Below, piece after piece: positions 1 to 64,000 of a stretch of 64,000 nucleotides of DNA; position 1 is the first letter of the stretch; each line of letters opens with the position of its first letter. The stretch covers positions 1,116,001 to 1,180,000 of the forward strand of contig NZ_CP020946.1 in assembly GCF_002208115.1 (NCBI RefSeq). Direction: 5' to 3'. The stretch is from Bdellovibrio bacteriovorus. GTDB lineage: Bacteria > Bdellovibrionota > Bdellovibrionia > Bdellovibrionales > Bdellovibrionaceae. Below the pieces are notes generated by a model. The model searched no databases, was not told the origin of the DNA, and saw only the letters and a list, made by a program, of their open reading frames with translations. The translations under genes were made by a program, and so were the position numbers.

Positions 1-16
1 AGGAAAGGGGAGAAGA

Positions 17-736
17 ATGAAGAAGTACGTTTTGGCAGGCCTTATGGCTGTCTCTATGGTATCCGGCGCCCGCGCTTTGGCCGACAGTCGCTACATTATC
101 GTCAGCGGTTTTGCAGAAAGAGGACTGGACCCGAATATGGTCAACCTCAATATCGAAGTCTGGAGCAAGGCTTCGACGGCGAAGCAAGCTCAAAGCCTGG
201 CGGCGAACCAGTTTAAGCAAGTCCGAAAAACTCTGGAAGACTTCAAGATCAAAAAAGAGGACATTCAGACTGACAACTATTCTTTGAATCCTGAATACGA
301 ATACGACCAGAAACTTCGTCAGAATAAAATGGTTGGCTTCCGTGTGTCCCAGTCTTTGACGGTGACATTGCGTAAAGTGGAAGACGCCGGGAATTTCCTG
401 GACGCTCTGGTGGCAGAGAAAAAGACCATGGATGCCGGGGTGAACGTGTCGTCACTTTCCTGGGATTCAGACAAACGCGATCAGACGGAAACGGCCACTT
501 TGGGTGAAGCCGTTCGTGCGACCCGCACCAAGGCGGATGAAATTGCCAAGGCAGCCGGTGTGAAGATCAAAGGTGTTTCCAAGATCAGCCACGGTGTTTC
601 TGGCGGCTTGCCGCCACAACCGGTGTTCAGAAACTTTGGTGGTGCCAAAATGATGGCGGAAGCAGCAAGCACGGACGTGGCTGCAGGTCAGATCAAAGTT
701 CGTGTTGAAGTCACAGCAGAATACGAGATCAATTAA
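17..736 (+). CDS. SIMPL-domain (DUF541) periplasmic protein
   Basis: A 239-residue protein with a Sec signal peptide (residues 1-22, ARALA then D). The mature part fits the SIMPL/DUF541 family: an early beta strand with VSGFAERGLDPNMVNLNIEV, a region on the doublet DFKIKKEDIQTDNYSLNPEY, and a C-terminal strand ending QIKVRVEVTAEYEIN. Family members are periplasmic or outer-membrane proteins linked to oxidative-stress tolerance or signalling, with no defined enzymatic activity. A good ribosome site (AGGAAAGGGGAGAAG) precedes the ATG. The last four bases overlap the convergent SleB-like gene. The family call is secure; the role is not known. Confidence 0.85.
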   Translation: MKKYVLAGLMAVSMVSGARALADSRYIIVSGFAERGLDPNMVNLNIEVWSKASTAKQAQSLAANQFKQVRKTLEDFKIKKEDIQTDNYSLNPEYEYDQKLRQNKMVGFRVSQSLTVTLRKVEDAGNFLDALVAEKKTMDAGVNVSSLSWDSDKRDQTETATLGEAVRATRTKADEIAKAAGVKIKGVSKISHGVSGGLPPQPVFRNFGGAKMMAEAASTDVAAGQIKVRVEVTAEYEIN

Positions 737-1437
737 TAAGAAAAGAATTGAATGCACTCGTTGCTATAGCGGGTGCCTTCAATTTTGACGTCCTTCATGT
801 ACGCCTTTTTGGCGGCATCCTTGTTCAGGTCAGCCCACGTTACGGGCGGATTAGTCGCCTGAGTGCTTTGCGGATAATAAAAATGAGTCACAGATTTCGG
901 CAGCGGATTTTTCTGCGGGTGGGAGAGTGCCTGATCGGCGGCTTTTTTTGAAAGCTCCCACAGTCTTTGCCACTGCGGGTGCTCACTTGGGCACAGGAAA
1001 AGTCTTGAGTAGGACGACTTTTTCGAAACCGCCGGATTGAACTGGGCTTTCTTGAAGATCACCCCGTGCAGACCCTTGCCAAATTGTTTGGCGTAGCGGG
1101 GCTGGGCTGCGGAAAGAGCCACCCGGTTTTGCACGCCCCAGGCAAGGCTTGCAAACAGCGAGTCTTCGTACTTGGAACACTTGTTCAGATTGGTTGAAAT
1201 GCCTTCGGCAAAAACCAATCGTGCCAGCACTTCAAAGTCGGTCAGCTTTTCGCGCTGAATGATTTCTTCATTGCTTTCATCGTTCTTGCGGGTCAGGCAG
1301 GCCGGAGTGGAATCGATTTTGGACAGCGTGATTTTATCGGGGGTCGAAGACGGCCCCTGACACTTGGCCGGACAAGGGGCTTCGCCAAAAGCCAGCCCCG
1401 AAGTCAGCAGCAGTGCAGATAAAATCACGGCCTTCAT
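733..1437 (-). CDS. SleB-like cell-wall hydrolase (Hydrolase_2 type), secreted
   Basis: A 234-residue protein with a signal peptide (1-18). The segment LARLVFAEG (71-79), then WGVQNRV (100-106) and a later QFN (132-134) follow the SleB/CwlJ pattern: a catalytic glutamate in the first block (Glu79 here), an NRV block, and a QFS-like block. Family enzymes cleave peptidoglycan as lytic transglycosylases or amidases. Extra cysteines (22, 26, 47, 87, 148, 228) suggest disulfides in the periplasm or prey. It is followed by the GyrI-like gene upstream on the same strand with a 1-bp overlap, so the two are probably co-transcribed. Function in prey-wall or self-wall remodelling is inferred. Confidence 0.7.
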   Translation of the reverse strand: MKAVILSALLLTSGLAFGEAPCPAKCQGPSSTPDKITLSKIDSTPACLTRKNDESNEEIIQREKLTDFEVLARLVFAEGISTNLNKCSKYEDSLFASLAWGVQNRVALSAAQPRYAKQFGKGLHGVIFKKAQFNPAVSKKSSYSRLFLCPSEHPQWQRLWELSKKAADQALSHPQKNPLPKSVTHFYYPQSTQATNPPVTWADLNKDAAKKAYMKDVKIEGTRYSNECIQFFSY

Positions 1438-1973
1438 TATTGAACCGGGAACAGGTAAGTGGTGGTCATGGCGTTTTTCTCGGTGATGGAGTGGATCTCA
1501 TAGATCTCTACCACGGCGCCGGTTTGTTTTAGATTGTGTTTCACCATGAAGTCATTCACGCGCGGGTACACTTTCAAAGGTCCGATACCCGGGGATCCTG
1601 TGAATACCGCCATCACATACTTGCGCTCGGGGATTTCGCCCACTTGCAGGCCTTCCACCAGTTGTGGCGGTTCGCCGGTGATGATGCAGCCCACTTTAGA
1701 ACGCAGGCGAGCCTCTTCCACGACTTGTGGATCATCAAGGTATTCTCCAAAGGTGCGGCCGCAGGTCATGTTCTGGGAGGTCATGTACTTTTCAATACGT
1801 TCCAGTTGTTTGTTCACCTTGTGGTAAGGGCCGACGTGTTCAACATAGACAATCTTGAACGGTCCCTGAACAGATTCAGAAATATCAACGCCTTTGAAGG
1901 CGCCCAGATAGTTCGCCAGGAAAAGGCCGAAAGAGATCATCGTCACAGCAACAAATACCAAAATATACTTCAT
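1437..1973 (-). CDS. Membrane-anchored GyrI-like small-molecule-binding domain protein
   Basis: A 178-residue protein: one N-terminal membrane segment (about 3-23) followed by a GyrI/SOUL-like domain (FKIVYVEHVGPYHKVNKQLERI onward, with CGRTFGEYLDDP and a C-terminal VVEIYEI strand). GyrI-like domains bind small aromatic or hydrophobic ligands; attachment to the membrane suggests a periplasmic sensor or scavenger rather than a gyrase inhibitor. The gene sits between the thioredoxin-like gene (4 bp upstream) and the SleB-like gene (1-bp overlap), an apparent operon. The ligand cannot be told from sequence. Confidence 0.7.
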   Translation of the reverse strand: MKYILVFVAVTMISFGLFLANYLGAFKGVDISESVQGPFKIVYVEHVGPYHKVNKQLERIEKYMTSQNMTCGRTFGEYLDDPQVVEEARLRSKVGCIITGEPPQLVEGLQVGEIPERKYVMAVFTGSPGIGPLKVYPRVNDFMVKHNLKQTGAVVEIYEIHSITEKNAMTTTYLFPVQ

Positions 1974-1977
1974 CGTC

Positions 1978-2529
1978 TTAAACCCACTTGATAGAGCAGC
2001 CCATAGAGGCTGTTTGTTCTTCAGATACTTTATCGTTTTTCAAAAGCGTTTGAACGGCGTCAAACAGTTCACGCTTGGTCACTTTCGCAGCGTCTTTCCA
2101 GGAATCGTCCAGACGCCCGCGGTAAGCCAGTTTCAGGTCCTTGTCGTACACAAAATAATCCGGGGTGCACACGGCGCCAAAGGCATGGGCCACTGCCTGG
2201 GACTTGTCATGCAGGTAAACAAACGGATAGCCTTTTTCTTGCGCGCGTTTTTGCAGATTCTCGAAAGAATCTTCGCGGTTGTGGCTTTCTTCGTCATTGG
2301 CACAAATAGCAATCACATTCACGCTTTGCTTTTTCAGATCATGACCCAACTGGATCAGGCGGTCTTCAATCGCCTGCACATACGGGCAGTGATTGCAGAT
2401 GAACATCACCACCAAAGGCTGACCATTGCTGAAGTCTTTCAGCGAATAGGTTTTGCCATCCACCGCGGGCAGTGTGAAGTCAGGGCATTTGTTTCCAAGA
2501 TCCGGAAAAGGGGTGAAAGTCAGTGCCAT
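1978..2529 (-). CDS. Thioredoxin-fold (AhpC/TSA-like) redox protein
   Basis: A 183-residue cytoplasmic thioredoxin-like protein. The redox motif is CNHC (Cys45, Cys48), followed by PYVQAIEDRL; the usual cis-proline region is CTPDYFVYD (121-129). The layout KCPDFTLPAVDGKTYSLKDF at the N-terminus is that of the AhpC/TSA-TlpA superfamily. There is no signal peptide, so it acts in the cytoplasm. It probably serves as a thiol oxidoreductase or a peroxiredoxin-related enzyme, substrate unknown. It lies 11 bp downstream of birA and 4 bp upstream of the GyrI-like gene, in one minus-strand transcription run. Confidence 0.8.
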   Translation of the reverse strand: MALTFTPFPDLGNKCPDFTLPAVDGKTYSLKDFSNGQPLVVMFICNHCPYVQAIEDRLIQLGHDLKKQSVNVIAICANDEESHNREDSFENLQKRAQEKGYPFVYLHDKSQAVAHAFGAVCTPDYFVYDKDLKLAYRGRLDDSWKDAAKVTKRELFDAVQTLLKNDKVSEEQTASMGCSIKWV

Positions 2530-2540
2530 CGATTAGTTCC

Positions 2541-3296
2541 TTACAATGTAGACCAGTTGATTTTTTTATCACCAATCAACAGACTGCCGTCTGCTTCCAT
2601 GCCTGTGTACTTTTCTTTCAGCAAAGGATGCTGATTCAAAGCCGTCAGCAAAGATAGTTGATCTGTAGGGCTCAAGGATTCTTCCGCGTGTGAAACAGCA
2701 TCGGTCAGTTCGAACATCAAGCGATCCAGGAAGGCCATATAGTCCTGACCCAAAAGCGGAGCGCCCGCAGGCAGGGATTCAATCAGGCTGGTGGCCGTGT
2801 CGACATCTTCCGGGGAATCCGTGACATTCAGACCCAAGCCAACGATCAAACGAACTTCATCACCCTGAGCCACATTTTCAAGCAGGATGCCGGCCACTTT
2901 TTTGTCGCCGATGTAAATGTCATTGGGAGCTTTCAGGTTCCAGGCCAAAAACGGCCAGGTCGTTGAGCACGCACGATACACAGCAAGTCCCACAAGGCAG
3001 GATGTGGTCGGCTGGGGTTTTACACCCAACAGGTAAGACCACGAGCTCAAAAGAGAACTTCCGGGACGCGCATCGATCCACGTGTTCTTGCCCCGGCCAC
3101 GACCTGCGGTCTGGTGGTCCGTCACATACAGGCACAAGGATTCCTCCATCAGGTTTTCGGCAAAAGCCTCTTCCTTGGCGATGGCGTTGGTGCTGGTCAT
3201 TTCTTTTTGATAAGCCACGTACAAGTGATTGCCTTCGGCCCACTGGGAGGTGACTTGTCCAATGCGAATGTCGGAAACGGGATTGTCCTTCGCCAT
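2541..3296 (-). CDS. birA: Biotin--[acetyl-CoA-carboxylase] ligase
   Basis: A 251-residue biotin protein ligase that adenylates biotin and attaches it to the acetyl-CoA carboxylase carrier protein. Visible motifs are TSTN (34-37), the biotinyl-AMP loop QTAGRGRGKNTW (62-73), and KAPNDIY...KKVAGILLEN (122-141). The N-terminal helix-turn-helix of bifunctional BirA is absent, so it should not repress transcription. The reading frame stays open 13 codons further upstream, but the ATG at 3296 has GGAGG just ahead and forms a TAATG junction with the nadC stop, giving translational coupling. The C-terminal SH3-like domain is short. Confidence 0.9.
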   Translation of the reverse strand: MAKDNPVSDIRIGQVTSQWAEGNHLYVAYQKEMTSTNAIAKEEAFAENLMEESLCLYVTDHQTAGRGRGKNTWIDARPGSSLLSSWSYLLGVKPQPTTSCLVGLAVYRACSTTWPFLAWNLKAPNDIYIGDKKVAGILLENVAQGDEVRLIVGLGLNVTDSPEDVDTATSLIESLPAGAPLLGQDYMAFLDRLMFELTDAVSHAEESLSPTDQLSLLTALNQHPLLKEKYTGMEADGSLLIGDKKINWSTL

Positions 3297-4120
3297 TAGT
3301 CCTCCCACTGGAAAACAAGGCTCACGTCCGCGCACGGAGCTGAATGCGTCAGCGCACCAACAGAGATATAGTTCACACCCAGGGCCGCTACAGAAGCCAC
3401 GCGATCCAGGTTCATGTTACCGCTGGCTTCGGTTTCAACTTCAGCGGGGATTACTTCCAGAGCTTTTTTCAAAGTGTCATTATCCATGTTGTCCAGAAGG
3501 ATTCGGTGAGCTTTCATGGCCACCGCTTCTTTGACATCTTCGACGGTGCCAGCTTCCACTTCGATAGGAAGGTTGCTGTGTTCACGCACGCGATTGATGG
3601 CGTTGGTGATGCCGCCCATGACAGAAATATGGTTGTCCTTGATCAGGATTGCATCGCTCAGGTTCATGCGGTGATTGACGCCGCCCCCGTGAACCACGGC
3701 GCGCTTTTCCAGATCACGGAAGGCCGGAGTCGTTTTGCGGGTGTCGAGAATTTTGGTTTTGGTGCCCGCGATTTTTTTAACAAAGCGGTGGGTGTGGGTG
3801 GCAATCCCGGACAGATGGCCCAGGAAGTTCAAAGCCACGCGTTCGGCTTTCAGGATTTGCACCAGATCACCTTCGATCGTGCAGATGATTTGATTTTTAA
3901 GAATTTCATCGCCTTCTTCAAAGTGCCACTTGATACGGCAGGTGGGTTCCAGGGCCTGCATGGATTGTTCAAAAGCCATGGCGCCGGAAAGAACAATGTC
4001 TTCCTTTGCTTTCAGACGGGCGCGTCCGATACGGGGTTTTAGGGCCAGGGATTCGGTGGTGACATCGCCATGAGGCATGTCTTCTTTGATGGCAGCGCGG
4101 ATCAGCTCCAGCAACGTCAT
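3296..4120 (-). CDS. nadC: Nicotinate-nucleotide pyrophosphorylase (quinolinate phosphoribosyltransferase)
   Basis: A 274-residue enzyme of de novo NAD synthesis: quinolinate plus PRPP gives nicotinate mononucleotide, CO2 and pyrophosphate. Full family length. Visible motifs: TRKTTPAFR (127-135), HGGGVNHR (144-151), KDNH (161-164), and the C-terminal LDNMDND and SGNMNLD loops that bind the substrates. The gene ends in a TAATG junction with birA. Its ribosome site (AAGAGG) lies in the 3' arm of a perfect 8-bp hairpin 6 bases upstream of the ATG (4127-4149). nadA and nadB are not in the window. Confidence 0.95.
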   Translation of the reverse strand: MTLLELIRAAIKEDMPHGDVTTESLALKPRIGRARLKAKEDIVLSGAMAFEQSMQALEPTCRIKWHFEEGDEILKNQIICTIEGDLVQILKAERVALNFLGHLSGIATHTHRFVKKIAGTKTKILDTRKTTPAFRDLEKRAVVHGGGVNHRMNLSDAILIKDNHISVMGGITNAINRVREHSNLPIEVEAGTVEDVKEAVAMKAHRILLDNMDNDTLKKALEVIPAEVETEASGNMNLDRVASVAALGVNYISVGALTHSAPCADVSLVFQWED

Positions 4121-4126
4121 AATTAA

Positions 4127-4149
4127 GACCTCTTACTTGCAAAGAGGTC
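4127..4149 (-). promoter_or_regulatory. Hairpin covering the nadC ribosome site
   Basis: Perfect 8-bp inverted repeat (GACCTCTT/AAGAGGTC) with a 7-base loop. On the minus strand the 3' arm contains AAGAGG, the only Shine-Dalgarno-like sequence before the nadC ATG at 4120. No T-run follows, so it is a poor terminator. Sequestration of the ribosome site is an inference from position. Confidence 0.4.
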
Positions 4150-4169
4150 GACGCTGTTGGGACGGCCTC

Positions 4170-5273
4170 TTAAATGGACTTTTCAGTTTCGCGGAGGATC
4201 TTTTTGATTTCTTCGCGCACGATGCGCTCAGCAATCTCCGGAAGGACCTTCCAGCAGATGGATTCGATCACTTCGCGAGCTTCCTCACGGATAATCTTTT
4301 CCATCATATTGGGGTCTAAGTCCATCTTGGATTGAGTATTGGGCTTAGCATTAGAAGCGGGTTGCGGAGCCGCACCCGTAGCGGTGCTTTTTGTTGCACC
4401 CTTTTTGAGGGTTTCCATCATTTGATCTTTGACGGATTTTTCCACGTTGGAGATGAAGGAGTCCGCAGCAGCCGATGGTGCTTTGGTTTTGGTCACTTCC
4501 GGAGTGGATTTCACAAAGCTGATTTCTTCAAAGTCGCCATCCATTTCGATGTGCGCGCCGGAAAGATCGTCATCCTGAGGAATCACAAACTTGGAGGCAA
4601 AATCACTGCTGTCAGTTTCCGGGATCTGGATTTTGAACTTCGTCAGATCCTGATGAGCCCAGCCGCCTTCGTCATGTTCGTCTTCCGCTTTGGGATTGGT
4701 CAACGGAACAGCCGAGAATTCCTCGCCGGACACTTCCAGAAGGTTGGCTTCGTCAGCGTCAATTTCCGGGATGTTCAGGAAGTCACTTTTTTCCTCTGGG
4801 ATGGCGTAAATCTCCTGCTCAGCGGCAGGGGCGTTTTCGGCTGGAGTTTCTTCAAACTCCGGCATTTCCGGGAAAGTCAGGAAACTGGAAACGGGATTGG
4901 ATTTCGTTTTTTGCACCAGCTCAGAAACGATAGAGCGCAGGTGGTCCGCATCAAATGGCTTTTCCAAACGGCGGTCGGCACGGCATTCGGTGGCTTTGGC
5001 TTCGTCGATTTCCATGAAACCGCTCCACATCAGAACAACCGGGATGTGCGAGGTTTCGGCGTCGTTTTTCAGGTCCGCACAAACTTCGTAGCCTGAACGT
5101 TTGGTCAACAACACATCGGCGAATACGATGTCGGGCTTGAAGGTCTTTGTCACTTGCAATACGTCAAGGCCCACGGGGACCGATTTAACTTCAACCCCGA
5201 AGTCAGACAATGCCAGTTGCATTACTTTTTTGATTGTGGAACTCTCATCTGCAAGCAAGACGCGTAAAGCCAT
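4170..5273 (-). CDS. Response regulator: receiver domain plus long acidic linker and C-terminal helical module
   Basis: A 367-residue protein. Residues 1-115 are a CheY-like receiver: acidic pair Asp9-Glu10, phospho-acceptor Asp53 (VFADV), Ser84 (LMWSG) and Lys105 (LEKPF). Residues about 125-320 are a low-complexity acidic linker rich in E, D, A and P. The last 45 residues form an amphipathic helix pair, MMEKIIREEAREVIESICWK then VLPEIAERIVREEIKKIL, a tail seen on receivers of delta-proteobacteria and relatives, presumably for protein contact. There is no DNA-binding or GGDEF output domain. The frame starts with TTG-ATT-ATG; the ATG at 5273 is taken as start. No partner kinase is adjacent. 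Confidence 0.8.
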   Translation of the reverse strand: MALRVLLADESSTIKKVMQLALSDFGVEVKSVPVGLDVLQVTKTFKPDIVFADVLLTKRSGYEVCADLKNDAETSHIPVVLMWSGFMEIDEAKATECRADRRLEKPFDADHLRSIVSELVQKTKSNPVSSFLTFPEMPEFEETPAENAPAAEQEIYAIPEEKSDFLNIPEIDADEANLLEVSGEEFSAVPLTNPKAEDEHDEGGWAHQDLTKFKIQIPETDSSDFASKFVIPQDDDLSGAHIEMDGDFEEISFVKSTPEVTKTKAPSAAADSFISNVEKSVKDQMMETLKKGATKSTATGAAPQPASNAKPNTQSKMDLDPNMMEKIIREEAREVIESICWKVLPEIAERIVREEIKKILRETEKSI

Positions 5274-5327
5274 AATCAAAGTTAAATTGGATTTCCGCCG
5301 CCAGTCAATGAGTTTAAGGGATTTGCC

Positions 5328-6407
5328 GTGAATAGGATCGATCGTTATACAGCTTGGCTCTTCGTAGGTTACTTCGTGGGTGGCCTTCTGGTGTTTTTGA
5401 CTCTGTTTACCGCGGTTGACGCGATGTCCACAATGGTCAACTACAAGGACGTTGCTCCCTCGGCATTGGTGAATTATTACCTCTATTCCTTCCCTGGAAT
5501 CATCTCACAACTGTTGCCGGTGGCCTGTTTGCTGGGGGTGATCCTGACCTTGACCAGCCTGAATAAGGCCAATGAACTCGTTGCGTTATTTGCCAGTGGG
5601 ATGAGCCTGATTCGTATCGCGGTGCCGATGCTTTTGTTGGTGGCGGTGATCTCGGCTTTGGGGTACATGGCCGCGGACCGGGTTTTGCCCCGCGCGACCA
5701 AGCAAAAGAATTACATTCTGTACTATGACCTGAAAAAAGAGCCGCACCGTTTTTCCACGATCCGTACGGACCGTATCTGGTATCGTTCCAAAAACTCCAT
5801 CTTCAATATCAAAACCCTGAATGCAAAAGGGGATGGGGCGCAAGGTCTGACGATGTACTTCTTCAGCGACGAATGGGATCTGGTGCAGATGATCACAGCC
5901 GCTCAGGTGAAAATCCAAGGGGCCCAGTGGCTGCTGGAGCAGGGGACAGTGACGATCTTTAACAAGGACTCAAGCTTCCCGCTGACTAGTCCGTTTAAGA
6001 CCAAAAGCATCGTGATGGCCGAGGATTCCAAGGACCTGCAAAGCGCCGGTCAGACCGCCGACATGATGTCGCAAAAAGAGCTGGAACATTTCATCGACAA
6101 GAACAAGGCCGCCGGCCTGGATACCGTGGCCTATGAGGTGGACTATCATTCCAAAATCAGCTTCGCCTTTGCCGGCCTTGTCATGTGCCTATTGGGTATT
6201 CCTTTCAGTGTGGGGCGGGCCCGGTCCGGGGGCACCATGCTGAATGTCGGGATCTGTCTGGCCCTGGTGTTCGCCTATTACGTGTTTTATTCCTCGGGAA
6301 TCACTTTAGGGCAGCACGGGACCCTGCCTCCGGTGGCGGCTGCCTGGGCTCCCAACATAGTTATGTTGATCGTGGCCTTCGTTCTTCTCAAAAAGCTGAA
6401 ACGCTGA
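5328..6407 (+). CDS. lptG: LptF/LptG-type (YjgP/YjgQ) permease
   Basis: A 359-residue inner-membrane protein of the LptF/LptG family, whose members form the transmembrane part of the ABC exporter that extracts lipopolysaccharide and passes it to LptC. Architecture is typical: three N-terminal membrane segments (about 10-33, 55-80, 95-120), a periplasmic beta-jellyroll region (about 135-265), and three C-terminal segments (about 275-355). The PGIISQLLPVACLLG segment is characteristic. I use lptG because of the YjgQ-like tail, but LptF cannot be excluded; a second subunit is not nearby. GTG/ATG choice is clear: ATG at 5328. It is followed by def. Confidence 0.75.
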   Translation: MNRIDRYTAWLFVGYFVGGLLVFLTLFTAVDAMSTMVNYKDVAPSALVNYYLYSFPGIISQLLPVACLLGVILTLTSLNKANELVALFASGMSLIRIAVPMLLLVAVISALGYMAADRVLPRATKQKNYILYYDLKKEPHRFSTIRTDRIWYRSKNSIFNIKTLNAKGDGAQGLTMYFFSDEWDLVQMITAAQVKIQGAQWLLEQGTVTIFNKDSSFPLTSPFKTKSIVMAEDSKDLQSAGQTADMMSQKELEHFIDKNKAAGLDTVAYEVDYHSKISFAFAGLVMCLLGIPFSVGRARSGGTMLNVGICLALVFAYYVFYSSGITLGQHGTLPPVAAAWAPNIVMLIVAFVLLKKLKR

Positions 6408-6415
6408 TATAATGG

Positions 6416-6432
6416 GGGCCTCCCGGAGGCCC
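6416..6432 (+). promoter_or_regulatory. Hairpin covering the def ribosome site
   Basis: A perfect 8-bp palindrome (GGGCCTCC, one base, GGAGGCCC) between the lptG-like stop and the def start. Its 3' arm carries GGAGG, spaced 5 bases from ATG 6435. There is no T-run, so it should act, if at all, at translation or RNA stability. Confidence 0.4.
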
Positions 6433-6434
6433 TT

Positions 6435-7040
6435 ATGATCATGAAAATCCTCACATTCCCAGACCCGAAGTTGCGTGAAGTTTCGCAGCCGGTGAAGACT
6501 TTTGGACCTGAAATCGCCAAATTGGCTGAAGACATGGTTGAAACCATGTACCACGCCAACGGGATCGGTCTGGCAGCCCCGCAAGTGGGTGAGCTGGTTC
6601 GCATGGTGGTGATCGACACTCGTCCCAAAGACGAAAAGGGCCGCCGCTACAAATACGAAGAAATGACCGAACTGGAAGCGGCGGTAAAACAACCGCTGAT
6701 TCTGATCAATCCAGAAATCGTCAAAGGCGAAGGCAAGACCACTTTCGATGAAGGCTGTCTGTCCATCCCTGGCTATTACGAAACAGTGGAACGCTACAAC
6801 TACATCGAAATGAAAGCTTTCGATGTGAATGGCAAAGAGTACATCGTGAAAACCGACGGTCTGCTTGCGATCTGCATGCAGCACGAAATGGATCACCTTG
6901 AAGGCACTTTGTTCATCGATCACCTGAGCTTCGTCAAAGGCAACAAAATCAAAAATCAAATCAAGAAGTACGGCTACCCTGTTAAAAAAGAAAAAGAAGG
7001 GGATGCTACAACAGCTGACGAAGAAAAGTGTGAAGTGTGA
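6435..7040 (+). CDS. def: Peptide deformylase
   Basis: A 201-residue metalloenzyme that removes the formyl group from the N-terminal methionine of new proteins. The three family motifs are present: GIGLAAPQVG (43-52), EGCLS (106-110) and QHEMDHL (149-155); Cys108, His150 and His154 are the metal ligands and Glu151 the catalytic base. An insertion of about 20 residues with charged residues (PKDEKGRRYKYEEMTELEA) follows the second strand, and the C-terminus has a charged tail. ATG 6435 is chosen because GGAGG lies 5 bases upstream; ATG 6441 is an alternative. It overlaps fmt by 4 bp, the classic def-fmt pair. Confidence 0.95.
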   Translation: MIMKILTFPDPKLREVSQPVKTFGPEIAKLAEDMVETMYHANGIGLAAPQVGELVRMVVIDTRPKDEKGRRYKYEEMTELEAAVKQPLILINPEIVKGEGKTTFDEGCLSIPGYYETVERYNYIEMKAFDVNGKEYIVKTDGLLAICMQHEMDHLEGTLFIDHLSFVKGNKIKNQIKKYGYPVKKEKEGDATTADEEKCEV

Positions 7041-7993
7041 GCAAGGTCCGCGTCTGTTTTCTAGGAACCCCTGAATTTGCCGTGACCTCTTTGAAAGCTC
7101 TGTTGTCTGATGAGCACTTTGAGGTCGTGGGTGTTGTCACCCAGCCTGACCGCCCTGCCGGTCGTAAACTCCAACTGACTCCAAGTCCCGTAAAAGCTCT
7201 GGCTCAAGCCCACAACCTAAAGGTTTTGGCGCCTGAGTCGTTGAAAGCGAATCCACTGATGCTTCAGGAAATCAAAACCTGGGGAGCTGAGGTGGCGGTG
7301 GTGGTGGCCTTTGGCCAGATCCTGACTCAGGAATTTTTGGATTCATTCCGCTTTGGTTGTGTGAATGTGCACGGATCTGTTTTGCCACGCTGGCGTGGGG
7401 CGGCTCCGATCCAAAGAGCTATCGAAGCCGGAGACGTCGAAAGTGGCGTGACCCTGCAGAAGATGGTTAAGAAACTGGATGCCGGTGACATCATTGGCAT
7501 TCGTCGTGTGAAAATCACTCCGGACATGAACGCTTTGCAGTTGCATGATGTGCTGGCCCAGTTGGGGGCAGAACTTCTGCAAGTGGAACTGATGGATTAT
7601 GTTCGTGGCAATCTAGCGCCGACACCTCAGGATGAATCGAAGGTGACGATGGCGAAAAAAATCGAAAAGATGGAATCCCAGATCGACTGGAACACGTCCG
7701 CCAAAGCCATCGACGGAAAGATCCGCGGCTTTGTTTACGGGCCGGGGACGTACACTTTGTTGCAGGGTAAGAAATTGAAACTGCACAGAGCCACAGTCAC
7801 GCGTGATGGTGGCTCTATCGGCAGTGCCAAGCCTGGTACGATCACCGCCATTCACGACGACCACATTTCGGTGGCAACCGGTGACGGTGTTTTGCAATTG
7901 TTTGAAGTTCAGCCGGAAAGCCGCAACCGCATGGCGATTGCTGATTTCCTGAAAGGTCATGCCTTGAAAGTGGGGGATCAGCTTGGCGTCTAA
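7037..7993 (+). CDS. fmt: Methionyl-tRNA formyltransferase
   Basis: A 318-residue enzyme that formylates initiator Met-tRNA with 10-formyl-tetrahydrofolate. Motifs: FLGTPEFA (8-15), NVHGSVLPRWRGAAPIQ (110-126, with the catalytic Asn110 and His112), and KLDAGDI (146-152, catalytic Asp148). Residues after about 205 are the C-terminal OB-like tRNA-binding domain. The start is GTG inside the overlap with the def stop, so translation is coupled. The rpe start overlaps the 3' end. Confidence 0.95.
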   Translation: MSKVRVCFLGTPEFAVTSLKALLSDEHFEVVGVVTQPDRPAGRKLQLTPSPVKALAQAHNLKVLAPESLKANPLMLQEIKTWGAEVAVVVAFGQILTQEFLDSFRFGCVNVHGSVLPRWRGAAPIQRAIEAGDVESGVTLQKMVKKLDAGDIIGIRRVKITPDMNALQLHDVLAQLGAELLQVELMDYVRGNLAPTPQDESKVTMAKKIEKMESQIDWNTSAKAIDGKIRGFVYGPGTYTLLQGKKLKLHRATVTRDGGSIGSAKPGTITAIHDDHISVATGDGVLQLFEVQPESRNRMAIADFLKGHALKVGDQLGV

Positions 7994-8627
7994 GATGGTG
8001 GCTCCTTCCATTTTGTCGGCGGACTTTGCCAATCTTGAAAAAGAGATCAAGGCCGTGGCTCAGGCCGGTGCGGACTGGATTCACGTCGACGTGATGGACG
8101 GACGCTTTGTGCCGAATATCACCATTGGTATTCCGGTGGTAAAGGCGCTTAAAAAAGTGTCGCCACTTCCTTTGGATGTGCATCTGATGATTGAAGAGCC
8201 TGAACGCTATGTGGAAGAATTCGTGAAAGCGGGCAGTGACTATCTGACCATTCATGTGGAGTCCACCAAAGACGCCGCAGGCACTTTGAAACGCATTCGT
8301 GAACTGGGTGCGAAACCCGGCATCACCCTTCGCCCGCGTACTGCGGTGGAAGAAGTTTTGCCTCTGCTGCCATTGTGCGATCTGGTGCTGGTGATGACCG
8401 TAGAGCCGGGCTTTGGCGGTCAGTCTTTCATGAATGATCAGGTGGCGAAGATCACTCGTTTGCGTCAGGAAATTTCCTCTGGGAGTTTGTCCTGCCTGAT
8501 TGAGGTTGATGGCGGTATCAACGCAGAGACTGCGAAGATCTGCCACGAGGCGGATGTGTTCGTTGCCGGCAGTTATGTTTTTGGCAAGGAATACGGATCA
8601 GCGATTGCCAGTCTTAAAGGGTCGTAA
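7983..8627 (+). CDS. rpe: Ribulose-phosphate 3-epimerase
   Basis: A 214-residue TIM-barrel enzyme interconverting ribulose 5-phosphate and xylulose 5-phosphate in the pentose phosphate pathway. Motifs: APSILSADF, HVDVMDGRFVPNITIG, DVHLMI, VMTVEPGFGGQ and EVDGGIN; the metal-binding His and Asp residues are all there. Start codon: TTG 7983, with GGGGGA 5 bases upstream, or ATG 7995 four codons later with poor spacing; both keep the whole domain. Its first 11 bases overlap fmt. The 3' end overlaps the convergent Nudix gene by 55 bp. Confidence 0.93.
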   Translation: MASKMVAPSILSADFANLEKEIKAVAQAGADWIHVDVMDGRFVPNITIGIPVVKALKKVSPLPLDVHLMIEEPERYVEEFVKAGSDYLTIHVESTKDAAGTLKRIRELGAKPGITLRPRTAVEEVLPLLPLCDLVLVMTVEPGFGGQSFMNDQVAKITRLRQEISSGSLSCLIEVDGGINAETAKICHEADVFVAGSYVFGKEYGSAIASLKGS

Positions 8628-9172
8628 AACGGACGACCCTCTTCCAGATAAATGGCCCCCAGTCCCTGTTCTTGCGCCAGTATCACACTGTGCACGCGGC
8701 GGCTGACAATCGGGGTGAGCATTTCCAGGGCCTTTTCAACGGCGACAAATTTGAAATCTTTTATTTCATACATGGGCAGGCGGATGTTTTGCGCCTGATA
8801 TTCAGTCAGGTCTTTGGCGGAAAAAAGCAGTTGCATGTATTCGCCTTTGACATCGCGGTTGCTGACATAGTCGATGGCCAGCAGTGAACCGGCTTGGATG
8901 TTTAATCCGAGCTCTTCCTTTAGTTCCCGTTGCAAAGCTTCGCTCGGGGACTCTTCAGCCTCGACGGTGCCTCCGGGCAGAATCCAGGCCGGGTTGTAGG
9001 TGGGTTGTACGATCAAAAGATCGCCTTTATAAAACAGCAGTGCGCCCACTCCGATGCGTTTTTTTGGCAATGAGGCGTAGTATTCACGGTCATCTTTGTA
9101 ACTTCGTAACATAAGCGCTCCAAAGTCGGGTGTGTCTGGACTGGGCTTTCGGTAGGGTGGGGTTTCGGTCAT
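8573..9172 (-). CDS. Nudix hydrolase
   Basis: A 199-residue protein with a complete Nudix box at 68-90: Gly68, Glu74, Arg82-Glu83, Glu86-Glu87 and Gly89. Such enzymes hydrolyse a nucleoside diphosphate linked to another moiety; the core follows ILPGGTVEAEESPSEALQ. A 35-residue N-terminal extension (RSYKDDREYYASLPKKRIGV) and a C-terminal helix region (VEKALEMLTPIVSRRVHSVI) flank the core. The substrate cannot be assigned. The gene stands alone on the minus strand and its last 55 bp overlap the 3' end of rpe. Confidence 0.85.
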   Translation of the reverse strand: MTETPPYRKPSPDTPDFGALMLRSYKDDREYYASLPKKRIGVGALLFYKGDLLIVQPTYNPAWILPGGTVEAEESPSEALQRELKEELGLNIQAGSLLAIDYVSNRDVKGEYMQLLFSAKDLTEYQAQNIRLPMYEIKDFKFVAVEKALEMLTPIVSRRVHSVILAQEQGLGAIYLEEGRPFYDPLRLAIADPYSLPKT

Positions 9173-9246
9173 TGACCCTGCGAAAGAGTCTCTTCAAAAT
9201 TCTAAAGGATGCCTAAATTTTTTGGGTTACAAAAGGAGAAGACTTT

Positions 9247-9846
9247 ATGAAAAAGCTCTTGGTCATGTTGGCTGTTGTTATGGGTTTCGGGAGCGTATCT
9301 CACGCAGACATTCTGCTAGAGCCGTATCTTGGTTACGAAATGGGTAAAACCACAGATCCAGATGGGAAAATTAATGGAACTCAGTTGGGTGTGCGCCTGG
9401 CTTATAGATCTCCAGTAATGTTCTGGGCTGGGCTTGATGGTACGTTGGGTATCAGCGGAACATCTGAGTTGGATTCCGGCCCTGATGAGTCTGCAAAAAG
9501 AACCACCGTATACGGTGTTGTCGGTCTTGATTTCCCGATTCTTGTTCGCGCGTGGCTGGGTTACGGCTTCATGAACGACATCGATCTTGAAGACAGCGGT
9601 AAAATGAAAGGTAAAAGCACAAAGCTGGGCGTAGGCTTCACTGGTTTGCCATTCCTTTCTTTGAACGTGGAATACCTGAAAGAAACATTCGACGAAGTTG
9701 ACGGCGTAGACATTGACGCGAAAAACGAATCCGTCGTTGTATCCGTATCCCTGCCTTGTATCCGTATCCCTGCCTCTGGAATTCTAAAAAACCAAATAAA
9801 ATTCCAATCCCAAAGCCACTCCACCGGAGTGGCTTTTTTCGTTTAA
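9247..9846 (+). CDS. Small outer-membrane beta-barrel protein with a frame-shifted C-terminus
   Basis: A 199-residue reading frame: signal peptide (1-20, VSHA then D), then alternating strands typical of an 8-stranded OmpA/OmpX-type barrel (LEPYLGYEMGKTTD, GTQLGVRLAYRSPVMFWAG, TTVYGVVGLDFPI, KLGVGFTGLPFLSLNVEYLK, ESVVVSVSLP). A 19-bp tandem duplication (9738-9775) breaks the frame. With one copy the protein would read SVSLPLEF and stop at 9785-9787, giving the aromatic C-terminal residue required by the BAM machinery. As written, translation reads on through the terminator hairpin and adds 24 atypical residues. Good ribosome site (AAAAGGAGAAGACTTT). The barrel assignment is firm; ligand or role is unknown. 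Confidence 0.75.
   Translation: MKKLLVMLAVVMGFGSVSHADILLEPYLGYEMGKTTDPDGKINGTQLGVRLAYRSPVMFWAGLDGTLGISGTSELDSGPDESAKRTTVYGVVGLDFPILVRAWLGYGFMNDIDLEDSGKMKGKSTKLGVGFTGLPFLSLNVEYLKETFDEVDGVDIDAKNESVVVSVSLPCIRIPASGILKNQIKFQSQSHSTGVAFFV
9738..9775 (+). repeat. 19-bp perfect tandem duplication at the 3' end of the barrel gene
   Basis: Two adjacent identical 19-base units (9738-9756 and 9757-9775; unit begins TGTATCCGTATCC and ends CTGCCT). Since 19 is not a multiple of 3, the second copy shifts the frame just before the expected C-terminal LEF-stop. Confidence 0.9.
9814..9839 (+). terminator. Rho-independent terminator after the barrel gene
   Basis: Perfect 9-bp stem AGCCACTCC/GGAGTGGCT with a 3-base loop, followed by six T residues. 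It lies inside the shifted reading frame but 27 bp after the stop codon predicted for the unduplicated gene, which supports the shorter form as the original. Confidence 0.9.
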
Positions 9847-9936
9847 AAGGTGCCTGGTGACTTTTTACACCTACGCCGCGTCAAAAAGGGCTGAAAATGC
9901 TGCGCTGTAGACGTAAAAAGTCACCAGGCACCTTTT
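9845..9936. repeat. REP-type inverted repeat (REPIN-like element)
   Basis: Perfect 24-bp inverted arms at 9845-9868 and 9913-9936. The outer part reads AAAAGGTGCCTGG and continues GTGACTTTTTAC. The inner 44 bp also hold imperfect dyad matches (CTAC and GCG blocks). The GGTGCCTGG...ACTTTT core resembles the REP family mobilised in trans by RAYT (IS200-like Y1) transposases. No transposase gene is in the window. It lies between a terminator and the hutH promoter region. Confidence 0.7.
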
Positions 9937-9943
9937 CGATTCT

Positions 9944-9973
9944 TTGCCAGTTTTAGAGTGTTTGCGTTAGGAT
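9944..9973 (+). promoter_or_regulatory. Candidate sigma-70 promoter for hutH
   Basis: TTGCCA (9944-9949), 18-base spacer, TAGGAT (9968-9973), 27 bp before the hutH ATG. Suggestive match only; no start site is known. Confidence 0.3.
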
Positions 9974-10000
9974 GCGGGCTTCTTAAGAGAGGCTCTGAAT

Positions 10001-11536
10001 ATGCAAATTACTGGTGAGAATATCACGCTCGAAAACCTATATGAAATCGCTCACAACCCTTCCATCAAAGCGGAGCTTTCTGCTTCTGGAAGAGCCAATA
10101 TGCAAAAGTCCCGCGACTATATCGAGGGTCGTATTGCCAGTGGTGAAGTGATGTACGGTGTGAACACCGGCTTTGGTGCTTTTTCTTCCGTGCGCATCTC
10201 GGATGCTGAAATCGAACAACTGCAAAGAAATCTGATTCGTTCCCACTCCATGGGTATCGGCGCTCCGTTCACGAAAACGGAAACTCGCGCGATGATGGTT
10301 CTGCGTGCGAATGCTTTGGCCAAAGGCCACAGCGGTATTCGTCCACTGGTTGTAGAAAAAATTCTTGAGTTCCTGAATAACGACATCATCCCGGTGGTTC
10401 CTTCTCAAGGTTCCGTGGGTGCGTCGGGGGATTTGGCTCCGCTGTCTCACCTGGCTTTGACCATCATCGGTGAAGGTGAGGCGTGGGGTGCAGACGGTAA
10501 GCCAGTACATGTGACTGAGCTGTTGAAACAAAAAGGCATTACTCCGCTGGAGCTGAAAGCCAAAGAAGGTCTTTCCATGATCAATGGCTGTCAGGTGATG
10601 ACCTCCATTGGCCTTTTGTCTTTGTGGGAAAATCGCCGCCTGTTGTGGTTGGCGGATCTTGCCGGTGCGATGTCTTTGGAAGGTTTGCGTGGTTCCAGAA
10701 AGCCATTTGATCCATTGATTCAAGCCAGCCGTCCTCATGCGGGTGAAGGTAAAACCGGTCGCAATCTGATCAAGCTTATGGGCGAAACCAGCCCGATCGC
10801 GGAAAGCCATGCGGTGAATGACCCGCGCGTTCAGGATGCGTACTCTCTTCGTTGTATGCCGGCTGTTCACGGTGCTGCGAAAGATGCTTTGAGATACGCG
10901 GTGAAGGTTCTGGAAACAGAAGCGAACTCTTCCACCGACAATCCGCTGGTGTTTGCGGATGCGAACAAAGTTCTTTCCTGCGGGAATTTCCACGGTATGC
11001 CAGTGGCCCACGCGATGGACTTTGCGGGGATTGCTTTGTCATCCCAGGCCAGCATCAGCGAATGCCGTATTTCCAAAATGATTTCGACCCAGATGAGTGA
11101 GCTTCCTCCATTCCTGACTCCAAACGGGGGCTTGAATTCCGGACACATGATCGTGCAGGTGGCAGCCGCTTCCCTGGTCAGTGAAAACAAAGTGTTGGCA
11201 CATCCGGCGAGCGTGGACTCCATTCCGACGTCGGCTGAAAAAGAAGACCACGTTTCCATGGGTACTATCGCGGCTCGCAAATTCGCACAGATTCTGCGTA
11301 ACGCGGAAAATGTGGTGGCGATGGAATTGTTGTCTGCAACTCAGGCTCTGGATTTGTTGGCTCCGCTGAAACCGTCTGCTGCGGTGAAGGCTGCGCACGA
11401 ACACATTCGCAAGACTGTGCCGTTTGCGAAAGAAGACCGCATTTTCTCTAAAGATGTTGAGGCGATCAAAGCCATGATGGTGTCTGGAGAACTGATGGCC
11501 GTCGTGGAAAACGCGGTCGGCAAACTGGAATGGTAA
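10001..11536 (+). CDS. hutH: Histidine ammonia-lyase
   Basis: A 511-residue enzyme, normal family length, that deaminates L-histidine to trans-urocanate, the first step of histidine catabolism. The MIO cofactor forms from Ala141-Ser142-Gly143 within GSVGASGDLAPLSH. Also visible: YGVNTGFGAF (52-61), NPLVF and the QASISECR region with the active-site residues. Cytoplasmic, homotetramer in the family. A GAGAGG ribosome site precedes ATG 10001. hutU follows 66 bp later, so the pair is likely one transcript; hutI lies 29 kb away. Confidence 0.97.
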   Translation: MQITGENITLENLYEIAHNPSIKAELSASGRANMQKSRDYIEGRIASGEVMYGVNTGFGAFSSVRISDAEIEQLQRNLIRSHSMGIGAPFTKTETRAMMVLRANALAKGHSGIRPLVVEKILEFLNNDIIPVVPSQGSVGASGDLAPLSHLALTIIGEGEAWGADGKPVHVTELLKQKGITPLELKAKEGLSMINGCQVMTSIGLLSLWENRRLLWLADLAGAMSLEGLRGSRKPFDPLIQASRPHAGEGKTGRNLIKLMGETSPIAESHAVNDPRVQDAYSLRCMPAVHGAAKDALRYAVKVLETEANSSTDNPLVFADANKVLSCGNFHGMPVAHAMDFAGIALSSQASISECRISKMISTQMSELPPFLTPNGGLNSGHMIVQVAAASLVSENKVLAHPASVDSIPTSAEKEDHVSMGTIAARKFAQILRNAENVVAMELLSATQALDLLAPLKPSAAVKAAHEHIRKTVPFAKEDRIFSKDVEAIKAMMVSGELMAVVENAVGKLEW

Positions 11537-11602
11537 TTTTAATAACTTAATATCTGTCGCACTGCTTAAGCAAAAGTAAGCAGGTACCTTTTGGGAGGGA
11601 TT

Positions 11603-13249
11603 ATGTCTCGAGTAGTTAAGGCCCCTACGGGCAACAAGATGGTGTGTAAGGGGTGGTTGCAGGAAGCGGCTTACCGAATGATTCAGAACAATCTGGATCC
11701 GGTGATTGCTGAGCACCCGGAAAATTTGGTTGTCTATGGTGGTATCGGTAAAGCGGCTCGTAACTGGGAATCTTTCGACAAGATTCTGGAAGCGCTGAAA
11801 GAGCTTGAAAATGACGAGACTCTTTTGGTTCAGTCCGGCAAACCTATCGGTATTCTGAAAACACACGAAGACGCTCCTCGCGTGCTTCTGGCGAACTCCA
11901 ACCTTGTGCCTAAATGGGCGACGTGGGAGCACTTCAACGAACTCGATAAAAAAGGTCTGATGATGTACGGTCAGATGACGGCGGGTTCCTGGATCTATAT
12001 CGGAACACAAGGGATCATCCAGGGGACTTATGAGTCCTTCGTGGAAGCTGGTCGTCAGCACTTTGGCGGCAACCTTACTGGCCGCGTGATTTTGACAGCG
12101 GGTCTGGGCGGTATGGGTGGAGCACAACCACTGGCGGGCGTTTTTGCCGGTGCCTGCGTTCTGGCGGTTGAAATTGATCCAACTCGTATCCAAAAACGTC
12201 TTGAAACCAAGTACGTGGATGAAGTGGCGACAGACCTTGACGACGCTTTGGCGCGCATCAAAAAGTACACGGCTGCCGGCGAAGCCAAATCCATCGCTTT
12301 GCAAGGCAACATGGCGACGGTGATCCATCAATTGATTGAGAAAAACTTCACTCCGGATCTTCTGACCGATCAGACCTCTGCGCACGATCCATTGGTGGGT
12401 TATATCCCAGAAGGTTACACTGTAGAGACGGCGAAGACCTTCCGTGAAAATGACCAAAAAGCTTATTTGAAAGCGGCTTATGATTCCATGGCGAAACACG
12501 TTCGCGGCATGCTGGCGATGAAAGATCGCGGTGCTGTTACGTTTGACTATGGTAACAACCTGCGCGCGCGTGCTCAGGAAGCGGGTGTTGAAAATGCCTT
12601 CGACTACCCAGGCTTCGTTCCAGCGTTCATCCGTCCTTTGTTCTGCAAAGGTTCTGGCCCGTTCCGCTGGGTGGCTTTGTCTGGTGATCCAAATGATATC
12701 AAGGTCACTGACGATGCGATGAGAAAGCTATTCCCGCACAAGAAAGACCTGCTGCGCTGGCTGGACATGGCTGAAGAGCGCATTGCCTTCCAGGGCTTGC
12801 CAGCACGTATCTGCTGGTTGGAATACGGAGAGCGTGCGAAAGCGGGCTTGATGTTCAATCAACTGGTGGCGGAAGGTAAAGTGAAAGCTCCGATCGTTAT
12901 CGGTCGAGATCACTTGGACTGCGGATCTGTGGCGTCTCCAAATCGCGAAACCGAAGCGATGAAAGACGGATCTGACGCTGTCAGCGACTGGGCGTTGTTG
13001 AATGCACTTGTGAACACCGCTTGTGGTGCCACTTGGGTCAGCTTGCATCACGGTGGTGGTGTGGGCATGGGTTACAGCCAGCACGCGGGTCAGGTGATCG
13101 TTGCTGACGGTACGGAAAAGGCCGCACGTCGTCTGGAAAGAGTGTTAACTGCCGATCCAGCAATGGGTGTATTTAGACATTTGGACGCAGGTTATGAATT
13201 GGCTCACGACGTAGCAAAAGAGCGCGGTGTCCGCAGTCTTTGGTTGTAA
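11603..13249 (+). CDS. hutU: Urocanate hydratase
   Basis: A 548-residue enzyme converting urocanate to imidazolone-4-propionate with NAD+ as tightly bound cofactor. Family motifs: [12 protein letters not shown] near residue 50, the nucleotide-binding [25 protein letters not shown], and [17 protein letters not shown] near the C-terminus. The frame is open from a TTG at 11591, but GGGAGGG sits exactly there, so ATG 11603 is the start. It completes the two-gene hutHU unit. A structured 56-bp element begins at its stop codon, and a terminator lies 90 bp on. Confidence 0.97.
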
Positions 13250-13302
13250 GCGGCCACAGCCGGCAGAGCTGTAGCGCTGCCAAGCGCGCAAGCTGAAGCA
13301 GC
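13247..13302 (+). repeat. Structured 3' element, copy A (after hutU)
   Basis: Starts with the hutU stop codon: TAAGCGG, then CAGCC-GGCAGAGCTG, a 19-base stem-loop (GCGCT, loop GCCA, AGCGC) and AGCTGAAGCAGC. The same layout occurs from the lpdA stop codon on the other strand (29784 down to 29728). Two stem pairs differ compensatorily between the copies, so the hairpin is probably real RNA structure. Confidence 0.65.
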
Positions 13303-13338
13303 TCTCGCACTGTATGCGATCACATAAATGAATTATTC

Positions 13339-13370
13339 AAAGGCGTTGGATTTCCTCCAGCGCCTTTTTT
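13339..13370 (+). terminator. Terminator of the hutHU transcript
   Basis: Stem AAAGGCGTTGGA/TCCAGCGCCTTT with one G-T pair and a short TTCC loop, followed by a run of T. The 292 bp between hutU and the next gene otherwise hold the 3' element above and TGTGA dyads below. Confidence 0.85.
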
Positions 13371-13376
13371 ATTTCG

Positions 13377-13420
13377 GTCACAAAAGCATTATGTGACTTC
13401 GCAAAAAATAATTTTGTGAT
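13377..13420 (+). promoter_or_regulatory. TGTGA/TCACA dyads upstream of the ABC importer
   Basis: GTCACA (13377-13382) pairs with TGTGAC (13392-13397), and TCACAAAA (13378-13385) pairs with TTTTGTGA (13412-13419). Nested inverted repeats of this kind, 120-165 bp before a transporter operon, suggest an operator. The half-site resembles CRP/FNR sites, but the spacing and orientation are not canonical. Confidence 0.35.
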
Positions 13421-13541
13421 TCCTCTCTGATTTTCTTCTCACATTCATATCGTCTTTAAATGAGACCCGAAAGTCTTGCCATCTTCTGCTAATCATCAGA
13501 CCATTATTACATGATGTTCTTTAATTGTTAGGAGGACTCCT

Positions 13542-14573
13542 ATGAAATCGACAGCGAAAGCAGTGGCGATCAATCGCGCTGTAAATATGAAAGCAGTGAA
13601 GCTGCTAATAAGCCTTTTTGTTTTGTTGCTTCTGTTTGTGTTCAACTTTGAAGCCAAAGCTCAAGCCCCGGATGTTGTGCGAGTTGGAAATCTGAAGTTC
13701 GCTCACTATGGTGCGATCAGCTACATGAGTGAGTACTGTACCAAGTACAACCTGAAAGTGACCGAGCGTGTGTTCGCTAAAGGCATTGATATCATGCCGG
13801 CGATTATCGCTGGTGAAATCGACGTGGCCGCCAGCGCTGCGGATGCGGCGATTGCCGGTCGTTCGGGCGGAGTGCCTATTTATGCCGTGGCGGGCTTTGC
13901 TGAGGGTGGCGCGCGCATCGTGATCCGTCCGGATCTGGGCATCAAGTCGGTGAAAGACTTTAAAGGCAAAAAAGTCGGTGTCGCCCGCGGTGGGGCGCAG
14001 GAGTTGTTGTTGTTGGCAGAACTTGCCAAGCACAATCTGACCTGGTCCGATCAGCCGGGTAAAGACGTGCGCATTGTGTACATGGCCTTCGCCGATCTGA
14101 ATCAGGCCTTGCAGGCAAAGAACATCGACGCCATGGCGCAGAGTGAGCCTCAGGCCTCTCAGGCGATCAACAAAGGTTTCGGCGTCGAGCTGCTGAAGCC
14201 GTATGACACTCCAATGGGTGAACCGATCCGTACCCTGGTGATGACAGAAAAAATGTACAACACCAAAAAGCCAGTCGCGGAAAGATTCATGAAGTGCTTC
14301 GTGGAGGCAACCAAAACCTTCATCGAAAAGCCGGAGCTGGCTGAAAAATACGTGATCGAAAAAATGTTCAAAAACCAGATCACTTCCCAGGACTTCAAGG
14401 ATGCTATCGGAAACTCTCCGTACACTTATGATCTGACCGTTGAGCACATTCAGATCACCACCGACTTTATGGTGAAATACGGTGTGGGTCGTATGCAGAA
14501 GCCGCCAAAAGCTTCTGACTGGGTGAAGCTGGATCTGTTGACGGATGCCAAAAAGGCATTGGGTGTGAAGTAG
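13542..14573 (+). CDS. ABC transporter substrate-binding protein, SsuA/TauA/NMT1-like
   Basis: A 343-residue periplasmic binding protein. After a longer-than-usual signal region (hydrophobic KLLISLFVLLLLFVFNF at about 25-41; cleavage after KAQA or EAKA), the mature part has the NMT1/SsuA fold: VRVGNLKFAHYGAISYMSEY, the GEIDVAASAADAAIAGRSGG block that shapes the ligand pocket, and KDFKGKKVGVARGGA. This class binds sulfonates, nitrate, taurine, bicarbonate or pyrimidine precursors. Strong ribosome site AGGAGGACTCCT. First gene of a three-gene importer. Placement after hutHU hints at a histidine- or imidazole-related substrate, but nothing in the sequence proves it. Confidence 0.85.
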   Translation: MKSTAKAVAINRAVNMKAVKLLISLFVLLLLFVFNFEAKAQAPDVVRVGNLKFAHYGAISYMSEYCTKYNLKVTERVFAKGIDIMPAIIAGEIDVAASAADAAIAGRSGGVPIYAVAGFAEGGARIVIRPDLGIKSVKDFKGKKVGVARGGAQELLLLAELAKHNLTWSDQPGKDVRIVYMAFADLNQALQAKNIDAMAQSEPQASQAINKGFGVELLKPYDTPMGEPIRTLVMTEKMYNTKKPVAERFMKCFVEATKTFIEKPELAEKYVIEKMFKNQITSQDFKDAIGNSPYTYDLTVEHIQITTDFMVKYGVGRMQKPPKASDWVKLDLLTDAKKALGVK

Positions 14574-15401
14574 GTGAGTATGAAGAAGGATCAAGGATTG
14601 CTATCTAAACTCAAAGGTGTCTGGGTACCGGCGATTGTGATTATATTGTGGGAAGTCGTGGTGCGCGCAGGCTGGGTGAATCCTCAGGTCCTTCCGGCGC
14701 CGTCGGCAGTCCTCGTCAAGTGGTACCAGTATCTGATGCCACTGGAGGCTTACGATCCCGCGCAAGGTTCGAAGTTTGCCTGGTATTTCTCGGGCGAACT
14801 GATTCGCGATCTTTGGGAAAGCTTCTATCGTGTGTTCCTGGGCTTTGTGATCGGTGGGGGCCTGGCTTTGCCGCTAGGACTTTTGATGGGGGCAAGCCAG
14901 CGCATTTATGATTATATGAATCCGCTGATTCAGGTTCTGCGTCCGATTCCGCCGATTGCCTACATTCCTTTGGCGATCTTGTGGTTCGGACTGGGGAATC
15001 CTCCGGCTGTGTTCCTGATTGCCTTGGGTGCCTTCTTCCCGGTTCTGATGAACACCATCGTGGGCGTGCGTGCGGTGGACAGCATCTATATCCGTGCCGG
15101 AAAAAATCTGGGTGCGGGATCTTTCCTGATGTTTAGAAAAATCATCGTACCTGCGGCGATGCCGTACATTTTAAGTGGTGTGCGCATCGGCATCGGTACG
15201 GGGTTCATTTGTATGATCGTGGCTGAAATGATCGCGGTGAACAACGGTCTGGGGTATCGCATTCTGGAGGCCCGCGAATACTTCTGGTCTGACAAGATTA
15301 TTGCCGGAATGTTCTCTATCGGTCTGTTGGGGCTTGCGATCGACACTGTCGTCAGCCGTTTGAATAACTATCTGCTGCGCTGGCATCGAGGTCTTGAATA
15401 A
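14574..15401 (+). CDS. ABC transporter permease, SsuC/TauC-like
   Basis: A 275-residue inner-membrane permease with about six membrane segments (about 15-33, 85-108, 125-165, 205-230, 240-262). The coupling-helix motif is DSIYIRAGKNLGAGSFLMFRK (about 165-185), an EAA-loop variant. It follows the binding-protein gene directly; start is GTG 14574 right after the TAG stop, or ATG 14580 two codons on. It overlaps the ATPase start by one base (TAATG), indicating coupled translation. Confidence 0.9.
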   Translation: MSMKKDQGLLSKLKGVWVPAIVIILWEVVVRAGWVNPQVLPAPSAVLVKWYQYLMPLEAYDPAQGSKFAWYFSGELIRDLWESFYRVFLGFVIGGGLALPLGLLMGASQRIYDYMNPLIQVLRPIPPIAYIPLAILWFGLGNPPAVFLIALGAFFPVLMNTIVGVRAVDSIYIRAGKNLGAGSFLMFRKIIVPAAMPYILSGVRIGIGTGFICMIVAEMIAVNNGLGYRILEAREYFWSDKIIAGMFSIGLLGLAIDTVVSRLNNYLLRWHRGLE

Positions 15402-16201
15402 TGTCGAATCCAACACAAATCGAAATCAAACATGTTTCCAAAGTTTTCAAAGGCTCCGAACAGGATGTAATTGCCTTGAAGGATATTGACTTCAATATCC
15501 CGGAAGGACAGTTCGTTTGTCTGCTGGGGCCTTCAGGTTGTGGCAAGAGCACTCTTTTAAACGCCATTGCCGGGTTCTCGCTGCCCTCGGACGGTGACGT
15601 CTTCGTCGGTGGTCATAAAATCGTGGAACCGGGACCTGACCGCGGCATGGTGTTTCAAGAGTACGCTCTGTTCCCATGGATGACGGTCGAAGACAACATC
15701 ACCTTTGGTCTTAAAATCAAAAACGCCCCGCCAGATCAGATTGAACAAAAGCTGCAGCAGCTTTTGAAAACGCTGAAGCTGACAGACTTTAGAAAACGCT
15801 TCCCGAAAGACCTTTCCGGGGGGATGAGACAGCGTGTAGCGATTGCCCGCGTATTGGCCCTGGATCCGCCGATTATGCTGATGGACGAACCGTTTGGTGC
15901 ATTGGATGCCCTTACCCGTCGAAGTCTGCAGGATGAATTGTTGAAAATCTGGAGCGAGCTGAAGAAGACCGTGGTGTTTGTCACTCACAGTATCGAAGAA
16001 GCTATTTATCTGGCGGATCGTATTATTGTGATGAGCTATCGTCCGGGCACAGTGAAAAAAGACGTGACCGTGCAGATCCCGCGTCCGCGCAATCCCGCCG
16101 ATGTTGATTTCAACAATCTAAAACGTGAATTGTCGCAGATGGTGATGGCAGAGCAAAACCGCTTCGAGATGGCCCAGATGATGGGTTCGACCGGAGACTG
16201 A
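15401..16201 (+). CDS. ABC transporter ATP-binding protein, SsuB/TauB-like
   Basis: A 266-residue ATPase subunit. Walker A GPSGCGKST (about 43-51), Q-loop VFQEYALFPWM, signature LSGGMRQR, Walker B PPIMLMDEPFGALD and the H-loop VFVTHSIEEAIYLADRI are all intact. The LFPWMTVEDNI and SIEEAIYLADR wording is typical of the nitrate/sulfonate/taurine importer branch. Third gene of the operon; transcription meets the convergent membrane-protein gene 2 bp later with no terminator between. Confidence 0.95.
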   Translation: MSNPTQIEIKHVSKVFKGSEQDVIALKDIDFNIPEGQFVCLLGPSGCGKSTLLNAIAGFSLPSDGDVFVGGHKIVEPGPDRGMVFQEYALFPWMTVEDNITFGLKIKNAPPDQIEQKLQQLLKTLKLTDFRKRFPKDLSGGMRQRVAIARVLALDPPIMLMDEPFGALDALTRRSLQDELLKIWSELKKTVVFVTHSIEEAIYLADRIIVMSYRPGTVKKDVTVQIPRPRNPADVDFNNLKRELSQMVMAEQNRFEMAQMMGSTGD

Positions 16202-16202
16202 G

Positions 16203-16652
16203 TTATTCGTCCGTAGGGGAGCCGGGGGTGACACTGCTATTTGTGGTCACCCGGCTTCGGCTCATTTGGTGCAGTTTGTGTCCGAAGTGGTGCAACAGCA
16301 TACCCAAGAATGAAAAACCAATTCCCAAAACCAGTGTTGTCGTTGTTGAAACAAATGCCAGATTCAGGAACTCTTTGATCGACGGTGCTTCTGTGTAGGA
16401 CAGCTTCAGGCTGTTACGAATCAAAAGTGGCAGGATGTATCCCAGGGTCATCAGCAGGGAGTTTTCCAGAATGTGGATGAATCTGCGCGCCAGCAATCCG
16501 TTCATGACGAACAGCAAGCACAGAAAATTGACTGAATCTCCAATGATTTCCCAGCTCAGCGCTTGGTACACCAAAACCAGCGAGCCCGAAAAGAAGAGGG
16601 TGTAATAGACCCACAAACTTCGGCTGTGCAAAAAAGAACCGCTTTTTGTCAT
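16203..16652 (-). CDS. Hypothetical four-helix inner-membrane protein
   Basis: A 149-residue protein that I do not recognise. Four hydrophobic segments (about 13-34, 38-55, 65-78 and 98-122) suggest an inner-membrane protein with a basic, polar C-tail (HKLHQMSRSRVTTNSSVTPG). It ends 2 bp from the convergent ABC ATPase gene. The ribosome site (GAGGG) falls inside the 3' arm of a 10-bp hairpin upstream (16658-16690). Nothing indicates a substrate or partner. Confidence 0.65.
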   Translation of the reverse strand: MTKSGSFLHSRSLWVYYTLFFSGSLVLVYQALSWEIIGDSVNFLCLLFVMNGLLARRFIHILENSLLMTLGYILPLLIRNSLKLSYTEAPSIKEFLNLAFVSTTTTLVLGIGFSFLGMLLHHFGHKLHQMSRSRVTTNSSVTPGSPTDE

Positions 16653-16657
16653 GCAAT

Positions 16658-16690
16658 AGACCCTCTGGGTTTAATCTTAACAGAGGGTCT
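16658..16690 (-). promoter_or_regulatory. 10-bp dyad covering the ribosome site of the four-helix membrane protein
   Basis: Perfect inverted repeat AGACCCTCTG/CAGAGGGTCT with a 13-base loop. On the minus strand the 3' arm carries GAGGG 8 bases before the ATG at 16652. It may be an operator or a translation-blocking hairpin; the data do not separate them. Confidence 0.4.
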
Positions 16691-16753
16691 GTGGAATGAA
16701 ATATTGTGACGGATTATTAATCCCTGACAGGACCTAAGAGCAGGTCCTAAGTC

Positions 16754-17449
16754 TTACTGGCAAAGGCAGTCTTTATAACGGCAGGACAGAATTTTGCCAT
16801 GGTTGTTGTATTGGAACTCGAACACGACGTTGTCATGCTTTTCCAGGTTCACCGTGGTCTTGTCTTTGAGCTCCAGAACGGACTTCACTTCGTGGCGGCT
16901 GACTTTACCCAGGGCCAGCAGTGACTCCAGGGTTTCATCGCCCTTCAGGGCCAGGCGCTCCGGGTATCCTTCCGCATCCAGTTTAAAGAAGCGGATTTCC
17001 ACTTTGTCTTTGGCATTGGTGTTGTCGGCGGTGATCAGGTGCACGCGGCGCAAAGATCCATCCGGCAAAGTCAGGTGGTAATTTTCCAGAGAGATTTCTT
17101 CTTTGGCAACCCCGACACTTTTTTGCAGGTATTCCATCAGGGCTTCCGGGGTGGCGATAGCTTGAGCCGCCACTTCCGGAGCACAGGCCTGCAAAGAAGC
17201 CAGGAAGGTGTCTTTGCCGGAATCGTTCTGAACTTGCGCATTGCCTTTTTCACCCAGGAAGCTGTCGTCGCCCGCAGTGGTTGCTGGGGTGGCTTCTGTT
17301 GCTGCGGCTTTTTCGCCTTCTGCTATTTGCAAAGCTTCCTGCTGCTTTTGATGGAAAAGAATATGCAGGAAGTAATAGTCCGTTGCCACACCCAGTGCAA
17401 AGAGCACCAGGCCCCAAGTGATCCATGTGCTAAGTTTAGTCGATCTCAT
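16754..17449 (-). CDS. Hypothetical single-pass membrane protein
   Basis: A 231-residue protein with no recognised family. One membrane segment (about 9-29), an Ala/Thr/Glu-rich stretch (40-65), then a compact domain of mixed helix and strand (residues about 80-231) ending in a cysteine-containing tail, ILSCRYKDCLCQ (four Cys with position 88, one a likely disulfide or metal pair). It lies 9 bp downstream of the secreted gene at 17459-18766 on the same strand, so the two are probably co-expressed and may work in the same envelope process. Confidence 0.6.
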   Translation of the reverse strand: MRSTKLSTWITWGLVLFALGVATDYYFLHILFHQKQQEALQIAEGEKAAATEATPATTAGDDSFLGEKGNAQVQNDSGKDTFLASLQACAPEVAAQAIATPEALMEYLQKSVGVAKEEISLENYHLTLPDGSLRRVHLITADNTNAKDKVEIRFFKLDAEGYPERLALKGDETLESLLALGKVSRHEVKSVLELKDKTTVNLEKHDNVVFEFQYNNHGKILSCRYKDCLCQ

Positions 17450-17458
17450 AATTCCTTT

Positions 17459-18766
17459 TTATTCCTGAGTTAAATCTGGAGCCCAATGGTCCCATGATTG
17501 GCAGGTTCTTGCACGCTGCGAAGGCCCACGAGCCTCACCCCAGCGGTACTCACCACCGTCATGTGGATTGTTGGAAATCAGACCTTGGAACAAACGGCGT
17601 TTGAACTCTGCCAGATCCATTTTGCGGCCTGGAAGGTAATCCACCACGCACACAGAAGCAGAAGTCACAGTCTGAGCTGCCATGCGGGAAGTTTCCTGTG
17701 CCGCAGACAAAGAAATCGCCGGGAAGATTTTGTCCAATTGAGCTTTTGTGGAAGCGCTCAACTGGTTGCCACCGTTGATTTGCAGGATCTCTTTGTATGC
17801 GCGACGCAAAGACATGAAGTCGTCAAAGATACGACGGTCACGGTTTGGCGTGGAGTATGTGTCATAAGTTGCATAGTCCATGCACTTGTTGTTGCGCTTC
17901 AAATAGTCCAGACCTTCATTGATGGAAGTCACTCGGTCCGCAAAACCAGAACAAGTGGTTTTGATCAGACGAGCCACCAACTGGTCATCGGTTTCCTGGC
18001 GCAGAGCCAGGCGGCTTTGCACGTGGCGAACCCATTTGTTCAATGGAATTTTGAACTGCTCATCGCTGTAGCCTGGGGACTGCCAAACGGGTTTGTTCAA
18101 TGCAGAAGCCGGTCTCCAGTAACGGAAGCCCGCGCCGCTGTTCACAGAGTAATCGCCCTCAAACACCCAGTCGGGATTTGGCCAGGACTGGCGCTCTTGC
18201 AGACCGTAACCAGAGTTTGCACCCACAACAGAGTTGTAAACCAAATACGGAACACCGATTGGCAGGATTTCTTTGATCGTCCAGGAGTGATGGTTCTTTT
18301 TTGAAGTCGCCATCAAACCGCCAGAGCGGATTGTGTTACGGTTGATTGCCACAGGATAGGTGTCGTTCGGAAGAGAACGCGTGGACATCACACCATAGAT
18401 ATACCAAAGGAAATTGCGCACGCGCTGATTTTCACTTTGGCCATCCCAACGGCTCATTTTATTGGAGATTGTTTTGCCAGCCGCTGTCGGATCCTGAGCC
18501 ACGAAGGGCAGGCGGTTTTCATAGGCAAAGATAATACGCATGGAATAAACCGTGTCAGCACAGTCCACACGCAGGCCATAGTAAGGATTGCTTTGGCCGT
18601 TGCGCAAAGACTTGCGAGAGAAGAAGTCCGTGCGCCATTCTGCGCGAACCCATTCCGCATAACGGTCTTCATAGGCCTGGGACCATTCGTTGACCTCAGT
18701 CCAAACAGCCGCGTTGGCTGCCGTTCCCATCAACAACATTACAAAAATTAAGAGACTACGAAGCAT
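17459..18766 (-). CDS. Secreted protein with a possible Cys-His (papain-/NlpC-like) core
   Basis: A 435-residue protein with a clear signal peptide (1-19, AANA then A). No close family is recognised. The segment GLRVDCADTVYSMRIIFAYENRLPF (cys 69 at a helix start after a DC) and a later NHHSWTIKEI (His159/160 before a strand) mirror the order of the catalytic Cys and His in NlpC/P60 and transglutaminase-like enzymes. Other features are a Trp/Tyr-rich middle part (180-240) and a C-terminal region with further cysteines (261, 282, 375, 421). A thiol peptidase or amidase secreted to periplasm or prey is inference only. Confidence 0.55.
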   Translation of the reverse strand: MLRSLLIFVMLLMGTAANAAVWTEVNEWSQAYEDRYAEWVRAEWRTDFFSRKSLRNGQSNPYYGLRVDCADTVYSMRIIFAYENRLPFVAQDPTAAGKTISNKMSRWDGQSENQRVRNFLWYIYGVMSTRSLPNDTYPVAINRNTIRSGGLMATSKKNHHSWTIKEILPIGVPYLVYNSVVGANSGYGLQERQSWPNPDWVFEGDYSVNSGAGFRYWRPASALNKPVWQSPGYSDEQFKIPLNKWVRHVQSRLALRQETDDQLVARLIKTTCSGFADRVTSINEGLDYLKRNNKCMDYATYDTYSTPNRDRRIFDDFMSLRRAYKEILQINGGNQLSASTKAQLDKIFPAISLSAAQETSRMAAQTVTSASVCVVDYLPGRKMDLAEFKRRLFQGLISNNPHDGGEYRWGEARGPSQRARTCQSWDHWAPDLTQE

Positions 18767-18895
18767 TTTACCCCCTCGAGTGTTACACCGGGGCAGGGGT
18801 ATATTGCTGGCAGGTAAGGATCAATGGAATTATTATAGTGCGTCGTGTGTCATCTCGAATTTTATACCGCGCCTCGCTAGTATGCCGCGTTATCT

Positions 18896-19630
18896 ATGCG
18901 AAGACTCATCCAGCTCACCTTTTTTGTGGTCACTTTGTCCCTTTTGGCTTGTCAGTCCAAAGAGGAGCCCCTCACTCGGGAAAGCCGTCTTTCCAAGGGC
19001 TATCAATTGATCGATCAAGGGCGCTGGGGCGAGGCCATTGAATACCTGACCAAGCTAGAGCAGCAGGATCCGCATCTGCACGTGAGGCTGGCGCTGGCGT
19101 CCGCCTATGCCGGCCGGGCGGGGGTGCGCATCGAAAAGATCTATTCCTTTGTGGTCGTCCGTAACTTGCTACCCACGGCAGTGTCTTTGGCAGCGGTTCG
19201 CGTGGACCAAAAGACTCAGGAGCTGATGCAGTCCCTGGGCCGCTATGCTGCTCAGTGGGAGAAAATCCCGGAAGTCAAAGCCTCGGGTCGCGAGGACTTA
19301 ACCCAGGCCCTGCAGGTTCTGGCGGATCAACCCGAAGCCGGGGCACGCCTTTATGCGGCGACCTTGCGGGTGGTCCTTTTAAAGTCCGTCGTCAATGAAG
19401 GTCTTTTGAACTGGCAGGTGGTGCGCAGTCAGAAAATCTGTTCGGATATCGTGCAGCCTTACTATGAGTGGGCGTTGCAGTTGCTGGAACATCTGATTGT
19501 GATCAGTCAGGATCTGACTTCCGCGTTCCCCGAGAAAAAAGCTGAATTCAGCCGCTACACGGAAGACCTGCAAAAGTTTAAAAAAGAAGCCGAGACGGTC
19601 CCGTGGCCGCAGGAAAAAATATGCTTCTAA
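18896..19630 (+). CDS. Lipoprotein with TPR-like helical repeats
   Basis: A 244-residue lipoprotein: signal with lipobox LLAC, lipid site Cys19. After it, RLSKGYQLIDQGRWGEAIEYLTKLEQQDP looks like a tetratricopeptide repeat, followed by LHVRLALASAYAGRAGV, a second one. The remainder is helical with no known motif. It opens a plus-strand trio with two secreted proteins (19621-20640 and 20637-21200); the next gene starts inside its stop codon. No clear ribosome site is seen. The trio could be an envelope assembly, but the function is unknown. Confidence 0.65.
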   Translation: MRRLIQLTFFVVTLSLLACQSKEEPLTRESRLSKGYQLIDQGRWGEAIEYLTKLEQQDPHLHVRLALASAYAGRAGVRIEKIYSFVVVRNLLPTAVSLAAVRVDQKTQELMQSLGRYAAQWEKIPEVKASGREDLTQALQVLADQPEAGARLYAATLRVVLLKSVVNEGLLNWQVVRSQKICSDIVQPYYEWALQLLEHLIVISQDLTSAFPEKKAEFSRYTEDLQKFKKEAETVPWPQEKICF

Positions 19631-20640
19631 GAATTCTTTCGGCCCTCTTTCTGACATGGACTGCCGTCTTCGCTCAGGCGGCGACGTATTCTCCGGCCAT
19701 TCGTGATGGGGGCAGTCGTTTCTTGGCGCGGTCACTGGGCAGTGCCTGCTATTCAATGGACAGTCTGCGCCGCGGCCTTCCGTGCAATCCCGCGTATGTC
19801 GCAAAAGAAAAATCCCCGCGCTTTGATACCGACCTGCTTCTGGGCAGCAACATGGAATACCTGCGTGAAGCAGAGGCTTTATTAAACGGAACCAGCGACG
19901 AAGCTTCAGTGGCAAAAATGTTTTCCCGTCGTGAAGCGGTGGATGGCGAGATTTCCATCGAAGCCTCGTTTCAGCGTCCGACCTGGGGAATTTCCGTTGA
20001 GCCTTATCGTCTGGTGTACATCTATCAGTTTGAAAACTCGTCCTTACCGATGGTGGATATGATCGCTTCGGAAGAACAAAGCATCAAAGCCCAGTTGGCC
20101 AGTTTCACGGCCGGAAACTTCTATGCAGGTTTGCAGCTTCGCTACACGCATGTGAAGTACGTCGGGAACTATTTCTCGGTGGTTGAAGCCCTCGCCGGTG
20201 ACCGGGACGAACTTTTTGAAATTCATAATCAGGACATTTTGTATGTCGAACCGGGTCTTTTGTATGCCTGGGAAGAGGCTCCGTGGGAGCCGCAGATTTC
20301 CGCCATGCTTTCCCAATGGGGTGTCAGTGATAAAAAGTCCGAGCAGTATCCCATTCGGCCTCAGGGTTTATTGGGGGCTTCAGTAAAGCCTGCTGTCCCG
20401 CTGGGTCTTTTGGAAGTCGGCGTGCAGTTTCAAGTGCACAACGAAACTGAAAACTTCCAGGATGCTGTTCGCGGGGCGGTGACTTATCAACTGGGTGTTC
20501 TGCAAGGGGTGCTCAGCGCTTCGCAGTACGATCAGGCCGCCGCGTTTTTGGCGACGTACAAAAGCTTTTCCACGGGTCTTTCTTATTGGAGTGAGCGCGA
20601 AAACAAGTCCGTCTTTGTGCAGTTCGGGGTGAGCCTGTGA
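19621..20640 (+). CDS. Hypothetical secreted, probably outer-membrane protein
   Basis: A 339-residue protein with a signal peptide (1-20, AQA then A). The frame extends upstream to a GTG, but ATG 19621 has AGGA ahead and overlaps the stop of the TPR lipoprotein. The second half shows alternating strands (YRLVYIYQFENSS, GNFYAGLQLRYTHVKYVGNYF, GLLEVGVQFQVHN, TYQLGVLQGVLSASQY, SVFVQFGVSL) ending in a V-S-L, as expected of an outer-membrane beta-barrel. No family name is recognised. Middle member of the three-gene run. Confidence 0.6.
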   Translation: MLLRILSALFLTWTAVFAQAATYSPAIRDGGSRFLARSLGSACYSMDSLRRGLPCNPAYVAKEKSPRFDTDLLLGSNMEYLREAEALLNGTSDEASVAKMFSRREAVDGEISIEASFQRPTWGISVEPYRLVYIYQFENSSLPMVDMIASEEQSIKAQLASFTAGNFYAGLQLRYTHVKYVGNYFSVVEALAGDRDELFEIHNQDILYVEPGLLYAWEEAPWEPQISAMLSQWGVSDKKSEQYPIRPQGLLGASVKPAVPLGLLEVGVQFQVHNETENFQDAVRGAVTYQLGVLQGVLSASQYDQAAAFLATYKSFSTGLSYWSERENKSVFVQFGVSL

Positions 20641-21200
20641 GGTTTTTGATCTTTCTGGTCTTTTTACTTTTTTTAAGTGGAGAGTCCTTCGCCGGAGATC
20701 GCCGCGATGTGGATTATTCCGGTCCCTCCAATTGGAATGAATTCCGCACCTTTGTTCAGAAGCAACAGCAAGAAGACGAGCAGGCGGGTGTGGCTTACAT
20801 GATTTCCGGCGCGATTGCGGCGATTGGGGGCACGGTTGGTTATCAGCAGTCCGAGGAAGTTTTCAGTCGCACGATCTTTGCCATCACCTCGAACGTGGGA
20901 TTGGCGGCGATAGGTCTTGGCGCAACTTATTATTATACTGGCAATGAAATGGACTCGTTCTTTTACGCCATTGACGGATCATCGTTGTCCCTGGCCGAAA
21001 AGAATGAGGTTCTGCAGCGGTTTCTGCTGAAAGAGCGCGAAGAAAAAGAAAAGCGCAAATGGATTCGGGTGGCCACGCATGCCTTGCTGGCTGCTGCCAA
21101 TATCTATAGCGCCACTCAGGAAGAAAACAGCGACGTGCGGTCGGTGTTTTATTTCCTGGGCGGAGCCAACACCTTGTTGGCTGTGACCTACAGCTTCTAA
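20637..21200 (+). CDS. Hypothetical secreted protein with two membrane-like helices
   Basis: A 187-residue protein; signal peptide 1-19 (SFA then G). GTG start overlaps the previous stop (GTGA). Two hydrophobic stretches (about 55-72, glycine-rich GAIAAIGGTVGYQ, and 84-105) and one near the C-terminus (140-185, partly) suggest membrane association. A charged helix (LLKEREEKEKRKW) lies between. Only 7 bp separate its stop from that of the convergent fibre gene; a small palindrome CTAATTT-A-AAATTAG covers both stop codons. No family is recognised. Confidence 0.6.
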   Translation: MRFLIFLVFLLFLSGESFAGDRRDVDYSGPSNWNEFRTFVQKQQQEDEQAGVAYMISGAIAAIGGTVGYQQSEEVFSRTIFAITSNVGLAAIGLGATYYYTGNEMDSFFYAIDGSSLSLAEKNEVLQRFLLKEREEKEKRKWIRVATHALLAAANIYSATQEENSDVRSVFYFLGGANTLLAVTYSF

Positions 21201-21207
21201 TTTAAAA

Positions 21208-23097
21208 TTAGCGGCGGTTTTTGCAGCAGTAAGGAACAATCGGCAGCGAACCATCTTGAGTGGTTGCAAAGGTGAATGTTCCTGCGGCCCATGTGTTGCT
21301 TGCTGCCGAGCAGAGAATGACGTGCGCGCTGGAGTTGTCGGTCAGTTGCCCGATCCACAAGCTTGTGTCTGTTGTGATGAAATCGGATTGGCACAAGCCG
21401 ACAGCCTGCTGCAGGTCGCAAAGTTTGGCCCCGGCGTTCAGACACTGAGTCATGGAAGCGGCGAAGTTAGTTCCGGTGCTGGACAGCTTTTGAGCGCAGA
21501 ACGGATCCCCTTTGGTGATCAAAGTCCAGCCGGCATCACAAGGACTTGTTGTCTTCCAGGCAGCCAAAGCAGAGTCGTAGATTAAAGAGCCACCGTCAAA
21601 GTATCCCGCAGATACGTTCACGGGTTTTCCCTGGATTTTAGCTACAGTTGGGTTTGGGTAAGTTCCAGAAAGATCTCCTGCGGCTGTTCCTGCCGGAGAC
21701 CGCGAGTCAGTAAAGCGCGGATCATTTCCGGCAGCCAGAGTGTTGGCTGCAGTTCCGACATTGGCTGTAATTACCGGGGCGGTGCTGCCGCTGGCGACAG
21801 TAATATAGGCATTGGCACTAGTGACCCCACTGATGATATTCACGGTGGTTCCGCCAGCAGAGGTCAAGCGACCTTGAGCATCTACCGTGAAGGAAGGAAT
21901 CTGTGTGGCACTTCCATAGGTTCCGGCGGTCACACTGGTGTTAGCCAAAGAAATGGTGCCGGTGGATGTGATCGTGCCCCCGGTTAGGCCCGTGCCTGCA
22001 GCCACAGAGGTGACCGTGCCAGCTCCTGTCGGGATCGTTGCTGGCACCCAGTCCGTGCCGTTGTAACGAAGGACCTGACCGCTGGTTGGGGTGGTGGCCG
22101 CGACGTTCACTCCGCGCAGGCGGGTGACTTGGGTCGCTGTTGTCGTCCCGGCGACGTCGCCGGCCAAAGGCAAATTGATGGCCTGACAGTCCCAGGTGTC
22201 GCTCACAGAAGTGTAGTGCATGGTCTCGCTGGTCCCGCAAGTGGGCAGAGCCGCCTTATTCAATTTGTTGCTCAGCTCTGCATTCAGATTGCTGACGTCC
22301 GTGATGGCAATCGCCCCGGCTTTCCACTGAGATCCATCGTGCTTCAAAACCTGGCCACTGGCGCCGGTGGGTAAAGTGAAGTTCGTGCCGGTTTGATCCT
22401 GAACGCAGGTCAGGTTTGTTCCATTGGATGTCAGCGTGTATCCCGCAGCACATGTTGGCAGAGCGTTTTTAGCAAAGCCCTGAACCGTTGGATCGGCTTC
22501 GACTTTCAGGAACTGATTATAGTCTGCGACCACCGACAACAAGGCCGACATCTGGGCAGGCGTCATCGCCGGAGCTGTTCCGCCATCGACCCGCAGCAGG
22601 CTTGTGGCATTATAGTTACCCAGCTTGTTTGCTGACTGGGCATTTTGGGATTCCGTCGCAAAAGGAACTGCCTTTAATTTTTGCGCGGCAAAGCTTTGCC
22701 ACGCGCTGCCGTCATAGAAAGAAATACGCAAAGATCTTTCATCTGTGGCCACAGGATTAAAGAGGGCTCCACCTTTACAGGTCAGAGATGCGCTGTTAGA
22801 GACGACCTTTTCCAAAGGCATGTCACCGCTGGAATAAACCCGGGTCCCTGATCCCAGCACCAGATTGAAGCGGCCTTTGGAGCCACTCATGTCAACGTTG
22901 TTGATTGTTTCCTGGTACACCACGCAGGTGGCGTCAGGGGACAGAACCTCAAGATTGAAACTGACAGCATTTGCATCCACGGGAGTGCCGTCGGGACGAA
23001 GAATCTTTCCCGACACATGATAACCATCGGCCTTTGCGACAAAGGCAAACAAAAGCGGGATTATCAACAAAGGATAACGGACGTGCTTTGGTTTCAT
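21208..23097 (-). CDS. Long tail-fibre-like adhesin (mosaic adhesive trimer type), fibre 1
   Basis: A 629-residue secreted fibre. Signal peptide 1-23; N-terminal domain (about 25-150) with GKILRPDGTP, VLSPDATCVVYQE and GRFNLVLGSG shared with fibre 2. Next comes a long stalk with phage-tail-fibre wording: NALPTCAAGYTLTSNGTNLTC, GQVLKHDGSQWKAGAI, GQVLRYNGTDWVPATI, AGTVTSVAAGTGLTGG and DLSGTYPNPTVAKIQGKPV. The C-terminal tip (about 500-629) is rich in cysteine, with CLNAGAKLCDLQQAVGLC and PYCCKNRR, resembling C-type-lectin/FGE-like folds. Bdellovibrio carries a set of such chimeric trimeric fibres (MATs) used in prey recognition; membership is inferred from architecture. Preceded by its lipoprotein gene. 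Confidence 0.75.
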   Translation of the reverse strand: MKPKHVRYPLLIIPLLFAFVAKADGYHVSGKILRPDGTPVDANAVSFNLEVLSPDATCVVYQETINNVDMSGSKGRFNLVLGSGTRVYSSGDMPLEKVVSNSASLTCKGGALFNPVATDERSLRISFYDGSAWQSFAAQKLKAVPFATESQNAQSANKLGNYNATSLLRVDGGTAPAMTPAQMSALLSVVADYNQFLKVEADPTVQGFAKNALPTCAAGYTLTSNGTNLTCVQDQTGTNFTLPTGASGQVLKHDGSQWKAGAIAITDVSNLNAELSNKLNKAALPTCGTSETMHYTSVSDTWDCQAINLPLAGDVAGTTTATQVTRLRGVNVAATTPTSGQVLRYNGTDWVPATIPTGAGTVTSVAAGTGLTGGTITSTGTISLANTSVTAGTYGSATQIPSFTVDAQGRLTSAGGTTVNIISGVTSANAYITVASGSTAPVITANVGTAANTLAAGNDPRFTDSRSPAGTAAGDLSGTYPNPTVAKIQGKPVNVSAGYFDGGSLIYDSALAAWKTTSPCDAGWTLITKGDPFCAQKLSSTGTNFAASMTQCLNAGAKLCDLQQAVGLCQSDFITTDTSLWIGQLTDNSSAHVILCSAASNTWAAGTFTFATTQDGSLPIVPYCCKNRR

Positions 23098-23150
23098 TCA
23101 TGAATATATTCGGAGTTATTCAGACAAATCCTTAGGATTTTGACCGTATT

Positions 23151-23429
23151 TTAGTCGATATCTTCATTAAGAATCAGAAGATAGCCTTGAGATGAGACAA
23201 GCTGGGTGCTTCTGTCTTCTTTCGACACAGTGGCTTCCAGTTTAAAGCCGCCAGCGGAAGTTGAAACGGCATGGCTGGCCAGGTCGGTCTTTATAAATGA
23301 TTCCCCTGCAGGACTGCCCGTGCTCGGGGAGGGGGTCTGTCCTTTTAAAAAGCTGACCTGCGGGGTGACGTCGGAACATCCCGCCAAAAACAGCAACGCA
23401 CTAAAAAGACTTAAAGACAGTTTAAGCAT
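23151..23429 (-). CDS. Small lipoprotein paired with fibre 1
   Basis: A 92-residue lipoprotein, lipobox FLAGC, lipid site Cys18. The 74-residue mature part has a Ser/Pro/Thr linker (QTPSPSTGSPAGES) and a strand-rich C-terminus (GGFKLEATVSKEDRSTQ, GYLLIL). It lies 53 bp upstream of fibre 1 on the same strand. The equivalent gene, 93 residues, overlaps the fibre 2 start at 26953-27234, so a lipoprotein-fibre pair recurs. A chaperone, anchor or plug for the fibre is plausible; no activity is known. Confidence 0.65.
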   Translation of the reverse strand: MLKLSLSLFSALLFLAGCSDVTPQVSFLKGQTPSPSTGSPAGESFIKTDLASHAVSTSAGGFKLEATVSKEDRSTQLVSSQGYLLILNEDID

Positions 23430-23524
23430 TCTTATTACTTATCGGAGGAAAGGAACTGGACTTTAGTGCATTCAGTTTTCGGGCATTTAAACAGATAAGA
23501 CATTGATAAATATGGAAAGAGGAG

Positions 23525-24964
23525 ATGATCGTGCAACGTTCAAGGACATCCTTTTGGTTTTACACATTCTGTTGCCTGGCTTCCTTCACCGCCTTTGGCT
23601 GGTATGAAGTCACTCGTCCAACCGCTGGTGCCGGCGAATATGCCTCCAGTGCTGAAGAGCAGGTGATTAAAAAGCTGCAGACCGTGAACAAATCCCTGAC
23701 GGGAATTGGAACAACAGCGGCTAAAGACGACATGACCTGCACCTGTAATTTCGGCGACGTCGAAAACATGATCACGTTCGAAAAGCCGGAAAACTGCGGC
23801 CCGGACCGCAACTATCTGCAAAAGCAGTTTGAAGCTTTCAAGAAAGCCGATCCGAAAGGGTTGTTCGCCGGTGGTCGTGATTACTCCAAGACCGCGGAAA
23901 TTCTGCCACGTAAGTGTGCTCTTTATATCATGAAACGTTTCTGGAAAGACCGCGCCCTGACGCCGGAAGAAAAGCGCGAGGCGGACATCGAGTTCAACCG
24001 CACGGCTCCACCGACCAATCAGCGTGAAGTCAAGGACGTGAAAGACTACAAAAAAGACCCGTGGTTGTTTGCCAAGTGTGACAAAGACACAGGCACTCCA
24101 GAGCGTTATGGTCACAAGGCCTGCGTGACTGAAAACTATGTGAACCTGGTTTATAATTCGTTGATCGACGTGGCGGACTGTCTGGAAGTTCCGGCGAAAT
24201 TCATCGCGCCAAAACTTTCCAATGAAAGCGGTCTGCATGTGAATGCGTTTGGACTGGTGAATGACGGTGGTATCGGGCAGTTCACGGATCAGGCGTTGGC
24301 GGATGTGGCTCAGAACTTTGAAAACTTCAAGGGCCGTATCAACAACAGCACCAAAGAATCCTGCCAAAGACTGCGCAGCATTCCGGGGGCGGTGCCTGCG
24401 AAAGCCGAAGAAATCCTGTCTGAAGATTCCCAGCGCTGTCATGCAATCTCAACGCCGCCGAATCCTCTAAGAAGTATGGTTTATTATGGTATCTTCTATC
24501 ATGCGACCAAAAGAAATTCGAATGGCGCGTGGAATCGCTCCACGGATGCCAAAAATCCGGATTTCAAAGGTGTTGAGCAGTTGATGAAAGAGGCCGGCAT
24601 TGACAGCTTCGACAAAGAATCCATCAAAGAGATGATCTTTGTTATGGCTTACAATTCGGGTCCGGGTCGTCCGCCAGTGTTTTATCGTGAATGGCTGAAA
24701 TACCGTATCACGACACTGAAAAAGTACCCGATCACGAAAGCAGACTTTGATATGAATTACTGGCCGACAGGGGCGCAGTTGAAAGCCAAGGCCGGCGAAG
24801 CCCGCGCCAAAGCGATTGGCAAAAAGACACCTTTGACGTTGGCTGAATACCTGTTTGCATATAAAGATTCTCTTTATATCCCGGCAGTAAAAGCGCAGGC
24901 GCGCGTATTGGATAAAGCACTAGGAGCAGGCACATGCACAGAAAACAAATTCTTGGAACTGTAA
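23525..24964 (+). CDS. Secreted lytic-transglycosylase-like (SLT/lysozyme-fold) protein
   Basis: A 479-residue protein with an N-terminal membrane/signal segment (about 9-26). The order LSNESGLHVNAFGLVNDGGIGQF (Glu234 as the putative catalytic acid) and, 140 residues later, MAYNSGPG follows the ES-x-N ... GLMQ ... AYN-x-G pattern of SLT enzymes; GLMQ is replaced by GGIGQF. Two CxC and other cysteine pairs (72, 74, 91, 131, 185, 200, 219) suggest a disulfide-braced periplasmic protein, unlike most LTs. The next gene begins inside its 3' end. Ribosome site AAAGAGGAG before ATG 23525. Confidence 0.65.
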   Translation: MIVQRSRTSFWFYTFCCLASFTAFGWYEVTRPTAGAGEYASSAEEQVIKKLQTVNKSLTGIGTTAAKDDMTCTCNFGDVENMITFEKPENCGPDRNYLQKQFEAFKKADPKGLFAGGRDYSKTAEILPRKCALYIMKRFWKDRALTPEEKREADIEFNRTAPPTNQREVKDVKDYKKDPWLFAKCDKDTGTPERYGHKACVTENYVNLVYNSLIDVADCLEVPAKFIAPKLSNESGLHVNAFGLVNDGGIGQFTDQALADVAQNFENFKGRINNSTKESCQRLRSIPGAVPAKAEEILSEDSQRCHAISTPPNPLRSMVYYGIFYHATKRNSNGAWNRSTDAKNPDFKGVEQLMKEAGIDSFDKESIKEMIFVMAYNSGPGRPPVFYREWLKYRITTLKKYPITKADFDMNYWPTGAQLKAKAGEARAKAIGKKTPLTLAEYLFAYKDSLYIPAVKAQARVLDKALGAGTCTENKFLEL

Positions 24965-25353
24965 TTGCGGTACTGATGACCGGTCTTTCTGTGACTGCGG
25001 CGCAAGCGGCCAAAGTGGACGTTTTTGCTGAGTTCAATAAAAAGATCACCAAGCTTGAAGGGGAGTTGAAGAAGGAAAAAGACGTGACCAAGCGTTACGA
25101 CGTGTTCCTGAAAAACTATCGTGAGATGGGTGAACTGAGATCCAAGAATCCCCGTCAGGCGGAAGAAAAAGAAATCAACATGAGTCTTTTCATGGACTCG
25201 TTGGCATTCCTGCCAGAGAAAAAAGACTTCCAGGCGTCCAAATGCAAGGACTATAAAAAGGAAGTGAATGACATGATGAAATCCTATGCAAAGGATCAAA
25301 AAGAGCCCTTTGTTGATAAGGCTTTCAATGTCGTGGACCTGATCTGTAAGTAA
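24934..25353 (+). CDS. Small secreted protein, paralogue A
   Basis: A 139-residue protein with a signal peptide (1-25, AQA then A). The mature part is helical and charged. Its second half (EKEINMSLFMDSLAFLPEKK, DFQASKCKDYKKEVNDMM, VDLICK) matches the downstream gene at 25447-25896: a shared M-x-L-x-M-x-x-L-x-x-LP block, a C-x-x-Y pair and a terminal cysteine. It overlaps the transglycosylase-like gene by 31 bp and probably shares its message. Unknown function. Confidence 0.65.
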   Translation: MHRKQILGTVIAVLMTGLSVTAAQAAKVDVFAEFNKKITKLEGELKKEKDVTKRYDVFLKNYREMGELRSKNPRQAEEKEINMSLFMDSLAFLPEKKDFQASKCKDYKKEVNDMMKSYAKDQKEPFVDKAFNVVDLICK

Positions 25354-25446
25354 GCAGATTAAAAAATCACTTAATATGGTGCCTTCAGCCCTGCTAGAGA
25401 TTGAAAAACATCTCGAATCATAAGATAAAAGGGGCTGGAGGTGAGC

Positions 25447-25896
25447 ATGAAAACGATCTGGGTCTTGTCAGCAGTATTGGTCTGCAGTCTGGACGTTCAT
25501 GCCATTATCCCACCGGAAGGGCTGGGGGCCGGAGAAGTTGCCATTCGCAGCAATCGCAGTGTGCGACAGCAGGTGGAATCCTACACCGAGATGCTGGAAA
25601 AAGAAGTCGGTAAAGCCAAGAACAACAAAGAACGCTATCGCGCCATGAATCGTATCGTGAGTCAGATACGCTCTCTGCGTGACAATAGCGTTCCCCAGGG
25701 GGCGCAGGACGAGGCACACATGGATCTGATGGTGTCCGTTCTGGAATCCCTTCCGTCCGAAAAGAACTTCAAGAAAAAAGACTGCGCCAAATACGAAAAC
25801 GATTTGATCAATCAGTATGAGCCCACTGCCGAAGACACTCCGACAGAACCCGCAGTTCAGCCGGGTTGGAAGGTGTTAGAATCTTTGTGTCAGTAA
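25447..25896 (+). CDS. Small secreted protein, paralogue B
   Basis: A 149-residue protein, signal peptide 1-17 (VHA then I). The frame opens at a GTG at 25441, but GGAGG ends exactly there, so ATG 25447 is the start. The C-terminal half is the paralogue of the gene at 24934: AHMDLMVSVLESLPSEKNF, then CAKYENDLINQY and a final ESLCQ. Both proteins keep two cysteines in the same positions, probably a disulfide. Tandem duplication is the simplest origin. Six bases separate its stop from the next start. Confidence 0.65.
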   Translation: MKTIWVLSAVLVCSLDVHAIIPPEGLGAGEVAIRSNRSVRQQVESYTEMLEKEVGKAKNNKERYRAMNRIVSQIRSLRDNSVPQGAQDEAHMDLMVSVLESLPSEKNFKKKDCAKYENDLINQYEPTAEDTPTEPAVQPGWKVLESLCQ

Positions 25897-25901
25897 GCGC
25901 T

Positions 25902-26900
25902 ATGTTTAAAACGCTGGGTATTTTGATTCTTTTCTCGGCTTCGGTGGCGTGGTCTGAAGCCAAATGGGACTCTGCGGGTGCCGACGAAGTGAAAGTCACT
26001 CTGGGGCCTCAGGTTTCCTCTTATCAAATCGACATTCAATCGCCAAATGACGGACCTGAAGCGCAGTTTATGCCGAATGTGGGCAGCAAAACTTATCTGG
26101 GAGTCAGTTACAGAAATTTGGGAGCTTCCATTGGCCTTAGCAATCCGGTGGATCCCTCCACCGTCGAACAAAAAGGCGAAAGCTCTGCTACGGATTTTCA
26201 CCTGCGCTTTTACGGGAAGCGCACCTATGAATTCAGCTATCAATCTTATAAGGGCTATTATCTCGACAACACCGAAGCTATTAACGCCGGTTCGGCCCCG
26301 GTCGGGATCAAGTATCAGCGCAGTGATATCAGCACCCGCAATATCAGTTTCGTGATGCACTGGAATCTGCGTGAAGACGATTACAGCCTGGGTGTGGCCT
26401 TCGGTCAGGACGGACATCAGAAAGAAAGTGGCTGGTCGTATTTTGCCAGTGCGATGATTTCTGACAACAAGATGACGGGTGATTCACCTTTTATTCCTGC
26501 GGGGACTTCGGGGTTTGACAGGCTGGCCGACCTGCAGGAACTGGATCGTCAAATGGCGGGCTTGGGTGGAGCTGTCGGGGGCATCTGGGTTCGCGGACCA
26601 TGGTATATGACGGGCTTTGCGGCATTGGGCGTGGCCTGGCAGAAGGTCTATGGAAAGTTTGCGACATCTGCCAATCTGGATGAAAGTTTCGTGGGCTATT
26701 TTTCAGATGCGAAAGTCGGCGGAGGCTACAACGGCGAACGCCACGTTGTGGATTTGCAGTTGCACTCTGATAACACGACGACGGACTTTCTGGGAGGGAC
26801 GGTGGATGCCATACAAATGGAGATGCGTCTGACGTACTCTTACCGCTTCCAAAATGTGGACCTGCCTGGGTTGAATTCTCTTTCGTCGTTCCTTGATTAA
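25902..26900 (+). CDS. Outer-membrane beta-barrel protein (DUF4421-like)
   Basis: A 332-residue protein with a short signal peptide (about 1-18). The frame extends upstream, but ATG 25902 directly follows the previous stop. Alternating strands run through the whole protein: KVTLGPQVSSYQI, TYLGVSYRNLGASIGL, FHLRFYGKRTYEFSYQSYKG, FVMHWNLREDDYSLGVAF, MEMRLTYSYRFQNV. The pattern YLGVSYRNLGASIGLS recalls DUF4421 barrels; this is a resemblance only. Its place between the two fibre cassettes suggests an envelope role in the same set. Confidence 0.6.
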   Translation: MFKTLGILILFSASVAWSEAKWDSAGADEVKVTLGPQVSSYQIDIQSPNDGPEAQFMPNVGSKTYLGVSYRNLGASIGLSNPVDPSTVEQKGESSATDFHLRFYGKRTYEFSYQSYKGYYLDNTEAINAGSAPVGIKYQRSDISTRNISFVMHWNLREDDYSLGVAFGQDGHQKESGWSYFASAMISDNKMTGDSPFIPAGTSGFDRLADLQELDRQMAGLGGAVGGIWVRGPWYMTGFAALGVAWQKVYGKFATSANLDESFVGYFSDAKVGGGYNGERHVVDLQLHSDNTTTDFLGGTVDAIQMEMRLTYSYRFQNVDLPGLNSLSSFLD

Positions 26901-26952
26901 TTCAACGTAATCCTGTTGAGTCACGCTCTGGAAAATCCGATAGATTTTCTAA

Positions 26953-27234
26953 ATGCGCGTTATTGTAAAATCTTGTCTCATCTTGATACTGTGGAGTCTT
27001 CTGTCGGGTTGCTCGATGGAAGCGTCTATAGTTTCGCTGGAGGAGTCGCCAGTTCCTCTGCGTTCTGTTTCTGGCAAGATGGCTATTTCTCCCTCTCGAC
27101 AAATCAGCGCTCAGGATGAATCCGGTCAATACCGGGTGGAAGGCGTGGTGGGTGAAATCACCACGACGGACAAGTCCTATTCCGATGATGGAGTCTATCA
27201 GGCAGAAATCAACATACGCTTTCAAGCCATGTGA
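26953..27234 (+). CDS. Small lipoprotein paired with fibre 2
   Basis: A 93-residue lipoprotein, lipobox LLSGC, lipid site Cys20. The mature part has strand-rich GQYRVEGVVGEITTTDKS and YQAEINIRFQAM. In length, layout and neighbourhood it mirrors the fibre 1 lipoprotein. Its stop (TGA at 27232-27234) lies 8 bp before the fibre 2 ATG. The two lipoproteins share little residue identity; the shared layout is the main evidence that they do the same job. Confidence 0.65.
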   Translation: MRVIVKSCLILILWSLLSGCSMEASIVSLEESPVPLRSVSGKMAISPSRQISAQDESGQYRVEGVVGEITTTDKSYSDDGVYQAEINIRFQAM

Positions 27235-27242
27235 GGAACGTT

Positions 27243-29669
27243 ATGGTGAAACAGATTCTGGCGGTTCTGGTGTTCAGTGTCCCTGTCACAACGGCTTGGG
27301 CCAGTGGGCCCAAGGGTATTCAAATATCCGGGCGTATTCTGGATGTGGCTTCGGAGTTGCCTCTGAGTGAAGGCAGTGTGGATTTCACCGTCAAAGTTCT
27401 AAGCCCTGACAACTGTCTTTTGTATCAAGAGCAACATCTGAACAAGGATCTTTCGGCTTCGGATGGCAGCTTTTCCCTGACAATTGGTTCAGGAAGTTCG
27501 CCAGTGAATGTCTATGCGACGGCCGGACAAGAACAAACACGTGAAAACATCCTGAAGGTTTTTTCCAATGACTCAGCCGTCGCCAGCGGGCTGACGTCAC
27601 AGGACCAGGGATCCGAGTCCACAGTTTGTTCCGGTTCTTACACTCCCGCTGCTGGTGACATTCGTAAAGTGAAGATCGTATTTGACACGGGCACAGGCGG
27701 CCCTCGCGCCATCTTGCCTTATCATCAGATCGGCACTGTTCCTTACGCCATGGTGGCACAAGAGGCGGCCAAGGCTCGTGATGCCGACAAGCTCGGGGGA
27801 GTCGCGGCAGCAAGTTACGCAAAACTCACGGATCTGGCGACCATTCAGGCCTTTGCAAAATCCGCGCTGCCGACTTGTGCCGCGGGTGAAGTGTTGAAAT
27901 CCAATGGAACCAGTTTTTCTTGTGTGACCGATACGGGCGGAGTGGTGTCAGTTGCAACCGCGGCTAGCACCGGGGTTGTGCAAGTGGGTTCGGGTTTGTC
28001 CGTGAATGGAGCTGGCGTTCTTAGTGTCGGCAGTCTGCCGATTTCCCAGATTACCGGCCTGCAGACGGCGCTGGATGATCGTCTGCAAATGAGTCTTTTG
28101 CAGCAGTGTACAAGCAGTCAGGTTTCAATATGGAATTCAGTTTCGGATACTTTTACCTGCTCCAATATCAGCGTTACGGCCAGTCAGATGTCTGACTTTA
28201 ACACTGCAGTGGATGCTCGAGTCAGCGCGGCCGACACCGCCAATCCAAAATTGCCTTTGAGCGGCGGTACGATGACGGGCGATCTGAATATGGGTGGCGA
28301 AGACATTTTGGCCATCGGCCACATCACCATGAGTGCCACAAAAACTTTGTTGCTGGGGAACTTCACGCAAGCCCAGGAAGATGCGCTGGTGCTGAACGCA
28401 GGTCACAAAGGCCTTTCCTGGTACAATTCAGATTTGAAGGCGTTAAGATACTATGATGGGGCGGCAAAGCTGACGGTGGCCGCCAGCACTTCAGCCTGCA
28501 CTGATGGGCAGATTTTAAAATGGAATAACACCGCGAAAACCTGGGATTGCTCGGCCGATTCCAGCGGGACGACGCCGGGAGATGCCTCCTACGCCGCAAA
28601 AGGTCTTGTGCGTTTTGATACCAGCGCGGATGTCTCGGGGATGACGGTGGCTTCTGGATTGGCCAGCGTGAACACAGGGACCGGCGCAAACCAGATTGTG
28701 AAGCTGGGGTCGGACTCAAAGTTGCCGGCTGTGGATGGTTCTGCTTTGACGAACATCAACGCCAGCAATATCGCGACAGGGACCGTGGGCACTTCCGTGT
28801 TGCCGACCATACCAGTCACGAAGGGCGGTACAGGTTTGACAGCGGGAGCTTCTGGCGGGATTCCCTATTTTAGTTCTAATACAACCATAGCATCGACCGC
28901 AGCGGGAACGGCCAATCAGGTTTTGCGTGTGCCGGCAGGTGGTGGCGCGCCAGCATTCGGCGCCATTGATTTGGCTTCTGCGGATGTTGTGGGAACTTCA
29001 GTTTTATCAATTGCAAACGGCGGTACGGGGGCTGCGACGGCGGCCAATGCCCGCACAGCTTTGGGGTTGGGAACTGCGGCTGTGGCGACAACGGGGAGTG
29101 CTTCAGGCAATGTCCCGGTCTTGGGTGTGGGCGGAATAACAGCGAATAAGATGTGTACTTCAGATGGTACCGGAACTGGCATTATCTGTAACGTGAACAT
29201 CCCGGGGACAAGCACCCTGATGGGGTCTTTGACTATGCTGGGAAAGGCGGGGTGCGTGTGGGAACATGCCAATACTTCGTATGCCTCTTTTTCGAATGTG
29301 ACAGCATGTAACACGGCCACGGTGACGGGACTGGCTTCGGCTCCAACGGAAGGCAAGATTCCGGGCATTCGTTTCGCAAATCTTCCCGCGGGAGATTATG
29401 AGCTGACGGTATTACTTTTTTCGATGTATCCAGTGGATGCCGGGGTTTACTGTCGTTATCGTCTTTGGGATGGCACAAACTTCTCGGGCACGGCAGGGGC
29501 CTATCAAAGTGAAATCTATCAAATGACCGGGTTGTTCTCTTATGCCACGGACCAGACGAATTTGACCTTTTATGTTCAGACGCAGACGACGACGGCCACG
29601 AAAAACTGCCGTGCCGACATTTCGGTGCCTGGACAGGATAAGATGCAAATCTATTTGAAGAAGTTATAG
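27243..29669 (+). CDS. Long tail-fibre-like adhesin (mosaic adhesive trimer type), fibre 2
   Basis: An 808-residue secreted fibre. Signal peptide about 1-19; the frame opens at GTG 27231 but ATG 27243 follows GAGGA. N-terminal domain homologous to fibre 1 (GRILDVASELPLSEGSV, VKVLSPDNCLLYQEQH, GSFSLTIGSGSS). The stalk holds SALPTCAAGEVLKSNGTSFSC, nearly identical to fibre 1, DILAIGHITMSATKTLLLGN, GQILKWNNTAKTWDCS, GTVGTSVLPTIPVTKGGTGL and ANGGTGAATAANARTALGLG repeats typical of trimeric tail fibres. The tip (about 675-808) is a different, beta-sandwich-like domain with WEHANTSYASFSNV and YRLWDGTNFSG. Last gene of the run, followed by a bidirectional terminator. Confidence 0.8.
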   Translation: MVKQILAVLVFSVPVTTAWASGPKGIQISGRILDVASELPLSEGSVDFTVKVLSPDNCLLYQEQHLNKDLSASDGSFSLTIGSGSSPVNVYATAGQEQTRENILKVFSNDSAVASGLTSQDQGSESTVCSGSYTPAAGDIRKVKIVFDTGTGGPRAILPYHQIGTVPYAMVAQEAAKARDADKLGGVAAASYAKLTDLATIQAFAKSALPTCAAGEVLKSNGTSFSCVTDTGGVVSVATAASTGVVQVGSGLSVNGAGVLSVGSLPISQITGLQTALDDRLQMSLLQQCTSSQVSIWNSVSDTFTCSNISVTASQMSDFNTAVDARVSAADTANPKLPLSGGTMTGDLNMGGEDILAIGHITMSATKTLLLGNFTQAQEDALVLNAGHKGLSWYNSDLKALRYYDGAAKLTVAASTSACTDGQILKWNNTAKTWDCSADSSGTTPGDASYAAKGLVRFDTSADVSGMTVASGLASVNTGTGANQIVKLGSDSKLPAVDGSALTNINASNIATGTVGTSVLPTIPVTKGGTGLTAGASGGIPYFSSNTTIASTAAGTANQVLRVPAGGGAPAFGAIDLASADVVGTSVLSIANGGTGAATAANARTALGLGTAAVATTGSASGNVPVLGVGGITANKMCTSDGTGTGIICNVNIPGTSTLMGSLTMLGKAGCVWEHANTSYASFSNVTACNTATVTGLASAPTEGKIPGIRFANLPAGDYELTVLLFSMYPVDAGVYCRYRLWDGTNFSGTAGAYQSEIYQMTGLFSYATDQTNLTFYVQTQTTTATKNCRADISVPGQDKMQIYLKKL

Positions 29670-29687
29670 CTGGTTGAATACGCGGAA

Positions 29688-29728
29688 AAGAAAAAACCCA
29701 CAGTCGGAGACTGTGGGTTTTGTTTTTG
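29688..29728. terminator. Bidirectional terminator between fibre 2 and lpdA
   Basis: Perfect 12-bp stem AAACCCACAGTC/GACTGTGGGTTT with a GGA loop, T-rich tracts on both sides in the appropriate strand. It serves fibre 2 on the plus strand and sucA-sucB-lpdA on the minus strand. Confidence 0.9.
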
Positions 29729-29784
29729 CTGCTTCAGCTGAATCGCCTGCCGGCGACTCAGCTCTGCCGGGCTGGGCCCGCTTA
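29728..29784 (-). repeat. Structured 3' element, copy B (after lpdA)
   Basis: Read on the minus strand from the lpdA stop codon: TAAGCGGGCCCAGCC, CGGCAGAGCTG, a 19-base stem-loop (TCGCC, loop GGCA, GGCGA), AGCTGAAGCAGC. Same order and loop length as copy A after hutU. Confidence 0.65.
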
Positions 29785-31191
29785 CATCTGGCGTTGACGT
29801 TTTTCAACGGCCAAAGCTGCTTCACGCACAACTTCAGACAAAGTAGGGTGGGCGTGGAACGATCTTGCCAGATCTTCGCTGCTGCCGCCGAACTCCATGC
29901 ACACGATCACTTCGTGGATCAGCTCAGACACGCTTGGACCCACCATGTGAGCGCCCAGGATTTTGTCTGTTTTCTTGTCTGCGATGATTTTCACGAAACC
30001 TTCCGTGTAGCCTTTCGCGCGCGCACGGCCGTTGGCCATGAACGGGAATTTACCCACGTTGATTTCCATGCCTTTTTCTTTCGCGAATTCTTCAGTGATA
30101 CCAACAGAAGCAATTTCCGGGTGAGTATAGATCACACCTGGAACTGTGTCGTAGTTCACGTGACCTGCGCCACCAGCCAGGATTTCTGCCAAAGCCACGC
30201 CTTCTTCTTCCGCTTTGTGCGCAAGCATTGGGCCGGCAATAACGTCACCGATGGCATAAATGCCCGGCACGTTGGTTTGATAGTGTTTATCCACGATGAT
30301 GCGACCCTGAGGATCTTTTTGGATACCCATTTCTTCACAGCCAACGCCCGCAGAGAATGGTTTGCGGCCTGTGGAAACAAGCACAACATCCGCTTTCATG
30401 GAAGATGCTTTACCGTCAGTCAAAGATTCATAAGTCACTTCAACGCCATCGTTGCCAACTTTAGAACCCGTCACTTTCGTGGAAAGAAGGAAGCTCATGC
30501 CTTCTTTTTCCAGGGATTTTTTAAGCACGTTCATGCAGTCCTGATCCATGGTGCCGCCCAGACGGTTGGCATATTCGATCACAGTGACTTTGGCACCCAG
30601 ACGCTGCCATACAGAACCCAGCTCAAGACCGATCACACCACCACCCACAACGATCATGGATTTTGGAACCTGATCCAAAGCCAATGCGCCCGTGTTGGAA
30701 ACGATACGTTTTTCATCGTATTTCAAGAAAGGCAGTTCCACAGGAACAGAACCGGTTGCGATTACGATGTTCTTGGTCGTCAGGACTTGGGTGTTGCCGT
30801 CAGCACCTTTTACTTCCACCTTGCCAGCGGCGACGATTTTACCCATGCCGTTGAATGGAGTGATTTTGTTCTTTTTGAACAAGAAGGCGATGCCTTCGGT
30901 ATTTGTTTTTACAACCTTGTCCTTGCGAGCCTGCATGGTCGGAAGATCCAAATCCACTTTGGAAACTTTCACACCGTGAGCAGCCAGGTCGTGCTGAGCC
31001 GCTTGATAGTGCTCAGAACTTTCAAGCAGGGCCTTGGAAGGGATGCAACCCACATTCAGGCAGGTGCCGCCGTAAGTTTTATCTTTTTCAATCACGGCCG
31101 TTTTAAGACCCAGTTGAGCTGCACGAATGGCCCCTACGTAACCGCCGGGACCGGAACCAATAATAATTAGGTCAAATTGAGTGTCTGCCAT
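29782..31191 (-). CDS. lpdA: Dihydrolipoyl dehydrogenase (E3)
   Basis: A 469-residue flavoprotein that reoxidises dihydrolipoamide, passing electrons to NAD+, as the E3 component of 2-oxoglutarate dehydrogenase here and probably of other dehydrogenases. Motifs: GSGPGGYVGAIRAAQLG FAD loop at 11-27, redox GGTCLNVGCIPSK, the NAD loop VVGGGVIGLELGSVW, and HAHPTLSE with the C-terminal His-Glu pair. Third gene of sucA-sucB-lpdA, 2 bp after sucB. Confidence 0.97.
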   Translation of the reverse strand: MADTQFDLIIIGSGPGGYVGAIRAAQLGLKTAVIEKDKTYGGTCLNVGCIPSKALLESSEHYQAAQHDLAAHGVKVSKVDLDLPTMQARKDKVVKTNTEGIAFLFKKNKITPFNGMGKIVAAGKVEVKGADGNTQVLTTKNIVIATGSVPVELPFLKYDEKRIVSNTGALALDQVPKSMIVVGGGVIGLELGSVWQRLGAKVTVIEYANRLGGTMDQDCMNVLKKSLEKEGMSFLLSTKVTGSKVGNDGVEVTYESLTDGKASSMKADVVLVSTGRKPFSAGVGCEEMGIQKDPQGRIIVDKHYQTNVPGIYAIGDVIAGPMLAHKAEEEGVALAEILAGGAGHVNYDTVPGVIYTHPEIASVGITEEFAKEKGMEINVGKFPFMANGRARAKGYTEGFVKIIADKKTDKILGAHMVGPSVSELIHEVIVCMEFGGSSEDLARSFHAHPTLSEVVREAALAVEKRQRQM

Positions 31192-31193
31192 GA

Positions 31194-32435
31194 TTATACC
31201 TCTAGAAGCAATCTTTCAGGATCTTCGACAAGTTCTTTGATTTTAACAAGGAAGCTCACAGCCTCTTTGCCATCGATGATACGGTGATCGTAAGTCAAAG
31301 CCAGATACATCATCGGGCGGATTTCCACTTTGCCGTTGATCGCCATTGGACGATCCTGGATTTTGTGAAGGCCCAAGATAGCTGACTGCGGGAAGTTCAA
31401 AATCGGCGTGGAAAGTAAAGAACCGAACACACCACCATTGGTGATAGAGAAGGTGCCGCCACCCAGATCATTCGGAGTGATTTTACCATCACGGCCTTTT
31501 GCCGCCAGATCACGGATCGCCAGTTCAATGCCAGCCAGGGACAGTGTATCCGCGTCTTTCACGTTCGGAACCATCAAGCCCTTCTCGGTGGAAACCGCAA
31601 TACCGATGTTGTAGTAGTTGTGGTATTCGATGTCTGTGCCGTTGATCCATGCGTTGACTGCAGGGAAGTCTTTCAGTGCCTCAACAACGGCTTTTACGAA
31701 GAATCCGTTGAAGCCCAGGTTCACGCCGTATTTTTCTTTGAACTTGTCTTTGTATTTAGAACGAAGCTCCATCACTTTGCCCATGTCCACTTCGTTGAAA
31801 GTGGTCAAGAGAGCTGCCGTGTTTTGCGCTTCTTTCAGTTTCTCGGAAATGCGCTTGCGGATGGTTGTCATAGGAACAAGCTTCTTATCACCCTGTTTAG
31901 AAGGACCGCTTGCTACCGGAGTGACAGTCGCTGGGGCTGCTTTCGCTGCCGGAGCAGGAGCCGCCGCTTTCGCCGCAGGCTGAGCATCAAGAACGTCACC
32001 TTTTGTCAGGCGGCCGTCTTTGCCAGTGCCTTGGATCGCAGAAGGATCCAAACCTTTTTCATTTACGATTCTGTTAACAGCCGGGGAAAGGTGCGCAGAA
32101 GCATCCTTGCCGGCGGCAGCCGGAGCCGCTTGAACCGGGGCTGCTGCTTTTGGAGCTTCAGCTGCTGGAGCTGCTGCGCCCGCTGCTGGTTTTGCATCTG
32201 TATCAAGAGTTGCTACTGTAGCGCCGATCTGAACAACCGCACCAGCTTCGCAGCCCGGGTTGATTGTCAAAACGCCGTCGTTTTCTGCAACAACTTCCAC
32301 GCTGGCTTTGTCAGTCTCAAGAAGCATAAGAACTTCATTGCGTTTTACAAAGTCGCCGGATTTTTTAGTCCAACTGCCGATGGTTGCTTCTGTGATGGAT
32401 TCCCCAACCGCGGGAACTTTAATCTCTTGTTTCAT
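31194..32435 (-). CDS. sucB: Dihydrolipoamide succinyltransferase, E2 of 2-oxoglutarate dehydrogenase
   Basis: A 413-residue E2. Lipoyl domain 1-77 with the lipoyl-lysine Lys43 in ETDKASVEV; an Ala/Pro-rich linker; a peripheral-subunit-binding domain ([27 protein letters not shown]); a second Ala/Pro linker; and the catalytic domain with FNEVDMG and the HRIIDG active-site motif near the C-terminus. Full length for the family. It sits 21 bp downstream of sucA and 2 bp upstream of lpdA, as expected for an operon. Confidence 0.97.
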
Positions 32436-32456
32436 GGCAACGTCCTTTTATAAAAA

Positions 32457-35162
32457 TTATCTATTAAAAACTGCTTTAATAATCTCAGCTTGTTCAGTTC
32501 TGTGTCTGTAGACGGAACCCGTCGCTGGGGAAGATCTCTCCGGACGGCCCACGTATTCAAAGCCCAGTTTCAAGCCGGCTTTGGATACAACCTCAACAAA
32601 CTTGAAGTACACATTCTGGAAGGCACCCATGTTTTTAGGTTCTTCCTGTGCCCAAACCAAAGTCTTCGCTTTAGGGTAGGACTTCAGAACTTCCGTCACC
32701 TGAGTTGCAGGGAATGGATAGATCTGCTCCAGGCGAACCAAAGCCACGTTTTCTTTTTTGGATTTTTCTCTTTCTTCCAGAAGCTCATAGTAAAGCTTGC
32801 CGGAAACAAACACCACGGTGTCCACTTTGGATTTGTCGATGGTGTCAGCAATCACTTCCTGGAAGCGGCCTTTTGCCAGATCCTCGATAGAGGACACCGC
32901 GCGTGGGTGACGCAACAGGGATTTCGGAGACATCACAACCAATGGTTTGCGGAAGTCACGGCATACCTGACGGCGAAGAGCATGATAGATCTGCGCTGGA
33001 GTTGTCAGGTTCACAACCTGCATGTTGTTCTGAGCACAAAGCTGCAAGAAGCGTTCAAGACGGGCCGAGGAGTGCTCCGGGCCCTGACCTTCATAGCCGT
33101 GTGGCAGAAGCAGAACCAGGCCGCTCATTTGCTGCCATTTAGATTCGCCCGCAGCCAGGTATTGATCGATCACGATTTGCGCGCCGTTGACGAAATCACC
33201 AAACTGCGCTTCCCACATAACCAGGGATTTTGGGTCGTGAACGGTGTAGCCGTACTCGTAACCCATAACGCCGTATTCAGACAGGATGCTTTCAGCTACC
33301 AGCAGTTTTGCTTTTGGATTCAGATCCGCCAGTGGGAAGTAAGCTTTGCCAGTTTTGAAATCATACATACCCGCATGACGGTGAGTGAATGTGCCGCGCA
33401 CGCAGTCTTCACCGGTCAGACGAACGGAGGTGCCTTCGGAAAGCAAAGAGCCGTAAGCCAAAAGTTCGCCCATGCCCCAGTCGATATTTTCTTTGCCGGC
33501 ACCCATGGCTTTACGGGCTTCCAGAAGTTTGATCAGTTTCGGATGCGGAGTGAAGTCAGCAGGGTAGCTGCCGATTTTTTCACCGATCTGTTTTAGTTTT
33601 GCCAGATCGAAGCTTGTGTCCGCTGCTTTTTCAAAATCAGCGTCCTTGGCTTTGCGAAGTCCCTTCCAGTTGCCTTCGAACTTGAAGTTCTTAAGCTTAG
33701 GCGGGTTCTTCTTGGTGTCTTCATAGATTTTCTGCAGACGATCCATGGCCTGGTTGTACAGGTCTTCGGAAGTCTTCGCGTCCACAGATCCTTCGGCTGC
33801 CAGTTTCTTGGCGAACAACTCACGCACCGTCGCGTGAGTTTTGATCAGCTCATACATCTGTGGTTGAGTGAAGGCTGGTTCGTCCCCTTCGTTGTGGCCG
33901 TACTTGCGGTAGCACAGAAGGTTGATGACAACGTCTTTGCCGAATTCCTGGCGATAGCGAAGGGCGATGTCCATGGAACGAACAGCACTTTCAACGTCGT
34001 CACCGTTTACATGCAGAACCGGCGTGAAGGTCATCTTCGCCGCATCGGATGCATAACGGGTGGAACGGGTGTCCTTGCCGCTGGTGGTGAAACCCACCTG
34101 ATTGTCGATGATGATGTGGATCGTGCCACCAGTGGAGTGAGAGTGGACTCCGGCCATCTGCAGAGTTTCCTGCACGATGCCCTGACCGGCAAACGCCGCG
34201 TCCCCGTGGATCAGAACCGGAACGACATTCTTTTTGCCAGAAGCGCCGATTTGATCCTGAGCCGCACGAGCCATACCCAAAGCCACCGCATTCACGGTCT
34301 CCAGGTGAGAAGGGTTGTAAGCCAAAGTGACTTTGCAAGTGCCAGTCGGGGTTTTCTTTTCAGTGACATAACCCAAGTGGTACTTCACGTCGTTGTCGAA
34401 GTCTTCAATAGGCTCTGCCAGTTCCAGTGGGCCATTGAAGTCACCGAAAACATATTCTTCAGGCTTGCCGAAGAAGTTCACCAGAATGTTCACACGTCCA
34501 CGGTGAGCCATGCCCACGTAAACTTCCTGAACCTGCTGGGAAGTGCCTTTGTTCACCAAAGTGTCCATCATCGGCAAGATGGAATCAGCACCCTCGACAG
34601 AGAAACGCTTGGTTCCCACATAGCGGGTGTGAACGAATTTTTCCAGAGTCTCAGCTTTAGTCAAAGAAGACAGGGCGTCTTTCTTGTCAGCCAAGCTTGG
34701 TTTTGCCGGATTGTTTTCAAACTGCTGAATCAGCCATTGCACTTCTTTCGGCGAAGCGTCGGCTGCCTGCAAAGAAAGAGTTCCGCAGTAAGTGGCTTTC
34801 AGGTGATTGATGATATCGCTCAAAGTGGCATTGGCTTTACCAATCACAGAACCGATTTGGAATTTCGCGGTCAGATCTTTTTCGGTCAGACCGAAACGTT
34901 TCAATGAAAGAAGCTCACCCGCTTGTGGAGCGTACAGTGGGTTGAGGTTTGCTTCCGTGTGTCCGTCAGCGCGATACGCCTGGATCAGTTGGAAGACGGC
35001 CAGCTCCTTGTCGGACATTCCGAATTTACCACCTTGGGCAAACTCAACACCTTCAAAAAAACTTTTCCATTCAACTGCGAGAGAATCCGGATTCGCTTTG
35101 AAATCAGCATAGAGTTGTTCGATATATTCTAGATTCGCACTGTTGATGCCACTGTTGCTCAC
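32457..35162 (-). CDS. sucA: 2-oxoglutarate dehydrogenase E1
   Basis: A 901-residue thiamine-diphosphate enzyme decarboxylating 2-oxoglutarate in the TCA cycle. Family motifs: EYIEQLYADFKANPDSLA at the N-terminus, AHRGRVNILVN, GDAAFAGQG (TPP binding), DNQVGFTTSGKDTRST, YRKYGHNEGDEPAFTQP, GEDCVRGTFTHRHAG, and LPHGYEGQGPEHSSARLERF. The frame is open to an ATG at 35183, but GAGG lies 6 bases before GTG 35162, which gives the usual N-terminus. First gene of the sucA-sucB-lpdA operon. Promoter sequence was not assigned. Confidence 0.97.
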   Translation of the reverse strand: MSNSGINSANLEYIEQLYADFKANPDSLAVEWKSFFEGVEFAQGGKFGMSDKELAVFQLIQAYRADGHTEANLNPLYAPQAGELLSLKRFGLTEKDLTAKFQIGSVIGKANATLSDIINHLKATYCGTLSLQAADASPKEVQWLIQQFENNPAKPSLADKKDALSSLTKAETLEKFVHTRYVGTKRFSVEGADSILPMMDTLVNKGTSQQVQEVYVGMAHRGRVNILVNFFGKPEEYVFGDFNGPLELAEPIEDFDNDVKYHLGYVTEKKTPTGTCKVTLAYNPSHLETVNAVALGMARAAQDQIGASGKKNVVPVLIHGDAAFAGQGIVQETLQMAGVHSHSTGGTIHIIIDNQVGFTTSGKDTRSTRYASDAAKMTFTPVLHVNGDDVESAVRSMDIALRYRQEFGKDVVINLLCYRKYGHNEGDEPAFTQPQMYELIKTHATVRELFAKKLAAEGSVDAKTSEDLYNQAMDRLQKIYEDTKKNPPKLKNFKFEGNWKGLRKAKDADFEKAADTSFDLAKLKQIGEKIGSYPADFTPHPKLIKLLEARKAMGAGKENIDWGMGELLAYGSLLSEGTSVRLTGEDCVRGTFTHRHAGMYDFKTGKAYFPLADLNPKAKLLVAESILSEYGVMGYEYGYTVHDPKSLVMWEAQFGDFVNGAQIVIDQYLAAGESKWQQMSGLVLLLPHGYEGQGPEHSSARLERFLQLCAQNNMQVVNLTTPAQIYHALRRQVCRDFRKPLVVMSPKSLLRHPRAVSSIEDLAKGRFQEVIADTIDKSKVDTVVFVSGKLYYELLEEREKSKKENVALVRLEQIYPFPATQVTEVLKSYPKAKTLVWAQEEPKNMGAFQNVYFKFVEVVSKAGLKLGFEYVGRPERSSPATGSVYRHRTEQAEIIKAVFNR

Positions 35163-35327
35163 GATTAACCTCAAACGTCGCATTTGGTAGTTGATTAGCG
35201 CTCGCTAATTTTTCAAAATCTTCGGGGTTTGACACGTCTTAATGCGTAGCAAAACGCCAAGCTTTTGATGTTATTTAAAGCCCTGTCATGATAGCTCTTT
35301 TTCTATCCAAAATGAAGGAGTTTAAGC

Positions 35328-36074
35328 GTGTATAAGTTGGTGCTAATTCGACACGGCGAAAGTGTGTGGAACCAGGAAAATCGCTTCACTGGCTGGCAGG
35401 ACGTAGATCTTTCTGAAAAAGGTCGAGCGGAAGCTCTAAAGGGCGGCAAAGCTCTTCGGGAAAAAGGCTTCAGTTTCGACGTTGCATACACAAGCGTGCT
35501 GAAAAGAGCGATTAAAACTCTGAATTTCGTGTTGGACGAAGTGGATCAGGTGTGGCTTCCAGTCCACAAAGACTGGCGTTTGAACGAAAGACACTACGGA
35601 GCCCTTCAGGGATTGAACAAAGCTGAGACCGCAGCTCGTCATGGTGAAGAGCAAGTGAAGATCTGGCGTCGCAGTTACGACACTCCGCCACCTCCGATGG
35701 AAGTGAGCGACCCTCGTCATCCTTCCTATGACCCTCGCTACAAAAATGTCGACGCCAAACTTTTGCCTAGCAACGAATCCTTGAAAGATACCGTGGCCAG
35801 ATTCCTTCCGTTGTGGGACGGCACGATCGCGCCTGCTGTAAAATCAGGCAAAAATGTGCTCATCGTGGCCCACGGGAACAGTTTGCGTGCCTTGATGCAG
35901 CATTTGGAGGGCATGACCCCGGAAGAGATCATGGGCGTCAATATGCCGACCGGGATCCCGATGATGTATGAATTGGACGCAAACTTGAAGGTCCTGAAAA
36001 AGGAGTTCATTGGCGATCCGGACGAGGTCAAGGCGGCGATTGAGGCCGTGGCCAACCAGGGGAAGGCGAAGTAG
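35328..36074 (+). CDS. gpmA: 2,3-bisphosphoglycerate-dependent phosphoglycerate mutase
   Basis: A 248-residue glycolytic enzyme exchanging 3- and 2-phosphoglycerate. Catalytic His9 in [17 protein letters not shown]; Glu in [13 protein letters not shown]; second His in [14 protein letters not shown] start, with AAGGAG about 10 bases upstream. It stands alone, divergent from sucA, and ends with a strong terminator. Confidence 0.96.
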
Positions 36075-36100
36075 TTCCTTCCAGTGCAAATTTCTTCCCA

Positions 36101-36133
36101 AAGCCCACCGCCTTCAGGTCGTGGGCTTTTTTT
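36101..36133 (+). terminator. Terminator after gpmA
   Basis: Stem AAGCCCAC/GTGGGCTT around a 12-base loop, followed by seven T residues. Confidence 0.85.
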
Positions 36134-36150
36134 ATGTAAACAAGCTAAAA

Positions 36151-36253
36151 TTGATACAATAATTGTTCTGATCTGAGACACCTTTTGCTCTGAAACGGGT
36201 CGCTCCACACTTTGAAATCTTAAGTTTGATACGATAAATGTCGATACAAGATA
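36151..36253 (+). promoter_or_regulatory. GATAC-type repeats in the pilin operon promoter region
   Basis: TTGATACAATAA (36151-36162), TTGATACGATAA (36226-36237) and a partial TCGATACAAGATA (36241-36253) lie ahead of the operon; a TTGAAA near 36212 may be a -35 box. Such repeats could be a regulator's site; they could also be chance in AT-rich DNA. Confidence 0.3.
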
Positions 36254-36268
36254 CAGGGAGAAACCACC

Positions 36269-39043
36269 GTGAAATCTTGCAGATCAAAGGGACGTACAGT
36301 CTCCAATAATCGAGGAAGTGCCTTCGTCCAAGCCCTTGTGGCTGTTGGCGTTGTCGGCGTGATGATTTACTTCCTTTCTCCTACCGTTATCAAACACCGC
36401 AGTCAGGTGACCAAGACCGCCTCCATCATCACCGCACGCTTGGCGTTGCATTCGATGGTGGACTACACACTTTTCGGTATCCGTCAGCGCTGGTGTTTTT
36501 CTGAATCCTGGATGCAGGAAAGTTGTGGATCAAGCACGCCTCCAAAAGCCATTGAGATTTTAAGTCACCCCCGTTCGGTTGAGCGTTTGCTGATGAAGCA
36601 GGAGTCCGTGGATTTCCTGCGTGCGATCGGTATTGCCAATCCGGAAAAAGTGCCTTTGAAGGACGGGATTAATCAGACCATTAATATTTCAAATTTTTCT
36701 ACGATGCATCCGGTTTACAAGATCGTGGCAGATTTGAAGGGCTACACAGTTGAATTCATTCAAATCAAAATCACTCGCGATGTTCGTGCCGCCATTCCTG
36801 AATACGGCCGTGAGGTCTATCTTAAAGTTGTTGTGAGTCTTTTGAACAGTCAGAAGAAGATTATCGAAGTCGGTTCCAGCAAGCTTGAGACAACCTCTTT
36901 TGTTGGTGTGTATCCTCGTGAAGTGGGAAGTTTTGCCCTGCTGGTGGCCGGAGATCTTCGTCTGGACAAGGAAAGCGCTTCTGACCTTGGGGTTGGGGGA
37001 GCTTACTTTAAGCAGCACGGCTCTCGTGCACAGACGATCAAATATCCGGGTCTAACCTTTGAATCCCCGGTGTTTGTGAATGGGGCGATTCATTTGCCCA
37101 AGGCTCCGGATCTGGCAGTGGACATTGCCGAAGGCGACACGGTTTATACGCCAGTCACTTTCAAAGACAAAGTCATTCTGGGGTATGGTCCGATCAAGCG
37201 TGAAAACGTCGAGTTCCGTCCGCGTTCGGCAGGAAATGAGGTCGATCAGTTCTGGTCCAACATCCGTCAGTTTGGTGGATTCCAAAAAGGTGTTGAAGTG
37301 GACGGAGAGCGTGACTTGGGACTGGACTATTTGTCCGGTTATGCGAGCGGAGCTGGTAATCCAAGCGCCAATTTGATGGCGCTTTGTAAACGTCACGAGG
37401 ATCGCAAGTACAATCTAAATACGACCGCTAACAGTCAGTTGACGGGGGCTTTGCTTAGTAAAAGTGGTGGCAAGTACAACTACCGTCTGGCTTTGACGGA
37501 CGGGAACTTGTTCAATCCGCAGACCAAAGAAGTCGATCGGCCTTCTGTGAAAAACTTCTTCTCTCGTGATTTGTTGAAAGACTGGGGTCTGACAAGTCGT
37601 GCGACACCTGTGAGCAAGTTCACCATGAGATTTGGTAACCTGGAAGTGGAGGGGGAAGTTCCTCTGGATGGAACTGTAACCCTGGAGCCAAAAATCGATC
37701 TTCGTCCCCTGGAAAGAAGTATTGAGCGTCAACTGAGTGCTGCTGAAGGTGGTCTGGATGATGCCCGTCGTGATTTGAACCAGGCCGCGCGAGCCGTGGA
37801 AAGAGCCCGTCGCGATGTTAATGATGCTGAAGATGAGCTGGAAAGCGCACGCAGACGTGTTCCAGCAGATCCAGGCAGAGTGAACCAGGCTCGAAATGCT
37901 TTGGCGAACGCACAGAATGACCTGCGAAATGCAGAAGCCAACAAGAACCGTTTGGAGCAGCAGGTTGAGAACGCCGAAAAGCGTGTGTCTTCGTTGCGTG
38001 GTGACTTGAGTGAAGTTCGTGCGAATATGGGTATTCAGCCTAAAATCAACATCACTATGAAGAATCCGGTGAAAGCGGGCGACAATCCGGAAAACACCAA
38101 TGCTTCTTTCAAGGATTTGGAAATTAAATTTGAAAATGGGCATGCGTTGGTGAACTCCAACGGAGAACGTGTTCCTGTGTCTTTCGAATTTGAAGCCTTT
38201 GATGTGGCTTACTATAAAGGTTATTCCATGCGTCCGTGGTCTAATAACAACCGCGGAGCTTTGGTGTTTAATCCAGATGGTGGCGGCTTTGATGTGTCGC
38301 AAACTCTGTTGGATTCCCGCGGGCAGTCCAAAGGTGGTTTGCCAGACGGTGAAGATCCATACGTGAACCTGGATCTGGCCTGTAAAACACTGGGTACTAA
38401 CACTTCGGCCTTTGCCGGAACGGACTGGTCGAAATCCTTCGCACCAAACTCCAAGCATTCCTGGTCGTTCACGAACAAGTACGAAGATCGCAAGGACCTT
38501 ATCTTTAATGCTGGTAATGCCTATGCACCTCAGGGAGGGGCGGGGACTGCAGTCTTCCATGTGGTTTCCATGGCCAAGAGCTGTATCATTGAGCCGGACG
38601 CCAATCTGGTCAGTGGTTTCCTGAACTGTGAAAAGCTGGTGATCAAAAGCCGTTCCTCTGAGTTGAGAATTATCGGCAGTATCATCGTGTCCCAGGGTAT
38701 TGAAGTGGATGAGCAGGCCTACAAACACGGCATTCGCTGGAGCACGATCTATCATCCGATGGCGACGTTTGAGCTTCGTCGGGCGGGAATCTTAAAAGGT
38801 CTGAATGCGCAGGATTGTACGACCATCAACCGTTATCCGGTATGGCATCCATATCCAAGCATGCGTGACGTTTCTAATCTTTATAAATGTAATTCACTGT
38901 CGTTGCGGGCCAAAGCCGATCCATTCCGCTGGACTGCGGTGGATCCGGATTGTGGTCTGATCAACAACAGCAACTCAACAATGTGTAAAAACCGTCTGAT
39001 GAGATTCTATGTTCTCGAAGTCTCCAGGGAGTCCGGCATATGA
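36269..39043 (+). CDS. Very large type IV prepilin-like protein (GspK-like) with coiled-coil insert
   Basis: A 924-residue protein. The prepilin signal NNRG then SAFVQALVAVGVVGVMIYFL has a cleavage Gly at 16; position 5 is Gln rather than the usual Glu, as in GspK-type tip pseudopilins. Residues about 60-475 form a soluble region of unknown fold; about 479-587 are a long coiled coil rich in R, A, E, D and L (SIERQLSAAEGGLDDARRDL, RVNQARNALANAQNDLRN); a further region follows with five Cys-containing loops. Ordinary pilins have 150-350 residues. GTG start with GGGAG upstream. First gene of a four-gene run; the next ATG overlaps its stop. Role as tip adhesin or capping subunit is inferred. Confidence 0.7.
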   Translation: MKSCRSKGRTVSNNRGSAFVQALVAVGVVGVMIYFLSPTVIKHRSQVTKTASIITARLALHSMVDYTLFGIRQRWCFSESWMQESCGSSTPPKAIEILSHPRSVERLLMKQESVDFLRAIGIANPEKVPLKDGINQTINISNFSTMHPVYKIVADLKGYTVEFIQIKITRDVRAAIPEYGREVYLKVVVSLLNSQKKIIEVGSSKLETTSFVGVYPREVGSFALLVAGDLRLDKESASDLGVGGAYFKQHGSRAQTIKYPGLTFESPVFVNGAIHLPKAPDLAVDIAEGDTVYTPVTFKDKVILGYGPIKRENVEFRPRSAGNEVDQFWSNIRQFGGFQKGVEVDGERDLGLDYLSGYASGAGNPSANLMALCKRHEDRKYNLNTTANSQLTGALLSKSGGKYNYRLALTDGNLFNPQTKEVDRPSVKNFFSRDLLKDWGLTSRATPVSKFTMRFGNLEVEGEVPLDGTVTLEPKIDLRPLERSIERQLSAAEGGLDDARRDLNQAARAVERARRDVNDAEDELESARRRVPADPGRVNQARNALANAQNDLRNAEANKNRLEQQVENAEKRVSSLRGDLSEVRANMGIQPKINITMKNPVKAGDNPENTNASFKDLEIKFENGHALVNSNGERVPVSFEFEAFDVAYYKGYSMRPWSNNNRGALVFNPDGGGFDVSQTLLDSRGQSKGGLPDGEDPYVNLDLACKTLGTNTSAFAGTDWSKSFAPNSKHSWSFTNKYEDRKDLIFNAGNAYAPQGGAGTAVFHVVSMAKSCIIEPDANLVSGFLNCEKLVIKSRSSELRIIGSIIVSQGIEVDEQAYKHGIRWSTIYHPMATFELRRAGILKGLNAQDCTTINRYPVWHPYPSMRDVSNLYKCNSLSLRAKADPFRWTAVDPDCGLINNSNSTMCKNRLMRFYVLEVSRESGI

Positions 39044-39528
39044 TGAAAATAGCATCAAACCAAAAAGGGATGTCGATCCTTGAAGTGCTGCTGGGGCTGG
39101 CGATGATCACGCTGGTTGGGTCCTTCTTTATCTCAGGGATTCTGAGCATGAAAAAGGTCGCCATGGACAGTGGTACCAAGAACTCGTTGTACAAACAAAT
39201 CAATGACGTTATTGAAAACATTCGTCCGAATGTGCGCATGTATCAGATCAACTATTTCACGACCGACAAAGAGCGGGAAAATGCCCTGAATCCCGGAGAC
39301 CTTCCAATGGCGTGGGGCAACGGGATGATGTCGACGGCGAAAGACTGCCCGGGCTGTCCTGGGCGGTATGGCTTTGTGATTCAGGCCTATCCTGGCATGA
39401 AAGGTTTGTATTTGGTCACCGTGCGTTTGACCCACCGAGATTGGGCGCAAGGCGAGAAGGCGGCGACAGTCGGTGATGCCAAGTCTTATGGGTATGTGGA
39501 CTATCAATTCGTGGTGAACTCACAATGA
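39040..39528 (+). CDS. Prepilin-like protein, PilV/GspI type
   Basis: A 162-residue prepilin: leader of 10 residues ending NQKG, then MSILEVLLGLAMITLVGSFFI with the canonical Glu5. The rest is a small globular head with a Cys pair (CPGCPG at about 107-112) for a disulfide loop. The start ATGATGA overlaps the end of the big pilin, and its stop overlaps the next ATG. Requires PilD/GspO peptidase and an assembly ATPase, neither encoded in the window. Confidence 0.8.
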   Translation: MMKIASNQKGMSILEVLLGLAMITLVGSFFISGILSMKKVAMDSGTKNSLYKQINDVIENIRPNVRMYQINYFTTDKERENALNPGDLPMAWGNGMMSTAKDCPGCPGRYGFVIQAYPGMKGLYLVTVRLTHRDWAQGEKAATVGDAKSYGYVDYQFVVNSQ

Positions 39529-40502
39529 TGATTAAGAATAATCGCGGTTTAACTTTAGCAGAGATGATTGTCGGTGTGGCCCTCATGGGGATCATGGGGA
39601 TGGTCGCGGCTTCTTTCTTTGTCTTCACTGCAAAGACTAAAAAAGAAATCACCAACGAGATCGAAGACAAGGTCGACAATATCCTGGCAGAGCGAATGAT
39701 TCTGCGGGATCTGAAGTATTCCGAGCCATCATTTAATAACGTTGTTATTACTGACGACAATGGCCGTCAGTTCTTTGACTATGTTGCCGATGTGACCCAG
39801 TCCGCAGTGGACAATGCGCCCAGAAAATTGACGCTTGAAGCGGGTCGTCGCAATGAATTTATCTTTATCGCCACCAATGAAAAAATGGGTGGTTCAATGA
39901 TGTATGCTCCCTCGAACGCCTATCAGGTGGGAAACCCTCCAGGGGATCCGTTCGTGGCGGCTTCTTTGACATTTGTTTCTTTAAATAAAGACAGCATCGT
40001 GCAGTTTTCAGATCCTCAGGGGCTGGGGCGCTACTGGCAGGTGGGGAACGTGCTGATGCTGGATACTCCAACAATGGTTCGTCAGATGACGGCCAGTGGG
40101 CCTGACTATAGCAAGCCTGCAAGATCACCGATTTTCCTGGGCAGTGTGCAGGCTCCGGGTGCCACACGTTTGTTACCTCTGAACATCCCGGGTTTCATTA
40201 ATACGACAAATCCGATGTATCCATCTGAGACAATCGGAGATGAAGATAAGTTCTTAAGGGATATACCGCCAATGGGAGGCGCAGCCCCTTTGGTGCGCTT
40301 GAAAGTTGTCAGTATTATCAAGTATTATCTACAGAAGGATTCTAAGGGGAATCAGGTCAATGTGTATCGGTCCATGTATACCGGTCGCGCATTTGGCCCT
40401 GGACAGCTCTTCGCATCGGATGTTGCGAAAGTGGAGTTTTCCAGAAAGAGTGCACACGATGCTTTGATCTATTTCAAAATCGTGCGCAATAATAAGAAAT
40501 AA
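39525..40502 (+). CDS. Prepilin-like protein, PilW/GspJ type
   Basis: A 325-residue prepilin: leader ending NNRG, then LTLAEMIVGVALMGIMGMVAASFF with Glu5. The remaining 290 residues are strand-rich (head domain larger than most pilins), resembling minor pilins of the PilW/GspJ class. Overlaps the previous gene by 4 bp and is followed 25 bp on by the EF-hand protein. Three successive minor-type pilins suggest a complete pilus- or pseudopilus-tip complex. Confidence 0.8.
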   Translation: MMIKNNRGLTLAEMIVGVALMGIMGMVAASFFVFTAKTKKEITNEIEDKVDNILAERMILRDLKYSEPSFNNVVITDDNGRQFFDYVADVTQSAVDNAPRKLTLEAGRRNEFIFIATNEKMGGSMMYAPSNAYQVGNPPGDPFVAASLTFVSLNKDSIVQFSDPQGLGRYWQVGNVLMLDTPTMVRQMTASGPDYSKPARSPIFLGSVQAPGATRLLPLNIPGFINTTNPMYPSETIGDEDKFLRDIPPMGGAAPLVRLKVVSIIKYYLQKDSKGNQVNVYRSMYTGRAFGPGQLFASDVAKVEFSRKSAHDALIYFKIVRNNKK

Positions 40503-40527
40503 AAGGGGAAACCAAAAGGGGGCTTGT

Positions 40528-41682
40528 ATGTTTTGGTTAAGATGGGCTTGTGCATCAGCCATGGTGGTGTCATCCACTGCGTATGCACAGACTGAACAAC
40601 AGCCTGCAGCCGTGAATTCGGGAGCCGGGGGCTCAGCAGGTTTTCAAGGGGTTGTTCTTTCTGGCCAGGCCGCTAGGGCTTCGGTCGATGGAATCACAGT
40701 GAATATTGCAAACACGTGTTTTGGTACAAACTTAAGACACGTTTCCAATCCGCTTTCTCCGGTTTCCAGCGTGTTAGTCAAACTGACATTGCGGGAAAAA
40801 GGGGCGCTAAAAACTTATACTGTGAAGTATCCCGCCAATGTCGTGACCCAAGCGGGTAACGATGCGCAAGTGACGCAGGTTTCGGATGTCACGGCAGGGG
40901 TAAAAGCTCAGTATGCAGGCAACAGTGTTCGCGTGACTTTGCCGGTGAACTTCACTACGAAAGTGGATGAAGAGGGCAATATCTCCAATGACTTTGAAGC
41001 CAAGCTTGAAGCCGTCAGCTTTGAGCAGGTGTTTGCACCTGGTCAAAAGCAAGGCGGGGAGTACATGGGTTATAACGGACCGCTTTCTGCGTCCGTGTAT
41101 ACCAGTAACTCCAAAGACGGAAAGCAGTACAGCGTATCTGCCTTCTTCCCGGGTGAAAATGGCTATTGCGGCGGTTACTTCTCGCCTCTGATGGTGTTTT
41201 TCGACGACAAGATGCCAAACTTCACGGCGGTGACCGACTTCCCATTGAATCCGACCGGGAAAACCATGTGGCCTGAAGCCGGTGCGCCGGGGGCCTTCAT
41301 TGCGGTGGACCGCAATGGTGATGGTCAGATCACAACGGAAGATGAACTGTTTGGTAATCAGGGTGACAAGTTCAAAAACGGCTTTGAGGCTTTGCGCGAA
41401 TTTGATTCAAACAAAGACAACGTGATCGACAAGAACGACAAGGATTTTGCAAAACTTCAGCTGTGGTTTGATAAAAACGGAGATGGCAAAGTGCAAAAAG
41501 GCGAGCTTGTGTCGCTGAAATCCCGCATCGAATCCGTGTCCCTGAAATACGATGACTCGGCAGTGAGCGGTATCGCGGACCGTGCCCAGATCCGTGAAAA
41601 GAGCACCTTTGTCTTTGTTGAAAAAGGCAAAAAGAAAGAAGGTCGTGTGATCGACCTTTGGTTCTCGCCAAAAATGAAATAA
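40528..41682 (+). CDS. Secreted EF-hand (calcium-binding) protein
   Basis: A 384-residue protein with a signal peptide (1-20, AYA then Q). The N-terminal 240 residues are unknown and strand-rich. Three EF-hand loops lie at about 261 (DRNGDGQITTED), 293 (DSNKDNVIDKND) and 315 (DKNGDGKVQKGE); in the first and third, positions 1, 3, 5, 7 and 9 look fit for Ca2+. The last 50 residues are strand-rich. Its place as last gene of the pilin operon recalls PilY1, whose calcium site controls pilus extension, but the sequence is not PilY1-like. Ribosome site is GGGGAAACC, GGGG. Confidence 0.7.
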   Translation: MFWLRWACASAMVVSSTAYAQTEQQPAAVNSGAGGSAGFQGVVLSGQAARASVDGITVNIANTCFGTNLRHVSNPLSPVSSVLVKLTLREKGALKTYTVKYPANVVTQAGNDAQVTQVSDVTAGVKAQYAGNSVRVTLPVNFTTKVDEEGNISNDFEAKLEAVSFEQVFAPGQKQGGEYMGYNGPLSASVYTSNSKDGKQYSVSAFFPGENGYCGGYFSPLMVFFDDKMPNFTAVTDFPLNPTGKTMWPEAGAPGAFIAVDRNGDGQITTEDELFGNQGDKFKNGFEALREFDSNKDNVIDKNDKDFAKLQLWFDKNGDGKVQKGELVSLKSRIESVSLKYDDSAVSGIADRAQIREKSTFVFVEKGKKKEGRVIDLWFSPKMK

Positions 41683-41704
41683 GTCTTATTGATGATCGAA
41701 ACAG

Positions 41705-41740
41705 AAAAGCCGGAGTGTCTGACAGCACTCCGGCTTTTTA
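41705..41740 (+). terminator. Terminator after the pilin operon
   Basis: Stem AAAAGCCGGAGTG/CACTCCGGCTTTT, 13 bp, 8-base loop, then T residues. Confidence 0.9.
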
Positions 41741-41766
41741 CTTTTGACACTGGTCCTTGTACATTC

Positions 41767-41795
41767 TTGACGCTTTCACACCGTCTTCTTAGGTT
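41767..41795 (+). promoter_or_regulatory. Candidate promoter for hsp20
   Basis: TTGACG (41767-41772), 17-base spacer, TAGGTT (41790-41795), 26 bp before ATG 41822. It fits a sigma-70 core; a heat-shock sigma site is not obvious. Confidence 0.35.
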
Positions 41796-41821
41796 AAAGG
41801 CATCTCAATAAGGAGGATGCC

Positions 41822-42268
41822 ATGCCAATGCGAAGTTTAAGTCCCTGGGGCGGTCGCCGTCGTCTGCCGTCTTCGGACCTCTTCAGTCAGTTTGAGGATT
41901 TTATTAATGAGTTCGACCGCGGTGAATCCAACGCTCTGACCCGGGCCGGATTTGACTTCTCTCCCTCGGTGGATGTGGAAGAAAAGGACAATGCCTATCT
42001 GGTCAGCGCCGACCTGCCGGGCATGAAGAAAGAAGACATCAAAGTTGAGCTGAACGACAATATCCTGACGATCTCCGGAGAGCGCACCCGCGAAACCAAG
42101 TCGGAGGGGCACTATTCAGAAAGATCTTATGGACGTTTCCAAAGATCCTTCACTTTGCCGGTCAAAGTACAGACAGAAAAGATTGAGGCTCACTTTGAAG
42201 ATGGTGTTTTACACCTGACCTTGCCCAAATCAGAGGGCGCACGCAGTCATAGTATCAAGATTATGTAG
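41822..42268 (+). CDS. Small heat shock protein, Hsp20 (alpha-crystallin) family
   Basis: A 148-residue holding chaperone. The alpha-crystallin domain occupies about 45-135: DFSPSVDVEEKDNAYLVSADL, the PGMKKEDIKVELNDN block, LTISGER, and FQRSFTLP with the GVLHLTLPKSE end. A C-terminal IKI follows the IXI anchoring pattern. The N-terminal arm is 40 residues (MPMRSLSPWGGRRRLPSS). Good ribosome site AAGGAGG before ATG. It binds unfolding proteins without ATP. Monocistronic. Confidence 0.93.
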   Translation: MPMRSLSPWGGRRRLPSSDLFSQFEDFINEFDRGESNALTRAGFDFSPSVDVEEKDNAYLVSADLPGMKKEDIKVELNDNILTISGERTRETKSEGHYSERSYGRFQRSFTLPVKVQTEKIEAHFEDGVLHLTLPKSEGARSHSIKIM

Positions 42269-42296
42269 GAACTCTGTTTTAGCTTGATCCCAGAAA

Positions 42297-42322
42297 CCCA
42301 TGTGCTTGAATAAGCTCATGGG
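42297..42322 (+). promoter_or_regulatory. Hairpin covering the hutI start codons
   Basis: 11-bp stem with one mismatch (CCCATGTGCTT, loop GAAT, AAGCTCATGGG). Both candidate ATG codons of hutI lie in its arms and no Shine-Dalgarno sequence precedes either. May limit translation; unproven. Confidence 0.35.
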
Positions 42323-43562
42323 TATTCTGCTTAAAAATATATCGACACTTCTGACTCTTCAAGGCGCCGCTGCAAAACAAGGCCGTCGCATCCAGGAAGA
42401 GGATCTAAGCCTTTTGCAACAAGCCGCCATCGTCATTGAAAAAGAAAAGATCGCCTGGGTGGGCCCGCAAAAGAAACTTCCCAAAGAATTCTCCAGAAAG
42501 AAAGCTCTGCGTGAATATGACATGAAGGGGCGCACGGTGCTGCCGGGCTTTATTGAGTGTCACACGCATTTAATTTTTGCCGGGGATCGCGCGGCAGAGT
42601 TTGAAATGCGCAATCAGGGCGTCAGCTATCAGGAAATCGCCGCCAAAGGGGGCGGGATCCTTTCAACCATGAAAAAGACCCGCGCCTCCAGCCTGAATGA
42701 TCTGGTGAAAACCGGGCAGAAGCGGCTGGATCATTTCGTATCCCAGGGCGTGACGACGGTTGAAATTAAATCGGGCTATGCGTTGAACCTGAAAGATGAG
42801 CTGAAAATGCTTCAGGCCGCGCAAAAGCTTTCGGGCATTCGCACGGTGAACACCTTTTTGGGGGCACATGCTTTGCCGCCGGAATTTAAATCTTATGAAG
42901 AGTATCTGACATTCCTGGCGCAGGAAGTTCTGCCCGTGGTGGCGAAAAAGAAGCTGGCCCGCCGGGTGGATGTGTTCATCGAAAAAGGATTCTTTCCACC
43001 GGAGGCCTCTGAAAAGTATCTGCGTCGCGCTCAAGAGCTGGGGTTTGAAATCCTGATTCACGCCGATCAGATGTCTTTAAGTGGGGGCAGCGACATCGCC
43101 GTGCGCTTGGGGGCGTTGTCCGGTGATCACCTTCTGCAAATTGAAGACAAAGAAATAAAAAAGCTCGCACAAAGTGAAGTGACTGGTGTGCTTTTGCCCA
43201 CGGCGGATCTCTATACGAAAACCAAATATCCACCGGCTCGCGCGATGATCGATGCGGGGGTGCGTGTGGCGTTGGCCACTGATTTCAATCCTGGCACATC
43301 ACCAACACAGAATTTGAATCTGGTGGGGTTACTTGCGCGCCTTGAAATGAAGATGAGTTTGACGGAAGTCATTGCCGCTTACACGGTGGGTGGGGCTTAC
43401 GCTTTGAATTTACAAAATGAAGTGGGTTCACTGGAAGTGGGCAAGTCTGCTGATATTTTATGCATCGATCAAGACTGGCAGACGCTGTTCTACAGTGTGG
43501 GGGAAGACTCTGAGAAGGTGGTTTTCTCGAGAGGAAAGAAGGTTTTTGGCAGTCTTAAATAA
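42318..43562 (+). CDS. hutI: Imidazolonepropionase
   Basis: A 414-residue metal-dependent amidohydrolase converting imidazolone-4-propionate to N-formimino-L-glutamate, third step of histidine breakdown after HutH and HutU. Motifs: GFIECHTHLIFAGDRAAEFEMR (metal-binding His-x-His), the substrate lysine in FLGAHALPPEF, HADQMS, and ATDFNPGTSPTQNL. Start: ATG 42318 fits family N-termini; ATG 42300 would add six residues. hutH and hutU are 29 kb upstream, so the pathway is split. Confidence 0.95.
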   Translation: MGILLKNISTLLTLQGAAAKQGRRIQEEDLSLLQQAAIVIEKEKIAWVGPQKKLPKEFSRKKALREYDMKGRTVLPGFIECHTHLIFAGDRAAEFEMRNQGVSYQEIAAKGGGILSTMKKTRASSLNDLVKTGQKRLDHFVSQGVTTVEIKSGYALNLKDELKMLQAAQKLSGIRTVNTFLGAHALPPEFKSYEEYLTFLAQEVLPVVAKKKLARRVDVFIEKGFFPPEASEKYLRRAQELGFEILIHADQMSLSGGSDIAVRLGALSGDHLLQIEDKEIKKLAQSEVTGVLLPTADLYTKTKYPPARAMIDAGVRVALATDFNPGTSPTQNLNLVGLLARLEMKMSLTEVIAAYTVGGAYALNLQNEVGSLEVGKSADILCIDQDWQTLFYSVGEDSEKVVFSRGKKVFGSLK

Positions 43563-43663
43563 TCTGATGCGTCAGAAAATTTAAGATTCTTAAAATTTCC
43601 TTTGAATTAGGAAGGGTTTTCTTCCTAGTCTTGGGGTGTGTCTGTGGAGGGGGGAGCTACAAC

Positions 43664-44095
43664 ATGAGGTCGTCATACACCACGTTAATGCAGTCGAAAT
43701 ATTTTAATCCTGCTTTTAATAGTGCCATCTTTGATGGTCCTGTTCGTATCTACTTTGCCCAGTTTCATGAAGCATTGGCTTTGAAGATCTATTTCCTGAT
43801 TCAACAGAAGTTGACCGTGGAAATGGCTAACGCCAAAGAGGTTTCCAAAGCTGCTGGCGCCAACATCCTGGTGATGGTTTACCCAACAGAAGACAGCTTC
43901 TTGTTGTCCTTTGAGGATGCCGCGAAACACATCAGCCCTCTGGAAGTAGAAAAGTGGCATGACGATGTGGTGATTGGCCTTCGCGGGCCGATCGCAGATG
44001 AGAACTTGGACCTGTTGGTCGAGTCTCTGCGTCTCACAATGGAAAACTGGCGTCCAGCCGCCATGCTGAAAGCTTCCGCTCCTGCGGAAGTGTGA
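43664..44095 (+). CDS. Hypothetical small cytoplasmic protein
   Basis: A 143-residue protein I do not recognise. The frame starts at TTG 43631, but GGAGGGGGGAG just before ATG 43664 marks the start. Predicted alpha/beta fold: VRIYFAQFHEALALKIYFLI, VTVEMANAK, ANILVMVYP, SFLLSFED, WHDDVVIGLRGPI. No membrane segment or catalytic motif. A palindrome AGGAAG/CTTCCT lies 40 bp before the start. It precedes the tiny pilin-like gene by 13 bp, so they may be co-transcribed. Confidence 0.65.
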   Translation: MRSSYTTLMQSKYFNPAFNSAIFDGPVRIYFAQFHEALALKIYFLIQQKLTVEMANAKEVSKAAGANILVMVYPTEDSFLLSFEDAAKHISPLEVEKWHDDVVIGLRGPIADENLDLLVESLRLTMENWRPAAMLKASAPAEV

Positions 44096-44108
44096 TACAA
44101 TCTGATTC

Positions 44109-44288
44109 ATGAATAAACGAGGTCAAATCGTGGTGGAGTACGTGCTCCTCCTCGTCCTAGCCGTCAGTCTTGCTGCATTGCTGGTAAGCCGACTTGTCAG
44201 TCGGGAAGAAGGCAATGAAGGCATCCTCGTGGCAAAATGGCAGAACATCTTACAAGTCATCGCTGATGACTTGCCTGACAAGAAATAA
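44109..44288 (+). CDS. Flp-type small prepilin (59 residues)
   Basis: A short gene of 60 codons including stop. Leader MNKRG, then QIVVEYVLLLVLAVSLAALL: Gly before the cleavage site, Glu at +5 and Tyr at +6 of the mature peptide, the hallmark of Flp (type IVb) pilins, then a 19-residue hydrophobic helix and a 30-residue charged tail. No Shine-Dalgarno is evident (the preceding gene ends 13 bp upstream). The match is to a short motif, so a TadE-like protein or a membrane peptide is possible. Confidence 0.6.
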   Translation: MNKRGQIVVEYVLLLVLAVSLAALLVSRLVSREEGNEGILVAKWQNILQVIADDLPDKK

Positions 44289-44305
44289 ACCCGAAAAATT
44301 TCAAA

Positions 44306-45076
44306 TTAAAGGAAAGCGTTGCCGCGTTTTTGGATTTCTTCCTCGACCGCGGTTTGCATGCGCTCTTGGATGTCTTGGGCGATTTCGTGGACCAAGTCGG
44401 CATCGTTCACGGCTGATGGCTTATAAGGCAATGTGATTGGTTCCAGAAAACGGATGCGCCATTTGGCTGGCAGGGGAATCACGTTCAAGGGCAATGGAAT
44501 CACCGAACCCTTGAGGAACTTGGTGAATTTAAGTTTTTTCAAGTTAATATGAGTCTCTTCGGCGCCTAAGATCACTACGGGAACAATCGGGCACTGGGCT
44601 TCCAGGGCCATGCGCACAAAGCCGCGTTTGAATTCTTGCAGTTGATAGCGTTCGGAGGTGGGCTTGAAGTTGCCTTGCTCACCTTCCGGGAACAGGACAA
44701 TCGCATTCCCTTTTTTCAGGGCGTTGATCCCGTTTTCATAAGTGGCCTCGGTGAAGCCCATTTTGTTCGCCGGAATTGCGGTCGTTTCGGTCAGAAACCA
44801 GAAGTGATGTGTCAGCACGCGGGGAATGCGTTTGGCTTCCTGCTGCACCACGTGGCCCAGCAAAAAAGCATCAAAACCAGTGTAGCCCGAGTGATTCGGT
44901 GCCAGAATCACGGCCCCGCGGCGAGGGATGTTTTCCACGCCTTCAATTTCCAGGCGGAAGTACTTGCGCAGAATCTCCAAAAGAAAACGCGGCAGCACAC
45001 GGAAAATCAAAGTGTCACGATCCAGAGATCGTAAGCCAAAGATTTTTTCGTTGGGTTTCTTCAGGAAATTCTTCAT
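44306..45076 (-). CDS. PlsC-like glycerolipid acyltransferase
   Basis: A 256-residue protein of the 1-acylglycerol-3-phosphate acyltransferase superfamily, probably membrane-associated. Motif I here is NHSGYTGFD, with six rather than four residues between His and Asp, as in the less studied NHSG branch. The block LFPEGEQG corresponds to motif III. Probably acylates a lysophospholipid or related lipid. The frame extends to an ATG at 45133 within the glpK start; ATG 45076 is taken, leaving 27 bp to glpK. Neither start has a clear ribosome site. Confidence 0.7.
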   Translation of the reverse strand: MKNFLKKPNEKIFGLRSLDRDTLIFRVLPRFLLEILRKYFRLEIEGVENIPRRGAVILAPNHSGYTGFDAFLLGHVVQQEAKRIPRVLTHHFWFLTETTAIPANKMGFTEATYENGINALKKGNAIVLFPEGEQGNFKPTSERYQLQEFKRGFVRMALEAQCPIVPVVILGAEETHINLKKLKFTKFLKGSVIPLPLNVIPLPAKWRIRFLEPITLPYKPSAVNDADLVHEIAQDIQERMQTAVEEEIQKRGNAFL

Positions 45077-45103
45077 TATTAGTACATCGATTGGAGAGTG
45101 TTT

Positions 45104-46585
45104 ATGTCTTCTTTTATCATGGCCATTGACCAAGGGACAACCAGCTCAAGAACATGCATTATCAATCAAGCCGGAGGTCTTGTCGCCGAGGCTCGTGAGA
45201 CATTCAAGCAGATCTTCCCGAAACCAGGCTGGGTTGAACATGACCCCGAAGATATCTGGTATTCCACGCAAAGATCCATGCGTCTGGCGCTGGAAAAAGC
45301 AAACATCAAAGGATCTCAGATTCGCACGATCGGTATCACCAATCAGCGTGAAACTGTGATGCTTTGGGACGCGAAATCAGGCAAAGCCCTGCACAACGCC
45401 ATTGTCTGGCAGTGTCGCCGCACGCAGGATATCTGTGAAAAGCTCAAGAAAAACAAAAAAGAAAAAATCATCACCGCTAAAACAGGTTTGGTGCTGGATC
45501 CTTACTTCTCGGCCACCAAGATTCAGTGGTTGCTGAAACATGTTCCCAATGCGGCAAAGAAGGCCAAGGACGGGCAGGCTTTGGCTGGAACGGTCGACAG
45601 CTTCTTGTTGTGGAAGCTGACCGCAGGGCAATCGCATAAGACAGATGTCAGCAATGCCTCTCGCACGATGCTGATGAACATCCACACCGGGTGGTGGGAT
45701 GAAGATCTGCTTAAAATCTTTGGCGTGCCTGAAGGTATCTTGCCAGAAATCTGTCCTTCCAATTCTGATTTCGGTGTGACCCGAGGTCTGGGCTTTATGC
45801 CGGATGGAATTCCAATAACTGGCATCGTTGGCGACCAGCAGGCGGCCTTGTTTGGTCAGACGTGTTTTGAAACCGGAGATTCCAAGTGCACCTTTGGCAC
45901 CGGAAGCTTCCTGCTGCTGAACACTGGAAAAAAAGCCGTGAAATCGAAAAACAAGCTGCTGACCACGATTGCCTGGAAACTAAAAAACCAGGAAATGACT
46001 TATGCGCTGGAAGGCGGTGCGTTTGTCTGCGGAGCCGCAGTTCAGTGGCTGCGTGACGGATTGGGATTGTTCCAGCAGTCCTCTGATATTGAGGCGTTGG
46101 CAAAAACTGTCGACAGCACCGAAGGGGTGGAGTTTGTTCCAGCCCTGACCGGGTTGGGGGCTCCGCACTGGCAACCGGAAGCACGCGGTCTGATCTGCGG
46201 TCTTACCCGCGGCAGCACCAAAGCTCACGTCGCGCGTGCCACATTGGAAGCCATGGCTTTGCAAAATGTGGATATCCTGAACACCATGCAAAGGGATCTG
46301 GGCAAGAAACTGCGTGGCGTTCGCGTCGACGGCGGGGCGGCTGCTAATGATCTGTTGATGCAAATGCAAGCTGACTATTGCGGAGCGAATGTGGTTCGCC
46401 CGCAGAATCTTGAAACCACGGCTTTGGGGGCCGCCTTCATGGCCGGTCTGGGGGCGGGTGTGTGGAAAGACCTCAAAGAAATCAAACGAGTGTGGAAAGT
46501 GAACAAGGAATTCAAAGTGAAGATGACGCCGAAAGCGCGCAAAGAACGATTGCAGCGCTGGGCCCGGGCTTTGGAGCGAGTGTAA
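45104..46585 (+). CDS. glpK: Glycerol kinase
   Basis: A 493-residue FGGY-family kinase phosphorylating glycerol to glycerol 3-phosphate. Motifs: AIDQGTTSSRT (ATP phosphate site), NQRET, DTVDSFLLWKL-like GTVDSFLLWKL, GIVGDQQAALFG, FGTGSFLLLNTG and the C-terminal VDGGAAANDLLMQ. Frame opens at GTG 45098, but GGAG is best spaced to ATG 45104. It is divergent from the acyltransferase gene, which makes sense if both feed phospholipid synthesis from prey glycerol. glpD and glpF are not in the window. Confidence 0.96.
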   Translation: MSSFIMAIDQGTTSSRTCIINQAGGLVAEARETFKQIFPKPGWVEHDPEDIWYSTQRSMRLALEKANIKGSQIRTIGITNQRETVMLWDAKSGKALHNAIVWQCRRTQDICEKLKKNKKEKIITAKTGLVLDPYFSATKIQWLLKHVPNAAKKAKDGQALAGTVDSFLLWKLTAGQSHKTDVSNASRTMLMNIHTGWWDEDLLKIFGVPEGILPEICPSNSDFGVTRGLGFMPDGIPITGIVGDQQAALFGQTCFETGDSKCTFGTGSFLLLNTGKKAVKSKNKLLTTIAWKLKNQEMTYALEGGAFVCGAAVQWLRDGLGLFQQSSDIEALAKTVDSTEGVEFVPALTGLGAPHWQPEARGLICGLTRGSTKAHVARATLEAMALQNVDILNTMQRDLGKKLRGVRVDGGAAANDLLMQMQADYCGANVVRPQNLETTALGAAFMAGLGAGVWKDLKEIKRVWKVNKEFKVKMTPKARKERLQRWARALERV

Positions 46586-46589
46586 GCAC

Positions 46590-47297
46590 ATGGCCGTCAG
46601 TATGCCGGGGCAGACCATTTTCAAGAAAGTTGCAGTGTCGGAGAAGAAAATGCTTTTCCGTGAAATCGCTGACGACAAATTACAGTTGTCGATGAAGGGC
46701 TCCATCAATGAAGACGTCTTTCATCTGATCGCCGTGCAAACTGACAAGGATGAAACACTGCTTTGCCATCACACGGCGGATTCAAAAGCTGTCACGCAAC
46801 CACAAAAAGTGGTGGTGAATTTTCCCTTTAAAAGTGAACGTTATTTTTTCCAGACAGAGCTCAGCTTCAGTGTTGGCTGGGCCGTATTGAAGACGGACGT
46901 CGATCTGTTTCAGTTGCAAAGAAGGGCGAATGCCCGCATCGATATCCCGGCAAAGTACGAAGCCGTTTTCAGTATTCTTCATCATGGCGGAAAGGTTCAT
47001 TTCGTCGAGACCCGGGTTCGGGATGTCAGTGCCGGGGGGCTTAAAATCGAATTTAAAGGGACAACCCCTGAGCTTAAAATCGGGGATCAGATCAAAGGCG
47101 CTTTGCGCCTCGGGGTTCGCCGCGCCATGGAGTTTGATGTGGAGGTGCGTTTTGCCCAGAAACGCGAAGTCGACGGGCAGGTTGTTCAGACGGCTGGCTT
47201 GCAGTTCTTAAACGTCACAAACATCCTGGAAACGCGCCTATTGAGTCTGGTGATGGATCTGCAGCGCGAACTGTTCTTAAAGTACCCTAAGAAATAA
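46590..47297 (+). CDS. PilZ-domain protein (cyclic di-GMP receptor)
   Basis: A 235-residue two-domain protein. The N-terminal half (10-105) is a YcgR-like beta domain; the C-terminal half (about 108-230) is PilZ with the binding motifs intact: R112-A-N-A-R116 and D145-V-S-A-G-G150. It should bind cyclic di-GMP. Bdellovibrio uses this messenger to switch between predatory and host-independent growth, so control of motility or surface function is plausible. It follows glpK by 4 bp. Confidence 0.88.
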   Translation: MAVSMPGQTIFKKVAVSEKKMLFREIADDKLQLSMKGSINEDVFHLIAVQTDKDETLLCHHTADSKAVTQPQKVVVNFPFKSERYFFQTELSFSVGWAVLKTDVDLFQLQRRANARIDIPAKYEAVFSILHHGGKVHFVETRVRDVSAGGLKIEFKGTTPELKIGDQIKGALRLGVRRAMEFDVEVRFAQKREVDGQVVQTAGLQFLNVTNILETRLLSLVMDLQRELFLKYPKK

Positions 47298-47378
47298 TTT
47301 CCTACAGCGCCATTTGGTGTCACTTTGTCCAGGCACGGATCTTGGAATATCTCCTTTGTCTTCAAAAAAGGAGTCTTT

Positions 47379-48116
47379 ATGAAACTACCAATGTTGAGCG
47401 CCCTTTTGACCGCAGCCGTTTTGCTGCAAAGTCCCGTAGCCGGAGCACAAATCCGCCCGGGCCATCCCCCAAGTGGCAATGATGAGCGTCGTGATGACCG
47501 TCGTGGCGACAATGATCGCCGTGATGATCGCAGAGACGACCGTCGCGATGATCGCCGCGGACCAGATCAGTACCATGACCGCGACCGCGATGACCGCCGT
47601 TATGAAAACGACCGCAGAGACGACCACCGTCATGGCGGCATTCGCCCGGATCGTCCGCCAGTAAGACCGGGACCTCGTCCTGATCCGTATCCACAACCAT
47701 ATCCTCCGCACCGTCCGGATCCACATCCTCCGTATCCAAACCCACCACGTCCACCGAACAACTACGGTGAATCTACAGTGCGTTTCTACGGCGTTTCCCG
47801 TCGCAGTGGTGGCGAGTGGCTGCGTGTGGCGTTCAACTATGCTTCTTACGTGGATTATGTTCGTGTGAACCCGTACTTCAACGGCGTTCAATTGCATGAG
47901 ACTTATGCGATCACTCAAAGCGGTCGTCGTATCCAGCTTCGTCAGTTGAGCTACACTGGTACGTTCTACTACAGCCTGACTTCTGAATACCTGACAGCCG
48001 GGGAGCGTATCGTTGCGATCGACATCCGTGCTGAATCCATGGGTGGGAATGCGGATCTGAACTTGACTGTGACTTCCAGTTACGATGCGCCTTCGATCTA
48101 TCCAATCCGTTACTAG
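47379..48116 (+). CDS. Secreted protein with DDRR repeats and a proline-rich linker
   Basis: A 245-residue protein, signal peptide 1-23 (AGA then Q). Frame opens earlier, but ATG 47379 has AAAGGAG before it. Residues about 34-83 are a highly charged run of DDRR, DRR and NDR units (RRDDRRGDNDRRDDRR and the like); 84-130 are proline-rich (RPPVRPGPRPDPYPQPY); 135-245 is a compact strand-rich domain (STVRFYGVSRRSGGEWLRVAF, ERIVAIDIRAESMG). The opposite-charge repeat could bind RNA, peptidoglycan or another repeat protein. Unknown function; no family is recognised. Confidence 0.6.
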   Translation: MKLPMLSALLTAAVLLQSPVAGAQIRPGHPPSGNDERRDDRRGDNDRRDDRRDDRRDDRRGPDQYHDRDRDDRRYENDRRDDHRHGGIRPDRPPVRPGPRPDPYPQPYPPHRPDPHPPYPNPPRPPNNYGESTVRFYGVSRRSGGEWLRVAFNYASYVDYVRVNPYFNGVQLHETYAITQSGRRIQLRQLSYTGTFYYSLTSEYLTAGERIVAIDIRAESMGGNADLNLTVTSSYDAPSIYPIRY

Positions 48117-48125
48117 GTAAAAAAA

Positions 48126-48152
48126 TCCCTGGGGTCTTCGGGCCTCAGGGAT
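48126..48152 (-). terminator. Terminator at the end of the sugar-binding-protein gene
   Basis: Stem ATCCCTGAGG/CCCCAGGGAT (9 of 10 pairs) with a short loop, then seven T residues on the minus strand. It covers the stop codon at 48145. Confidence 0.8.
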
Positions 48153-49188
48153 ACCAGATTTTCGAATAAGCTTCTTTATAGTTCAGTCTTGATTCCAGAT
48201 TTCCTTCTTTTAAATTCTTCAAAACTTCCTGAGTGATCACCAAAGGTTCTGTCGTAAATCCGCTTTCACTGCTGCCGGCAAAGGCGCGATTCATTTCGTC
48301 GGCGACCTGCCAGCCCTGGGCTTTCAGGGGTTCGGCGATCGTTGCCAGTTGCTGTGAAAGTCCGGATTTAATCCGGTGCAAGGCCGTTGCTGAACCATCT
48401 CCGGCCGAGACATTGATCAGATCCTTACGGCCGATTTTTTTAAGTGGAAAATTGATGTGATCAAAATAGATGTCGTTGATGGCAAGACTGTGAGTCCACT
48501 TTTTCCCAAAGCGCTCGTTTAATTTGGCGACCGCTCCCGGCATCAGGTGTTCGGCTTTGGAAATCTGCACATCCATGATGTCCAGAACGTGGCAGTTCTT
48601 ATGTTCATCAATGATCTTTTTCATGTGCAGGGTTTTGGCGCGGGCGATGGAAAAGTCATTGTCCGTAAAGATCACGACACCTGATTTTTCAGAGCTTTCA
48701 CACACCAGTTTGGCGGCTTTTTCAGCCACCACCAAAGGGTCCGTGGTGACATTTGAAAACATCAGGTTCGAGCTGCCGGGGCGGGGGGCTGAGTGCCAGC
48801 CGACGATCTTGATATGAGTGGATTGGGCTTTTTTGATCTCGGGGCGGAAGTCGGCGGCGTCAAAACCTCCAAGAACAATTCCGTCGGCACCTGCTTGAAT
48901 GGCCTCACTCAAAGCTTTTTGAATTTTGGCGCGACTGCCCTGGCCATCACGGATGGTGATATTCCATTTCAAAACGCGGCCTGCAGATAGAAAACCTTCA
49001 CTGACGGCAGCGGCGCCACCGTTCTTCATGTCTGAAGCAATAAAGATGATCTTGCGGCCTTCTTGCGCTTTCGGGCCTGAATCCGGGCCGCCCCAGTGGG
49101 GAACTTCCAAAGCGGAAGCCTGCCCAAAGGACAGTGGCAATAGCCACAACAAAGCTGTTAAGAAAAGATGTTTAAATGAGCTAAGCAT
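48145..49188 (-). CDS. Periplasmic sugar-type (RbsB/AI-2-like) binding protein
   Basis: A 347-residue protein with a signal peptide (about 1-25, from MLSSFKHLFL). The frame opens 14 codons upstream, but GGAG spaced to ATG 49188 marks the start. It has the type 1 periplasmic-binding fold: KIIFIASDMKNGGAAAVSEGF, GADGIVLGGFDAADFRPEIKK, HAM-like GVVIFTDND, and VSAGDGSATALHRIKSGLSQQLATIAEP with the DG pocket. No permease or ATPase gene is adjacent, so it may be a chemosensory ligand binder or an orphan. Ligand unknown. Confidence 0.75.
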   Translation of the reverse strand: MLSSFKHLFLTALLWLLPLSFGQASALEVPHWGGPDSGPKAQEGRKIIFIASDMKNGGAAAVSEGFLSAGRVLKWNITIRDGQGSRAKIQKALSEAIQAGADGIVLGGFDAADFRPEIKKAQSTHIKIVGWHSAPRPGSSNLMFSNVTTDPLVVAEKAAKLVCESSEKSGVVIFTDNDFSIARAKTLHMKKIIDEHKNCHVLDIMDVQISKAEHLMPGAVAKLNERFGKKWTHSLAINDIYFDHINFPLKKIGRKDLINVSAGDGSATALHRIKSGLSQQLATIAEPLKAQGWQVADEMNRAFAGSSESGFTTEPLVITQEVLKNLKEGNLESRLNYKEAYSKIWYP

Positions 49189-49252
49189 TTTCTCCAGCAT
49201 ACAAGCAGGAAAAGAAAATAACCAATTCAATGAAATTACAATTTTATGATTT

Positions 49253-49645
49253 TTAGGACTCTCGTCTGCGGAACTGTTCGGCTTCGCGAATCTTTTCCGT
49301 CATGTTCTGCAGGCGATCGGTAAAGGACTTCAGCATGCACTCGGCCCAGGTGGGCAATTCTGACAGAAGTTGCTGGAACCCCTCTTCAGAAACCTTCACC
49401 AGTATAACGTCCGTAACGGCTTGGGCCGAAGCCGAACGCGGGCTTTTGGAAATCAGCGCGAACTCGCCAAAGGATTCGCCGTCCACGATGTCGCAAATGG
49501 GAATTCGTTTGCCCATTTGATCTTTCGTGAAGATGTTCACCACACCGCTTTCAACAATGTAAAAGTGATTTTCGATGTCGCCTTCAAAGAAGATGAAGTC
49601 ACCGGGTTTATAAGTCTCTTTTACAATTGCGCTCTGTGCATCCAT
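49253..49645 (-). CDS. Stand-alone cyclic-nucleotide-binding-domain protein
   Basis: A 130-residue protein that is a single cNMP-binding domain. The phosphate-binding cassette GESFGEFALISKSPRSASAQA (about 66-86) keeps the Gly-Glu and PR-x-A pattern that contacts the cyclic nucleotide, so binding of cAMP or cGMP is likely. No DNA-binding or kinase output is fused. It lies between radA and the binding protein on the minus strand, 24 bp downstream of radA. It may sense nucleotide for a partner protein. Confidence 0.8.
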   Translation of the reverse strand: MDAQSAIVKETYKPGDFIFFEGDIENHFYIVESGVVNIFTKDQMGKRIPICDIVDGESFGEFALISKSPRSASAQAVTDVILVKVSEEGFQQLLSELPTWAECMLKSFTDRLQNMTEKIREAEQFRRRES

Positions 49646-49669
49646 GCCAGAATTCCTTTTCGTAAGTCC

Positions 49670-51061
49670 TTAGATGATTTTATTCAGATCATGCACGTTT
49701 TTGACAAACGAAATCTTCTTGTCCTTGGAAAGCTTGACGTCCTCCAGGTGGCGTTTGTTTGAAAAAGGCATGACGAAATGTTTGAAGCCCAGCTTGTCGG
49801 CCTCTTTGATTCGTTGTTCAACAAAGGACACACCACGGACTTCGCCGGTCAGACCGATTTCGCCAAAATAACAAGTCTTGGCGTCAAGATCACGGCGGTG
49901 CTCGGTCGACAAGATCGCCGCCGCCACGGCCAGGTCCGAAGCCGGCTCCACCAGTTTTAAGCCGCCAACAACGTTGATAAAGATGTCGTTGTGGGCCAGG
50001 CGCACATCCAGGTGACGATCCAATACGGCCGTCAAAAGATGCAGACGGTTGATATCAATACCCAAAGCCGTGCGACGAGGCATCGCCATGGGACTGGAAA
50101 GTGTCAGCGCCTGAACTTCACACAGTAAAGGCCTTGTGCCCTCCATCGACGCAAACACGGCTGAACCAATCAACTGATCACCGCGTTCTTCCAGGAACAA
50201 CTCGGAGGGATTGGAAACCTCTTCCAAGCCCTTGGAGTTCATCTGGAACACACCCAGTTCGTGAGCCGCGCCAAAACGGTTTTTCAAAGAACGCAGCAGG
50301 CGGAAGTTGTAAGAGATGTCGCCATCAAAGGACAACACGCAGTCCACCATGTGTTCCAAAACCTTGGGACCGGCGATATTGCCGTCTTTGGTGACGTGAC
50401 CAATCAGGATCACAGTGATGCCATCGTGCTTGGCAAGGCCCATCAAGTGCCCGGCGCATTCACGAACCTGAGACACCGAGCCCGGTGCTGCCTGCAAATC
50501 AGGCAGGAACATCGTCTGAATGGAATCGACAACCAGAACATCCGGTTTTTTGAATCGGGCCATTTCCATCACGGCCGTCAGATTGCTTTCACAACCCACT
50601 TCAATCAAGGGCGAACGGATACCCAGGCGGTGAGCGCGGGATCCCGTCTGAGAGACACTTTCCTCGCCGGAGATATAAAGAACCTTGTGCTTGTTATTGG
50701 CTAAACCACCGGCCATTTGCAGCAAAAGGGTGGATTTCCCAATGCCCGGAGATCCCCCCAAAAGCACGAAACTTCCCTTGGCCAAACCGCCGCCCAGCAC
50801 GCGATTGAGCTCTTCGAAACTTGTATCAAAACGATCCAATTTCACTTCTTCAAGTCTTTGGTCCAGCGTGACAGGCTTGGATCCGGTGCCTTCGCGATCG
50901 CCAGACCCTGTAGACCATCCTCGAGTTTTAACTTCCGGCATCTGCAGTTCTTCGACGTAAGAGTTCCACGCACCGCAGTCAGAGCATTTGCCCTCCCACC
51001 TTGGTCTTTGGGCCCCACAATTTTGACAGGTATAGATCGTTTTAGTTTTCGATTTTGCCAT
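49670..51061 (-). CDS. radA: DNA repair protein RadA (Sms)
   Basis: A 463-residue AAA+ recombination factor acting on branch migration and replication-fork repair. Zinc finger Cys12, Cys15, Cys26, Cys29 (CQNC...CSDC); Walker A GSPGIGKST (103-111); the RadA signature KNRFG near 246-250; C-terminal Lon-like domain. Starts 69 bp from the divergently transcribed transglycosylase gene. Followed by the cyclic-nucleotide-binding gene. Confidence 0.96.
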   Translation of the reverse strand: MAKSKTKTIYTCQNCGAQRPRWEGKCSDCGAWNSYVEELQMPEVKTRGWSTGSGDREGTGSKPVTLDQRLEEVKLDRFDTSFEELNRVLGGGLAKGSFVLLGGSPGIGKSTLLLQMAGGLANNKHKVLYISGEESVSQTGSRAHRLGIRSPLIEVGCESNLTAVMEMARFKKPDVLVVDSIQTMFLPDLQAAPGSVSQVRECAGHLMGLAKHDGITVILIGHVTKDGNIAGPKVLEHMVDCVLSFDGDISYNFRLLRSLKNRFGAAHELGVFQMNSKGLEEVSNPSELFLEERGDQLIGSAVFASMEGTRPLLCEVQALTLSSPMAMPRRTALGIDINRLHLLTAVLDRHLDVRLAHNDIFINVVGGLKLVEPASDLAVAAAILSTEHRRDLDAKTCYFGEIGLTGEVRGVSFVEQRIKEADKLGFKHFVMPFSNKRHLEDVKLSKDKKISFVKNVHDLNKII

Positions 51062-51130
51062 AGATATTCGGTATCATTATTAGATGACGGTTACAAGGAC
51101 TGTACAACTTTTCGTATTGGAGTGGTGGAC

Positions 51131-53503
51131 ATGAAGGTCTCCCTGAAATGTATTGTGTTTTCTCTCTTGCTCGGTCCGGTGGCCGGCGCCCAAGTTACTA
51201 AAAATGACCTTGAGCCCTTTAAAAAGGCCCTGGATCAGTTCCGCGCAGCGAAATACGATCAGGCCATTCCCGCTCTTCAGGACATTCTGAAAGAAAAAAC
51301 CTCACTGGAAGAATACGTGCGCTTCTATCTGGCGCAGTCTTATATGAAAACTTCCAAATGGGATGACGCCGAAGGGGAGCTTAAAAAAGTTCTGGATCTT
51401 TCCCCCAACGTGAAAATGTCCATCGAGGCGTCAAACCTGATGGGGCAGATCGCGCTTGAAAAGAAGAACTACAAACTGGCCAGCACGCAGTTTGTGAAAC
51501 TGGAAAAAAGAACCCGCAACACCGAAGACTATCCGGATGTGATTTACAATCTGGCGGTGGCTGAAAAAGGCCTGAATCGCCACGGCCAAATGTGTAAGTG
51601 GCTGGTGAAATTGTACGAACGCTATCCGGCTTACCCGAAAGTGGCGGACTGGAGCGTGGACCTGGCCATCAATGAATTTGAAGGCAAACCGACAGACTGC
51701 AAAGTCACGCCGGAAGACTTCCGCACGCGCGTTCGTTACCTGCTATGGGCTGGTCTGGATCAAAAAGCCCAGGGTGAAATCAATATCATGAAATCCAAAG
51801 TGGCCAAGTCTGACAAGTACCTGGCTGACAAACTTCAGGCTCAGTTCTATCTGCAAGAGGGTGAAGTCACCAAGGCGGTCGAATTGCTGAAGCCTTACTA
51901 TGACGCCAACAAAAGAAACTTCGATTTCCTGATTCTGTTTGCGTCTTCTGCCGCAAGAGCGGGGGAAGTGCAATTGGCGGTGGGTTCTTATTATTCCGCT
52001 TACAAGCTCAGCCCTAAATCCAAAACCGGTCGTCAGGCTTTGTATCAGTCCGCGTTCCTGTCTTATCAGTTCCAGGATTACGACGGGGCTGCCCGCCGTT
52101 TCCAGGAGTTCATGAAGGCGTATCCAAACTCCGGTTTGAACCGCGATGCCCAGTGGCACCTGGCTTGGTTGAAATATCTTAAAGGGGACTACCAGGGCGC
52201 TTACAAAGCTCTGGGGAATTTGAATGCGGCGAAAAAGAAAAACCGCAAAGCGTGGAAGTCCTTCCCGGAAGACCGCGTGACGTACTGGATGGCGATGAGC
52301 CTTTTCCGTCAGGGGAAAGTCGAGCAAGCCAAGGCCATGATGTCCTCTTTGGCGAAAGATCCTTTGCTGGGTTATTATTCTATTGCCGCCCAAAGTCGTC
52401 TGAAAAAAATGGAAGAGGTGAAAGTGCCTCGTTTGGCTGAATCCAGCCTGCCAACGCAGCCGCGTGTGATTTCCAGATTCTCCGCTGGCGAATTCCTGAT
52501 GCCGTCTTCTTCTGACAGCTATCGTGGGGATGATTCTGAATCGGAAGAAACACTGGTTCTGACCCAGTATTCGGCAGATGACGAAAAAGGCGAGGAAGAA
52601 GAAGCAGAAGCTTCTGACAACCCGGATTTGAAATCCGTTGAAGTGGCCACTTCCGAGGATGAAGTTCCGGATGCCAGCGGCGAGAAGGTGACCACATTCT
52701 CAAACCCAGCCCTGATGAAGCGCTTTGAAAGAGCCCGCGACATGATGATCCTGGGTGAAAACGAATGGGCGCGCTGGGATCTTTATGACATCGAAAGAAA
52801 GACCTCCAACCGCGAATACCTGCGCACTTTGATGAGTGAATACAATACCGCAGGTCACTACAACCGTTCTTCTTACATCGCGCAGATTAATTTCGGCGGT
52901 CAAAGAGCGGCTCACGGTGTTGAAGGCATTCGCTATCTTTGGGAGTTTGCATACCCGCGTGCATATTCTGAGCATGTTGAAAAATACACCAAGAAATTCT
53001 CTGTGCCAGAAGAACTGGTATGGGGAATCATGCGTGCAGAAACTCATTACCGTCGCGATGCGATTTCTCCGGTGGGGGCGTTGGGTCTGATGCAGGTCAT
53101 GCCGTTCACCGGGCACAAAGTGGCGACGCTTTTGGGTGAAAAAGAATTCAAAGCGCCTTTGTTGCTGCAGCCAGAAACATCGGTGAAGATCGGCAGCCGC
53201 TATCTGAAACGTCTGATGGATCGCTTTGAAAATACGATTCCGTTGGTGGCCGCAGGTTACAACGCCGGTCCGCACCGCGTGAAAAACTGGTTGTCGTCTT
53301 TCGGTAACCTGGAAACAGATGAGTTCATTGAACACATCCCTTTCCTGGAAACACGCAACTATGTGAAACGTGTGGTTTCAAACGCTTATATTTATTCACA
53401 ATTGTACGGCAACAAAAAAGATCTTTTCCCATACATGGCAGGCGCGGTTCCGGTGAAATTCCAGGCCGAGCTGGCGGGGAAAGAAAACTGGGATGACATT
53501 TGA
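51131..53503 (+). CDS. Large Slt-type lytic transglycosylase with TPR-like helices
   Basis: A 790-residue protein, signal peptide 1-20 (AGA then Q). The frame extends far upstream through radA antisense; ATG 51131 has GGAG ahead. Residues 25-430 are TPR-like repeats (FRAAKYDQAIPALQDILKEK, KWDDAEGELKKVLDLSP, YDGAARRFQEFMKAYPNSG). A Ser/Glu/Asp-rich acidic stretch follows (about 465-525). The SLT domain is C-terminal: IMRAETHYRRDAISPVGALG (Glu near 636) then LMQVMP and AAGYNAGPHRVKNW. It cuts glycan strands making 1,6-anhydroMurNAc. TTGA overlap with the permease gene indicates coupled translation. Confidence 0.92.
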   Translation: MKVSLKCIVFSLLLGPVAGAQVTKNDLEPFKKALDQFRAAKYDQAIPALQDILKEKTSLEEYVRFYLAQSYMKTSKWDDAEGELKKVLDLSPNVKMSIEASNLMGQIALEKKNYKLASTQFVKLEKRTRNTEDYPDVIYNLAVAEKGLNRHGQMCKWLVKLYERYPAYPKVADWSVDLAINEFEGKPTDCKVTPEDFRTRVRYLLWAGLDQKAQGEINIMKSKVAKSDKYLADKLQAQFYLQEGEVTKAVELLKPYYDANKRNFDFLILFASSAARAGEVQLAVGSYYSAYKLSPKSKTGRQALYQSAFLSYQFQDYDGAARRFQEFMKAYPNSGLNRDAQWHLAWLKYLKGDYQGAYKALGNLNAAKKKNRKAWKSFPEDRVTYWMAMSLFRQGKVEQAKAMMSSLAKDPLLGYYSIAAQSRLKKMEEVKVPRLAESSLPTQPRVISRFSAGEFLMPSSSDSYRGDDSESEETLVLTQYSADDEKGEEEEAEASDNPDLKSVEVATSEDEVPDASGEKVTTFSNPALMKRFERARDMMILGENEWARWDLYDIERKTSNREYLRTLMSEYNTAGHYNRSSYIAQINFGGQRAAHGVEGIRYLWEFAYPRAYSEHVEKYTKKFSVPEELVWGIMRAETHYRRDAISPVGALGLMQVMPFTGHKVATLLGEKEFKAPLLLQPETSVKIGSRYLKRLMDRFENTIPLVAAGYNAGPHRVKNWLSSFGNLETDEFIEHIPFLETRNYVKRVVSNAYIYSQLYGNKKDLFPYMAGAVPVKFQAELAGKENWDDI

Positions 53504-54432
53504 TAGACAACGCGTTTCGGTTCGTCTTTAAAAAAACAGTGGAAATGACAGCGTCGCTAGGGGTCCTAGCGGCGTTGACGTTTGTGCTGTTGAAAGCTCT
53601 TCCGGGCGGTCCTTTTGATGAAGAGACGGCCTTAAATCCCGTGGTGCGCGAAAAGCTGGCGCAACACTGGGGGCTGGAGCAAAGCCTTCCTTCCCAAATA
53701 GGGAACTATCTTCTGTCCGTCGTGCAAGGGGACCTGGGTGTGTCGATGTCCAAACCCGATCGCACGGTGGTGGACATCATCGGCCAGGGCCTGGGTAACA
53801 CCCTGACTTTAAATGCCATCGCGCTGGGTGTGATTCTGGTGGGCGCTTTCGTGATCGCGGTGGCCGCGACTCGTTTCCGCGAAACCTGGTTTGAAAATCT
53901 GGTCGATCAGACCGTGATCGCATTCTTGTCCTTACCCAGCCTGTTCTGGGGGCCTTTGTTGATATACGCTTTTGGTTTTTACTGGAACCTTTTGCCCGTG
54001 GCCTTTTTGTCGTCGCCCGTGCACTACATTCTGCCGGTGGTGACTTTAAGTGTGCGCCCGCTGGCTTCACTGATTCGCTTGCTTAAAAATTCACTGAATG
54101 AAAATCTGAATCAAGACTATGCCCGCACCGCCAAAGCCAAAGGTGTCGGGGTGTGGGGTGTCTTATTCCGTCATGTCCTTAAAAATTCGCTGATTCCTTT
54201 TTTAAGCTACGTAGGCCCTTTGACTGTGTCCTTACTGTCAGGCTCTTTCCTGGTGGAAGTTCTGTTCGCGGTGCCGGGTTTGGGCAGTGAATTCATTGCG
54301 GCCCTGAACGATCGTGATTACACGTTGATCGTGGGCCTTACGTTGTTCTATGGAAGTCTTTTGATTGTGGTGAATTCGTTTATTGATGTGTTGCTGAAGT
54401 TGGCGGATCCACGCCTGCAGGAGCGCGCATGA
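53500..54432 (+). CDS. Oligopeptide/dipeptide ABC permease, OppB/DppB type
   Basis: A 310-residue inner-membrane permease with about six segments. The EAA-type loop is NEDYARTAKAKGVGVWGVLF-like (NQDYARTAKAKGVGVWGVLF, about 205-224). N-terminal GGPFDEE plus LALAR-like GLEQSLPSQIGNYL and GDLGVSMS match the OppB branch. Start TTG 53500 overlaps the transglycosylase stop. OppC-like follows with a 4-bp overlap. No binding protein or ATPase gene is next to the pair. Confidence 0.88.
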   Translation: MIDNAFRFVFKKTVEMTASLGVLAALTFVLLKALPGGPFDEETALNPVVREKLAQHWGLEQSLPSQIGNYLLSVVQGDLGVSMSKPDRTVVDIIGQGLGNTLTLNAIALGVILVGAFVIAVAATRFRETWFENLVDQTVIAFLSLPSLFWGPLLIYAFGFYWNLLPVAFLSSPVHYILPVVTLSVRPLASLIRLLKNSLNENLNQDYARTAKAKGVGVWGVLFRHVLKNSLIPFLSYVGPLTVSLLSGSFLVEVLFAVPGLGSEFIAALNDRDYTLIVGLTLFYGSLLIVVNSFIDVLLKLADPRLQERA

Positions 54433-55253
54433 AAAAGGTGCTTTTGGTTTTTGCCACTTTGTTCCTTTCCACTCTGGTGCTGGCCACGGTTTTTTATCCG
54501 TGGGTGTTAAATAGCTCGGGGCTTGAACAAAATGTCGAAAGCATTCTTTTGCCGCCCGGATCAGAACACTGGTTCGGCACCGACACCTTGGGAAGGGATC
54601 TGTTTGCCCGGGTGTTGATGGGTGGGCGCATTTCGCTTTTGGTGGGCCTGGTGGGATCATTCCTGGCCTTTATGATCGGCTTTATTTATGGAGCCATTGC
54701 CGGATGGTCTGAAGGGATCGTCGATCGTATCTTGATGCGTTTTTGTGACATCCTGATGGCGGTGCCAAGCTTCATTCTGGTGTCGGTGATGTGTCTAAGT
54801 CTGCAGTTGCTGCTGCCGTTTGAAGATCCGTTGAGCCGGGCTTTGCTTGGCTTGTGCATCAGTATTGCGATCACGCATTGGATGAGTCTTGCGCGCGTCA
54901 CCCGCGGGATGGTTTTGGAAATCAAACGCAAACCCTATGTGGAAGCGGCAATTTCACTGGGTGGCAGTCGCGTGCATGTGATGCTTCGCCATGTGCTTCC
55001 GAATATGCTGGGAACACTGCTGATACTGGTGGCGATGCAGATTCCGACCAATATCTTGTATGAAAGTTTCATGAGCTTTATCGGCCTGGGGATTCATCCC
55101 CCTTACACCAGTTGGGGCATCTTGGTGCGCGAAGGGTGGAAGACTCTTTCAAGCTTCCCGCATCTGATTCTATATCCAAGCCTGATCTTGTTCCTGACCG
55201 TCTGGAGCTTCCACATCATCTTGGATCATCTACGCACCAAATACCGCATTTAA
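54429..55253 (+). CDS. Oligopeptide/dipeptide ABC permease, OppC/DppC type
   Basis: A 274-residue permease. Motifs typical of OppC/DppC: HWFGTDTLGRDLFARVLMGG near 45-64, the EAA loop REPYVEAAISLGGSR-like (KRKPYVEAAISLGGSRVHVM), and PNMLGTLLILVAMQIPTN. About six segments. ATG overlaps the OppB-like stop (ATGA). Together these form a heterodimeric importer core for peptides, perhaps murein peptides given the neighbouring transglycosylase. Transcription ends at the convergent amidase. Confidence 0.88.
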   Translation: MKKVLLVFATLFLSTLVLATVFYPWVLNSSGLEQNVESILLPPGSEHWFGTDTLGRDLFARVLMGGRISLLVGLVGSFLAFMIGFIYGAIAGWSEGIVDRILMRFCDILMAVPSFILVSVMCLSLQLLLPFEDPLSRALLGLCISIAITHWMSLARVTRGMVLEIKRKPYVEAAISLGGSRVHVMLRHVLPNMLGTLLILVAMQIPTNILYESFMSFIGLGIHPPYTSWGILVREGWKTLSSFPHLILYPSLILFLTVWSFHIILDHLRTKYRI

Positions 55254-55254
55254 G

Positions 55255-56724
55255 CTATAGGTTTTTGGGCGGTTGCCAGCCGCCGAATGTTGTTTCCAGG
55301 AATTCCGCACATGCCAGTGTCAGATGGTCCTTCATGTAAGGACCGACGACTTGAACTCCCAATGGGATACCGTCTTCGTTCAGGCCCGTTGGAACTGAAG
55401 TCGCTGGATGGCCCAGCGTCGTAAAGATCGCCGTGTAGATAAAGTCAAACGGGGACCACAGCGGAGCTCGGTGTTTTGGGGCCACCCGAGGGTGCGGAGG
55501 CAGAATCAAAATGCCGTCAGCGCCCAGTTTTTCATCCAGGTCGGATTTCATTTTGGCCAAGGCCTGCATTTCTTCAGTGAAGTCTTTTTTGCGGGTGTCA
55601 AAAATTTCAGCCAGCGACACCAGCAGATTTGGCAGGGTGTAATTTCCTTTACCGAAAGTCAGTTGCAGGATTTCTTTCCCGATCGAAAGGTGCTGGGTGG
55701 GGCCCATCAGGGTTTCATACAAGTTTCTGTTCTTCGAGTTTTTCACCGCCGCAAACCACAGTTCTGCCGAGCGGACAAAGAATCTTGGATCCAGTTCTTC
55801 AACGTGGGCGCCCAGTTCTTCAAACAGCTTTCCGCAGTTTTTCACCACTTGCACCAGTTCATCATCGGTTCCGCGCGCGCGGTGGAAGACGGGGTTCGGA
55901 CAGATCAAAACCTTGCGGCCTTTCCATTCCTGGGACAGTTCTTCCATGGCTGGATTTTTCAGCGTGTGTTGATCGATGTCGTCAGATCCCATCAGGATCT
56001 TCATCATCGGCGCCAGATCCGCGGCTTTACGGGTCATCGGCCCCATGGAGGTGTACGGATACTTCTGATCCAGCAACAGCGTGCGGAAGTCATTTTGTTC
56101 AAACGGGAAGTGGCCCGTCAGTGGCAACAAATAGCGAGACGGCTTGTGACCAAAGACCCCGCAGAACGACGCCGGCATTCGGATGCTGCCGCCGATATCA
56201 CTGCCAAGACCCAGCGGAGAAGCGCCCGCGCCGATCAAAGCACCTTCACCACCGCTGCTGCCGCCGCAAGTGCGGCCCAGATCATAGGGGTTGCTGGTGC
56301 GGCCATAAACCGGGTTGAAACACTCAAACCAGAATCCCAGTTCCGGCACATTGGTGGTGCCCATCGGGATGGCACCGGCTTTTTTCATTCGAGCAACAAC
56401 GGTGGCGTCCCAGTCCATCACGTCATTCTTGTGATGGATGCTGCCCCCGGTGCGTTTCATGCCCTGGTAAGAGAACATTTCTTTGACGGTGAACGGGACA
56501 CCAAACAGCGGCGGAAGATCGGAATTGTTCTTCGCCAAAATTTCTGTCTGTTCGTGCGCCAATTTTCTGGCACGGACGAAGTCGTCTTCGACCATGGCGT
56601 TCAAAGAAGGGTTCACCTGCTCAATGCGGGTGATGTGTGCTTCCAGAACTTCGGAAGGGGACACTTCTTTGTTTTGTACTTTTTTATGCAGATCCAAAGC
56701 AGATAAAGTCAGTAATTCATTCAT
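55255..56724 (-). CDS. Amidase-signature enzyme
   Basis: A 489-residue amidase-signature hydrolase. The Ser-cisSer-Lys triad is visible: Lys81 (TVKEMF), Ser156/157 in the GGSSGGEGALIG block, and Ser180 in SDIGGSIR. GatA-like enzymes of this length act in tRNA amidation, but no gatB or gatC is nearby and the C-terminal half is closer to fatty-acid-amide/aryl amidases. It hydrolyses an amide of unknown nature. It lies 51 bp from ychF, which precedes it on the same strand and carries its own terminator. Confidence 0.85.
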   Translation of the reverse strand: MNELLTLSALDLHKKVQNKEVSPSEVLEAHITRIEQVNPSLNAMVEDDFVRARKLAHEQTEILAKNNSDLPPLFGVPFTVKEMFSYQGMKRTGGSIHHKNDVMDWDATVVARMKKAGAIPMGTTNVPELGFWFECFNPVYGRTSNPYDLGRTCGGSSGGEGALIGAGASPLGLGSDIGGSIRMPASFCGVFGHKPSRYLLPLTGHFPFEQNDFRTLLLDQKYPYTSMGPMTRKAADLAPMMKILMGSDDIDQHTLKNPAMEELSQEWKGRKVLICPNPVFHRARGTDDELVQVVKNCGKLFEELGAHVEELDPRFFVRSAELWFAAVKNSKNRNLYETLMGPTQHLSIGKEILQLTFGKGNYTLPNLLVSLAEIFDTRKKDFTEEMQALAKMKSDLDEKLGADGILILPPHPRVAPKHRAPLWSPFDFIYTAIFTTLGHPATSVPTGLNEDGIPLGVQVVGPYMKDHLTLACAEFLETTFGGWQPPKNL

Positions 56725-56732
56725 ACAAAATA

Positions 56733-56758
56733 AAAAAGGGGCTTTGCGGCCCCTTTTT
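56733..56758 (-). terminator. Terminator after ychF
   Basis: Stem AAAAAGGGGC/GCCCCTTTTT with a 6-base loop and T-rich flank on the minus strand; it separates ychF from the amidase gene. Confidence 0.85.
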
Positions 56759-56775
56759 CCCTTCTTAAGAAGAAA

Positions 56776-57876
56776 TTAAACGTTGAACTTGAAGAACAAA
56801 ACGTCGCCGTCTTTCACAACGTACTCTTTGCCCTCGATGCGGTATTTACCAGCATCTTTGATCGCTTGTTCAGATTTGTACTTGAACAAGTCTTCACAGT
56901 GGTAAGTTTCAGCTTTGATGAAACCACGCTCAAAGTCCGAGTGGATCACACCCGCCGCTTGAGGAGCTTTCGTGTTGGCACGAATCGTCCAGGCACGCAC
57001 TTCCGTCACACCGGCAGTGAAGTAAGTCTGAAGTCCCAAAAGTGTGTAAGCTTCGCGGATCAGACGGTTCAAGCCTGGCTCTTCAGCGCCCAGTGCATCC
57101 AGGAAGTCCTTGCGTTCTTCTGGTGGCAACAAAGCAATCTCAGCTTCCATCGCAGAACAGATCAGGATGGTTTTGTTGTTTTCTTCAGCGGCGCGGGCCT
57201 CAACAGCCTTTGTCCAGTCATTGCCACCGGCTGCGAAGTCAGCGTCGTTGACGTTCATCGCGTAAAGAACCGGCTTGGCAGTCAGCAGGTGCATCTCTTT
57301 CAAAGCACCTTGCTCCATTTCGTCCAAAGTCACAGAGCGGGCAGGAAGACCTTTACCCAAAGCCTCTTTGATTTTTTTGGCAACTTCGACATCCAGTTTC
57401 AGCTTTTTGTCGGTGGAGTTTTTCGCCTGTTTTTCAGTGCGCTGAAGGCGCTTTTCAACAGAGTCCAAATCTGCCAGCAACAACTCGGTGTTGATGATTT
57501 CGATGTCACGGATAGGCTCCACAGAACCCGCCACGTGAATGATATTTGGGTCGTCAAAACAACGAACCACGTGAACGATCGCGTCTGTTTGACGGATGTG
57601 GGACAGGAACTGATTTCCCAAACCTTCACCCTGGGACGCACCTTTTACGATACCCGCGATATCCACGAACTCCATAGTTGTTGGAACAACTTTCTGAGGT
57701 TTGATGAATTCAGTGATTTTATCCATGCGAGGATCCGGAACTGTCACCACGCCCACGTTCGGGTCGATAGTACAGAATGGATAGTTGGCCGCCTCAGCCT
57801 TGGCAGATGTCAGAGCATTGAAAAGCGTGCTCTTACCCACGTTCGGAAGACCTACGATACCGACTTGAAGTGCCAT
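56776..57876 (-). CDS. ychF: Redox-responsive ATPase/GTPase YchF (Obg family)
   Basis: A 366-residue universally conserved P-loop NTPase (Obg-like, ATP-preferring) that associates with ribosomes and proteasome-like factors and affects stress response. G1 loop GLPNVGKST (9-17), G3 DIAGIVKGASQGEGLGN, coiled-coil about 130-175, and the C-terminal TGS domain (YFTAGVTEVRAWTIRANTKAPQAAG, HSDFERGFIKAE). Neighbour of pth and rplY on the minus strand, a common order in bacteria. Confidence 0.95.
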   Translation of the reverse strand: MALQVGIVGLPNVGKSTLFNALTSAKAEAANYPFCTIDPNVGVVTVPDPRMDKITEFIKPQKVVPTTMEFVDIAGIVKGASQGEGLGNQFLSHIRQTDAIVHVVRCFDDPNIIHVAGSVEPIRDIEIINTELLLADLDSVEKRLQRTEKQAKNSTDKKLKLDVEVAKKIKEALGKGLPARSVTLDEMEQGALKEMHLLTAKPVLYAMNVNDADFAAGGNDWTKAVEARAAEENNKTILICSAMEAEIALLPPEERKDFLDALGAEEPGLNRLIREAYTLLGLQTYFTAGVTEVRAWTIRANTKAPQAAGVIHSDFERGFIKAETYHCEDLFKYKSEQAIKDAGKYRIEGKEYVVKDGDVLFFKFNV

Positions 57877-57911
57877 TGAAAACTCCTTGCGAAATGACGG
57901 CTCAATCTAGC

Positions 57912-58475
57912 CTAAGTGTTGAATTTTGTCGAAGCTTTTTGAATTCCATCCAGGATGATGCTTTCTACAGCATCGCCGGCTTTATTCAGGAAATCCGGCA
58001 TTTGCGCGAACTCTTCCTTGGTGAATTTACCCAGGACGTAATCAGGTACCGGGATGTTCGGGTTGGCCGGACGCCCCACGCCCAAACGCAGGCGCGTGTA
58101 GTCCATCGAGCCCAGCAGGCCTGAAACGCTTTTAATGCCGTTATGGCCGCCGTGACCGCGGTTTTTCTGGATTTTCATTTGTGCAAACGGCTGGTCAATT
58201 TCATCGTGAATGACGATCAGGCGTTCCAGAGGGATTTTATAAAAGCCCATCAGGGGCTGTACGGATTCGCCGGAAAGATTCATGTACGTCTGTGGTTTGC
58301 AGAAAATCACCGGGTGGTCTTTGATTTTCGCCTGAGCGATTTCGGCCTTGAATTGATTTTTGATCGGGGGATTCCCCAGGCCTTCCATCAGATAGTCCAC
58401 AGCCATAAAGCCGATGTTATGACGGGTTAGTTTATATTCACCACCCGGATTGCCAAGACCAACAATCAACCACAT
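57912..58475 (-). CDS. pth: Peptidyl-tRNA hydrolase
   Basis: A 187-residue enzyme freeing tRNA from peptidyl-tRNA that drops off the ribosome. Motifs: GLGNPGGEYKLTRHNIGF (Asn9, catalytic His19), MNLSGESV, and IHDEIDQPF. Full length. Ribosome site GGAGG in the message immediately before the ATG. Its leader is a structured RNA with a terminator-like hairpin (58498-58531) 23 bp ahead of the start, so expression may be attenuated. Confidence 0.96.
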   Translation of the reverse strand: MWLIVGLGNPGGEYKLTRHNIGFMAVDYLMEGLGNPPIKNQFKAEIAQAKIKDHPVIFCKPQTYMNLSGESVQPLMGFYKIPLERLIVIHDEIDQPFAQMKIQKNRGHGGHNGIKSVSGLLGSMDYTRLRLGVGRPANPNIPVPDYVLGKFTKEEFAQMPDFLNKAGDAVESIILDGIQKASTKFNT

Positions 58476-58497
58476 TTTTCCTCCATAACGGCCGATG

Positions 58498-58595
58498 AAA
58501 AAGGCCCATCCGACTGCGTTGTCGGGCGGCCTTCTCGCTCCGACGTGCTGGGAGCACGCCTGCGCTGCGAGGGCCTACTCCGCCTTGCGGCTGAA
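58498..58595 (-). promoter_or_regulatory. Structured pth leader with mutually exclusive stems
   Basis: Read on the minus strand: a GCAA-loop hairpin (58591-58582), then strand 1 GGCC-CTCGC (58575-58567), an inner hairpin CGTGCT/AGCACG (58558-58544), then strand 2 GCGAG-AA-GGCC (58538-58528), then a terminator stem made by the same GGCC plus CCCGAC (58531-58521) with GTCGG...GGGCC (58514-58503), followed by T5 (58502-58498). GGCC at 58531-58528 can pair with either partner but not both, the layout of an attenuator or riboswitch. The ligand or signal is unknown. Confidence 0.45.
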
Positions 58596-58628
58596 CCTTT
58601 TTGATCAGCCTTTAAAGTGGGGGTAGGG

Positions 58629-58663
58629 CAAAAAAAGAGGCAGCTCTGGTGAGCTGCCTCTTT
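58629..58663 (-). terminator. Terminator after rplY
   Basis: Perfect 13-bp stem AAAGAGGCAGCTC/GAGCTGCCTCTTT with a TGGT loop; the minus-strand transcript ends in a run of T. So the pth leader needs its own promoter. Confidence 0.9.
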
Positions 58664-58686
58664 GGAATTCAAATCTTTGCTGGAAA

Positions 58687-59328
58687 TTACTTTTTCGCAG
58701 CAGGAGCTTTTGCAGCAGCAGGTGCAGCAGCAGCAGGAGCCGCGGCAGCAGCTGGAGTAGCAGCAACTTCTTCTTCTTGAGCGTTAACAACTGCAACAGT
58801 TTGTTCTGCGCCAGTGATCATTTTCACGGAGCCGCCAACTTTGATGTCGGATACGTGAAGAGCGTCACCAACTGCCAAGTTAGAGATGTCAGCAGTGAAG
58901 AACTCAGGGATTTCAGTTGGCAAGCACTCAACCTCAACGGAACGAAGAACAACGTTCAACAGACCGCCTTCAGAAAGACCGATAGCTTTACCTTCAAGAC
59001 GTACTTCAACGTTAACGCGAACCGCTTTTTTCAGATCCAAAGCGAAGAAGTCAACGTGTTGAGGACGACGAGTCAGTGGGTGTACGTCTACGGATTTGAT
59101 CAGAACTACGATGCCATTTGCAGTTTTGTCAGTGGATTTCAAGTTGAAAAGAGCATTCTCGTAAGCGCGAGTGTTGTACTTAACGATTTCTTTTTCACCA
59201 ACGGAAACGTTCGTTGGAGTTACAGCTCCGTAGATAACAGCAGGAACGTTACGGCTAGTGCGCAGGCCACGGCTGTTGTGTTTACCAGTTTCACGAGGTT
59301 CAACTGTAAGGTCGATTCTTGTTTTCAT
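58687..59328 (-). CDS. rplY: 50S ribosomal protein L25 (long, Ctc form)
   Basis: A 213-residue protein. N-terminal L25 domain (about 1-90) binds 5S rRNA (RGLRTSRNVPAVIYGAV, RRPQHVDFFALDL); the C-terminal TL5/Ctc domain (about 95-185) has LPTEIPEFFTADISNL and GDALHVSDIKV; an Ala/Pro-rich tail with lysines ends at 213. Typical of the Ctc long form. It follows prs in the usual order and has a strong terminator. Confidence 0.96.
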   Translation of the reverse strand: MKTRIDLTVEPRETGKHNSRGLRTSRNVPAVIYGAVTPTNVSVGEKEIVKYNTRAYENALFNLKSTDKTANGIVVLIKSVDVHPLTRRPQHVDFFALDLKKAVRVNVEVRLEGKAIGLSEGGLLNVVLRSVEVECLPTEIPEFFTADISNLAVGDALHVSDIKVGGSVKMITGAEQTVAVVNAQEEEVAATPAAAAAPAAAAPAAAKAPAAKK

Positions 59329-59387
59329 GTATTTATCCTTCTAGTCCAATAGAGGAAGTTAATAATATCCACCCGAAGGTGGGTTAG

Positions 59388-60335
59388 TTAGTCAAACAAT
59401 GAACTGACGGAGTCATTTCCGTGGATTCGTTTCATGGCTTCGGCCAGGACCGGAGCTACTGAAACCACTTCGATTTTTCCGCAGTTTTTCGCCGCTTCAG
59501 ACAGCGGGATCGTGTCGGTGACCCATACTTTTTCAATAGGGCTTTCCTTCAGGCGATTGATCGCAGGACCTGACAAAACAGGGTGGGTTGCAACGGCGAA
59601 CACACGTTTTGCCCCATTCTTATACAGGCTGTCAACTGCTTGTGTAAGAGTTCCCGCCGTATCGATCATATCGTCCACAATGACGGCCGTTTTGCCAGTC
59701 ACATCCCCGATCAGGTGCAGGGCTTTAGCCTCATTAGGGCCGGAACGGCGTTTATCGATGATCGCCATGGAGGACTCAATTCTCTTGGCAAAGGCACGGG
59801 TTCTTTCGACCCCGCCGGCGTCTGGACTCACCGCAACAAACTCAGAGCCCTGGCCGTAGGCATCCCGCCAAGCGCGAGCCAAAGTCGGAATTGCGAACAA
59901 ATGGTCCACCGGAACATTGAAGAAGCCTTGGATTTGGGCGGCGTGCAGGTCCACGGACACCACACGGTCGGCGCCGGCCGTCGTGATCAGGTCCGCCATC
60001 AATTTGGCCGAAATAGGGGCGCGCGGGGCCACTTTTCGATCCTGGCGGGCATAACCGTAATAAGGGATCACGGCGGTGATGGAGGCGGCGGAGGCCCGGC
60101 GAAGGGCATCGAGCATCACAAACAGCTCCATGTAGTTTTGATTTACAGGAGGGCAGGTGCTTTGGACAACAAACACGTGTTGCCCGCGGACGCTCTCATG
60201 TATTTCGACTTGGATTTCACCGTCAGCAAAACTGCTGACTTCACAGTATCCGAGCTCAACTCCAGCGGCTTCGGCTACTTTCTTGGCTAATGTGGGATTG
60301 GCATTGGCTGAAAAGATTTTTAGGCCCTTCATCAC
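59388..60335 (-). CDS. prs: Ribose-phosphate pyrophosphokinase
   Basis: A 315-residue enzyme making PRPP from ribose 5-phosphate and ATP, needed by nadC-type reactions, purines, pyrimidines and histidine. Motifs: YARQDRKVAPRAPISAKLMA, the metal site VSVDLHAAQIQGFF and the PRPP-binding VIVDDMIDTAGTL. GTG 60335 or ATG 60332 is the start, with GGAG before both. It precedes rplY with 59 bp between; a UUCG-loop hairpin lies in that gap without a T-run. Confidence 0.95.
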   Translation of the reverse strand: MMKGLKIFSANANPTLAKKVAEAAGVELGYCEVSSFADGEIQVEIHESVRGQHVFVVQSTCPPVNQNYMELFVMLDALRRASAASITAVIPYYGYARQDRKVAPRAPISAKLMADLITTAGADRVVSVDLHAAQIQGFFNVPVDHLFAIPTLARAWRDAYGQGSEFVAVSPDAGGVERTRAFAKRIESSMAIIDKRRSGPNEAKALHLIGDVTGKTAVIVDDMIDTAGTLTQAVDSLYKNGAKRVFAVATHPVLSGPAINRLKESPIEKVWVTDTIPLSEAAKNCGKIEVVSVAPVLAEAMKRIHGNDSVSSLFD

Positions 60336-60401
60336 TCGTAGTCTCCTGAGTTAAAAGTGCGTTTAAAGGAAGCTAGCAAGGGGCCCTCTTTTTGTCCAAC
60401 G

Positions 60402-60428
60402 AAAAGGGGGTCTTTTTTGACCCCCTTT
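60402..60428 (-). terminator. Terminator after rsgA
   Basis: 10-bp stem AAAGGGGGTC/GACCCCCTTT with a six-base loop and a short T tract on the minus strand, 15 bp past the rsgA stop. Confidence 0.75.
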
Positions 60429-60442
60429 GGCGAGCAAAACAC

Positions 60443-61564
60443 CTAGATTTCCCCTCTGGATTTCTGTTTTACGCGGACTCGCAGTCCTTGAGTGATTTTC
60501 TTCCATTTCTGGCGCTCCTCGCGAGCTTTTTCGGGGTCGGTTTTGCGCTCAAAATAGCGCAGTTCCCGCTCCAGATTTTGAAAACTTTCCCAACGTTCCG
60601 CTTCCAGCTCTCCCGATTCCAGGGCGGCTTGGACGGCACAGCCTGGTTCGGTCTGATGCTGGCAGTCCGTAAACCGGCAACGGGTGGCCAGTTCCAGAAT
60701 ATCGTCAAAGAGGTTTTCAAAGCCCTCCCGGTGATCCAAAAGCCCCAGTTCCCGCATGCCCGGCGTGTCCATCAAAAGGGCGCCAGAGGGAAGCTGATAC
60801 AAGGACCTTGAAGTGGTCGTGTGTTTACCTTTGTCGTCGTCCTCGCGGATGCTTTGGGTTTTGATCTGCTCTTTTTCCAAAAGCAGATTTCCCAAAGTCG
60901 ATTTTCCAACCCCCGAAGACCCCAAAAGCACCACGGTCTTTCCGGGCAGCAGGTGAGTCTTCAGCGGCTCCAGGGTTTGCGGATCCAAAGCACTCACGGC
61001 ATGCACCGGAACCGCCGGGTGGCGGTCTTCCACTTCGGCGATGAGGCCTTTAAGGTCTTCGGCCAAATCCGCCTTGGTCAGAACGATGACCGGCGAGGCG
61101 TTGGATTCCCAGGCAAGGCTCATATAGCGATCCAGGCGTTTCAGGTTGAAATCCTGATTGGCCGACACGGTCACAAAAATCACATCCACGTTGGCGGCCA
61201 CGATCTGGGCCCGGGCCCCGCTGCCGGGTTCCTTGCGGTAAAAGCAGCTTTGGCGCGAAAGGACTTCGTGAATGACCGCGTGCTCGTCATTGGAGTGCAG
61301 TTCGCAAATCACCCAGTCACCCACGCCGGGGTATTCCAGGTTCAGATCCGAATGTTCATAGCGAAATTTTCCAGAAAGCTGGGCCAGAGCTTTGCCTTCG
61401 TGATCGTTTTTAAAGAACACCACGCGGTACATTTCGCGTTCTTGATTAATAATACGTCCAACGACCTCGTGCGATTTAAGCGGTCGAAGTTCGATTTGCG
61501 CCTGTAAAAGCGCGTTCCATCCCCAAGCGGGAAGGATTGATGAAGTAGTCACGGATAACTCCAT
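60443..61564 (-). CDS. rsgA: Ribosome small-subunit-dependent GTPase RsgA (YjeQ)
   Basis: A 373-residue circularly permuted GTPase that checks 30S maturation. N-terminal OB-like region (about 40-110), then G4 (VLTKADL) before G1 (GSSGVGKST) and G3 (DTPGMREL), the order diagnostic of YjeQ. The zinc site is CRFTDCQHQTEPGC. A long basic C-tail follows (RVRVKQKSRGEI). Terminator at 60402-60428. Confidence 0.95.
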   Translation of the reverse strand: MELSVTTSSILPAWGWNALLQAQIELRPLKSHEVVGRIINQEREMYRVVFFKNDHEGKALAQLSGKFRYEHSDLNLEYPGVGDWVICELHSNDEHAVIHEVLSRQSCFYRKEPGSGARAQIVAANVDVIFVTVSANQDFNLKRLDRYMSLAWESNASPVIVLTKADLAEDLKGLIAEVEDRHPAVPVHAVSALDPQTLEPLKTHLLPGKTVVLLGSSGVGKSTLGNLLLEKEQIKTQSIREDDDKGKHTTTSRSLYQLPSGALLMDTPGMRELGLLDHREGFENLFDDILELATRCRFTDCQHQTEPGCAVQAALESGELEAERWESFQNLERELRYFERKTDPEKAREERQKWKKITQGLRVRVKQKSRGEI

Positions 61565-61988
61565 TGAATAAAATTAAAATTCAGGAGCTCTCTTGGCGAA
61601 CTTAAGTTTTAAAAATGAAAAAACTAGAAAGACGCAAGGAGAGCGGCTTTAGCGATAAGAGATTTTACAATCATAGGCCCTCCTTGTTGGGTGTGTTTGA
61701 TAAAGTATGGACCGATTTTAAGCCTGATGCAATGGCAAAGACAAGTTTAAGAGTAACCCAAAACGTCACTGGCCCGAAAAACTGTGAAAAAGTTGAGCTG
61801 TGGCAGTCACTTAAGCCACAGCTCGGAGCGAGCCGAAAGACATCTCTAAAGCCCTGTAGTCCAATTTATCGCTACTTGGGAGGGGCTGGTATGCAGAGGC
61901 CCGAATGCTGCAAGATCTCACTTTGTAAACAAAGCCATTTTAAATAAACAAGCATTCGGCGAAGGCCAAATGAATAAAGGAGTATATT
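61565..61988 (+). other. 424-bp intergenic region with structured sequence
   Basis: No convincing gene. It contains a GAGCTGTGGC/GCCACAGCTC hairpin (about 61794-61823), then GAGCCGAAAGACATCTCTAAAGCC, then an imperfect ATTCGGC-GAAG-GCCAAAT hairpin next to the following start. The CGAAAG...AAAGCC words are shared with the cyclic-di-GMP-I riboswitch but the rest does not follow its consensus. Possible untranslated leader or small RNA for the secreted protein gene that follows. Confidence 0.3.
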
Positions 61989-62399
61989 ATGAAAAAGATG
62001 TCTGCAATTGCCACGGCAGTTCTTGCTATTTCTACTTTTTCCACAGCGGCTCACGCGGTGACTGAGCTTGCCTGCAGCTATGAGTATAAAAACGTCGGTC
62101 AGTATCTGAAAATCGACCACAGAGTGGGTCGCGATGGTAAACTTTATCCATTTATGCGTCACAAAGAAGATAAATCAGGTGATTCTAAATTGAAATTTGG
62201 AACCGATGAAATCCAATTCAGCGTTTCCGGCAATGACAAACGTATGCAAAACTGGATTTACGTTGAAGCGTACAGCGACATCGCAGAACGCACCTTCCAG
62301 TTGGACCTGAAAAACGAGACCATCACGATCATCAAAGGTGGACGAGTTATTTTGAATAAGAGTCCGCTGTCCTGCACTCTTACAATGGGTGGCGAATAG
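61989..62399 (+). CDS. Small secreted protein with one disulfide pair
   Basis: A 136-residue protein, signal peptide 1-23 (AHA then V). The mature 113 residues are strand-rich (LACSYEYKNVGQYLKIDHRV, DEIQFSVSGNDKRMQNWIYVEAY, RTFQLDLKNETITII) with Cys29 and one near the C-terminus (LSCTLT), likely bonded. The fold looks like a small beta-sandwich. No known family. A ribosome site AAAGGAG is present. Monocistronic with a strong terminator. Confidence 0.65.
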   Translation: MKKMSAIATAVLAISTFSTAAHAVTELACSYEYKNVGQYLKIDHRVGRDGKLYPFMRHKEDKSGDSKLKFGTDEIQFSVSGNDKRMQNWIYVEAYSDIAERTFQLDLKNETITIIKGGRVILNKSPLSCTLTMGGE

Positions 62400-62430
62400 T
62401 TTCTGGAAAGCTATTGAATGCCTTGAAGAA

Positions 62431-62463
62431 GTTCCCACGAGAAGTCGTGGGAACTTTTTTTTA
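62431..62463 (+). terminator. Terminator after the small secreted protein
   Basis: Perfect 11-bp stem AGTTCCCACGA/TCGTGGGAACT with a GAAG loop, then T8. Confidence 0.92.
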
Positions 62464-63060
62464 TGGGTTTACGGTCTGAAGCTTTTCCAGGAAGGCTTTT
62501 AAAGCCATCGCTCTATGGGAAAGCAGGCTTTTATAGCCTGTGCCCAGTTCTGCCAGGGTCTGAGTCTGGCCTTCCGGGATGAACACTGGATCGTAACCAA
62601 AGCCGTGCAAGCCGGCAGGCTTTTGTGCGATCGTGCCTTTCATCTCGCCATTGAACACCCATTCTTCACCCGTCGGAGTGTAAACCACCGTCGTGCAAAC
62701 GAATTTTGCATTCTTGTTCGGCATTGGTTTTAGCGTGATCATTTTCAAAAGCTTGGAAACGTTTTCGCTGTCAGAAGCCTTCGGTCCCGCATAACGAGCC
62801 GAATGAATTCCTGGCAAGCCGTTCAGACCTTCAACAACCAAACCCGCATCCTCACCCAGCACCCAGACATTGTTTTTCACCGCACGCAAAGTTTTGGCTT
62901 TGATGCGCGCGTTGTCTTCAAATGTTTTTCCGTCTTCTGGACGGGGAGTGAAGGAGGGGATGTCGCCTTGTGAAAAGACCTTCAAGTCCGGCAGCTCACG
63001 CAGCAGTTGTTTGTATTCAGCCAGTTTTCCTTTGTTTCCGGTGGCAATCCAAAGTTCCAT
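62461..63060 (-). CDS. rdgB: XTP/dITP diphosphatase (RdgB/HAM1)
   Basis: A 199-residue enzyme removing non-canonical purine triphosphates (dITP, XTP) from the nucleotide pool. Motifs: ATGNKGKLAEYKQLL (6-20), VLGEDAGLVVEGLNGLPGIHSARYAG, HGFGYDPVFIPEG and the SHRAMALK tail. It ends in the plus-strand T tract of the preceding terminator. It directly follows rph, 0 bp apart. Confidence 0.95.
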   Translation of the reverse strand: MELWIATGNKGKLAEYKQLLRELPDLKVFSQGDIPSFTPRPEDGKTFEDNARIKAKTLRAVKNNVWVLGEDAGLVVEGLNGLPGIHSARYAGPKASDSENVSKLLKMITLKPMPNKNAKFVCTTVVYTPTGEEWVFNGEMKGTIAQKPAGLHGFGYDPVFIPEGQTQTLAELGTGYKSLLSHRAMALKAFLEKLQTVNP

Positions 63061-63792
63061 TTATGCTCCTGCGATCTTATAGATTTCACCCATCACTGCG
63101 GCTTGGTGAATGAAAAGTTCACGGCAGCCTTTTTCAGCCACATCCATCATCTTGAACAACTGATCGCGGGTGAAGGGAACGTGTTCGGCGGTACCTTGAA
63201 CTTCCACGAATTGGCCCTTGTCCGTCATGACAAAGTTCATGTCAGTGCCGATTGCAGAATCTTCGTCATAGTTCAGATCCAGCAGGATGTTGCCTTCATG
63301 CAGGCCCACACTGATCGCGGATACATAGTTGATCAACGGCAACGTTTTGATTTCGCTGACGGCATGCAGTTTTTTAAGCGCCAGGGCCAGCGCCACAAAG
63401 CCGCCGGTCACCGAAGCCGTGCGTGTGCCGCCATCGGCATTCAACACGTCACAGTCGATGATGATTTGTTTTTCACCCAGTTGTTTTAGGTCCACCGCCG
63501 CACGCAAAGAGCGTCCAATCAGGCGCGAGATTTCTTGAGTGCGCCCCCCAGTCATGGATTTGTCACGACGGATGCGCGTGTGAGTCGATCTTGGCAGCAT
63601 GCCGTATTCCGCCGTGATCCAGCCAGCTCCGGTGCCCAGCAACCAGCTTGGGGCTTTAGATTCATAAGTCGCCGTGCAAAGAACTTTGGTGCGACCAAAT
63701 TCCACGATGGCAGAGCCTTCAGCGTACTCGGATACATTTGGGGTGATTTTAATATTTCGAAGTTGATCAAACAGACGGCCGTCAGCACGCAT
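63061..63792 (-). CDS. rph: Ribonuclease PH
   Basis: A 243-residue phosphorolytic exoribonuclease that trims tRNA 3' ends. Motifs: VEFGRTKVLCTATYES, TGGRTQEISRLIGRSLRAAVDL, CDVLNADGGTRTASVTGG, and the DLNYDEDSAIGTDMNFVM core. Full length. It abuts rdgB directly. The DNA just upstream (63806-63832) has a terminator-like hairpin in the plus orientation. Confidence 0.95.
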   Translation of the reverse strand: MRADGRLFDQLRNIKITPNVSEYAEGSAIVEFGRTKVLCTATYESKAPSWLLGTGAGWITAEYGMLPRSTHTRIRRDKSMTGGRTQEISRLIGRSLRAAVDLKQLGEKQIIIDCDVLNADGGTRTASVTGGFVALALALKKLHAVSEIKTLPLINYVSAISVGLHEGNILLDLNYDEDSAIGTDMNFVMTDKGQFVEVQGTAEHVPFTRDQLFKMMDVAEKGCRELFIHQAAVMGEIYKIAGA

Positions 63793-63805
63793 AGAAAGCT
63801 CCAGT

Positions 63806-63832
63806 AAGGCCGGGTAAGAGGTGGCCTTTTTT
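63806..63832 (+). terminator. Orphan terminator-like hairpin, plus orientation, before rph
   Basis: AAGGCC (63806-63811) and GGCCTT (63823-63828) with a T6 tract on the plus strand. No plus-strand gene ends here. It lies in the rph promoter region. Confidence 0.4.
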
Positions 63833-63871
63833 CAGTCTTAGTTTTGGGGTGATTAAAACGATTAAAACAAA

Positions 63872-64000
63872 CTAATTTAAGGATTTTGCGGTGTGGTTGT
63901 CCATCTTTTCTTTGTAGGACTGGAGGGCGGTGTAGATTTTTTGGGCAAGATCGTTTTGATATTCTGCGCTGACCAGCTTTTTGGCTTCACGCGGGTTGGT
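63872..64000 (-). CDS. N-acetylmuramoyl-L-alanine amidase (AmiC/Amidase_3 type), C-terminal 42 residues only
   Basis: Partial gene: the frame enters at the window edge and ends with TAG at 63872-63874. The 42 residues, TNPREAKKLVSAEYQNDLAQ then KIYTALQSYKEKMDN and a short tail, match the C-terminal helix region of Amidase_3 enzymes (N-P-x-E, then QxxLA and I-x-x-G-I/L-x-x-Y). Such zinc amidases release peptides from MurNAc in peptidoglycan. The catalytic part lies outside the window, so the call rests on the tail only. Confidence 0.65.
   Translation of the reverse strand, partial: TNPREAKKLVSAEYQNDLAQKIYTALQSYKEKMDNHTAKSLN

Follow-up and report, generated by a model that had tools for sequence, protein, structure and literature searches.

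The window is a stretch of 64,000 nucleotides from Bdellovibrio bacteriovorus, whose genome consists of one contig of 3.77 Mb. It carries two genes for mosaic adhesive trimer (MAT) fibres, each preceded by a small lipoprotein gene. The features and their positions in the window are as follows:

21208..23097, minus strand: MAT fibre of 629 aa with a C-type-lectin tip, orthologue of HD100 Bd2740
22588..23028, minus strand: MAT N-domain of the 629-aa fibre, non-canonical class B
23151..23429, minus strand: MAT-associated lipoprotein of 92 aa (lipobox LAGC, Ser at +2), before the 629-aa fibre
23214..23288, minus strand: beta-hairpin region, residues 48-72 of the 92-aa lipoprotein, predicted from alignment A6 and the class B model
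26953..27234, plus strand: MAT-associated lipoprotein of 93 aa (lipobox LSGC, Ser at +2), before the 808-aa fibre
27243..29669, plus strand (ATG at 27243): MAT fibre of 808 aa with a TNF-like tip, orthologue of HD100 Bd2734
27303..27827, plus strand: MAT N-domain of the 808-aa fibre, non-canonical class C

Four further genes, all on the plus strand, lie between the two cassettes. The first (23525-24964) encodes a 479-aa secreted protein in which motifs resembling those of lytic transglycosylases were recognized by eye (LSNESGLHVNAFG..GGIGQFT, AYNSGPG). This protein gave no match above the cut-off in Pfam or NCBIfam. The next two (24934-25353 and 25447-25896) encode small secreted proteins that seem to be paralogues (KNFKKKDC / KDFQASKC region). 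The fourth (25902-26900) encodes a DUF4421 protein (Pfam E 2.4e-20), which lies beside the Bd2734-type cassette here and in relative G002.

Both window fibres are known MAT proteins, as members of the published fibre family (PMC10769870, NF053851). The 629-aa fibre scored 165.7 bits (E 7e-49) and the 808-aa fibre 138.4 bits (E 2e-40) against NF053851 (Bdello_MAT_N, NCBIfam), for which the curated cut-off is 60 bits. Each has the beta-rich N-domain of about 130 aa behind a signal peptide that marks MAT membership. Residues 517-629 of the shorter fibre match PDB 8oks (E 4.6e-48), and residues 656-808 of the longer one match PDB 8okw (E 5.9e-95). The initial annotation had described two fibres with a common N-domain, LPTCAAG stalk words and unrelated tips. 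This description was borne out, as the N-domains are homologous, the stalk word 'ALPTCAAG' is found in both, and the tips are different (8OKS versus 8OKW). The genes of Bd2740 (627 aa) and Bd2734 (843 aa) lie near each other and are expressed similarly, and both proteins were shown to be trimeric fibres on the surface of the HD100 predator (Caulton et al. 2024, PMC10769870). The orthology is clear because the lengths, the tips and the published nearby loci agree. The genome of the window has 18 MAT N-domains and 13 S74 domains altogether.

The small lipoproteins of 92 and 93 aa that had been claimed before the two fibres were confirmed by their open reading frames, translations and coordinates, on the minus and plus strands, respectively. 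Both have a signal peptide and a lipobox of the form [LVI]-x-[GA]-C (LAGC and LSGC). The 92-aa lipoprotein gene is separated from the 629-aa fibre gene by 53 nt. The 93-aa lipoprotein gene stops 8 nt before the ATG of the 808-aa fibre gene, and an in-frame GTG located 12 nt before this ATG overlaps the lipoprotein stop codon. Therefore, translation of this fibre is probably coupled to that of its lipoprotein. Among 54 cognate pairs, the gap between lipoprotein stop and fibre start ranged from -20 to 162 nt with a median of 2, where the fibre starts are approximate since gene calling clips signal peptides.

Homologues of the 92-aa lipoprotein were found in 8 Bdellovibrio genomes, each upstream of a class B MAT, and homologues of the 93-aa lipoprotein sit upstream of class C MATs. 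Profile A3, built from 20 mature lipoproteins, recovered both window lipoproteins. The members have a common layout, with a lipobox and a C-terminal strand motif, S-G-x-Y-x-V-x-x-x-V, that occurs twice. The lipobox-type Cys recurs across the family, and Ser is found at +2 in 38/46 readable pairs. Searches of Pfam, NCBIfam and PDB sequences returned no known family above the cut-off. From their sequences, we propose that the MAT-associated lipoproteins are a previously undescribed family. The pairing had been called undescribed before, and we likewise found no description of it in the papers searched, a set outside which subscription papers, preprints and supplements lay. The main text of Caulton et al. 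2024 (PMC10769870) mentions neither lipoproteins nor operons.

The linkage was also read in the reverse direction, in which lipoproteins were found from sequence similarity alone and their neighbouring genes were read afterwards. Profile A3 gave 30 matches in ten genomes, and 25 of them adjoin a MAT gene, compared with about 0.7 expected (an order of magnitude only, which treats matches as independent and allots about 6 kb to each MAT gene). When the lipoprotein sequences themselves were searched in relatives, even the weak matches L043, L046 and L050 (E 0.02-0.5) proved to have a gene encoding a MAT N-domain immediately behind them. A profile scan across the whole bacterial family found matches in 48/66 genomes and 14/20 genera. 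Of a further 40 matches, 26 are directly upstream of a MAT gene (16/30 in other genera and 10/10 in Bdellovibrio). Family members standing alone were seen at L231, L240, L242-L245, L249, L251-L254, L256 and L257. None of the 66 genomes had the lipoprotein without a MAT (48 had both, 13 a MAT only, and 5 neither). The linkage of the family to MAT genes is far above chance.

In the genome of the window, a lipoprotein is located directly upstream of 4/18 MAT genes. These are the two window fibres, a 989-aa MAT at 696 kb, whose 188-aa lipoprotein gene has a 4-nt overlap, and an 1847-aa MAT at 3091 kb. For a fifth MAT, at 994 kb, a lipoprotein with this layout is encoded on the opposite strand at a distance of about 0.9 kb. 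The sixth family lipoprotein, at 609.76-609.99 kb, is directly 3' of a canonical MAT cluster. Thus, all family lipoproteins seen in this genome (6/6) sit near a MAT gene.

We compared 103 MAT N-domains, mostly from ten genomes, in which a supported group (98) of 65 was taken as canonical. An adjacent lipoprotein was found for 29/38 non-canonical and 2/65 canonical N-domains (Fisher p 2e-15); the remaining 9/38 non-canonical MATs had none adjacent. The lipobox filter of this forward count missed some cases, and these were added by hand. As background, a small lipoprotein precedes 4% (18/453) of the remaining genes in these regions, and in 6 of the 18 cases it belongs to the MAT-associated family. 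When the lipoprotein label was placed on the N-domain tree, it required 9 changes compared with 26.8 in shuffles. Each non-canonical class has its own lipoprotein type (Bd2740-like, Bd2734-like, 188-aa, short, and divergent 208-aa). The initial annotation had proposed a dedicated lipoprotein partner for the fibres. For the non-canonical classes this proposal is supported by linkage, co-divergence and structure models, but as a general rule it fails with the canonical MATs (2/65). The refuting condition named in the initial annotation, fibre genes elsewhere without an upstream lipoprotein, turns against the general claim, since most MATs are at background, and leaves the class-specific one standing. 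A pairing of all fibres with a lipoprotein was rejected because canonical MATs are at the background rate.

The tip was also considered as the partner of the lipoprotein. The class D S74 tip of L088, in the genome of the window, is 69% identical to the tip of canonical L098, which has no lipoprotein. Class E tips share up to 53% identity with the tip of L174, likewise without a lipoprotein. Since the same tips occur both with and without a lipoprotein, the tip was rejected as its partner. Therefore, the lipoprotein follows the N-domain and not the tip.

Two other arrangements were observed. Class F MATs (L090, L146, L161, L188, L202) have a divergent lipoprotein of 208-212 aa about 0.9 kb away, whose middle domain was judged Ig-like by eye, and, in L090, L188 and L202 at least, MAT and lipoprotein are separated by a 200-aa Cys-rich gene. 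In genus g13 (L194:3912-9000, plus strand), two tandem MAT genes follow one family lipoprotein, a possible common partner within the operon.

In genus g3, the profile search gave no match in two genomes rich in MATs, and in one of these we read 15 MAT loci by position. Immediately before two divergent MATs, L300 and L304, there is a lipoprotein gene with the family layout, which overlaps or touches the start of the fibre gene. The L300 lipoprotein carries the C-terminal repeat of the family, 'TLSNGWQV...TLSNGWNVEVKYE'. The main-class MATs among the loci read have no lipoprotein, and neither does a third divergent MAT, L302, which sits behind another fibre gene. Since the L300 and L304 lipoproteins were found by position alone, the class rule recurs where the similarity search had given no match.

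A different arrangement was found for canonical MATs. Within the Bdellovibrio genus, a canonical-type lipoprotein is present in 20/21 genomes with canonical MATs and in 0/3 genomes without them (Fisher p 0.002). It usually lies beside a MAT cluster, followed in most loci read by a conserved 'VDVRRNITL' gene. This secreted gene ('VDVRRNITL..YKDFYI') is seen at L087:8968-9606 on the minus strand, and also in L184, L193, L200 and L206; it has no Pfam family. These observations suggest that canonical MATs may use one common lipoprotein encoded once per genome. Relative G018 contradicts this, so the rule is not strict: it has canonical MATs, but its expected site is without the common lipoprotein and the search found no other copy in that genome. 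In its canonical MAT cluster (L152), a 352-aa gene with an HNH-like end occupies the expected site.

We then compared the divergence of the lipoproteins with that of the N-domains. Distances between lipoprotein C-termini correlate with distances between the cognate N-domains, with a rho of 0.64 overall (54 cognate pairs, 26 genomes). Within-genome comparisons (n=46) gave a rho of 0.72 (permutation p 0.004).

AlphaFold models were made as single chains with lipoprotein and MAT in one frame and the stop codons read as Gly (natural read-through). In model 1 (L262), the N-domain has a pLDDT of mostly 83-96 and the lipoprotein strand 64-72 of about 80, the linker is about 50, and the first half of the lipoprotein is disordered. 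In model 2 (L031, a Bd2740-type orthologue of class B), the lipoprotein strands 28-38 and 44-53 reach 90-96, the N-domain 89-98, and the linker is <50. These values are pLDDT only and come from tethered monomers, in which the tether can favour an N-terminal strand. According to alignment A6, residues 48-72 of the 92-aa window lipoprotein are equivalent to the strands of the class B model.

The fold matches of both models are single solved beta-sandwich domains (Ig-like and others) with Z <8, values that may reflect merely a common arrangement. They begin at residue 58-64 in model 1 and at about 28-44 in model 2 and end at about 235, so that each match starts inside the lipoprotein strands. Thus, those strands would replace the first strand or strands of the sandwich. 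The inserted part of the lipoprotein differs between the models: it is strand 64-72 in model 1 and strands 28-53 in model 2. Overall, the models support, but do not prove, that lipoprotein strands complete the Ig-like sandwich of the MAT N-domain by strand complementation. A fold search of the class B model against viral structures gave no match with E <0.001. No Fim/Mfa proteins are among the best fold matches listed, although such a list excludes nothing. We also considered that the lipoprotein hairpin is homologous to the first hairpin of the N-domain, as a forced MAFFT alignment had it; hhalign gave a probability of 0.3, and this homology was not supported.

We propose that the lipoprotein is an outer-membrane anchor that holds the base of the MAT fibre through strand complementation, and we regard this as reasonably probable. 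After export, the lipoprotein would presumably receive its lipid at the Cys and stay in the outer membrane. A flexible spacer would follow the lipobox, in some classes with an added domain that looks Ig-like by eye. The C-terminal strand motif would then bind the cognate N-domain physically, adding one or more strands to its open Ig-like sandwich, so that the fibre base would be held on the outer membrane of the predator with the variable tip toward the prey. Non-canonical N-domains would each use their own lipoprotein, encoded in the same operon and nearly always translated just before the fibre, and the numerous canonical MATs would share the common one. Going further, each N-domain class may be matched to its own strand-donating lipoprotein, the common class sharing one and the rest having private ones. 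Such a sorting code is conceivable, and we put it forward tentatively.

Among the roles of anchor, chaperone and inhibitor, the anchor fits best, and sequence alone does not separate them. The lipoprotein could be a periplasmic escort or chaperone that covers the incomplete N-domain while the fibre is exported or the trimer assembles, much as pilus chaperones work by donor-strand complementation, and then lets go without holding the mature fibre. The position of its gene before the fibre and the tight translational linkage agree with such a role, the strands added in the models are as compatible with a chaperone as with an anchor, and MAT proteins have a signal peptide with no export system known. 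However, a soluble escort needs neither a lipid anchor nor a long disordered spacer, and the divergence of the strand pair tracks that of the N-domain, which is what a lasting partner would show. We consider a chaperone role, the main rival to the anchor, rather unlikely.

We think it still less probable that the lipoprotein is only co-transcribed with the fibre and acts elsewhere on the envelope during predation, making no contact with the fibre. Some family members do stand alone, and none is beside canonical MATs. But the near-exclusive linkage to MAT genes across many genera, which switches with the N-domain class, argues against it, as do the co-divergence and the finding of 0/66 genomes with a lipoprotein but no MAT.

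Finally, it is hardly credible that the block 21208-29669, with its lytic-transglycosylase-like gene and its small secreted genes, forms a single functional island. Its gene order recurs in G002, the closest relative, and G006 also has the two cassettes near each other. But the Bd2734-type cassette of G007 and G018 is at an unrelated site >1 Mb away, the Bd2740-type cassette of G007 has retained its neighbours as far as lpdA in the absence of the other cassette, and G013 has a cassette and no transglycosylase-like gene. G018 and G013 have largely retained the Bd2740-type neighbours as well. In the G007 gene list, lpdA comes straight after the small secreted gene, no second cassette intervenes, and the DUF4421 gene was not found in this version of the locus. 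The suggestion in the initial annotation that the genes between the cassettes act with the fibres is thus contradicted by the synteny in relatives. The block reflects cassettes that lie side by side locally, in close relatives, and the genes separating them do not belong to the system.

MAT fibres form the principal repertoire known to serve prey recognition in Bdellovibrio. Caulton et al. 2024 (PMC10769870) postulated a surface element bound by the invariant MAT N-domain and left it unidentified. The published account of the MAT fibres (PMC10769870) contains neither the lipoprotein family nor its pairing by class, nor a possible role of the family as this element. The family offers a testable hypothesis for what holds the MAT N-domain to the predator, and its class-wise structure points to candidate partners for individual genes in HD100 and relatives. 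If the anchor proposal is true, losing a private lipoprotein should take one fibre off the surface, and losing the common one should remove many at once. Loss of the common lipoprotein would thereby offer a way past the redundancy that has masked single-fibre phenotypes. A sorting code, if true, would be an adhesin-anchoring principle new to description.

The proposed anchor can be compared with two known systems. In chaperone-usher pili, an incomplete Ig-like domain is completed by a strand of a partner protein. There the donor is an Ig-like chaperone, whereas in the MAT proposal the short hairpin of a lipoprotein would donate the strand, and neither an usher nor a polymer was seen. Bacteroidales type V (Fim/Mfa) pili have a lipoprotein anchor subunit at the base of the fibre and strand donation between subunits. 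These pili are made of polymerised lipidated pilins, whereas MAT fibres are single trimeric chains. Their likeness to the proposed MAT anchor lies in a lipoprotein that holds the base of a surface fibre.
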